From: Flavobacteriales bacterium
GTDB lineage: Bacteria; Bacteroidota; Bacteroidia; Flavobacteriales_D; Crocinitomicaceae
Assembly (NCBI GenBank): GCA_947453715.1
Contig: CANGHX010000012.1
Span: 1 to 32,549, forward strand
Reading direction: 5' to 3'
Length of the DNA stretch: 32,549 nt
Shown: piece after piece, positions 1-32,549 of the stretch
Position numbering within the stretch: the first letter of the stretch is position 1
How the letters are laid out: every line of letters starts with the position of its first letter
Notes under the pieces: generated by a model
Seen by the model: only the letters and a program-made list of their open reading frames with translations
Told to the model about the DNA's origin: nothing
Databases searched by the model: none
Program-made: the position numbers and the translations under genes

Positions 1-633
1 ATTCCCTGTAGCTCCACCAAATTTTGCAGAAAAAGGAATGTTTTTTAAGATGTCAATTTGTTTTTGTAAACGCTCAGAAAAAACTTGAATCTCTTTCCCC
101 AAACGTGTTGGAGAAGCTGGTTGACCATGTGTTCTAGCTAACATTGGGATGTCTTTCCACTCCGATTGAATTGTAGTTAGTTTTGTAACTAATTTGTTTA
201 CAAATGGCAAATATACTTGCTCAATCGCTTCTTTTAATGAAAGAGGAATTGACGTGTTATTGATATCTTGAGAAGTTAATCCAAAATGGATAAATTCTAA
301 ATATTTTTCTAAACCTAAAGCTGTCATTTTCTCTTTCAAGAAATATTCAACCGCTTTCACATCATGATTTGTAACTTTTTCAGTGTCTTTGATCCATAAA
401 GCATCCTCTTCTGAGAAATTAGTACACAATGCTCTCAAATCAGCATATTTAGCTTTTGGAAAATCACTTAAAGGTTCTATTCCTGCATCTACTAAAGCAA
501 TAAAATACTCAACCTCTACAATAACACGGTATTTAAACAAACCAAATTCAGAAAAAAACGGCTGTAATTCTTGTGTTTTAGAATGGTATCTTCCATCTAC
601 TGGAGAAATTGCTGTAAGTGCGTTTAAAATCAT
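1..633 (-). CDS. purB: Adenylosuccinate lyase, N-terminal part (cut by window edge)
   Basis: PurB cleaves adenylosuccinate to AMP and SAICAR to AICAR in purine synthesis. The reverse strand reads 211 codons open from an ATG at 633 to base 1, so the C-terminal half lies outside the window. The start MILNALTAISPVDGRY matches the SPVDGRY opening of the E. coli-type enzyme. Further matches are the FSEEDA segment, TNHDVKAVEYFLKEK, a helix reading FIHFGLTSQDINNT (the family's substrate-binding TS-D segment) and RTHGQPASPTRLGKE with the conserved histidine. The E. coli-type enzyme is about 456 residues, so slightly under half is present. A TAnnTTTG box lies about 70 bp upstream. Cytoplasmic housekeeping gene; identity is secure. 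Confidence 0.96.
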   Translation of the reverse strand, partial: MILNALTAISPVDGRYHSKTQELQPFFSEFGLFKYRVIVEVEYFIALVDAGIEPLSDFPKAKYADLRALCTNFSEEDALWIKDTEKVTNHDVKAVEYFLKEKMTALGLEKYLEFIHFGLTSQDINNTSIPLSLKEAIEQVYLPFVNKLVTKLTTIQSEWKDIPMLARTHGQPASPTRLGKEIQVFSERLQKQIDILKNIPFSAKFGGATGN

Positions 634-700
634 TATTTACGTATTAATTTATCTAACTATCTATGTTAAAAACAATCTGTATTTTTCAAAAAAGAAAGGT

Positions 701-708
701 CAAAGATA
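701..708 (-). promoter_or_regulatory. Candidate purB promoter -7 box
   Basis: On the reverse strand this reads TATCTTTG, a perfect match to the Bacteroidota -7 consensus TAnnTTTG. It faces purB and would give a leader of roughly 60 nt. A clear -33 TTTG is not seen, so this rests on the -7 box alone. Confidence 0.45.
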
Positions 709-856
709 GTAATTCCATATGAACTTTGGCTTAGTTTAACGATAAAGTTGGATACCTATTTTATCAACAAAATAGATTAAGTTTTAAAGATAACTTAGGT
801 ATTATTCATTTATTTGTATCTTTATTTCCAAAATCAAATTTTGTTATAATTATCAT

Positions 857-2236
857 ATGTATTTAAGATTACTTTTCGGTTTATTTATCGCTACTATTTC
901 ATTTAATGCAAGTGCTATTAATGTTTCTTTAATTACACCTCCAGATTCTACTGCGAAACTGTTAGACAAAGCTGGAGCAATGCTTCTAGTGGACGAAGGA
1001 AGAACAATGTTTGATGAAGGAAAAGTAAAAGATGCTTTAAATCTTTTTAGAGAAGCTGCTGCTAAAGATCCGTATAGCTGGAAACCAACTTATTGGATTT
1101 CAAGTTGTCACTTACATATGTCAAATTTTGGTTTTGCGTTGAAATATGCCAAAGAATCGTTGCATACTGACCCGGAAAATGTTGATAAAGAAGTTTTTGA
1201 GATCATTGGACAAAGTTTTCACAACATTGGACAAGTTGATTCAGCACTTGTATATTATAATAAATGTTTGACCTTATTATCAAAAACAAGAATTAAAGAG
1301 TTAAAAATCAACGAAAAAATTGATCAATGTAATTTATACAAATCAGAAAAGGCTGCAGGTAAAAAATCATTACGAGTAAAATTAAATGGTGAAGTGAATA
1401 CAGGATTTAATGAATACGCACCTATTTTGGCAAAAGGTGGAAAAGAGCTCTACTTTACTTCTAGAAGAAATAACACAACTGGCGGTTTATCAAATCCTGA
1501 TGATCAAGAATTCTTTGAGGATATTTATAGAGCCGAATGGAATGGTGATGATCAAAAATGGGATAGTGTTACAAATGAAATCGACCGAATTAATTCTGAT
1601 GGATTTGATGCAATGTCATTTATCACGGCTAATGGATTACATGCATATACAACTTTAAATACAGCAATGCTTGACTCAAAACATAAAACAAAAAGTGGAG
1701 AAATATGTGAAATTGATTTTACAGATAAAGGAAAATGGTCAACACCTAAAATAATAAACAACAAATCAATAAACACACCATATGGTGAGTCAAGTGCATC
1801 AGTTACTGCAGATGGAAATACAATGTATTTTATGTCAGATAGAAATTATGATAAAAAATTAAAAGAAATTTATGTCGTACATAAAAATGGTAAACATTGG
1901 GGAACAGCTATCGCATTGTCTGATAGTATAAACACTAAAGGCGACGAAACAACCCCATTCATTACTCCTGATGGAAAATATTTATTTTTCAGTTCAAATG
2001 GTCACCCAGGAATGGGAGGATTAGACATTTTTGTTTCTGAAAATTTAGGCGAGAATGTTTGGTCAACTCCAGTAAATCTTGGTATTATCGTAAACACTGT
2101 AAACAACGATTCTCATTTCCAATATTACCCAGAAATGAAAAAAGCTGTTTTAGCTGGTTCAGAAGTAATCGGACAAAAATCAAGTTTAGACATTTACGAA
2201 GTGGATATGAGTAGCTTTTCTTATCCTAAGAGATAA
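857..2236 (+). CDS. Secreted TPR-PD40 beta-propeller protein (PorE-like front half)
   Basis: 459 residues. Signal peptide at residues 1-20 (ends NASA). TPR-like helical repeats cover about 35-150 (DEGKVKDALNLFREAAAKDP, then FALKYAKESLHTDP). A PD40/WD40-like propeller covers about 180-450, with typical blades such as YAPILAKGGKELYFTSRR, TADGNTMYFMSDR and TPDGKYLFFSSNG followed by GGLDIFVSE. Proteins of this class sit in the periplasm or at the outer membrane and act as scaffolds. The family member PorE of the type IX secretion system has the same TPR-PD40 order. Unlike the 690-residue protein at 13237-15309, this one ends right after the propeller, with no carboxypeptidase-regulatory or OmpA domain, so its partner is unknown. 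A strong terminator follows. Its last 14 codons are duplicated at 5088-5128. Confidence 0.85.
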   Translation: MYLRLLFGLFIATISFNASAINVSLITPPDSTAKLLDKAGAMLLVDEGRTMFDEGKVKDALNLFREAAAKDPYSWKPTYWISSCHLHMSNFGFALKYAKESLHTDPENVDKEVFEIIGQSFHNIGQVDSALVYYNKCLTLLSKTRIKELKINEKIDQCNLYKSEKAAGKKSLRVKLNGEVNTGFNEYAPILAKGGKELYFTSRRNNTTGGLSNPDDQEFFEDIYRAEWNGDDQKWDSVTNEIDRINSDGFDAMSFITANGLHAYTTLNTAMLDSKHKTKSGEICEIDFTDKGKWSTPKIINNKSINTPYGESSASVTADGNTMYFMSDRNYDKKLKEIYVVHKNGKHWGTAIALSDSINTKGDETTPFITPDGKYLFFSSNGHPGMGGLDIFVSENLGENVWSTPVNLGIIVNTVNNDSHFQYYPEMKKAVLAGSEVIGQKSSLDIYEVDMSSFSYPKR

Positions 2237-2257
2237 TAATAGTTGAAATACTTTGAA

Positions 2258-2285
2258 GCAGGATCAAAAATCCTGCTTTTTTTTT
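2258..2285 (+). terminator. Rho-independent terminator of the PD40 gene
   Basis: A perfect 7-bp stem, GCAGGAT / ATCCTGC, with loop CAAAA is followed by nine T residues. It starts 22 bp after the stop codon at 2236. Confidence 0.9.
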
Positions 2286-2408
2286 ATATATGACCTAAAT
2301 TGAACTTAATAATTCCACTATTTTAAGAAAGTATTTTAAGTCTTACAAAATACCAACACGATTGATTACTTTTTAGATTATATTTTCTAGATTTGGATTA
2401 TCGATGTC

Positions 2409-2427
2409 GCAGGATTGCAAATCCAGC
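2409..2427 (-). repeat. Palindromic element, inverted orientation (E1)
   Basis: The plus strand reads GCAGGATTGCAAATCCAGC, the reverse complement of the element at 6023-6041. The arms form a hairpin of about 8 bp with loop GCA and one internal A:A mismatch. The same mismatch (as T:T) is kept in the opposite orientation at 6023. It closes repeat L copy 1 and precedes the orphan gene at 2596. Confidence 0.85.
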
Positions 2428-2438
2428 GAAGCGAGGCT

Positions 2439-2595
2439 CATTTAATTTTAAAATTATTCATGATCATGTCGGAAAATATTGGTAATGTATCCTGCAACTT
2501 CACTTTTGCAAAGCTTCTCAAGATTTTCAGAGATTATCATCTTGGCTTAATAAATATGTTATCTATACCTTATAATCCTCCAACACGTTAATTTT
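2439..2595. other. AT-rich spacer between element E1 and the first orphan gene
   Basis: No convincing gene. A 28-codon reverse-strand ORF (2454-2540) is present but has no recognisable homology or promoter. With 2237-2438 this makes a gene-free gap of about 360 bp, holding the terminator and most of repeat L. Confidence 0.6.
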
Positions 2596-3051
2596 ATGTT
2601 TATTAAATTTTTTCTCTATATAAGTTTATTTATTTTTAATATTTCAATAATATTTGCTCAAGATGAAGTATATAATAGAAAAATAAAAACTACTTTTTAT
2701 GAGTATTATATTGATTCGAATGATTTTTTAAAAAAAATTGAAAATGAACAATTGTCAGTTTATTTGAAAAACAATTATAATTTAACTAATTTTTATAGAA
2801 ATAATGATGAGAATACTTTTATTTTTTCTAAACCGTTTGATAAAGATTATGATTATGACATTTCAATAAAATTTATAGATAATTTGTGTATTGTGAATGT
2901 CATCAATAATGGGGGAATGGTAATTTCAAATTCATTTGTAGATGTTTGGGAGATTAGTAATGGTTATTATTATTTAAAATTTATAGAACTAACTACTCCA
3001 ATAAAAGAGAATGTGATAGAGTTTGCTTTTAAACCAAAAACACCAAGATGA
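2596..3051 (+). CDS. Small secreted protein of unknown function
   Basis: 151 residues. I do not recognise the family. A classical signal peptide is visible: MFIKFF, a hydrophobic run, then a Bacteroidota-style cleavage site IIFAQ-DE at about residue 22. The mature part is rich in Asn, Tyr, Asp and Ile, has no cysteine cluster and no sorting domain, and ends KPKTPR. The reading frame is extremely AT-rich compared with the flanking housekeeping genes, suggesting recent acquisition. It lies just inside the element E1, in the same orientation as the next two cargo genes of the islet. A periplasmic or surface location is inferred from the signal peptide only. Confidence 0.65.
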   Translation: MFIKFFLYISLFIFNISIIFAQDEVYNRKIKTTFYEYYIDSNDFLKKIENEQLSVYLKNNYNLTNFYRNNDENTFIFSKPFDKDYDYDISIKFIDNLCIVNVINNGGMVISNSFVDVWEISNGYYYLKFIELTTPIKENVIEFAFKPKTPR

Positions 3052-3073
3052 GCTGAATTATAGACACTACATG

Positions 3074-3096
3074 TTCAAAATCAGCAGAGCGAGGAC
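3074..3096 (-). repeat. Degenerate half of the palindromic element (E2)
   Basis: The plus strand reads TTCAAAATCAGCAGAGCGAG and continues with GAC. This aligns with the second half plus tail of the inverted element at 5303-5332 (TTGCAAATCCAGCGGAGCGA, then GGCT). It sits between the genes at 2596 and 3138, about 40 bp before the second start. It appears to be a decayed or truncated copy. Confidence 0.55.
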
Positions 3097-3137
3097 TAGA
3101 AAGTTTTAATATTGATTAAATAACTTAAATTAATAGA

Positions 3138-3647
3138 ATGGATGAGGAACTATTTTCCAAAATTAGAATAAATAAATTTGAAGAAGGCTACAAAATTATT
3201 ATTTCTAATATTAAATGGAATTTATATAAAGTTTATATTCTATTGTTTTCGATATTTTTCAATTATTTTATTTGGTTTGGTATTACATATAATGTTAAAA
3301 GTTTTATTTCTATATTTTTTATGTTACCATTTTTCATATTGGGACTTGCATTATTTGTTTATTTCTTATTTATAAAATTTGGGCAAATTATAATAATTTA
3401 TAATAATAAAATAATTAAGGTTAGGTGGAAATTGTTTAATTTCAGATATTCAAAATGGAACAGAAGTGAAAATTTAGTCCAAATAATAGAAACTAAATTG
3501 AGTGACGAAACTCATTTACCTAGAAGTGTAATAGAGTTTCTTTTTAAAAAGGACATAAAAATTAAATTTGGGTCCTATCTGATTGATTCAGAACGTAAAT
3601 GGTTAATTCATAAATTAAATGAAATTAGAAATTGTGAAAAAGTTTAA
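3138..3647 (+). CDS. Two-TM membrane protein of unknown function
   Basis: 169 residues, not recognised to family level. After a charged N-terminal 30 residues there are two adjacent hydrophobic helices (about 32-54 and 59-83, the second ending FVYFLFIKFG). A C-terminal cytoplasm-like domain of about 85 residues follows, starting IIIIYNNKIIKVRWKLF and ending with FGSYLIDSERKWLIHKLNEI. That ending resembles small bacterial membrane proteins with a two-helix hairpin followed by a PH-like domain and a terminal helix (inference by pattern only). Very AT-rich, like the preceding gene. The palindromic element R1 begins five bases after the stop codon, so the gene and element abut. Confidence 0.6.
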   Translation: MDEELFSKIRINKFEEGYKIIISNIKWNLYKVYILLFSIFFNYFIWFGITYNVKSFISIFFMLPFFILGLALFVYFLFIKFGQIIIIYNNKIIKVRWKLFNFRYSKWNRSENLVQIIETKLSDETHLPRSVIEFLFKKDIKIKFGSYLIDSERKWLIHKLNEIRNCEKV

Positions 3648-3651
3648 AATA

Positions 3652-3755
3652 TAGCTTCTCCAAGCTAAGCTGGATTTACAATCCTGATCTAATAAAAAAC
3701 TCAAATTTGTAGCGGAAAACAAAGAATAAACGTCCATTAATCCACGCTATGCCTC
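3652..3755 (+). repeat. Repeat R, copy 1, containing palindromic element E3
   Basis: Positions 3652-3729 align over about 78 bp with 6007-6083: TAGCTTCTCC, then the palindrome at 3669-3687 (GCTGGATTTACAATCCTGA), then AATAAAAAACTCAAATTTGT and AAACAAAGAATAA. The following stretch to about 3755, with AATCCACGCTATGCC, is matched at about 5978-5993 by AATCCACGCTAACCCGCC in the degenerate copy. It lies directly downstream of the gene ending at 3647. Confidence 0.85.
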
Positions 3756-3914
3756 ATTACTTCGATAAAAACTCAGTAAAGAATTCAAAGCTAGATCATT
3801 AGAAGAAATTAGAAGTACACACCCGAAGAATCATGCTCAAAATAGTTGTTTACAGGTAGGGTGAAGCAACAGTTTCCACTCCTAAAAAACCACTCTTACT
3901 CTACTCCTTAACTA
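3756..3914. other. Spacer between repeat R1 and the toxin-antitoxin pair
   Basis: No gene is supported. A short open stretch on the plus strand (about 3766-3863) is flanked by stops and has no start. No terminator-like hairpin with a T run was found for the antitoxin gene, which ends at 3915 on the reverse strand. Confidence 0.5.
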
Positions 3915-4487
3915 TCAAACCGCTTTCAACAAATCCATCTTCTTCAATTTCAAGCTCGTTTGTTTCTTTGTAATTTTTATTTTAGAAATAGTATCATTAA
4001 TTCTTAAACGCTCTTCAGAGGGAAGTATTGTTAAAATAAGATATTCCAATTTTATATCAAAAAGACGGTGTATGATAATTAAATCTTTATTAGAAAATGG
4101 ATAAACACCATTCATTAATTGAGAAATATACGATTTTCCGTGCCCTAAAATTACTCCAAATTCTTGTTGTGTTAAACCAAATTCAGACAAGCGCTGTTGA
4201 ATGTGTTCTTTTCGATTTAATAAAAACACACGCTCTTGTTCTGCTATAAAAGTTGCATAATCACTTTCTTTCAATTGAACTTCAGAAATTTCAACTTCTG
4301 GATTCCAATTCCTCTTTTCAAAATCAATGATTAATTGTTTTAGTTCTAATCTAAGCTTATTTAGTTCTTTATCTTCTTTCGCTAATAAACGTAGTTTTCT
4401 CAATAAAATAGATGCCCGTTCAAATTCCAATTCGTTTGAAATAACACCTTTTTTTAAAAGTTTTTTTATGTCTAATTGTGTTTTCAT
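3915..4487 (-). CDS. higA: HigA-like antitoxin, Xre/HTH family
   Basis: 190 residues. A C-terminal helix-turn-helix covers about 94-150: LTQQEFGVILGHGKSYISQL then MNGVYPFSNKDLIIIHRLF, the classic Xre/HigA helix 2 - turn - helix 3 pattern. The N-terminal 90 residues are helical and charged, probably for toxin binding and dimerisation. Antitoxins of this type neutralise the HigB endoribonuclease and repress their own operon. The gene follows the toxin by 16 bp, in the toxin-first order typical of higBA and opposite to most type II pairs. It is longer than the typical HigA of about 100 residues, the excess being the N-terminal extension. Autoregulation is inferred from the family. Confidence 0.8.
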   Translation of the reverse strand: MKTQLDIKKLLKKGVISNELEFERASILLRKLRLLAKEDKELNKLRLELKQLIIDFEKRNWNPEVEISEVQLKESDYATFIAEQERVFLLNRKEHIQQRLSEFGLTQQEFGVILGHGKSYISQLMNGVYPFSNKDLIIIHRLFDIKLEYLILTILPSEERLRINDTISKIKITKKQTSLKLKKMDLLKAV

Positions 4488-4503
4488 CTTTCAAAATTTA
4501 TAG

Positions 4504-4845
4504 TTAATCAATCCATTCATTTACTTTCAACCATTTACGGATGACATCCTTATTATTCTTAAACACCAACTCATATTCATCATGAGAGCCGCACCAAACA
4601 ACTGCCGCTTCTTCAAATTCTCCAAATTCAATTAGTATCAAAGATCGATGGATATGTAAATCAAAAAAGTAAAAATCTTCATGGACGCAATCCGCATCTT
4701 TTCTCGCTAAAACCATTTCAGATTTATCTTTCCAATTCGAATTTTCAATTTCAAAAATTAATTTTTCAATCTGAATGATCAACAGAGTGTTTCCTATATT
4801 TTTCTTTTTTAATTTTAATAATTTATGTGTTCCGGTTAGTTTCAT
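4504..4845 (-). CDS. higB: HigB-like toxin (RelE-fold mRNA interferase)
   Basis: 113 residues. The C-terminal half has the HigB-family pattern: a Trp near residue 38, ARKDADCVHEDFYFFDLHIH (beta hairpin ending in a basic/His segment), LILIEFGEFEEAAVVW, and the signature CGSHDEYE, comparable with the THxEYD motif of HigB toxins. These toxins cut mRNA on translating ribosomes. The family is usually about 95-105 residues, so the length is normal. A 16-bp gap to the antitoxin implies one transcript. The TATATTTG box ends seven bases before the ATG, so the transcript would be nearly leaderless if that promoter is used. The pair lies inside the repeat-bounded islet. Catalytic residues cannot be fixed from sequence alone. 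Confidence 0.75.
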   Translation of the reverse strand: MKLTGTHKLLKLKKKNIGNTLLIIQIEKLIFEIENSNWKDKSEMVLARKDADCVHEDFYFFDLHIHRSLILIEFGEFEEAAVVWCGSHDEYELVFKNNKDVIRKWLKVNEWID

Positions 4846-4852
4846 TTCTATG

Positions 4853-4860
4853 CAAATATA
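4853..4860 (-). promoter_or_regulatory. Candidate higBA promoter -7 box
   Basis: The reverse strand reads TATATTTG (TAnnTTTG). It ends seven bases before the higB ATG, implying a leader of only a few nucleotides. An imperfect inverted repeat, TTATGATTTTTTTATAA, lies just upstream at 4870-4887 and could serve the antitoxin as operator (inference). Confidence 0.4.
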
Positions 4861-5071
4861 GAAATAAAGTTATAAAAAAATCATAACATTTAATTTAATT
4901 CAATAAAAATTCTTGCAATTTTATGAATCAATTAACTCAAATGCTCTTTACTATGAATCTGCGATATTCATTATACTAGAACTAAAGTTTTGTACTTTGC
5001 TCTTTGAAAATAGAATAGGAAATAAGTCACTTCTTGAAATTATAGGCTAACTTCATTGCATGAACATTTTA
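4861..5071. other. Gene-free spacer upstream of higB
   Basis: AT-rich with no supported gene. It holds a 6-bp inverted repeat, ATGAAT / ATTCAT (4953-4971), and a plus-strand stretch GTTTTGTACTTTGCTCTTTG (about 4987-5006) with weak promoter and boxA resemblance. Neither serves a visible downstream gene. Confidence 0.4.
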
Positions 5072-5085
5072 TCTCCCGCTGAGCT
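5072..5085 (+). repeat. Truncated palindromic element (E4) at the duplication junction
   Basis: TCTCCCGCTGAGCT matches the left part of the element at 6012-6025 exactly. It then breaks off, and repeat L copy 2 begins three bases later at 5088. The junction therefore falls within one of these elements. Confidence 0.75.
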
Positions 5086-5154
5086 TGCATTTACGAAGTA
5101 GATATGAGTAGCTTCTCTTATCCTAAGAGGTAATAATAGTTGAAATACTTTGAA

Positions 5155-5181
5155 GCAGGATAAAAAATCCTGCTTTTTTTT
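5155..5181 (+). terminator. Duplicated terminator in repeat L copy 2
   Basis: Stem GCAGGAT / ATCCTGC with loop AAAAA, followed by eight T residues. Structure is conserved relative to 2258-2285 (one loop change). It would stop any plus-strand transcription entering from the toxin-antitoxin side. Confidence 0.85.
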
Positions 5182-5302
5182 ATATGACCTAAATTGAACT
5201 TAATAATTCCACTATTTTAAGAAAGTATTTTAAGTCTTACAAAATACCAACACGATTGATTACTTTTTAGATTATATTTTCTAGATTTGGATTATCCATG
5301 CC

Positions 5303-5321
5303 GCAGGATTGCAAATCCAGC
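5303..5321 (-). repeat. Palindromic element, inverted orientation (E5)
   Basis: The plus strand reads GCAGGATTGCAAATCCAGC, identical to the copy at 2409-2427, followed by GGAGCGAGGCT. It lies 25 bp before the ATG of the lipoprotein gene at 5347. Confidence 0.85.
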
Positions 5322-5346
5322 GGAGCGAGGCTAATTGGTAAATTTT

Positions 5347-5718
5347 ATGAAAACAAAAACTATTTTATTTTTTTTAGTATTATCCATTTATATTAATTCA
5401 TGTATATCAGATTTGCCTAATGGTGCTTGTGATAATGATAAAATCATGTATGAAGAGCAGTGGGATTATATAGTTGAAAATGTTTTTAAACACAGTCAAT
5501 TTAAAGCAACATATGTAATTGAAACTAATAATGGTAAACAATTAATATTTTGTCCAATACAAGGAATTGTTTCAAATGCAGAAAAAGGTGACCAAATAGT
5601 GAAAGCAAAAAATAGCGAAATTGCTTTTTTAATTAAATCAAGAGGAAATTTCAAAGATACAATAAGCAGTAGAATATTCTCTCCTACATGTGATAACGAG
5701 ATTATTAAAAAAAAATAG
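5347..5718 (+). CDS. Small predicted lipoprotein of unknown function
   Basis: 123 residues from the ATG at 5347. An in-frame TTG at 5335 would add four residues but fits less well in front of the signal peptide MKTKTILFFLVLSIYINSC. The Cys at residue 19 lies in a lipobox-like INSC, so lipid anchoring is likely. The mature part starts ISDLPNGACDN, carries further cysteines (FCPIQG; SPTCDN near the C-terminus) that could form disulfides, and ends in a Lys run. I do not recognise the family. It sits directly after repeat L copy 2 and before two R repeats, in the same relative place as the gene at 2596 after copy 1, though the two proteins show no similarity. Function not assigned. Confidence 0.65.
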   Translation: MKTKTILFFLVLSIYINSCISDLPNGACDNDKIMYEEQWDYIVENVFKHSQFKATYVIETNNGKQLIFCPIQGIVSNAEKGDQIVKAKNSEIAFLIKSRGNFKDTISSRIFSPTCDNEIIKKK

Positions 5719-5901
5719 GTAGGAAGTAGGTAAAGTAATTTATCAAACTGGGTAATGTATAAAAATGGAGCTTTTTGATAACGTGCATTTTTAACTTGTT
5801 GATTTTGGTAATGTTTCAGAATGTAGCTTTTAAGGATTATAAAATTTTAAAGTTCTGATTTTTAGGTGTAAATCGTTTCGAGTATATTGATTGTAATATA
5901 C
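5719..5901. other. Spacer after the lipoprotein gene
   Basis: AT-rich and gene-free. No T-run terminator was found after the stop at 5718. With the repeat elements at 5903-6083 this forms a gap of about 390 bp before the next gene. Confidence 0.5.
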
Positions 5902-5902
5902 A

Positions 5903-5995
5903 CCCGCTGCGATGAATTTGCAATGCTTCGCTAAATGTGAACTTAAGTCTGTATCGAAAAACAAAACTTCCACAATCCACGCTAACCCGCCATTA
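5903..5995 (+). repeat. Degenerate copy of repeat R (E6)
   Basis: CCCGCTGCGATGAATTTGCA (5903-5922) aligns with CCCGCTGAGCTGGATTTGCA of the copy at 6015. Further on, TCGAAAAACAAAA and AATCCACGCTAACCCGCC align with 3711-3755 of repeat R1. It has diverged far more than R1 and R2 have from each other, so it is probably older. Confidence 0.6.
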
Positions 5996-6006
5996 AAACG
6001 CAGGCC

Positions 6007-6083
6007 TAGCTTCTCCCGCTGAGCTGGATTTGCAATCCTGCTCTAATAAAAAACTCAAATTTGTGGCGAAAAACAAAGAATAA
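6007..6083 (+). repeat. Repeat R, copy 2, containing palindromic element E7
   Basis: TAGCTTCTCCCGCTGAG is followed by the palindrome GCTGGATTTGCAATCCTGC (6023-6041) and the shared tail AATAAAAAACTCAAATTTGT, GGCG and AAACAAAGAATAA. It aligns with 3652-3729. It ends 27 bp before the stop codon of the convergent T9SS gene and marks the right border of the islet. Confidence 0.87.
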
Positions 6084-6109
6084 TGTTTATCAACCCAAAA
6101 CAGAATTAA

Positions 6110-7792
6110 TTATTTTACGATAACCAATTTATAGGAATATAATTTCTCTGCTTGAACTTTAACTATATATCCACCTTCAGGTATATCTTTTGTTTGTAAA
6201 GAAAATTGGTAATTATTGATATTCTTTGCATTGAAAACTACGTTACCTTTTTTATCGATCAAATTAACTTCTTCGATTGGCAATTTTGAATTTATGATTG
6301 ACACTTCTGCATTCATCGACGGATTTGGAAAGATTGAAATCAATTGCTCCGCTTCAATTTCGTTCAAACCAACATAATTTGCATTAAATTTTGCAACAAA
6401 TGCATCTCCAGAATTATTCGGACTATTAATTTGAATAGCATTAGAACCAAAAGTGGTTGGAACACTTGAAAAATCTCCTGCAACTAGTATATTTCCCAAA
6501 TTGTCTATCGCAATTGCTCCAGCATTTTCACCTGAATTACCACCTATTTTCTGATTAAAAATAGCTGTACCATTTGCATCATAAGTCACCATGAAAATCT
6601 CGTTGCTTCCCCCAAAAGATAATGCTCCTAAACCGAAATTCAATCCTGGACCATCGTTTCCTCCTACAACATAAACATCTCCATTAATATCCGTCACAAT
6701 ACTTTTACCACTTTCAGAAAATGATGCATTCCCTGCACTTTTCGCCCAAATAACACTTCCTAATTGATTCATTTTAGCTATTACAACGTCCGTTTCAAAA
6801 CCAAGTGAAGTTCCAGAATTTGTAACTACAATTCCTCCAAAAGAAACCGATGCACTATTAATTTCTCCCGTAAAATAGATATTATCATCGTTACTTACAG
6901 TGACAGAATTAATTTGTTCATTCCCTGATCCACCATATGAATTTGCCCAAACTACCGAACCATCAGTATCATATTTCCCTACAAAAACGTCGTATGAAGT
7001 GTATGGATTACCATTCGTCAATGTATAAGTTCCAACTTGAACTGTTGCACTTGAAAAAGCTCCAACGATTACAAGTGAATGATTACTTGTCAATGCACAA
7101 CTATTAATACTATACATTCCTGCAATTTCTCTATGCCAGATGATTGTTCCATCAGAATTTAATTTAAAGAGAAAAGAATCGCCTCCAGCCCCAGTAATCG
7201 TTTGCCCACCAAAAGTAAATGAACTACTATTATATTCTCCAACTAAATAAAGATTCCCACTTGAATCAATTGATAAATCCTCTCCTGTTTCGGAATAAGT
7301 TCCTGAGGATACTTTAGACCATAAAATAGTACCTTGTGAATCTAATTTAATTAAAAACAAATCATTATAACCTGAACCTAAGTTAGTATAGGTAGTAGAA
7401 CCAATTGAGATTGATCCACCTGAAGTATGACCTAAAACATATATATTTCCTGATTGGTCAGTTACGATTGAATTTATTCCTTCATCTCCATTTCCTCCAA
7501 AACTTTTAGCCCATTGTAAGTTACCAGTAGCATCGTATTTAACAATGAAGGCATCAGTATGAGTTCCCGAATTAGAATTATTTGTTAAAACTGTTGAATC
7601 AAAGTTTAATGTTGGACTGTAAAACCACCCACCACTTATTACGTTATTGTTAGCATCAGTCGTCACAGTTTTTGCTGCATCGTATGAACTTCCCACTCCA
7701 TTTTTTGCCCATGAACAAATGTTTGTTTGAGCGATCGAAGTCGATACTAAAGTAATTGTAAGAAATGCGAAAGTGGCAATGGTAGTTTTCAT
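6110..7792 (-). CDS. T9SS-exported SBBP-type beta-propeller protein
   Basis: 560 residues. Signal peptide at 1-21 (ends STSIAQ). The body, about 30-475, is a chain of propeller blades of the SBBP type: each has a WAKS/WSK strand, a DxxGNxY turn and a GG/FG strand, for example TDQSGNIYVLGHTSG, DSSGNLYLVGEYNS and DNLGNILVAGDFSS. The last 80 residues form a type A T9SS sorting domain: ISIFPNPSMNAEVSI, a LIDKKGNVVF strand, then PEGGYIVKVQAEKL and the end YKLVIVK. It should cross the outer membrane by type IX secretion and stay on the surface or be released. Monocistronic, converging on the islet. The substrate is unknown; SBBP proteins are often structural or adhesive. Confidence 0.88.
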   Translation of the reverse strand: MKTTIATFAFLTITLVSTSIAQTNICSWAKNGVGSSYDAAKTVTTDANNNVISGGWFYSPTLNFDSTVLTNNSNSGTHTDAFIVKYDATGNLQWAKSFGGNGDEGINSIVTDQSGNIYVLGHTSGGSISIGSTTYTNLGSGYNDLFLIKLDSQGTILWSKVSSGTYSETGEDLSIDSSGNLYLVGEYNSSSFTFGGQTITGAGGDSFLFKLNSDGTIIWHREIAGMYSINSCALTSNHSLVIVGAFSSATVQVGTYTLTNGNPYTSYDVFVGKYDTDGSVVWANSYGGSGNEQINSVTVSNDDNIYFTGEINSASVSFGGIVVTNSGTSLGFETDVVIAKMNQLGSVIWAKSAGNASFSESGKSIVTDINGDVYVVGGNDGPGLNFGLGALSFGGSNEIFMVTYDANGTAIFNQKIGGNSGENAGAIAIDNLGNILVAGDFSSVPTTFGSNAIQINSPNNSGDAFVAKFNANYVGLNEIEAEQLISIFPNPSMNAEVSIINSKLPIEEVNLIDKKGNVVFNAKNINNYQFSLQTKDIPEGGYIVKVQAEKLYSYKLVIVK

Positions 7793-7824
7793 GTTTATTA
7801 ATTCTATTAAATATTTTTCAAATA

Positions 7825-7832
7825 CAAACTTA
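7825..7832 (-). promoter_or_regulatory. Candidate -7 box for the SBBP gene
   Basis: The reverse strand reads TAAGTTTG (TAnnTTTG), 32 bp upstream of the ATG at 7792. No convincing -33 element. Confidence 0.4.
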
Positions 7833-7859
7833 GTTAAAAAGTTTGATTACTAAACTAAT

Positions 7860-8219
7860 CTACAAACTTTCCAATACCTTCTCATTAACATGTCCTTTCG
7901 TTGCTAAAAACTGAACGAAATGCTTTAATTTTAATTTAATCTCTTTTGGATCCCAATCCGTCAATCCTTCCCATTTGACGTGCAATAAGAACTTTTTATT
8001 CGCATTGGAAACCGTTATTTCTTCAAAAGAAAGATGATCAGTAAAATCTTTGATATGTTTCACAAAAAGAGTCGCCACACGATAATGACCACTGATTGCC
8101 CCAGTTGACATTTTATCTTCTTCCAATTGTTGTTTGAAAACTTCAATCAATTCAGTTAATTCCTGAATAAAGGAGTCTTTTTGATCCCAGAAGGCCTGAT
8201 CTGTTTTTGTTGGTTTCAT
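7860..8219 (-). CDS. Conserved-looking cytoplasmic protein of unknown function
   Basis: 119 residues, no signal peptide or membrane segment. The N-terminal half is helical and acidic (KDSFIQELTELIEVFKQQLE). A mixed segment follows (HVKWEGLTDWDPKEIKLKLK), then a helix ending VNEKVLESL. I do not recognise the family. It lies 130 bp downstream of rplT on the same strand but beyond the rplT terminator, so it probably has its own promoter. The next gene starts 67 bp further on. Codon use looks like the neighbouring core genes rather than the AT-rich islet. Confidence 0.65.
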   Translation of the reverse strand: MKPTKTDQAFWDQKDSFIQELTELIEVFKQQLEEDKMSTGAISGHYRVATLFVKHIKDFTDHLSFEEITVSNANKKFLLHVKWEGLTDWDPKEIKLKLKHFVQFLATKGHVNEKVLESL

Positions 8220-8269
8220 TTTTATTAGTTAATAATGTAAAGGAGTATCTATTTATCACCTCCCTTAAT

Positions 8270-8285
8270 CCCTCCTCAAGGAGGG
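8270..8285. repeat. GC-rich hairpin with trailing CCTCCC box
   Basis: CCCTCC - TCAA - GGAGGG is a perfect 6-bp hairpin. The sequence ACCTCCCTTAAT precedes it, so the reverse strand reads CCCTCCTTGAGGAGGG, then ATTAAGGGAGGT. It stands out in an AT-rich genome and resembles dispersed intergenic elements of Bacteroidota (from memory, not checked). Confidence 0.5.
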
Positions 8286-8316
8286 AAATAAAAAAGCCAT
8301 TCACTTTGTGAATGGC
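8286..8316 (-). terminator. Rho-independent terminator after rplT
   Basis: The reverse strand reads GCCATTCAC - AAA - GTGAATGGC (9-bp perfect stem), followed by TTTTTT and more T-rich sequence. It lies about 30 bp after the rplT stop and ends the thrS-infC-rpmI-rplT transcript. Confidence 0.92.
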
Positions 8317-8349
8317 TTAAGCTGTATAGAGTTCCCTAAGGTTACTTAA

Positions 8350-8697
8350 TTATTTTTTAATTGTTTCCACAATTGCTTTGAATGCTTCCGGTTGGTTCAT
8401 TGCTAAATCAGCAAGAACTTTACGGTTCAATTCAATTCCACTTTTGTGGATAGCACCCATGAATTGAGAATAGCTCATTCCGTGTTGACGAGCACCCGCG
8501 TTGATACGAGCGATCCATAAAGAACGGAAATTTCTTTTCTTTTGCTTACGACCTTCGTATGCGTAATTTAATCCTTTTTCAATTGCATTTTTAGCAACTG
8601 TCCAAACATTTTTTCTTCTTCCAAAGTAACCTTTGGCAAGCTTCATAAAGTTCTTTCTACGAGCTCTTGAAGCAACATGGTTTACCGATCTTGGCAT
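8350..8697 (-). CDS. rplT: 50S ribosomal protein L20
   Basis: 115 residues, the normal length. [20 protein letters not shown], then [12 protein letters not shown], the [20 protein letters not shown] segment and [14 protein letters not shown] are all canonical L20 sequence. L20 is a 23S rRNA-binding early assembly protein of the large subunit, and in several bacteria a repressor of its own operon. It is the last gene of the thrS-infC-rpmI-rplT block and is followed by a strong terminator. The 159-bp gap after rpmI is longer than usual and contains hairpins, leaving room for regulation (inference). Confidence 0.98.
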
Positions 8698-8778
8698 AAT
8701 TTTTTAGTTTTTTGATAGTGAGTGTTTCATTGTCGCAGAAAACTTTGTACTCAAATATCGGGTTAACAATACTAAACC

Positions 8779-8796
8779 AGTCTGATCATTCAGACT
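8779..8796 (-). promoter_or_regulatory. Hairpin in the rpmI-rplT spacer
   Basis: The reverse strand reads AGTCTGA - ATGA - TCAGACT, a perfect 7-bp stem with a 4-nt loop. A second stem, GAAAGC - TTT - GCTTTC (8840-8854), lies just after the rpmI stop. Neither has a T run suited to termination, so an RNA-structure or RNA-processing role is more likely. Confidence 0.45.
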
Positions 8797-8856
8797 ATTT
8801 TTTATTAGTACATTACTGCACTAATGATTGTGTATAATCGAAAGCAAAGCTTTCAA

Positions 8857-9054
8857 TTATTTCATACACAATTGTAATTTGATATTTGACATATCAGCAG
8901 GATGAACTAATCCAGCTTTCGTCAAATTTCTTTTTTGCTTTGTCGACTTCTTAGTTAAGATGTGACTTTTAAAAGCGTGTTTTCTTTTAATTTTACCACT
9001 TCCAGTTACAGTGAATCTCTTCTTTGCACTAGATTTAGTTTTCATTTTTGGCAT
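8857..9054 (-). CDS. rpmI: 50S ribosomal protein L35
   Basis: 65 residues. [20 protein letters not shown], then [20 protein letters not shown] and KRNLTKAG show the usual L35 core: an N-terminal [10 protein letters not shown] motif and a central basic stretch with two His. It is a small, very basic large-subunit protein. It lies between infC (127-bp gap) and rplT (159-bp gap). The gap to infC contains a long imperfect inverted repeat. Confidence 0.97.
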
Positions 9055-9091
9055 CTCTCTTCGTTTTTAAAGTTTACCTCTATACAACCTT

Positions 9092-9175
9092 CAAAGACTT
9101 TAAGATTTAAAGATCAAAGATTTTAAGACAAGATTATATATATTGTCTTTTGGTCTTATGTCTTTAAGTCTTTTG
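9092..9175 (-). promoter_or_regulatory. Long imperfect inverted repeat in the infC-rpmI spacer
   Basis: The left arm (9092-9132, starting CAAAGACTTTAAGATTTAAA) and the right arm (9143-9175, ending TCTTTAAGTCTTTTG) are roughly complementary. They are built from repeated AAGAC/AAGTC-type words around a TATATATA centre. It would form a long imperfect hairpin in the transcript upstream of rpmI. A leader for L20/L35 control or an RNA-processing site is possible; a decayed intergenic repeat is the alternative. Confidence 0.45.
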
Positions 9176-9181
9176 TCTAAA

Positions 9182-9730
9182 TTATTTTTTCTTAGGATTA
9201 ATCATAATGATCATTCGTTTCCCTTCCAATTTCGGCATTTGCTCTACAGCACCGATATCTTCCAATTCAGTAACGAATTTCAACAATAATAATTCTCCTC
9301 TATCTTTAAATACAATAGTACGTCCTCTAAAGAATACATAAGCTTTCAACTTACTTCCTTCTTCTAAGAATTTACGTGCATGTGCTAATTTAAAGTTAAA
9401 ATCGTGCTCATCAGTATTTGGTCCAAAACGGATTTCTTTGATGACAATTTTACTTTGTTTCGCTTTTAATTCTTTCTCTTTACGCTTTTGATTGTATAAG
9501 AACTTACGATAGTCCATAATCTTACACACAGGAGGAACAGCATTTGGAGAAATCTCAACTAAATCTAACTCTTGTTCTTCAGCTAATTGAATTGCCTCAG
9601 ATGTTTTCATTACTTGTGGTTCTTGTCCTTCAAATACAATTCTCACTTCACGAGCAGTAATTTTCTCGTTAATCTTGTGCTTATCGTTATCTTCTCTCTT
9701 TAAATTTGGTTTTCTAAAGTCTTTTCTCAT
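9182..9730 (-). CDS. infC: Translation initiation factor IF-3
   Basis: 182 residues. The N-terminal domain has [37 protein letters not shown] and [12 protein letters not shown]; the lysine-rich linker follows. The C-terminal domain has [38 protein letters not shown] and the terminal [16 protein letters not shown]-3 binds the 30S subunit, prevents premature 50S joining and checks the start codon. Here it begins with ATG, not the rare AUU used for autoregulation in enterobacteria. Its ATG follows the thrS stop by 8 bp, indicating one transcript and likely translational coupling. Confidence 0.98.
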
Positions 9731-9738
9731 TCAATTTA

Positions 9739-11682
9739 TTATGCGTTTATTGATAATTCGATTTCAATCGCTTTTTGAACTAATTGTCCAAACTCTTCAA
9801 TCTTCATTGATCCTAAATCTCCTTCACTTCTTTGGCGAACAGAAACTTCCTCATTTTCAGCTTCTTTATCTCCAACAATTAACATGAAAGGTATTTTCTT
9901 CAATTCTGAATCACGAATTTTTTTACCTATTTTCTCACTACGATCGTCAACGAAACCGCGAATATCGGAATTATTTAGCAATTCTAAAACTTTTTCTGCA
10001 TACTCGTTGTATTTATCACTGATCGGAAGAATAGCAACTTGCTCTGTTGTCAACCATAATGGGAAGTCACCAGCACAATGTTCTAACAACACTGCAACAA
10101 ATCGTTCCATCGAACCGAACGGTGCTCTATGCAACATTACTGGTCTGTGTTTTTGATTGTCAGCTCCTGTATATTCTAATTCAAAACGCTCTGGTAAATT
10201 GTAATCAACTTGGATTGTTCCTAATTGCCACTCTCTTCCTAAAGCATCTTGTACCATGAAATCTAATTTTGGTCCGTAGAAAGCTGCTTCTCCTAATTCA
10301 ACAACAGTTGGTAAACCTTTTTCTGCTGCTGCTTCGATGATTGCATTTTCAGCTTTCGTCCAGTTTTCGTCTGTTCCAATGTATTTTGTTGGATTTTCAG
10401 GATCTCTCAATGAAATTTGAGCTTTGAAATTATCGAATTTTAATGTTTTGAAAATATATAACACTAAATCAATTACTTTCTTGAACTCATCTTTTACTTG
10501 ATCTTGACTACAGAAAATATGTGCATCATCTTGTGTGAAACATCTTACACGTGTTAAACCATGTAACTCACCACTTTGCTCATATCTATAAACTGTTCCA
10601 AATTCCGCAAAACGAATTGGTAAATCTTTGTAAGAACGAGGTCTAGTTTTGAAAATCTCACAGTGATGAGGACAGTTCATTGGTTTTAACAAGAACTCTT
10701 CGTTGTCATCAGGTGTATTGATTGGCTGAAATGAATCAGCACCATATTTTTCGTAATGCCCAGAACAAACGTACAATTCTTTACTTCCAATATGAGGAGT
10801 AATTACTTGACTGTAACCTGCTTTTTTCTGTGCTTTTTTCAAGAAGTTTTCTAATCTTTCTCTTAAAGCTGCACCTTTTGGTAACCATAATGGAAGCCCT
10901 TGCCCTACTCTTTGTGAGAACGCAAATAAATCCATTTCTTTACCTAATTTACGGTGATCTCTTCTTTTTGCTTCTTCAACTTTCTCTAAATATTCAGTTA
11001 ATTCAGCTTGTTTCGGAAATGTAATACCGTAAATACGTGTTAATTGTTTGTTTTTTTCGTCTCCTCTCCAGTAAGCACCTGCAATAGATGTTAATTTTAC
11101 TGCTTTGATGAATCCTGTATCAGGAATATGTGGTCCACGACATAAATCAGTAAATTCTCCTTGTGTATAGAATGTGATATTTCCATCCTCTAAATTCTCA
11201 AGTAATTCTAATTTATATGGATCTTCTTTTTCTGTGAAATATGCAATCGCTTCCGCTTTAGAAATTTCTTGACGAACAAATTTATTTTTTTGTTTCGCCA
11301 ATTCTTTCATTTTCTGCTCGATTTTCTCTAAATCTTTTTCAGAAATAGTATTTTCTAAAAAATCAACATCATAGTAAAAACCATTAGCAACTGGAGGTCC
11401 GATCGCTAATTTAACTCCTGGATAATAAAATTCAATTGCTTCAGCCATTAAATGCGCTGATGAATGCCACATAGTAGATTTACCATCCGTATCGTTCCAG
11501 GTCAACAATTGTAAGGTCGAATCTTCAGTAATGGTTCTCGTTGAATCAACAACTACTCCATTTACTTTTGCTGCTAGTACGTTTCTAGCCAATCCTTCTG
11601 AAATGCTCATTGCTACATCATGTGCTGTAACACCTGCATTAAATTGTTTTACTGTTCCGTCAGGAAGTGTAATATTAATCAT
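9739..11682 (-). CDS. thrS: Threonine-tRNA ligase
   Basis: 647 residues, normal for the bacterial enzyme. Order: TGS domain (1-60, opening [14 protein letters not shown]); editing domain with [13 protein letters not shown] (the HxxxH zinc/editing site) and the [14 protein letters not shown] segment; the class II catalytic core with motif 2 ([20 protein letters not shown]), [12 protein letters not shown] (zinc-binding Cys) and motif 3 in [11 protein letters not shown]; and an anticodon-binding domain from about 545 ([17 protein letters not shown]). It charges tRNA-Thr and hydrolyses mischarged Ser-tRNA. First gene of the translation operon. A TAACTTTG box sits 22 bp upstream of the ATG, leaving no room for a long leader or T-box. 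Confidence 0.98.
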
Positions 11683-11703
11683 GACATTTAAAAATTATGC
11701 TTA

Positions 11704-11711
11704 CAAAGTTA
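11704..11711 (-). promoter_or_regulatory. Candidate thrS operon promoter -7 box
   Basis: The reverse strand reads TAACTTTG (TAnnTTTG) with the ATG at 11682, giving a leader of about 15 nt. Confidence 0.5.
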
Positions 11712-11772
11712 AGTGATTTAGTTAAATACAGATGATACTTTGGTGTTTATTTTCAATAGAATAGTGAAAAAC

Positions 11773-11807
11773 AAAAAAAAGCTCCAATCTTAAGTAGATT
11801 GAAGCTT
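11773..11807 (-). terminator. Terminator after the GH3 lipoprotein gene
   Basis: The reverse strand reads AAGCTTCAATCT - ACTTA - AGATTGGAGCTT (12-bp stem with one G:U-type mismatch), followed by a run of T residues. It lies between the GH3 stop (11829) and the thrS promoter, but it is oriented for GH3, which is transcribed towards thrS. Confidence 0.88.
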
Positions 11808-11828
11808 TCTTATTTTTATTAACTAAGC

Positions 11829-12989
11829 TTATTTTTTCAAAAGTCCAACGCAAATTTTCATTCTAATAATACGTTTTGCTGAAGCATCTACTTTTGCTTT
11901 AAATTCTTTGTCTTCGTTGTATTTTTTGATCAAATCCGCATGTGCTTTTTTAGCATCCAAAGGCATTAATACGATGTCACAACCTGCATTCACCGCTTTC
12001 ACTTCTGCTTGTGGAATCGAAGCTACACCTCCCATATTCATTGCATCTGTTACGATTAATCCTTTGAAACCATACTCTTCTCTCAACAATCCTTTTACAA
12101 TAATCTCTGAAGTTGTCGCTGGCATTCCTTTAGTGTCGTATTTTGAATTGTTTTTTACACCAATGTGCGCCACCATGATTGATAATACTCCATTTTTGAT
12201 TAATTCAGGATAATTTCCAATCTCTTTCAATTCTCCATCAATCATTTGTAGCGATTTATGTGTATCTCCAGAAACTAAACCGTGACCAGGAAAATGTTTC
12301 GCTGTTGCCAAAATGTTGTGCGCTTGAGTTTCTTGAATAAACGCATTTGACCAAGGAATAATGTTCGCAGGAACTTTTCCAAAACTTCTAAATCCAACCG
12401 TTGTATTAGGCGACATGTCTACAACTGGTGAAAAATTATAATTAATCCCAATTGCATTTAAATCTGAAGAAATTGTTTTTGCACAAGCAGTAACCTCATC
12501 GATTGAAGTCATTTCGTTTGCTTTTTTCACCTTAACTGAACCTTCGATTTTTCTATTTACTAGACTTGGTTCCGCATCAGCACTATATAAAAATGGAATA
12601 TTTCCAATTGAATCATTCATTGCTTCGAAATTCTTGATCCATGATGTGAAAACATCTTTTGTTCCATTTAACATCAAAACACCACCAATAATTCGATCAT
12701 TAATGTGTTGTTTAATTGTAGCTTCTGTCTGACCTAAACGTCCAACAGCTGGCATAATTAACTGAGCAACAATTGCTGTATCATCTAAAGAAGCAAAAAT
12801 CTTTTCAACTTCTGCATCTAAGTCTTTATTTTCAGTTAAATAATCTGAAAGTTTAAATTCGATTGAATGTTTTGGAATCTCAATTTTCTTTCTTTGAGGT
12901 GCTAATTCTTTATTTTGACCTTGAGAACAAGCTAAAAACAAAAACATTCCTATTGATCCGATTGCTGCAATTTTTTTCATTTTTTTCAT
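11829..12989 (-). CDS. NagZ-like glycoside hydrolase family 3 lipoprotein
   Basis: 386 residues from the ATG at 12989. The frame is open further upstream to 13034, but that would run through the TACCTTTG promoter box at 13001-13008, and the shorter start puts a lipoprotein signal first: MKKMKKIAAIG, then FLFLAC with the lipid-acceptor Cys. GH3 features: SADAEPS near the substrate site, KHFPGHG with the following DTH (the NagZ acid/base loop pattern) at about 231-242, and GLIVTDAMNMGG with the catalytic Asp. NagZ enzymes remove beta-N-acetylglucosamine from peptidoglycan or muropeptides. A cell-envelope location is inferred from the lipobox. It lacks the C-terminal beta-lactamase-like domain fused to many Bacteroidota homologues. 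Monocistronic. Confidence 0.87.
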   Translation of the reverse strand: MKKMKKIAAIGSIGMFLFLACSQGQNKELAPQRKKIEIPKHSIEFKLSDYLTENKDLDAEVEKIFASLDDTAIVAQLIMPAVGRLGQTEATIKQHINDRIIGGVLMLNGTKDVFTSWIKNFEAMNDSIGNIPFLYSADAEPSLVNRKIEGSVKVKKANEMTSIDEVTACAKTISSDLNAIGINYNFSPVVDMSPNTTVGFRSFGKVPANIIPWSNAFIQETQAHNILATAKHFPGHGLVSGDTHKSLQMIDGELKEIGNYPELIKNGVLSIMVAHIGVKNNSKYDTKGMPATTSEIIVKGLLREEYGFKGLIVTDAMNMGGVASIPQAEVKAVNAGCDIVLMPLDAKKAHADLIKKYNEDKEFKAKVDASAKRIIRMKICVGLLKK

Positions 12990-13000
12990 AATAAGAACTG

Positions 13001-13008
13001 CAAAGGTA
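13001..13008 (-). promoter_or_regulatory. Promoter -7 box that fixes the GH3 start
   Basis: The reverse strand reads TACCTTTG, a textbook TAnnTTTG box, 12 bp before the ATG at 12989. An upstream in-frame ATG at 13034 would lie above this box. Confidence 0.6.
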
Positions 13009-13099
13009 ACAGCTTTCAATCGAACTTTATTCATATCACTTAGAGTTTATCAAGTATGAGTTGTCAATAATTAAGCCGCTTTTTGAAATTTTGGACTTC

Positions 13100-13115
13100 T
13101 TCCGAAATTTCGGAA
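13100..13115. repeat. 16-bp perfect palindrome upstream of the GH3 gene
   Basis: TTCCGAAATTTCGGAA is perfectly self-complementary. It lies about 90 bp upstream of the GH3 promoter box, between it and the terminator of the OmpA gene. An operator or a dispersed intergenic palindrome are both possible. Nearby 13121-13156 is a simple TTTTGGATTTTAGATTTTGA-type low-complexity stretch. Confidence 0.5.
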
Positions 13116-13187
13116 TCGCTCAGTCTTAAATTTTGGATTTTAGATTTTGAATTTTGGAGAAACCTTATTCTCTAATTAAACCAATAA

Positions 13188-13222
13188 AAAAGGGATTTCG
13201 AACTAATTCAAAATCCCTTTTC
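13188..13222 (-). terminator. Terminator after the OmpA-family gene
   Basis: The reverse strand reads AAAGGGATTTTGAA - TTAG - TTCGAAATCCCTTT with a single mismatch, followed by a T-rich run. It is A/T-flanked on both sides, so it could act bidirectionally. Confidence 0.9.
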
Positions 13223-13236
13223 TTTATAACATCCTT

Positions 13237-15309
13237 TTAATTTCCTTTTATTTCAAATTCAGTTCTTCGGTTTTGTTGTTTTCCTTCGTCAGAAGAATTT
13301 GAGGCAATTGGTCTACTTGAACCATAACCTTTTGCAGTCATTCTAGCAGCTACAACTCCTTTACTTACTAAATAAGCAACAACTGCTTCTGCTCTTTGCT
13401 GAGATAATGTTTCGTTAATAGTTGCAGAACCAGTGTTATCTGTATGCCCTGAAATTTCAATTTTCAACGTTGGAACATCTTTCATTAATTTCACTAAACG
13501 ATCTAACTCTGCATTTGATTCAGCTCTTAAAACAGCTTTACCCATGTCAAAAAAGATATTTCGAAGTGCAATTTTACTTCCGATAGCAATGTTTTTCAAC
13601 TCGATTACTGTGTTTACTAAATTATCTCCACTTCCTGTTGGAATGTCAAAGTTTTCTGAGTGAAACAAATAACCCTTCGCTTTTACAGCAATACCGTAAT
13701 TCTTTCCTGAAATCAATGTGATAATGAATTTACCTGTCGCGCTATTCGTTGTGAATGTTTCAATAATTTTACCAGTAGCATTGTCCGTAATTTCAATTTC
13801 TGCTTCAACAGGTTTCTTTGTCATTGCATCAATAGTCGTTCCTTTGAATACTGTAAATGATTTTTTATTTACATCTACCGCAGCTTCAATCTGATGATCT
13901 TTCACTGGCATAGCAACTGAAGCTAATAAATAATCTTCTACATCAAAAATTGGTTTTTTCTCAGGTCCCCAGAAAGTTACTTTATAAATATCGTAACCAC
14001 CTTTTCCTCCTTCACGATTAGATGCGATGTAAGCAAATTTCCCATTCGCCGTTGAAGCAAAAAAGAAGTCATCATAAGGTGTATTAATTGGATAGCCCAT
14101 ATTTACTGGTTTAGACCAAGATCCTTGCATTCTTTTTGAAACAAAAATATCAAAACCTCCCATTGATTCATTCCCTTCAGAAGCGATGTACATTGTTTCT
14201 CCATCGATGTGAATGTAAATTGGTCCATCATCAAATTTAGAGTTAACAATACTTACAGAAGATGCTGTCATAAAATCTTTTAACATTTTATTTTGCATCG
14301 CTGAATTCATAATATCGTACCCATTCTCTTTGCTATCATTATCTCTAGCAAAATAAATACTCCAACCGTCACTACTATATGAAGCAAAACGCTCGTTCGA
14401 CTTCGGAGATGAAATTAAAAAACTCAAAGCTACAGGATCAGACCAATTTAAACCTTGTAATTTAGATTCAAAAATATCTGTTTGACCTGCAACATCTCTG
14501 TGTAATAGCATACTTGTTCCGCTGTAATTCATATTATCTGAAACTTCGTCAACAGGCGTATTAATTGCTCCTGGTAAATCTTTTGGTGTTGACCATTTTC
14601 CATTCGTTAAAGTAGACGAATAAATATCTTTATCATATCCACCTATTTCATTTGGAGTATGTGCATTTGGACGATTAGATGTGAAAACTAACTCAGAACC
14701 ATCCGTTGAAATAGAAGGCGCATAATCATCAAACTCTGTATTCAATTCCGGAACATTATCGACCCAAGCTCTAACACTTGAAGTAACTAATGTTTTTCCT
14801 AATTTACATTCATTTTTACGTTGAGTCACAAATTTCGCGAAATTATCAGCTTTCTTATAATTTGTCTCAAATGCTTGATAAGCAACAATAGCCTCATCAA
14901 ACTTTTTTTCCAAATGCAATGAAAAAGCAACATAATAATCTAAAAATGGATCACAAGTCGGGTCTAATGTTTTTGCTTTTTTGATATATTCAATTCCTTT
15001 AAAAGGATCATTTGAATTTGCGTAACAAACTCCAATTTTAAAATTCAACATTCCATTATTTGGATTGAATTTTTGAGCAATGTCATATTGTTTTAAAGCT
15101 TTTTGATAATTCAATCCTGTATTTTGAACATTAAAAAAAGCTTCATTTCCTAATTTGTAAAAAACATCTCCTGCATCGATAGCGTCTTGCGCTTTTTTCA
15201 ATCCGTCTTTATTCTCTTTAAAGTTAGATGATTTAAATTCAACATTTTGAGCAAACAAACTAGAAGTTGCTACAAATACGATAAGTAATAATATATATTT
15301 TTTAAGCAT
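13237..15309 (-). CDS. TPR-PD40-CRD-OmpA outer-membrane protein (PorE-like)
   Basis: 690 residues. Signal peptide at 1-20 (SSLFAQ). TPR helices cover about 40-165 (YQKALKQYDIAQKFNPNNG; FDEAIVAYQAFE). A PD40 propeller covers about 190-450 (SISTDGSELVFTSNRPNA, FASYSSDGWSIYFARDND, GGFDIFVSKRMQGSW, GGYDIYKVTFWG). A carboxypeptidase-regulatory-like beta domain covers about 480-570 (FKGTTIDAMTKKPVEAEIEI). A C-terminal OmpA domain has FFDMGKAVL, ISGHTDNTGS and QQNRRTEFEIKG, which binds peptidoglycan. This exact order is that of PorE of the type IX secretion system, but several paralogues share it, so the symbol is withheld. It follows the TPR gene by 11 bp (one operon) and has its own terminator. 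Expected in the periplasm, tethering an outer-membrane complex to the wall. Confidence 0.9.
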   Translation of the reverse strand: MLKKYILLLIVFVATSSLFAQNVEFKSSNFKENKDGLKKAQDAIDAGDVFYKLGNEAFFNVQNTGLNYQKALKQYDIAQKFNPNNGMLNFKIGVCYANSNDPFKGIEYIKKAKTLDPTCDPFLDYYVAFSLHLEKKFDEAIVAYQAFETNYKKADNFAKFVTQRKNECKLGKTLVTSSVRAWVDNVPELNTEFDDYAPSISTDGSELVFTSNRPNAHTPNEIGGYDKDIYSSTLTNGKWSTPKDLPGAINTPVDEVSDNMNYSGTSMLLHRDVAGQTDIFESKLQGLNWSDPVALSFLISSPKSNERFASYSSDGWSIYFARDNDSKENGYDIMNSAMQNKMLKDFMTASSVSIVNSKFDDGPIYIHIDGETMYIASEGNESMGGFDIFVSKRMQGSWSKPVNMGYPINTPYDDFFFASTANGKFAYIASNREGGKGGYDIYKVTFWGPEKKPIFDVEDYLLASVAMPVKDHQIEAAVDVNKKSFTVFKGTTIDAMTKKPVEAEIEITDNATGKIIETFTTNSATGKFIITLISGKNYGIAVKAKGYLFHSENFDIPTGSGDNLVNTVIELKNIAIGSKIALRNIFFDMGKAVLRAESNAELDRLVKLMKDVPTLKIEISGHTDNTGSATINETLSQQRAEAVVAYLVSKGVVAARMTAKGYGSSRPIASNSSDEGKQQNRRTEFEIKGN

Positions 15310-15320
15310 GATTTCTAGAT

Positions 15321-16421
15321 TTAATTGTTACAATTTCCTGAATAATACGTTTTTCCTGCATCAGCTCCTAAGTCTTTCGCTCTATGCCAGTCTTCACAAG
15401 CACCATTCAAGTCACGATTCATTTCTCTAGCCATACCTCTATTAATAAAAGCACTTGCGTATTTTGGATCAGCTTGTACTGCTTTATCTCCATATTCCAA
15501 CGCTTTTTTATAGTCTTTTTGTTTAAAATAAATTGCACTCAAGTTTGAAGCCGCAGGCGCATATTTTGGATTAATTGCCAATGCTTTTTCAAAATCTTTT
15601 TTTGCATCATCTAATTTACCTTGTTCCATTAGAGTTACACCACGATTGTTATAAGCTAAATAAAAATTTACATCTACAGAAATAGCACGATTAAAAGCTG
15701 CTAACGCACCAATATAATCTTTCATTTTCTTACGAGTTGTTCCAATGTTATTTAATACAAAAGCCAATTTAGGATTCTTCTTAACAGCTTCTTCATACTC
15801 TTGAATTGCTTTCGGATAATTCTCTAACATTCTGTAACAACTTCCACGATCATTGTATGCAAAAGCATAATTTGGATCTAATTCGATTGCTTTCGTAAAA
15901 TATTTGATTGCGCCATTATAATCTGCTTGTAAAAAACGTAAAGTACCATAATTGTAATGTGCTTTTGCGCTCTTTGGATCAATCTGAATTGACTTTTCGT
16001 AATCTTTTTCAGCATTTAAATAATCACTTTGACCTTGAAAAGCTCTACCTCTTTGGAAATAAGCTTTTGAATAATTTGGATCAATATTAATTAACTCATT
16101 CAACGTTTTTGATGCTTCCGAATACAATTCTGCTTCGTTTTCAGCAACTCCTTTGTTGTAATAAGCTCCCGTAAATTTTGGATCTAATTTTACAGATGTA
16201 GAGAATTGTTCAATTGCTCCTTTGTAATTTTTCTCTCCAAAAAGCTGAATACCTTTATTATAAGCTTCTTGACTTTTTGCAATTGCATCATTTTGGGAAT
16301 TTAGTTTCGCAATTGAATCTCTATAGGCAATTTCTGCCGGTGTTAAATCTTCCAATTGAGCATAAACACCCATCGAGAAAAACAACACAATAGATAAAAT
16401 AGTAGATTTTTTTAACTTCAC
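15321..16421 (-). CDS. Secreted protein with about nine TPR repeats
   Basis: 366 residues, starting at GTG (16421); no better in-frame ATG is seen, and the product begins with a good signal peptide, MKLKKSTILSIVLFF ending GVYAQ. Residues about 50-350 are canonical 34-residue TPRs with the W/G/Y/A/P pattern: YNKGIQLFGEKNYKGAIEQF, AYYNKGVAENEAELYSEASK, AHYNYGTLRFLQADYNGAIK, AYNDRGSCYRMLENYPKAIQ and so on, each ending in -LDP- or -NPK-. The C-terminus (ACEDWHRAKDLGADAGKTYY, then SGNC) is a common capping motif. Probably a periplasmic protein-interaction scaffold. It is transcribed with the PorE-like gene 11 bp downstream, suggesting the two act in the same complex (inference). Confidence 0.88.
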   Translation of the reverse strand: MKLKKSTILSIVLFFSMGVYAQLEDLTPAEIAYRDSIAKLNSQNDAIAKSQEAYNKGIQLFGEKNYKGAIEQFSTSVKLDPKFTGAYYNKGVAENEAELYSEASKTLNELINIDPNYSKAYFQRGRAFQGQSDYLNAEKDYEKSIQIDPKSAKAHYNYGTLRFLQADYNGAIKYFTKAIELDPNYAFAYNDRGSCYRMLENYPKAIQEYEEAVKKNPKLAFVLNNIGTTRKKMKDYIGALAAFNRAISVDVNFYLAYNNRGVTLMEQGKLDDAKKDFEKALAINPKYAPAASNLSAIYFKQKDYKKALEYGDKAVQADPKYASAFINRGMAREMNRDLNGACEDWHRAKDLGADAGKTYYSGNCNN

Positions 16422-16621
16422 TTTCTCTGGTTTTAAATTTTTAGCGTTTTCGAATATACTAAGTCTAATTATTTTTTTGAATTAGAAGTTTTCAACACAC
16501 TTGGACAATCTTCAAATAATTTCAATATACATTTTGACAAATAAACCCACTCAAACTGAAATAATCAAAGGAAAAATCTAATTAATTACAAGTAATAATC
16601 GTTCTATGTTATGAACTAAAA
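16422..16621. other. Divergent intergenic region between TPR operon and thiolase
   Basis: Control region of about 250 bp in total. Facing the TPR gene there is a weak TATATTCG box (about 16455-16462, reverse strand). The rest is AT-rich with no gene or RNA signature seen. Confidence 0.35.
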
Positions 16622-16653
16622 TTGTTATTAATTTATCAAAATGATTACCTTTA
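16622..16653 (+). promoter_or_regulatory. Candidate thiolase promoter
   Basis: TTG at 16622-16624 and TACCTTTA at 16646-16653 are spaced 21 bp apart. The second is one mismatch from the TAnnTTTG -7 consensus. The ATG at 16673 follows after 19 bp. Confidence 0.45.
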
Positions 16654-16672
16654 AAGCCGTAAAACTTGAACT

Positions 16673-17881
16673 ATGTCAAAAGAAGTATATATTGTAGATG
16701 GTGTTAGAACTGCCATTGGAAGTTTTGGTGGAACTTTAGCGCCAGTTAGAACAGATGATTTAGGAGCTATCGCCTTAAAAGGACTGATGGATCGTCACCC
16801 AAATCTTGATCCTTTATTGATTGAAGATGTCATAATGGGATGTGCTAATCAAGCAGGAGAAGACAACCGAAATGTTGCGAGAATGTCAAGTTTATTAGCT
16901 GGTTTACCATACCAATTAGGAGGTGAAACTGTAAATAGATTGTGTGCTTCAGGAATGGCCGCTACAATGAATGCTGCTAGAGCGATTAAAGATGGTGCTG
17001 GAGATATTTACATCGCTGGTGGTGTTGAACATATGACACGTGGCCCATGGGTTATCTCTAAAACTTCATCAGCATACGGCCGTGATGCTCAAATGTATGA
17101 TTCATCTTTTGGATGGCGTTTTATCAACCCTAAAATGGAAGAATTATATGGTGTTGACAGCATGGGAGGTACAGCTGAAAATTTAGCTGAAATGTATAAA
17201 ATCGACAGAGCTTCACAAGATAAATTCTCAGCTTGGTCACAAGAAAAGGCTGCAAAAGCTATTCAATCTGGTCGATTCGCTGAAGAAATTATTCCAGTTT
17301 CAATTCCTCAAAAAAAGAAAGATCCACTCGTTTTCCAACAAGATGAATTTGCTCGTCCGGAAACAACATTAGATACATTAGGAGGTTTAAGACCTGCTTT
17401 CAAAAAAGATGGAACGGTAACTGCTGGAAATGCATCAGGTTTAAATGATGGTGCTGCAGCATTATTAATCGCATCAAGAGAAGCAGTTGAAAAACACAAC
17501 TTAAAACCTTTGGCTAAAATTATTTCAGGTGCAATTGCAGGAGTTGAACCTCGAATCATGGGAATCGGTCCCGTTTATGCATCTAAAAAAGCACTTGAAA
17601 GAGCTGGTTTAACGTTAGACCAAATGGATATTTTAGAATTAAACGAAGCGTTTGCTGCTCAAGTTCTTGCATGTACACGTGAATTAGGCTTAGAAGATAA
17701 TGATCCAAGAATTAATCCGAACGGAGGTGCAATTGCTTTAGGTCACCCTCTTGGAATGTCTGGCGCTAGAATATTACTTTCAGCAGCGATTGAGTTACAA
17801 AAAACCAATAAGCGTTATGCACTAGTTACAATGTGTATCGGACTTGGTCAAGGATATGCAGTTGTTATAGAAAGAGCATAA
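16673..17881 (+). CDS. Acetyl-CoA C-acyltransferase (thiolase), PcaF/PaaJ-like
   Basis: 402 residues, full length for a thiolase. The nucleophile Cys91 is in NRLCASGM, His358 in GGAIALGHPLGMSGARI and the second catalytic Cys388 in TMCIGLGQG. TVTAGNASGLNDGAAALLIA and ELNEAFAAQ are conserved. Segments such as GCANQAGEDNRNVARM, GWRFINPKMEELYGVDSM and PRIMGIGP are closest, from memory, to 3-oxoadipyl-CoA thiolases (PcaF/PaaJ), which release succinyl-CoA and acetyl-CoA from aromatic breakdown. No other aromatic-degradation or beta-oxidation gene is nearby, so a general fatty-acid role is equally possible. The next gene starts 45 bp downstream on the same strand. Confidence 0.93.
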   Translation: MSKEVYIVDGVRTAIGSFGGTLAPVRTDDLGAIALKGLMDRHPNLDPLLIEDVIMGCANQAGEDNRNVARMSSLLAGLPYQLGGETVNRLCASGMAATMNAARAIKDGAGDIYIAGGVEHMTRGPWVISKTSSAYGRDAQMYDSSFGWRFINPKMEELYGVDSMGGTAENLAEMYKIDRASQDKFSAWSQEKAAKAIQSGRFAEEIIPVSIPQKKKDPLVFQQDEFARPETTLDTLGGLRPAFKKDGTVTAGNASGLNDGAAALLIASREAVEKHNLKPLAKIISGAIAGVEPRIMGIGPVYASKKALERAGLTLDQMDILELNEAFAAQVLACTRELGLEDNDPRINPNGGAIALGHPLGMSGARILLSAAIELQKTNKRYALVTMCIGLGQGYAVVIERA

Positions 17882-17926
17882 GTTTACCAACCTTTTAAAA
17901 ATCAAAACGTTTGTTATAGTACGATT

Positions 17927-19519
17927 ATGAAAAAAATTATATTTCTTATTACAATAAGCGTTTTTTTGTTTTCATGTAGAAAACAAAAAACATCTTGGGA
18001 TTCGGATTGGAATATTCCAGTAATAAACGATACGATAACGCTCAATAAATTTGTGAATGATTCGACGCTATCCGTTTTATCTTCAGGTATGTATGAGTTA
18101 GATTTACATCGTACATTGATGGACATAAACTTAACTGATCTTATAACAATTCCCGATACAACAATAAAAACAAATTATTCATTATCTGTCAACAATTTAG
18201 TTGTTGCACCAGGCACCAACTTTGTTAACCCTTCCCAAATAGACGAACACCCTATTGATTTAAAAGATGTTCAATTAAAAAAAATAAGAGTTAAACAAGG
18301 TGCAATTGAATTGAAGTTATCGAATCCAATAGGTACTAAAACATATTTCACTGTAACGCTACCAGGTGTTTCTAAAAATGGTATTGATTATCAGCATCAA
18401 TATATTGCACCAGCAGGTTCTCAAAATAACCCTGGTATCGTAAATGAAACCGTAGACATATCAGGTTATGATATGGATTTAACGGGTGTAAATGGTGGCA
18501 CATACAATGTTTTACAATCTTATGTTTCAGTTAAAACAGACCCTAATGGTCCTTCAGTTACAATCACTAATCAAGATGTCACAAAAATTGAGGCAACAAT
18601 AAAAAATATTAAGGTTGATTATGCTAGAGGTTATTTTGGAAATAAAATTATTTCAGATACAACAACAACGACAATCAATGCATTATCAAAATTAATTGCT
18701 GGTTCAATTGATTTACCATCTACTAATTTAAAATTCACTATTTCAAATGGACTGAAAATTAGTGCTAAAGCGACTTTATTCGAAATTAAAAGTGAAAATT
18801 ATGCTTCAAACAGTGTAACGCTTCAACATCCTCAAATAGGTCAACCAATGTTTTTAGATCCAGCAACGGGTACGTGGGATAATTTCACTCCAAGCCTAAA
18901 AACTATTCAGTTTAATTCTTTGAACAGTAATTTAGAAGCCTATTTAGAAAATTTAGGTGCTAAACATTCGATTGGTTATTCGATTCAATTGAATCCTTGG
19001 GGAAATGTTTCTGGAGGTTGGAATGAAATATTCCCTAACAGTAAATTAAAAGTTTCCATTGACGCCCAAATGCCCTTAACAATAGGATTTAATGGGTTAA
19101 CGGCTCAAGACACATTTGATTTTGATTTAAATCAAGATGAGAAAAAATCACAAATAAGTTCAGGAAAATTTAGTCTTTTTACTCAAAATTCTTTTCCTTT
19201 CGGAAGCGAAATTACTTTGTTTTTGCTTGATCACTCTGGAAACATTCTTTACACTATTTCTGGTGATGAAAAAATCACATCTTCACTTTATGGAATCGAC
19301 TATACTTCTCAAGGATTAATTTACTCTAAATCAACAGTTAACTTTGATTTATCAGAGGAAGTCATAAAAAACATGAGTTCAATTCATAAAATTGTCGTAA
19401 GAGCAAAAGTGGATAGTCCTTCTCCTCCTTCAGGAACAAACCAACAAGTGATTATTCCTGAAGGTGCATTTCTTGGCGTTCAATTAAAAGCAATATTCAA
19501 ACTAAAAGCACGAATTTAA
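17927..19519 (+). CDS. Predicted surface lipoprotein of unknown function
   Basis: 530 residues; family not recognised. The signal MKKIIFLITISVFLFSC gives lipid acceptor Cys17 in FLFSC, followed by RKQKTSWDSDWNIPVIND. A WxxxxNIPVI-like start after the lipobox is seen in large Bacteroidota lipoproteins (impression only). The remainder is predicted beta-rich, with repeated long strands and turn-rich loops, and shows no catalytic motif or membrane segment. Its TAA is immediately followed by the ATG of the next gene (no gap), and that gene overlaps the third, so the three are almost certainly translated together: lipoprotein, beta-barrel, T9SS cargo. The thiolase upstream may share the transcript but seems functionally unrelated. 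Confidence 0.7.
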   Translation: MKKIIFLITISVFLFSCRKQKTSWDSDWNIPVINDTITLNKFVNDSTLSVLSSGMYELDLHRTLMDINLTDLITIPDTTIKTNYSLSVNNLVVAPGTNFVNPSQIDEHPIDLKDVQLKKIRVKQGAIELKLSNPIGTKTYFTVTLPGVSKNGIDYQHQYIAPAGSQNNPGIVNETVDISGYDMDLTGVNGGTYNVLQSYVSVKTDPNGPSVTITNQDVTKIEATIKNIKVDYARGYFGNKIISDTTTTTINALSKLIAGSIDLPSTNLKFTISNGLKISAKATLFEIKSENYASNSVTLQHPQIGQPMFLDPATGTWDNFTPSLKTIQFNSLNSNLEAYLENLGAKHSIGYSIQLNPWGNVSGGWNEIFPNSKLKVSIDAQMPLTIGFNGLTAQDTFDFDLNQDEKKSQISSGKFSLFTQNSFPFGSEITLFLLDHSGNILYTISGDEKITSSLYGIDYTSQGLIYSKSTVNFDLSEEVIKNMSSIHKIVVRAKVDSPSPPSGTNQQVIIPEGAFLGVQLKAIFKLKARI

Positions 19520-20743
19520 ATGAAATTATATCTTTTCATATTGGCATTTATTTCTGGAGTTTGTTACTCACAACAACTTCTTCCTATTCAATATGACACA
19601 CTTTCAAACTATAATGAAATTATCATAAATGGTTCAGGAGAATATTCTTCAACTGCAATGAGAAATGAATTTATGGGGAAATTCATAAATGGAGGATTTA
19701 TTTCAAATGATGTTAAAGATCAAACTTTTAAAAAACTTAAAGGCATAAACATCACTGGTTTTGATGTTTCTTCCGAACTGGAATACAGGTTATTGAAAGT
19801 CAATTTGTTTAAACATTCAAATTTAGGTCTAATTGTAAAAACAGGCTATACTTCAATCGGATCAATCTCTTATTCGAAAGATGCTTTTGGATTAACATTT
19901 TATGGAAATGAGCAATACATTGATAAAACCGTCAATTTTTCAGGTACAGAATTCAAATTCTCAACATTTCAAAAAATTGGATTAGGTATCATTTTCAAAA
20001 AAACAAAATCAAGTATTTGCTTCAATTACTATAACTTACAAAACAATATTCAAAGTTCAATCATTCAAGGTTCATTTTATCAACCCAATGGAGGATTAAA
20101 TGATAGTTTAAAAATAAATGGAGACTTTAGTGCTTCGAATGGAACTCGATTTAATAAAGGATTTGGTGTTGGCATTGATTTAGATTTAAAATTAAAGATC
20201 GACTGGACGAAAGAACAAAATGCATATATCCAATTTGTGGTTAAAAATTTAGGATTAGCAACAATTTCATCAGGTGCAACAACTTATGTCTTTGATTCAA
20301 CCTATCATTACAGTGGTTTCAAATTAAATCAATTAATAGGTAAAAACAATGTGTTTGATGACACCACTCAAATCTACTCTCAATTAGGAATACAAAAATC
20401 AATTCATAGATCAAATCTATTTTTACCAGTAATGTTTCAAGTAGGTAAAATTGTAGATCAATATCAAATCCGAAAATTGCAATCATTTTTTGGAATAAGA
20501 ATGTTTCCTACAATGGCTTATATACCAATGGTGTATGCTGGTGCTAATTACAAATTGAATCAAATTTTTGATATCGGACTTCAAGAAAGTTATGGAGGAT
20601 TCGCGTATTTTAGAACTGGAATATATGTTAATGCAAAAATAAAAAAATGTGTATTTGGAATTGCATCTGAAAATATCATTGGTGCTTTCAATAAAAACGG
20701 GAATGGTAAATCATTAATTTTTAGACTACAATGCAGATTTTAA
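19520..20743 (+). CDS. Outer-membrane beta-barrel protein, DUF5723-like
   Basis: 407 residues. Signal peptide MKLYLFILAFISGVCYSQ. The body alternates hydrophobic/polar strands with glycines and aromatics, as in transmembrane beta-barrels: ISYSKDAFGLTFYGNEQYID, GLGIIFKKTKSSICFNYYN, GVGIDLDLKLKIDW, AYIQFVVKNLGLATISSG, and it ends FRLQCRF with a terminal aromatic residue. Overall it resembles the DUF5723 family of Bacteroidota (by eye; not checked). Start ATG at 19520 abuts the lipoprotein stop; its own end overlaps the next gene by 13 bp. Inferred role: outer-membrane partner of the lipoprotein or of the secreted propeller. Confidence 0.65.
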   Translation: MKLYLFILAFISGVCYSQQLLPIQYDTLSNYNEIIINGSGEYSSTAMRNEFMGKFINGGFISNDVKDQTFKKLKGINITGFDVSSELEYRLLKVNLFKHSNLGLIVKTGYTSIGSISYSKDAFGLTFYGNEQYIDKTVNFSGTEFKFSTFQKIGLGIIFKKTKSSICFNYYNLQNNIQSSIIQGSFYQPNGGLNDSLKINGDFSASNGTRFNKGFGVGIDLDLKLKIDWTKEQNAYIQFVVKNLGLATISSGATTYVFDSTYHYSGFKLNQLIGKNNVFDDTTQIYSQLGIQKSIHRSNLFLPVMFQVGKIVDQYQIRKLQSFFGIRMFPTMAYIPMVYAGANYKLNQIFDIGLQESYGGFAYFRTGIYVNAKIKKCVFGIASENIIGAFNKNGNGKSLIFRLQCRF

Positions 20744-22188
20744 TTAAAACATTTCTGATTCTCTTTTTGCCATTTTTAGGATGGTCACAAATTTCATTTT
20801 ATAAATTGTACTCGAATAATGGTTACGATTTTGGTCAAGGTGCTGTGCAATTAGAAGATAGCAGTTACATTATCACTGGTTCTTCAAGTAGTTTTAGTGA
20901 AACCAATTCTTCTCAAGCTTTTTTAATGAAAATTGATAGTTTAGGTAATAATAAATGGTCAAAAAATTATGGTGGTATTGAATCTGATTGGGGAAGACGA
21001 GTATTGTATTCAAAAAATGATGCTCTATATGTTAGTGGATTTACTAATTCAATTGGAAATGGCGGATATGATTTTTATCTCATCAAAACTGATTTATCAG
21101 GAAATTTAATTTGGGAAAAATCTTATGGTGGTTCAGGTTGGGAAAAAGTAAATGATGCCATATTACTGCCAGATACAAGTGTCATAATGGTTGGTGAAAC
21201 CAATTCGGAAACACTTGGTGATAAAGATATTTATATAGTTAAAACTGATAAAAATGGTGATACATTATGGACTAAACAAATTGGTACTTCAGGAGAAGAC
21301 TTTGCAACAAGCATTCGTATTTTAAATGATTCTATTTGTATCATTGGTGGTCAAATTTACAATTCTGATTCTTTGATGACGAAAGCCTACCTATTAAAAT
21401 TAAATGTAGACGGCACAATCATCTGGGAACATCAATATGGAAAACATGGAAATACAATTTTTAAAGATTTATGTTTAGTAGGAGACCATATTAATGCGGT
21501 TGGACATAAACAAAATATCTTAACAGGAAAAATTGACCCAATTTGTTCTAAAATATTTTTAAATGGGAATGAAGATTATCTATTCGAAGACATTTTGACT
21601 GGTGACTACTACTACGAATTAGTTTCAACTTACGCTCAAACGAATAAACTTTACTTAGCAATTAATTCTTCAGTATCTGGCACAACATACCCCGATGGAT
21701 TAGATTTATCAATTGCCAGATATAGTGAATCTTTATTATGGGACAATCATTCTGTTAATGTCTCAAATATTGGTGATGATATAGGTGGACAAATAATACC
21801 TACCAGTGATGGTGGGGTAATAATGGTAGGTTATAACACTCATTTTGGAAGTGGAGGAAATAATGTATTCGCTCTAAAAATTAGCGGTGATGAAGTTTTT
21901 CCAAATACGGCTTTACCCCCTTTTGTTTCACCTTTAGTTGAATTAATTGAATTGGAAAATGAAAAAATATCATATTACCCAAATCCAGCGAACAATGTTT
22001 TAACTGTAATATTACCCGAAAATTGGGAAGGATTGGTATCTCTAACAGATCTACTTGGTAAACAATTGTTTGAACAAGAAAATCCTACACAAATCGAATT
22101 AAGCGACTATTCAAATGGAAATTACATTTTAACCTTCAGAAATTCAAATGGTTCAAAATCGAGTAAAATGATTACAATCAATCATTAA
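20731..22188 (+). CDS. T9SS-exported beta-propeller protein
   Basis: 485 residues. The ATG lies inside the last codons of the barrel gene (CAATGCAG), overlapping it by 13 bp, so translational coupling is likely. Signal peptide MQILIKTFLILFLPFLGWSQ. Residues 30-395 are propeller blades with a repeating D-x-x-G-N/D-x-x-W-x-K-x-Y/I-G-G pattern, for example DSLGNNKWSKNYGG, DLSGNLIWEKSYGGSG and DKNGDTLWTKQIG. C-terminal type A sorting domain: KISYYPNPANNVLTVILPEN, LTDLLGKQLFEQ, SNGNYILTF, ending KSSKMITINH. Exported by type IX secretion. It ends at 22188, exactly abutting the stop codon of kdsC on the other strand, with no terminator between them. Confidence 0.85.
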   Translation: MQILIKTFLILFLPFLGWSQISFYKLYSNNGYDFGQGAVQLEDSSYIITGSSSSFSETNSSQAFLMKIDSLGNNKWSKNYGGIESDWGRRVLYSKNDALYVSGFTNSIGNGGYDFYLIKTDLSGNLIWEKSYGGSGWEKVNDAILLPDTSVIMVGETNSETLGDKDIYIVKTDKNGDTLWTKQIGTSGEDFATSIRILNDSICIIGGQIYNSDSLMTKAYLLKLNVDGTIIWEHQYGKHGNTIFKDLCLVGDHINAVGHKQNILTGKIDPICSKIFLNGNEDYLFEDILTGDYYYELVSTYAQTNKLYLAINSSVSGTTYPDGLDLSIARYSESLLWDNHSVNVSNIGDDIGGQIIPTSDGGVIMVGYNTHFGSGGNNVFALKISGDEVFPNTALPPFVSPLVELIELENEKISYYPNPANNVLTVILPENWEGLVSLTDLLGKQLFEQENPTQIELSDYSNGNYILTFRNSNGSKSSKMITINH

Positions 22189-22707
22189 CTACCATTCAAA
22201 AGCTTGTTCAGTAAACCATTTACCTTGAACTCTTAGCGTTTGTTCAATAACATCTCTCACGCATCCATTCCCTCCAAGAATAGGTGATTGATAATGTGAT
22301 ATTTGCTTGATTTCAACACATGCATCCTGCGGACATGTTGCTACTCCAACCGTTTTCATTATATGATAATCAGGAATATCGTCCCCCATATATAAAACTT
22401 CAGAATCATTTAGCGCATATTTTGCTTTCAGATCTTTATAAACATTTAGCTTATTAGATGAACGAAGATGTACTTCTTTTACACCTAAACCTCCTAGTGC
22501 TTCTTTTACATCGTTGGAGTTTCCGCCTGTAATTATAAAAATATTATATCCCAATTTTGAAGCATATTGAAGTGCATAACCATCTTTAGAATTTAGACTT
22601 CTCATGAAGTCTCCTTTGTATAACAATATATTACTATTTGTCAATACTCCATCAACATCAAAAATAAATGTTTTTACAGTATTTAATCTTTCTTTATAAC
22701 TAGTCAT
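22189..22707 (-). CDS. kdsC: 3-deoxy-D-manno-octulosonate 8-phosphate phosphatase (KdsC-type HAD)
   Basis: 172 residues, the usual length for KdsC without a cap domain. HAD motif I is FDVDGVLT with catalytic Asp17 and Asp19; motif II is the Thr in IITGG; motif IV is YMGDDIPDYHIM. RSLNSKDGYAL and HLRSSNKLNVYKDL (the motif III Lys) also match KdsC. The enzyme removes phosphate from Kdo-8-P in the cytoplasm, giving Kdo for the LPS core. The start overlaps the upstream DUF2520 gene by 8 bp, so the two are co-translated. Other sugar-phosphate specificity (for example KDN-9-P) cannot be excluded by sequence. Confidence 0.92.
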   Translation of the reverse strand: MTSYKERLNTVKTFIFDVDGVLTNSNILLYKGDFMRSLNSKDGYALQYASKLGYNIFIITGGNSNDVKEALGGLGVKEVHLRSSNKLNVYKDLKAKYALNDSEVLYMGDDIPDYHIMKTVGVATCPQDACVEIKQISHYQSPILGGNGCVRDVIEQTLRVQGKWFTEQAFEW

Positions 22708-23467
22708 TTTTCTTTTGATATGTATTGATTATACTTGTTGAAAGTACTTGATAAATTTCTTTAGTTGTTCCGCTTAATTCTGACAAATGACTTTCAATCA
22801 CTTTTGTATCATTTCTTCTAGCAGGCCCCGTTTGTCCCTCATAAGGAGAAACTTCTGAGAGTTTATTTACAGTTTCAATCATTAATGGTTTTAAATATTC
22901 CCAATTTAAATTATTTTCATCTAAATATTCTTTTGCAAGAAAAGCTAAATGATTCGAGAAATTATTGACAAAAACAGCTGCTAAGTGCATTTTTTTTCGT
23001 TCAATGGAATTTGCTTTTGAAACATTTAAACTGATTAAAGAAGCTAATTCAATCAATTCCGATACAAATTCTTCATTAGAACCTTCTATAAAAAAGGGCA
23101 CCTCTTTCAGATTTAATTCTTTACTCTTTGAAAAAGTTTGTAGAGGATAAAATACACCTATATTTTCAATTTCAGGTAGCGAAGATAATTCAATACTACC
23201 AGAAGTATAAGCTATTTTGAAAGTAGATGGAATCTGTTTTACAACCTCTAAAACAGAATTATCATTGACACAAACTAAAACTAAATCACATGCTGGAATT
23301 GAAGAAGTATCTGAAACAAATGGTACATTTAGTTCTTTGGAAAGTTCCTTTGCTGAATTCTGATTCAAACTATAAACCCCAACAATGTTAACAACTTCAG
23401 CTAAGGCCACTGCTAAATGTGAACCAACATTTCCCGCACCAATAATGAATATGTTTTTTAATTGCAT
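22700..23467 (-). CDS. DUF2520 protein with N-terminal Rossmann fold
   Basis: 255 residues from the ATG at 23467. The frame continues to a TTG at 23473, but that triplet is part of the promoter box TATCTTTG, so the ATG is preferred. Rossmann-like NAD(P)-binding domain: IFIIGAGNVGSHLAVAL (GxGxxG at residues 10-15), about 5-115. DUF2520 domain, about 120-250: KKMHLAAVFVNNFSNHLAFL with the conserved HLAAVFxxN motif, and LSEVSPYEGQTGPARRNDTK with TGPxRRxD. The architecture resembles ProC/6-phosphogluconate-type dehydrogenases; substrate unknown. It is repeatedly found next to kdsC in Bacteroidota (from memory), matching the 8-bp overlap here. Confidence 0.9.
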   Translation of the reverse strand: MQLKNIFIIGAGNVGSHLAVALAEVVNIVGVYSLNQNSAKELSKELNVPFVSDTSSIPACDLVLVCVNDNSVLEVVKQIPSTFKIAYTSGSIELSSLPEIENIGVFYPLQTFSKSKELNLKEVPFFIEGSNEEFVSELIELASLISLNVSKANSIERKKMHLAAVFVNNFSNHLAFLAKEYLDENNLNWEYLKPLMIETVNKLSEVSPYEGQTGPARRNDTKVIESHLSELSGTTKEIYQVLSTSIINTYQKKND

Positions 23468-23470
23468 ATT

Positions 23471-23478
23471 CAAAGATA
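23471..23478 (-). promoter_or_regulatory. Promoter -7 box for DUF2520-kdsC
   Basis: The reverse strand reads TATCTTTG and ends only three bases before the ATG at 23467. If used, the mRNA would be leaderless or nearly so. It also rules out the TTG start embedded in the box. Confidence 0.5.
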
Positions 23479-23510
23479 CCTAAATATAATAATTTGCCTT
23501 TAAATAATTA

Positions 23511-23873
23511 TCATTTACGAAGTAAAACCTTTACTGTTTCTGTTGTTGGAGGAGTATACTTAACTGAAATACTTTCAACTAAATACTCAATAATTGCATC
23601 ATCAATATAAGATAAATAATGAACTTCAATTGAATTATCTGCTGCAATGTATTGAAAATCATAAACACCTTTTTTATCCAAAAACTTATTTTCTAAAATT
23701 TGGATTTCATCAGTAGTAAGAGTTCGAGAATATTTTAACTTATACTTAATTTCAAAATAATCAGAATTGATTAAAGATTTTCTAGACTCTTCGAAACTTT
23801 TGGTGAACAATTTATTTGTTTGGGCAAATGAATCAAAAACAAAAAGGCAAAACAATACAAATACTACTTTCAT
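23511..23873 (-). CDS. Small secreted protein of unknown function
   Basis: 120 residues. Signal peptide MKVVFVLFCLFVFDSFAQ. The mature part of about 100 residues is charged, with a mixed helix/strand pattern (FEIKYKLKYSRTLTTDEIQI; VYDFQYIAADNSIEVHYL) and a strand-like C-terminus (TETVKVLLRK). No cysteine pair, no sorting domain. Family not recognised. The ATG overlaps the stop of the upstream T9SS gene by one base (TAATG), a strong sign of translational coupling, so it may act with that exported protein, perhaps as a periplasmic partner (inference). Confidence 0.7.
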   Translation of the reverse strand: MKVVFVLFCLFVFDSFAQTNKLFTKSFEESRKSLINSDYFEIKYKLKYSRTLTTDEIQILENKFLDKKGVYDFQYIAADNSIEVHYLSYIDDAIIEYLVESISVKYTPPTTETVKVLLRK

Positions 23874-25753
23874 TACTTATTAATTACAAATTCAACAATT
23901 CTTGTACCAACTAAATCATTAGAATATTTAAGGAAATACAAACCATTTTCATATTCTTTTGTCTCAAAAGATAAAGTTTGTAGACCTTCTGATTTATTCA
24001 CTTTTTCTTCAATTATTTTCCCCATTTGATCAATAATCTCAATTTTGCAATACTGATTATCCTCATTTTTAAATTCAACAATAAAATAGTCCTTTGAAGG
24101 GTTCGGATACAGTGAAATGAAATCTGAATTTTCTAATTTTCTATCAATAGATATTATTTCAGATTTTTCAACGTTTCCGTTCAAATCGTATTGATCTAAT
24201 CGATAATATACTATACCAAATCTTGTCTCCCTATCATCAAAAGAATAATTTAATTTTACATTTGAATTTCCATTTCCTTTAATTTTTTGAATTTCAATAA
24301 AATCAACACCATCAAAAGATCTTTTTAAAGAAAAATAATCATTGTTTATTTCACTAGCAGTTTCCCAAATTAGCTGATTGCTATTAGATTCTGGTAGTCC
24401 ATTAAAATAAACCAATTTCACAGGTAAAACTCCAGTTGCAGACCATCCAGAAATTGTAAAATCACAAACATCACCTGCTTGACCATCAACCATTAGATAG
24501 TAGCTATTCCCTATAGTTAAGCCACTAGCAGTTACCGTTCCTGTCACTTGAGCATTCGGATTAAAACAATTTGACTTTGAAGAAAAAGACGTACAACAAC
24601 CTCCTGAACCTGCAGTAAGAGAATATACTTCAGCCTGAATACCCCAAGCATTTACACAATTTTTTACGGTGGTAAAATTAAATGTCTCAGTAGTTGCTGC
24701 AGCGGTAAATTTATACCAAGAATTATTATCAATTGAACCACAAAAAACACTTCCTAAATTTGAAGGTGAATCTGTAGTGTATGTCGACGAAGTGTTCGAT
24801 GAAAAACTGGATCCTCCTTTTGTCAAAATTGCTGGGTTACTGCAATAATCATTCGTTGCATTATTTCCACAAGTTGCATTATAATCCATCACACAGATAC
24901 CAAAGGTACCAACTTGAGCATTTCCATAAGCCCAGCAACGTATATATAATGTAGCTCCTCCCGTTTGACCAGATAAAATTAATAAAGGCATGGTTGCTGA
25001 ATTATTACTACTGTTGTCATCACAAGAAACTAAAGACAAAGATCCGCATGCACCAGAATAAACTGCCATTCCCAAATCTGTTATACTACCTGTTGTTGTA
25101 TTAATTTTTAAACTACCTGAAGAAGGCACTGTTACTTTATACCAAACATCTCTGCTAGAGTAACTTGCACATCCTGGAGCAGGAACTCCTGAAGAAGCTG
25201 TTGAATTACTTGTACTTCCCGTAGTATATGAAAGACATTGTGATGAAGTTGAAAGTGAAATTGCTCCACATGGATCATCATTTGCAGGTGGTGCGTTATT
25301 TTGAACACAAATACTAAAAGTCCCAGTTCCTGAACTATATTGCCAAATTCTAATATAGTAAACTGCTCCTGATGTTAATCCTGTTGCAGTAATTTCAGAC
25401 ATTAAACCTGGACCACTATCATCATCACAAGTTATTTGTGAGGCTCCAGTTGTACAATTCGTGGCAGAATACAATGACATTCCGCTATCAGACATTGTTC
25501 CAGAAGTAGTTGTAATTGTTACATTCCCACTTGATGGACAAGTAAATTTATACCAGCCATCTGGAGCTGTGCCTGCAGATGCACACGAAGGTGTTCCAAA
25601 ACTATTTGTTGCAAAAGTTAAACCAACTGTTGTTCCACTTGAATACGAACAAGTTGTTGAAGGAGTAAGCGTAGTAGCAGTACAGGGAGTATCACCCTGA
25701 CTAAACACCATATTTGTTAATAATAATGATGCCGTGAAAATAAATTTCTTCAC
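23873..25753 (-). CDS. T9SS-exported protein with three pre-peptidase-like beta domains
   Basis: 626 residues, GTG start at 25753. Signal MKKFIFTASLLLTNMVFSQG. Three tandem beta-sandwich repeats of about 130-140 residues cover about 20-430, each with paired cysteines, a WYKFT/WYKVT strand and a CDDDSG or CDDNSS turn before a YYIRIW/LYIRCW strand, like bacterial pre-peptidase C-terminal-type domains; the third is degenerate and Cys-rich (GGCCTSF). A linker LPVKLVYFNGLPESNSNQLI leads into a fibronectin-like segment and then a T9SS type A sorting domain (SLYPNPSKDYFIVEF, IIDQMGKIIEE, ENGLYFLKY, ending RIVEFVINK). Probably a surface or secreted adhesin-like protein; no protease catalytic domain is present. 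Coupled to the 120-residue gene downstream. Confidence 0.87.
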   Translation of the reverse strand: MKKFIFTASLLLTNMVFSQGDTPCTATTLTPSTTCSYSSGTTVGLTFATNSFGTPSCASAGTAPDGWYKFTCPSSGNVTITTTSGTMSDSGMSLYSATNCTTGASQITCDDDSGPGLMSEITATGLTSGAVYYIRIWQYSSGTGTFSICVQNNAPPANDDPCGAISLSTSSQCLSYTTGSTSNSTASSGVPAPGCASYSSRDVWYKVTVPSSGSLKINTTTGSITDLGMAVYSGACGSLSLVSCDDNSSNNSATMPLLILSGQTGGATLYIRCWAYGNAQVGTFGICVMDYNATCGNNATNDYCSNPAILTKGGSSFSSNTSSTYTTDSPSNLGSVFCGSIDNNSWYKFTAAATTETFNFTTVKNCVNAWGIQAEVYSLTAGSGGCCTSFSSKSNCFNPNAQVTGTVTASGLTIGNSYYLMVDGQAGDVCDFTISGWSATGVLPVKLVYFNGLPESNSNQLIWETASEINNDYFSLKRSFDGVDFIEIQKIKGNGNSNVKLNYSFDDRETRFGIVYYRLDQYDLNGNVEKSEIISIDRKLENSDFISLYPNPSKDYFIVEFKNEDNQYCKIEIIDQMGKIIEEKVNKSEGLQTLSFETKEYENGLYFLKYSNDLVGTRIVEFVINK

Positions 25754-25782
25754 TTTTATTGTAGTTTATAGTAAATTCTGTA

Positions 25783-25790
25783 CAAATTTA
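25783..25790 (-). promoter_or_regulatory. Candidate -7 box for the 626-residue gene
   Basis: The reverse strand reads TAAATTTG (TAnnTTTG), 29 bp upstream of the GTG start. No strong terminator was found between it and the mpl stop, only a weak ACATT / AATGT stem before an A-rich run. Confidence 0.4.
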
Positions 25791-25856
25791 CATCATAAAT
25801 ACAACAATACTAAATCCTTTTATTATTTTTTTTTAACCGCATTACATTTTTAATGT

Positions 25857-27215
25857 TCATTTATTAACAATAAAACCTCCTAACGCTTCATAATCAATAC
25901 CATCAAATGTTCCGGAAGACATCATTAACAGTACTGAATTATCCCAATTTTTCTGTTTTATAAAATCTAAAACTTCGTTCGTTTCTGTTTTTACTATTAC
26001 ATTTCCACCAAAAGATTTCTGAACTAATTCGATTGTAATTGGTTCTAATTTTTTATGCTTTACGACATCGTGACTAAAATAAACCAATGCTTCATCAGCT
26101 TGATTCATAGAATCTAAATAATGTGGTAGGAATTCTTTTTTAAGTGATGAAAAAGTATGTAATTCCATACAGGCAACTACCTTTCTATTTGAATATTGTT
26201 CCTTCACTGCTTTTGTAGTCGCTTTCAATTTTGAAGGTGAGTGAGCAAAATCTTTGAACATTACAAATGAATCATTCTCAACAACTTTTTGTAATCTTTT
26301 TCCTGCACCTTTAAAAGTCGAAATTGCATTCAAAAAATCAGTTGGTTGAATTCCTATCGCTTCTCCAATTCGCATTGCCCCCATTAAATTTTGAAGATTA
26401 TGCTGTCCAAACAATTTTAAATCATACGAGTTTCCTTCAAAATAAAGTTTCGTTCCTTCATTTGTCACTTCATATTCAGGAGTTGAATAAGCAACCGTTT
26501 TAACTTTTGAAGCGTACTTTAATCCCAATTTATTAACCTCTACATCTTCTGTGTTGTATACAAATGTCCCGTTAGGATCAATCAAACTACAGAAAATATC
26601 AAATTGGTCAACATAATTTTCAAATGTTGGGAAAACATTAATATGATCCCAAGCAATACCGCTCAAAATTGCAATGTTTGGTTTGTATAAATGAAATTTT
26701 GGTCTACGATCAATAGGTGAACTTAAATATTCATCTCCTTCTAAAATCATTACTTTCGCATCTTCAGAAAGTTTAACCATACAGTCATAACCTTCCAATT
26801 GAGCTCCAACCATATAATCAACATTCATTCCCAATGTATTCGTTACATGAAGAATCATTGATGTAATCGTCGTTTTACCATGACTTCCTCCGATTACAAC
26901 TCTGATTTTATCTTTACTTTGTTCGTACAAATATTCAGGATAAGAATAAATTGGAATACTTAATTCTTTTGCTTTTAATAACTCTGGATTGTCTTCTCTT
27001 GCATGCATTCCTAATATAACAGCATCCAATTCTTTAGTGATCAATGTATCGTTCCAACCAAGTTCTTTCGGAAGAATTCCTTGATTTTCAAGTCGCGTTC
27101 TAGAAGGTTCAAAAATTTCATCATCTGAACCTGTCACATTGATTCCTTTTCTACTTAATGCAATTGCTAAATTATGCATTGCACTCCCTCCTATTGCGAT
27201 AAAATGTACGTTCAT
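25857..27215 (-). CDS. mpl: Mpl-type murein tripeptide ligase (Mur ligase family)
   Basis: 452 residues. N-terminal Rossmann-like UDP-binding domain (MNVHFIAIGGSAMHNLAIAL; the GxGGxxMxxLA pattern). ATP P-loop VVIGGSHGKTTITSM at residues 109-116. The central domain has LEGDEYLSSPIDRRPKFHLY and NIAILSGIAWDHINVF, the Mpl-like version of the Mur ligase E(A/G)DEY segment. A C-terminal ligase domain contains FKDFAHSPSKLKATTKAV (Mur ligases have HxP here). Mpl joins recycled L-Ala-gamma-D-Glu-meso-DAP to UDP-MurNAc, saving wall material. The sequence favours Mpl over MurC by the SPIDRRPKF segment and the absence of the MurC pattern. It lies 28 bp after the giant TPR gene on the same strand, so it may share that transcript. 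Confidence 0.9.
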   Translation of the reverse strand: MNVHFIAIGGSAMHNLAIALSRKGINVTGSDDEIFEPSRTRLENQGILPKELGWNDTLITKELDAVILGMHAREDNPELLKAKELSIPIYSYPEYLYEQSKDKIRVVIGGSHGKTTITSMILHVTNTLGMNVDYMVGAQLEGYDCMVKLSEDAKVMILEGDEYLSSPIDRRPKFHLYKPNIAILSGIAWDHINVFPTFENYVDQFDIFCSLIDPNGTFVYNTEDVEVNKLGLKYASKVKTVAYSTPEYEVTNEGTKLYFEGNSYDLKLFGQHNLQNLMGAMRIGEAIGIQPTDFLNAISTFKGAGKRLQKVVENDSFVMFKDFAHSPSKLKATTKAVKEQYSNRKVVACMELHTFSSLKKEFLPHYLDSMNQADEALVYFSHDVVKHKKLEPITIELVQKSFGGNVIVKTETNEVLDFIKQKNWDNSVLLMMSSGTFDGIDYEALGGFIVNK

Positions 27216-27243
27216 TTTTTACTTTTGATATATATAAAACTAA

Positions 27244-30200
27244 TTAATAGTTTCTTTTTAAGTTTGATCCTTGCGTTTCTTTTTGCCAGATATATTCTGT
27301 GATCGGTTGATCGTTTTTAGAATATGTTGTGGCTTGAAGAGTCTGAGTTCGAACATAAACAGTTCCTTTACCTTCAATTACCACTATTCTTCTCGTAATA
27401 ATTGAAGTCATCAAACCATTTTGATCTTTTTGAGTAAATGATTCCTGAGAAACACCTTCTGGATATTGACTACCAATTGCATTTTTAACAATCGGTTTTG
27501 GTACTTGTTCTTTTTGCTTATCGTGAATCGACTCTTGCGCCTTAAAGTGTTTATCATCTTGTTTATTCAAATCTTTTGACAACTCATCTTTCATTGATTT
27601 TGTGACGTCTTGCATTAATGCTGTATTCACCTTTTCTGCTTCAACAGATGCAGCCGTATTTGCTGAAACAGTAACATTAGCGTCATGTAAACCACTATCC
27701 GCTTTCGTTATTTGTTCATTATCTACATTGTTTGTTGCAGAATAATTATCCGACGTTTTTTTAACTAAATCTTTTGTTTCTGCAACATTCTTATCATTCT
27801 TTGCCTTTTCTTGAACAGCCGTGCCTTCATCTTTTGCTCGTTCAGATTCAATCAAACCTTTACTTCCTTGATACTTATCAGTCTCTTTTTTATCTTTTTC
27901 AAACAACGCTTGTTCTTGTTGCTTTTCAGTTGCTTTATAGACCTCAACCGTTTCTTTTCTGTTTTCGTCAGTTGAAGAAGCGATTGTATTCATTTTTGTC
28001 TGAACATTATCCGTTATTTTTGATGCTTCAAATCCTGCTAACTCATCCTTATTTGACTCTGAAGTAAGTTTAGATTTAGCTTCATTATTTTTTATTTTTA
28101 ATGTTTCTGTCGATTCCTTTCTATTGTCATCTTTTTCAGCAAATTCAACCGAAGTTTTATTTACTAAATCAGCAACTTGTTTTGCTGCAGAAAAACCAGC
28201 ATCTCTATCTTTATCAACTTCTGCAACTTGAACTTTATTAATTTCAATATCAGCTTGTTTTACTTCACTTGCTAGTTTAGGAGCTCGCAAACTATTGACA
28301 TACTCTTTTTCAGACATTACATTCGTTGCTACGTCAATTGTTTTTTCAGCTCCTTCACGTTCATTTGCTTTCTTTAATTCAGTTTTCTCAAAATCACTAC
28401 TTGATTTCAAATCTTTATCCTCAATAGATGTTTGTGCATTTTTACGTTGCTCATCATCATTTTCTGGATTTAATACTGTTTTCAGCTCAATAGCACGTAC
28501 TTTTTGATTTGATGAAATATTTTCAGCTTGTTCTTTATTCTCGCCTTCAATTAATTTATTCCCATTTGAATTATTGTATTGCTTAATAACGTCACCATTT
28601 TCATTTGCAGAAGTCGATCTTTCTGAAGCATCTTTTTGATTTTGCAATTCAATAGCGCTTAATTTTTCTTTTGATTGTAAAATATCACCTTTTTCAAAAT
28701 TATCAGCATCAAAATCTGCTTGTTCTTTTTCTTTATTTAATGTTGACAAGGATTGTGAAGATTCTTTTCTATTATCTTCATTTTTAACGGCAGTTGTTTC
28801 AAGTGTTGTTCGAACATTAAACAAATCTTCTGTAGATTTCAAATGTTCATCTTGTTTTTGAACATCCAAACTTAATTCCTTAGAATTCGTACCATTGACT
28901 TTTTCAGCTAATTTCGCTTTTTCTAATTTTTGACGATCTTTTTCTGCTTGACTTAGTGCAGCCATTCCATCTATCAAACTATTATTTTCAATCGGTTCTC
29001 CTAAAGGTTCTAATTTTTCAGGGGTTGAAACCGTAGAATTTAATAACACATCAAGTTCTTTTAACTTCTTCATTGCATAAGAATCTTTTGGCTTTAATTC
29101 CAATGCTTTTGAATAATCTTCTTTTGCTTTTAAATAATCTTTCCCTTTGTAAAGATTATCACCTGACTTAATCGCTAATTTATATGCTTTTTCAATTTGA
29201 GCAGATGAACCTTCTCTAATCAATCGATCCGATTCGATAACTTGTTTTGTAGCATATTTATCATTAACAATTTGCGTTAAAGCTAATTCATACGATTTTT
29301 TAGCATCTACATAATTTTTTTGTTGAAACAATGCATCTGCTTCCTTTATATATTTATCGTATTGAACTTTTTTCTCATTTGAATTTCCTGCACTTGCTGA
29401 TTGATTATCTATCAATTGTTGAACTTCAGAAATTTTAGCTTTTGCTTGTGCATCTCCAACTTTAATCGTTAAAGCATTTTGGTAACTTGCCAAAGCATCT
29501 GTATACTTCTTCTCTTTTACCAATTTCTCCCCTAATGACATAGCATCAGTGTAAAGCTTATTTTTTTCAGCTTCTGAAGTTTGTCCTGCAATTAACTTGC
29601 TTAACTCATCTATTTTCTTTGGTGGAACTAGCTCTTCCGGTTTAATCTTTTGAGCGTCCTCGTATGACTGAATTGCTTTTTTATAATCCTTTGCTTTTTC
29701 AGCAGTTTCAGCAATTGCTATTTTTTCTTTGAATTGTTTATCTGCTAATTCTAAACTATTAATTTTTGCTAATAAATCATCTGGACGTTTATCATTTGGA
29801 ACAATATTTAACTGTTTATTGAAACTTCTTGCACGTTCAATTAAATCTTTTGCTTTCTGATAGTCTTTCTCAGCAATTGCTTTATCAACGACCACAAAAA
29901 TCTTTTCATAGTTTTTCTTTTCTTCTGAACCTTGATTTTTAGCCAATTCTTCTGCTGATTTTGCTTTATCAACTGGTTCTTTTTCTGAAGGTTTTACAAC
30001 AAGTGCTTCGTTAAATTTCTTAATCGCTTCAACATAATTTTTAGCAACAACAAATTTATCTCCTTCTGCCATCAACGCTTTGTATTTTGCATCAATTTGA
30101 GCTTGATTTGATGAGTTTTTCTTCAAATCTTCTAATTCAGCAATTTTCGTTTTAGGTAAAACTTCTGTTGGTTTCTTAGTTTGTGCTTCTTTATATTTGG

Positions 30201-32549
30201 CAATTGCTCCATCGTAATTTTTAGAATTTGCTAAAGCTTCTGCATCCGAAATTAATTTAGCGTAATCCTTTTCTAATTGAGCTTGACCATCATTAGCTTT
30301 AATTCCTGCTTCAACCTCTTTCAATTTAGCCGTTACTGTTGGGTCAACTTTAATAGTATTTGCTTCTTCTAATTTCGATTTCGCTTCAGCCCATTTTTTT
30401 TCAGTTGCTAATTTAAACCCTTCTGTTTTCAACGTCTCAAATTGCTTGTCTTTCTCAGCTTGACCTTTTAATGCGTTTTGTTTTGTATTGATTTCATTTA
30501 TTTTTGCTTGAGCAACAGTATTTGAAGCATCTAACTTTAATACTTCTTCAAACTTCAGTTTCGAATTATCAAGATCATTCTTAGTTAACAAAGCAGTTCC
30601 GTCAGCAATCAACTTGTCAACCTTTGCTTTTTTATCTGCTGCAGCAGCATCACCAGCCAACAAATTGTCAATTTCAGTAATCTTTTGTTTTGGAACATTT
30701 TGAGTTGGATCAAGAGTACTTGCCTCTTGATACTTCGCTTTTGCTTCTTTTAATTTTCCTGAATTTTGTAATTGTTCTGCTGCTGTAATTGCTGCATTAT
30801 ATTTATCTGTTTTTTGTTTATCCGCAGCTAAAGCAGCATCAATTTCTTTTAGTTTAGCTGTAACTGTAGGATCAACTTTAATCGCATTAGCTTCCTCTAA
30901 TTTCGATTTTGCATCAGACCATTTTTTATCAGTCGCAAATTTAAAACCTTCTGTTTTCAAAGCCTCAAATTGCTTGTCTTTCTCTGCTTGACCTTTCAAA
31001 GCATTTTGCTTCGTATTGATTTCATTTATTTTAGCTTGTGCTACTGCATTTGTTGCATCTAACTTCAACACTTCTTCAAATTTCAACTTTGAATTATCAA
31101 GATCATTCTTTGTCAACAATGCTGTACCGTCAGCTATCAACTTGTCAATCTTTACTTTATTAGCAGCAGCTGCCGCTTCTCCAGCTATTAAATTATCGAT
31201 TTCAGTGATCTTTTGTTTTGGAACAGCTTGAGTTGGATCAATTGTTCCAGCCTCTTGATATTTCGCTTTCGCTTCTTTTAATTTCCCTGAACTTTGAAGT
31301 TGCTCAGCAGCTGTAATTGCTGCATTGTATTTATCCGTTTTTTGTTTATCTGCAGCACCTTTTGCAATTAAATCGTCAATCTCTTTAATTTTTGCAGGTG
31401 GAATCGTTTGTGTTGGATCTAATTTTCCAGCTTCTTGAAATTTAGCTTTTGCTTCTGGTAGTTTTCCGCTTGATTGTAAGCTATTTGCTTCAGAAATCAA
31501 TCCGTCATATTTCGCTTTGGCTTGATCTTTCGCCTTTGCTTCAGCTAATTTAGCATTTACACCATCCAATTTTGTTTTAACTGCAGGATCTTGTTTTAAA
31601 GCTAACGCCTCTTCATATTTCGTTTTCGCTTCATCAAATTTTGAACCTGTTACAGCTTTATCTCCTGCTGCAATTAGTTCTTTTATTTTTGTTTCTTGAG
31701 CGGCCTTATTCTTTTCCTCTTCTTTCAATTTATTAACCGCAGCAATTTGTTGGCTTGGATAAGGATCAGAACTTTTCTTTTTGATTGCTTCGTTGTATTT
31801 GGCAATCGCATCATCGTATTTCTTTTGATCTCTAAGATTATCGGCTGCTTTTACTAAATTAGTATATTCTTGATCAGCTTGTTGCGCAGCCATTTGATCT
31901 TTCTTTTCTGCGGCTAATAATTTCTCGCATTCCAAAATTTTATCCGTTGGATATTTTTCTTTCGGTTTTATTCCATTCGCTAACTCAAATTTTACTATCG
32001 CTTCTTGGTATTTTTTCTGTCCGAATAATGCATCTCCAGCCTTTACCGCTTCAGTAAATTTGGCATCATCTTCATTGGGTGCTGCTGGTGCTTTAGCTAA
32101 AAGATCATCAACCTTTTTTTTCATTTTATTTAAAGCAGCCATATCTGGCACAACTCCCATTTGATTTGGATCCCAAGAAAGCACAACATATGGCTCGCTA
32201 TTTAAAAAAGAGAAATCTACACCTTGACGCTCGGCAAACATACTAACATCTCCAGGAAATTGAACTTCACTACCCGCTAATACATCCTCAATATTCATTT
32301 TAGAACCATCAAAACTCAAGCGTTTACTAACTAAACCAGCTTTTGAGTATACGATGACAAATTTCATCCCAATTGGGCCGGTATAATTAAAACCATATTT
32401 ACCATTTGAACCAGAAACACCCGTAGCCAATTGTTGACCATCTTTCATTAATGAAACGGTAACACCAGCTTCTTTTTTTCCTAAGTCAGTATTCGTGATT
32501 ACTCCTGAAAATTTGTAGATAATGTTATCTTGAGCATAACTCAAAACAC
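27244..32549 (-). CDS. Giant TPR-repeat protein with carboxypeptidase-regulatory-like N-domain (5' end outside window)
   Basis: At least 1767 residues. The frame is still open at the right edge (last codons V-L-S-Y-A-Q-D), so the visible LSYAQ is the end of a signal peptide whose start lies beyond 32549. Order: a CNA-B/carboxypeptidase-regulatory-like beta domain (about 32524-32200: FSGVITNTDLGKKEAGVTVS, SNGKYGFNY); about 17 TPR-like repeats of roughly 58 residues (about 32080-29030; pattern A-G-D-x-L-F-x-x-K-K-Y-x-x-A-x-x-K-Y-x-x-A-x-x-x-K-P ... P-x-x-K-I-x-E); a low-complexity, Lys/Glu/Asp/Asn-rich coiled-coil-like region (about 28990-27490) with NRKE motifs; and a compact C-terminal domain (about 27500-27244) with GSQYPEGVSQESFTQKD and ITRRIVVIEGKGTVYVR. 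Periplasmic or surface scaffold is inferred. Family name unknown. Confidence 0.85.
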   Translation of the reverse strand, partial: VLSYAQDNIIYKFSGVITNTDLGKKEAGVTVSLMKDGQQLATGVSGSNGKYGFNYTGPIGMKFVIVYSKAGLVSKRLSFDGSKMNIEDVLAGSEVQFPGDVSMFAERQGVDFSFLNSEPYVVLSWDPNQMGVVPDMAALNKMKKKVDDLLAKAPAAPNEDDAKFTEAVKAGDALFGQKKYQEAIVKFELANGIKPKEKYPTDKILECEKLLAAEKKDQMAAQQADQEYTNLVKAADNLRDQKKYDDAIAKYNEAIKKKSSDPYPSQQIAAVNKLKEEEKNKAAQETKIKELIAAGDKAVTGSKFDEAKTKYEEALALKQDPAVKTKLDGVNAKLAEAKAKDQAKAKYDGLISEANSLQSSGKLPEAKAKFQEAGKLDPTQTIPPAKIKEIDDLIAKGAADKQKTDKYNAAITAAEQLQSSGKLKEAKAKYQEAGTIDPTQAVPKQKITEIDNLIAGEAAAAANKVKIDKLIADGTALLTKNDLDNSKLKFEEVLKLDATNAVAQAKINEINTKQNALKGQAEKDKQFEALKTEGFKFATDKKWSDAKSKLEEANAIKVDPTVTAKLKEIDAALAADKQKTDKYNAAITAAEQLQNSGKLKEAKAKYQEASTLDPTQNVPKQKITEIDNLLAGDAAAADKKAKVDKLIADGTALLTKNDLDNSKLKFEEVLKLDASNTVAQAKINEINTKQNALKGQAEKDKQFETLKTEGFKLATEKKWAEAKSKLEEANTIKVDPTVTAKLKEVEAGIKANDGQAQLEKDYAKLISDAEALANSKNYDGAIAKYKEAQTKKPTEVLPKTKIAELEDLKKNSSNQAQIDAKYKALMAEGDKFVVAKNYVEAIKKFNEALVVKPSEKEPVDKAKSAEELAKNQGSEEKKNYEKIFVVVDKAIAEKDYQKAKDLIERARSFNKQLNIVPNDKRPDDLLAKINSLELADKQFKEKIAIAETAEKAKDYKKAIQSYEDAQKIKPEELVPPKKIDELSKLIAGQTSEAEKNKLYTDAMSLGEKLVKEKKYTDALASYQNALTIKVGDAQAKAKISEVQQLIDNQSASAGNSNEKKVQYDKYIKEADALFQQKNYVDAKKSYELALTQIVNDKYATKQVIESDRLIREGSSAQIEKAYKLAIKSGDNLYKGKDYLKAKEDYSKALELKPKDSYAMKKLKELDVLLNSTVSTPEKLEPLGEPIENNSLIDGMAALSQAEKDRQKLEKAKLAEKVNGTNSKELSLDVQKQDEHLKSTEDLFNVRTTLETTAVKNEDNRKESSQSLSTLNKEKEQADFDADNFEKGDILQSKEKLSAIELQNQKDASERSTSANENGDVIKQYNNSNGNKLIEGENKEQAENISSNQKVRAIELKTVLNPENDDEQRKNAQTSIEDKDLKSSSDFEKTELKKANEREGAEKTIDVATNVMSEKEYVNSLRAPKLASEVKQADIEINKVQVAEVDKDRDAGFSAAKQVADLVNKTSVEFAEKDDNRKESTETLKIKNNEAKSKLTSESNKDELAGFEASKITDNVQTKMNTIASSTDENRKETVEVYKATEKQQEQALFEKDKKETDKYQGSKGLIESERAKDEGTAVQEKAKNDKNVAETKDLVKKTSDNYSATNNVDNEQITKADSGLHDANVTVSANTAASVEAEKVNTALMQDVTKSMKDELSKDLNKQDDKHFKAQESIHDKQKEQVPKPIVKNAIGSQYPEGVSQESFTQKDQNGLMTSIITRRIVVIEGKGTVYVRTQTLQATTYSKNDQPITEYIWQKETQGSNLKRNY
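30316..31332 (-). repeat. 528-bp near-perfect tandem repeat inside the giant TPR gene
   Basis: Two head-to-tail copies of a 176-residue unit (three TPR-like repeats): copy A 31332-30805, copy B 30804 to about 30316. The protein period is exact: KYNAAITAAEQLQ occurs at both starts, and KLIADGTALLTKNDLDNSKL and INEINTKQNALKGQAEKDKQ occur in both. Each junction is preceded by AADKQKTD. The unit is much more similar between copies than among the other repeats, so the duplication is recent relative to the array. Confidence 0.92.

Follow-up and report, generated by a model that had tools for sequence, protein, structure and literature searches.

The REP-associated tyrosine transposases (RAYTs) are usually thought to be domesticated. 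In integron gene cassettes, small unrelated genes are separated by structured repeats, as they are in the locus described here, and the attC core boxes are GTTRRRY and RYYYAAC. Among the RAYTs, subclass 2.6, which is group 5 of Bertels et al. and occurs mostly in Bacteroidetes, is characterised in the main text of PMC6006769 by the motifs NH[LIV]H, WQ and YIH[QN]NP, and by a median spacing of 82 aa between HuH and Y.

We investigated a window of 32,549 nucleotides, meaning the whole stretch of DNA that was analysed, from a Fluviicola-like bacterium, in which small mobile hairpins cluster in a gene-variable stretch. This islet is bordered on the left by a plus-strand PD40/TPR gene (857-2236), identified by its open reading frame and a Pfam PD40 match and present in all 12 of the 12 genomes of the genus searched, and on the right by a minus-strand hypothetical gene (7860-8219), an open reading frame placed as the border by comparison of the locus among congeners, after which lies a gene (8350-8697) that we take to be rplT. 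The PD40 and right-hand genes are separated by about 5.6, 3.2, 1.8, 0.2, 0.14 and 0.08 kb in six congeners, with conserved borders and with empty and differently filled sites between them, and facing pairs of hairpins are present. The islet is a real gene-exchange hotspot, as had been proposed in a sequence-only reading of this DNA, and an ordinary one.

The islet contains two orphan genes on the plus strand, orfA (2596-3051, 151 aa) and orfB (3138-3647, 169 aa), both matched in their own genome alone of 149, followed on the minus strand by a likely antitoxin with a Pfam HTH_3 domain (3915-4487) and a HigB-type toxin (4504-4845, Pfam HigB_toxin). A 98% identical HTH_3 protein occurs at the same locus in G003 and in the sister genome G010, and the toxin is whole in the former and partial in the latter. 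Further to the right are the small plus-strand gene orfC (5347-5718, 123 aa), which beyond its own genome had one match among the 149 (G066, 54% identical), and a minus-strand SBBP beta-propeller gene with a secretion sorting domain (6110-7792, identified by Pfam), which lies in the variable stretch and is absent between the PD40 and right-hand genes in the other five congeners. No Pfam match above the cut-off was found for orfA, orfB or orfC, and no known RNA family was detected in positions 1800-6400 (E up to 0.5). A second short repeat occurs at 5745 and 5805, and is also found in G010.

The palindromes at 2409, 3669, 5303 and 6023 had been claimed as one family, and we confirm this: the core is matched exactly at 2409 and 5303 (minus strand) and 6023 (plus strand), and with two mismatches at 3669 (plus strand), against no match in 100 shuffles of the sequence. 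The family is built of a GCT foot, a 4-bp stem, a T:T mismatch, a 5-bp stem and a TGY loop. The leftward elements, REP B1 (2407-2436, minus strand, with hairpin, GCT foot and C-rich end) and REP B2 (5301-5330, minus strand), were delimited by core match, folding and end analysis, and the rightward elements, REP A1 (3664-3729, plus strand, with tail and degenerate lower stem) and REP A2 (6014-6083, plus strand, with tail), by repeat, core match and folding; the rightward copies have a common 66-nt block of 92% identity. Folded as DNA, three of the four full copies form the hairpin with a T:T mismatch (-8.7, -8.3 and -7.5 kcal/mol), and for these the off-centre mismatch described previously holds, but the copy at 3669 keeps the upper stem alone (-3.2 kcal/mol). 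Degenerate or truncated copies had also been placed at 5903, 3074 and 5072. The first, a 64% repeat copy similar to REP A (5906-5971, plus strand), folds weakly (-4.0 kcal/mol, z -0.7), and the other two stretches form no hairpin in DNA folding, but outer parts of the same element (C-rich end, foot and lower stem) can be read by eye at 3081-3094 (minus strand) and 5073-5085 (plus strand), the latter being a truncated REP A end fused to a PD40 fragment. As stated in the sequence-only reading, the leftward copies lie upstream of the plus-strand genes at 2596, 3138 and 5347, at distances of about 160, 43 and 16 bp.

The family is not confined to this locus, as had been allowed that it might be: its own genome holds six core matches with up to two mismatches, four of them in the window, a low copy number, together with further partial copies (C141 and C300), and core hairpins are present in 30 of the 149 genomes searched. 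In another genus, a comparison at dapA showed a site that carries a REP in some species and lacks it in others, and a plasmid collection searched with the REP B block (5240-5345) gave no match. The hairpin totals in our analyses (206 for gene lengths, 85 for covariation, 129 for the end and 267 for foot-side neighbours) differ in mismatch limits, locus sets and duplicate rules, and the 206-, 129- and 267-hairpin sets include loci selected with a search pattern in which part of the lower stem is fixed, loci that the 85-hairpin set leaves out. Across these 85 hairpins we found covariation in the lower stem, with two pairs formed in 84 and 75 hairpins against 68.8 and 52.7 after shuffling, kinship being ignored in this comparison, while stem pairs 1 and 2 are nearly invariant (82 and 79 of 85 paired, against 81.1 and 78.1 shuffled) and uninformative on covariation. 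The GCT foot was present in 67 of the 85, and the C-rich end occupies positions -4 to -1 relative to the foot in the 129-hairpin set. The tetranucleotide GT[AG]G was absent at the hairpin foot, where GCT or GTT follows the C-rich end instead.

Inverted hairpin pairs flank a HUH tyrosine transposase of about 190 aa in 3 of 11 congeners (G003, G007 and G008), and a RAYT is likewise situated between inverted hairpins in G024. The transposase has a Pfam Y1_Tnp match, the motifs NHIH, WQ and YIHNNP, and a HuH-Y spacing of 84 aa, and may be placed in RAYT subclass 2.6, by motifs rather than by a tree. Since inverted hairpin pairs flank this subclass-2.6-like RAYT in congeners, the palindromes at 2409, 3669, 5303 and 6023 are REP elements, as had been suspected, and the hairpin family is of a known but little-described transposase-linked kind. 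At 31 RAYT loci tested, REP-like hairpins were found on both sides in 14 (in an uncontrolled search with a 23-base pattern and 6 mismatches), and inverted 14-mers were shared in 19. RAYT matches (E 1e-15) were identified in 15 of 30 hairpin genomes and in 30 of 119 others by hand count, and none in phage records. The expectation of a RAYT in the same genome was borne out in part, as the window's own genome retains a RAYT fragment but no intact matching RAYT.

REP scans detected no element in the G003 islet, with its different filling, nor in the nearly empty islets of G009, G006 and G011, indicating that cargo turnover does not need REPs. Among 153 foot-side neighbours in the 267-hairpin set, 94 genes end at the REP and 59 start there, the reverse of this islet. 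Genes flanking REPs, RAYTs aside, had a median length of 223 aa (n=177) against 247.5 aa in controls (n=258), and as they are not shorter (p = 0.19) we reject the framing of short orphan genes by REPs as a general rule. The filling of G003 with other cargo and no REP, the surplus of gene ends over starts and the gene lengths leave the gene-cassette logic suggested in the sequence-only reading unsupported, or at most hinted at. They also bear on the possibility, which we consider rather unlikely, that the REPs are passengers that landed where insertions are tolerated, in an islet whose content is renewed as its conserved borders recombine homologously with DNA from relatives; a junction at a REP end would then mark the limit of shared sequence. 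The conserved borders and the REP-free cargo of G003 are consistent with this, as is the position of REPs elsewhere, mostly by gene ends and beside genes of ordinary length.

We additionally identified direct repeats of about 250 bp, missed in the sequence-only reading, at 2191-2442 and 5088-5336 (96-97% identical by block), which take in the final 46 bp of the PD40 gene and are terminated by the leftward REPs at 2409 and 5303. Each forms an anchor of PD40 3' end, tail and REP (copy 1, 2191-2436, with REP B1; copy 2, 5088-5330, with REP B2), delimited by alignment, for copy 1 with copy 2 and G010, and a third anchor lies beside PD40 in G010. The three anchors share 93-96% identity as far as the precise REP end, beyond which each runs into different DNA, placing the REP ends at junctions. 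Passenger REPs fit this poorly: similarity among the three anchors stops at one and the same REP end, and direct repeats with a start at the REP foot or an end next to it occur in G024 and G012 as well, for which coincidence or plain REP insertion would be needed. Two direct repeats of 422 bp that start at the REP end enclose three genes in G024, one encoding an HTH protein, one a DNA methylase, and a third. Two co-occurring alleles of the islet might instead have been merged in one contig of this metagenome-type assembly (310 contigs, completeness 92.67, contamination 2.86), in which the anchors are nearly identical; however, their alignment shows 8 mismatches and 3 gap columns, and copy 2 starts at the junction 5085-5088 with the truncated REP and not within a long shared stretch, so that we regard such an artefact as improbable. 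The REP-RAYT identity is independent of this question. REP ends lie at some gene-swap junctions, and a cassette mechanism goes beyond the evidence.

Our preferred explanation, to which we give a probability of roughly 0.6, is that REPs of a subclass 2.6 RAYT gathered in the hotspot downstream of PD40, with junctions at REP ends, and that the RAYT has since decayed. Judging from its family, the enzyme would cut single-stranded DNA at the C-rich/GCT end and move inverted pairs, and REPs would have accumulated in the hotspot, one of them already beside PD40 before the split of this lineage and G010. After the split, different DNA would have come to abut the outer end of that REP, and a unit with the PD40 3' end between two outward REP ends would have arisen 2.9 kb downstream, beside orfC. 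The junctions themselves are observed, and the RAYT is their presumed maker; its own-genome copy would later have decayed to the remaining fragment. Against this explanation, any recombination in a REP-holding islet could make the junctions. Also weighing against it are the other cargo of G003, where REP scans were negative, the greater number of gene ends than gene starts at REP feet elsewhere, the finding of a mere RAYT fragment in this genome, and a subclass assignment based on motifs.

A more doubtful reading is that incoming genes are joined, time and again, at the REP ends of subclass 2.6 RAYTs. The enzyme would join single strands at the C-rich/GCT end, orphan, toxin-antitoxin and restriction-type genes would thereby land at a REP next to a conserved gene, and the anchor would be copied along with its REP. 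Parallel signs are the 422-bp repeats of G024 and the toxin-antitoxin or Abi-like proteins encoded by 8 of 48 genes between close REPs. Genes between two close REPs are shorter (n=51, median 165 aa), in a sample with many loci chosen for holding several REPs; the copy at 3669 escaped the strict pattern used there, and the window contributes the intervals 2429-5301 and 5323-6021. The 48 are the 51 minus a RAYT fragment, a spurious-looking open reading frame and a 65-aa open reading frame, dropped by hand, and the eight comprise the HTH_3 partner and HigB of the window, YoeB, HipA and its HTH partner, AbiEii, DUF6088, which we count here from its place beside AbiEii, and a second ParE match, behind which a gene is presumed. 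The control consisted of 48 genes (39 from the first and 9 from the second of two lists of 48, each a random sample of the 258 control genes), leaving out genes of the PD40 loci, which belong to the same islet. No toxin-antitoxin family was present among the 25 listed of 85 control families, and individual scans of ten short control members yielded one match to HTH_3 and one to HsdM_N, so that, judged against the families listed, the enrichment between close REPs is only a hint. A foot-inward REP pair around a gene is expected from any two neighbouring inverted-pair elements. If true, the joining of incoming genes at REP ends would parallel gene cassettes while dispensing with a site-specific recombinase. 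In any case, little-described Bacteroidota REPs gain a structure, a terminus and a partner enzyme, and the islet is a natural locus at which to ask if RAYTs also join other genes at REP ends.

Compared with known systems, small unrelated genes between hairpins recall integron cassettes, yet an integron-like array whose site has gone unrecognised and whose site-specific recombinase lies elsewhere is very improbable: by inspection the REP consensus holds neither a GTTRRRY nor a RYYYAAC box, copies occur in both orientations, and what the hairpins flank in relatives is a RAYT and not an integrase; the Pfam scan of the islet genes found no integrase. TIRYT elements, as described in the consulted parts of PMC3733652, similarly have a tyrosine transposase gene enclosed by inverted terminal repeats, further copies of which are dispersed, but are set apart by that description from the short hairpin with a conserved foot found here. 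The REPINs and BIMEs of Escherichia coli and Pseudomonas (sections of PMC6006769 and PMC8266576) share inverted REP pairs, a single-stranded hairpin with a mismatch, a conserved 5' foot and a partner RAYT, and differ in having GTAG where we find a GCT foot after a C-rich end, and in the few copies here. Closest is RAYT subclass 2.6 itself, alike in its HuH, WQ and YIH[QN]NP motifs and its mostly Bacteroidetes distribution, whose 'atypical' REP-like structures are also non-GTAG, flank the gene and have copies elsewhere in the genome. The main text of PMC6006769 gives no sequence or terminus for these, and its supplementary tables may list the present hairpin; gene-exchange junctions, as seen here at REP ends, are not mentioned in the sections consulted.

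All four palindromic cores claimed in the sequence-only reading were recovered by pattern search, and the hairpin fold proposed for them held in three of the four. Within the islet, the REPs point rightward at 3664-3729 (A1 with its tail) and 6014-6083 (A2 with its tail), and leftward at 2407-2436 (B1) and 5301-5330 (B2). Two features absent from the earlier account came from a repeat search: A1 and A2 have a 66-nt block in common, and B1 and B2 each form the terminus of a direct repeat of ~250 bp (anchor copy 1, 2191-2436; anchor copy 2, 5088-5330) that also takes in the 3' terminus of PD40 (857-2236). Pairing was tallied in 85 distinct hairpins whose upper stem is intact, drawn from loci chosen independently of the outer stem. 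Here the lower stem's two outer pairs were formed in 84/85 and 75/85, against 68.8 and 52.7 when shuffled, and the next two positions outward were paired in 24/85 and 3/85. GCT (the foot) immediately precedes the stem in 67 of the 85, and C content upstream of the foot (129 copies) is 53-69% at -1 to -4, 31% at -5, 30% at -6 and 12-23% further out. On the basis of the stem pairing, the GCT foot and the C-rich upstream end, the REP unit is roughly CCCC-GCT-NNGC-T-GGATT-TGY-AATCC-T-GCNN. A terminator-like hairpin, containing REP-like sequence and accompanied by a run of T, follows PD40 (2256-2278, 5153-5175) and is duplicated along with the anchor.

Of 149 genomes searched, 30 contained core hairpins. 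When named genomes were scanned for the hairpin, 100 stretches came up; the 80 listed mostly bear titles of Crocinitomicaceae, Crocinitomix, Fluviicola or Flavobacteriales metagenome bins, and a few ill-fitting titles (e.g. Polynucleobacter) were given no weight. By eye, a longer-loop variant was seen on contigs C141 and C300 of the window's genome (3.3 Mb, 310 contigs, of which C12 is the window) and in genome G012. In genus g2, the spacer separating dapA from the gene after it holds a REP pair in G034, G153, G073 and G062, a decayed pair in G150, and no pair in G151, G012 and G050; none was seen there in the more distant G154 and G155, and G083 was left out of the comparison. The gene names dapA, purB and rplT are presumptive, assigned from the sequences.

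In G003, G007 and G008, and also in G024 from another genus, a protein of 189-190 aa assigned by Pfam to Y1_Tnp is encoded between inverted hairpins spaced ~700 bp from each other. Its RAYT (REP-associated tyrosine transposase) motifs and their spacing agree with subclass 2.6, as described in PMC6006769. REP-like hairpins flank the gene on both sides in inverted orientation at 14/31 RAYT loci examined, inverted 14-mers are common to both sides at 19/31, and variant cores occur at such loci (e.g. CTGCAGTTGCACTG and GGGTTTGCAACCC). The hairpins thus very probably constitute a REP family belonging to a known RAYT subclass. The RAYT query had a single match in the window's genome, a stop-containing fragment of 32 residues on C300, by eye between two REP-like ends; three other Y1 places there did not match this query. 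This element remnant (L104:1-420) carries a longer-loop REP at one end.

The islet downstream of PD40 is a real hotspot. PD40 neighbours purB in 10 of 11 congeners, the contig ending there in G002, and six genomes, the window's included, share the same right-hand gene (7860-8219) followed by rplT. From coordinates, the distance from PD40 to this gene is ~5.6 kb in the window's genome, 3.2 kb in G003 and 1.8 kb in G010, and only ~0.2 kb in G009, 0.14 kb in G006 and 0.08 kb in G011; the remaining six congeners have different genes downstream of PD40. The islet's toxin-antitoxin pair recurs in G003 and, incomplete, in G010. No match to orfA (2596) or orfB (3138) was found in any other of the 149 genomes, and orfC (5347) matched in one. 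This sole relative, in G066 (L286, L285), lies directly downstream of a gene that by eye resembles window gene 20731-22188. A short repeat, GGTAATGTATC...TGTAGCTTTT, adjoins cargo in the islet (5745-5775, 5805-5835) and in G010 (L017:948-974); it had 3 matches in 1.48 Mb of DNA searched, and its reversed pattern had none.

The earlier proposal of a cassette-like logic was unsupported or at most hinted at. Islet REPs were detected only in the window's genome and G010, and the G003 islet holds other cargo with no REPs found. When all loci are pooled, gene ends outnumber gene starts on the foot side (94 vs 59; 43/58 for neighbours at <=60 bp) and also on the tail side (59 vs 36), in both respects unlike this islet; genes neighbouring REPs are no shorter than control genes. 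Tails-inward pairs enclose a RAYT in 7/13 cases and feet-inward pairs enclose non-RAYT genes in 13/15, the latter as expected of any two adjacent inverted pairs.

REP ends do fall at some junctions. Between the two anchor copies there are 8 mismatches and 3 gap columns; aligned to the G010 anchor, each shows 13 mismatches, with 4 or 1 gap columns. All three stop together at the REP end, with unrelated sequence beyond. At the start of copy 2, a REP A end that is truncated (5073-5085) is followed by two bases and then a PD40 codon, so that the copy reads as a unit that holds a gene fragment and has an outward REP end on either side. On contig C22 of G024, 422-bp direct repeats starting at a REP end (L255:3622-4041, 8305-8725) enclose an HTH gene, a C-5 methylase/Eco57I-type gene and a third gene, and in G012 repeats of ~275 bp end at the foot. 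The anchors, G024 and G012 show REP ends as rearrangement borders, of which the enzyme is a candidate maker.

Further arrangements were observed at other loci. The second G024 copy is followed by a Gp49-type and HTH gene pair. In G049 (C10; L251:4232-9501), REPs that all point the same way form an array with small genes, and two 144-bp repeats there extend from the REP into the opening codons (MKYLIGI) of two genes that otherwise differ. On C214 of the window's genome (L062:3588-4148), an orphan gene begins ~37 bp away from a copy of REP B, and a second, degenerate REP supplies its final codons (FANPAERE).

Our best explanation takes together the identity of the family (about 0.9) and the junction role, which we consider somewhat better than even (about 0.6). 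Among the literature matches listed, neither the hairpin nor gene exchange at REP ends appeared in titles or abstract openings, a scope outside which supplements and most subscription papers fall. Because RAYTs of other groups cleave 5' and 3' of their own REP, and the foot steers the cut in one of them, according to PMC8266576, a RAYT of this family would by analogy cut at REP ends. According to PMC6006769, the structures on either side of subclass 2.6 genes are atypical and lack GT[AG]G; the REP family delineated here very probably belongs to this known subclass.
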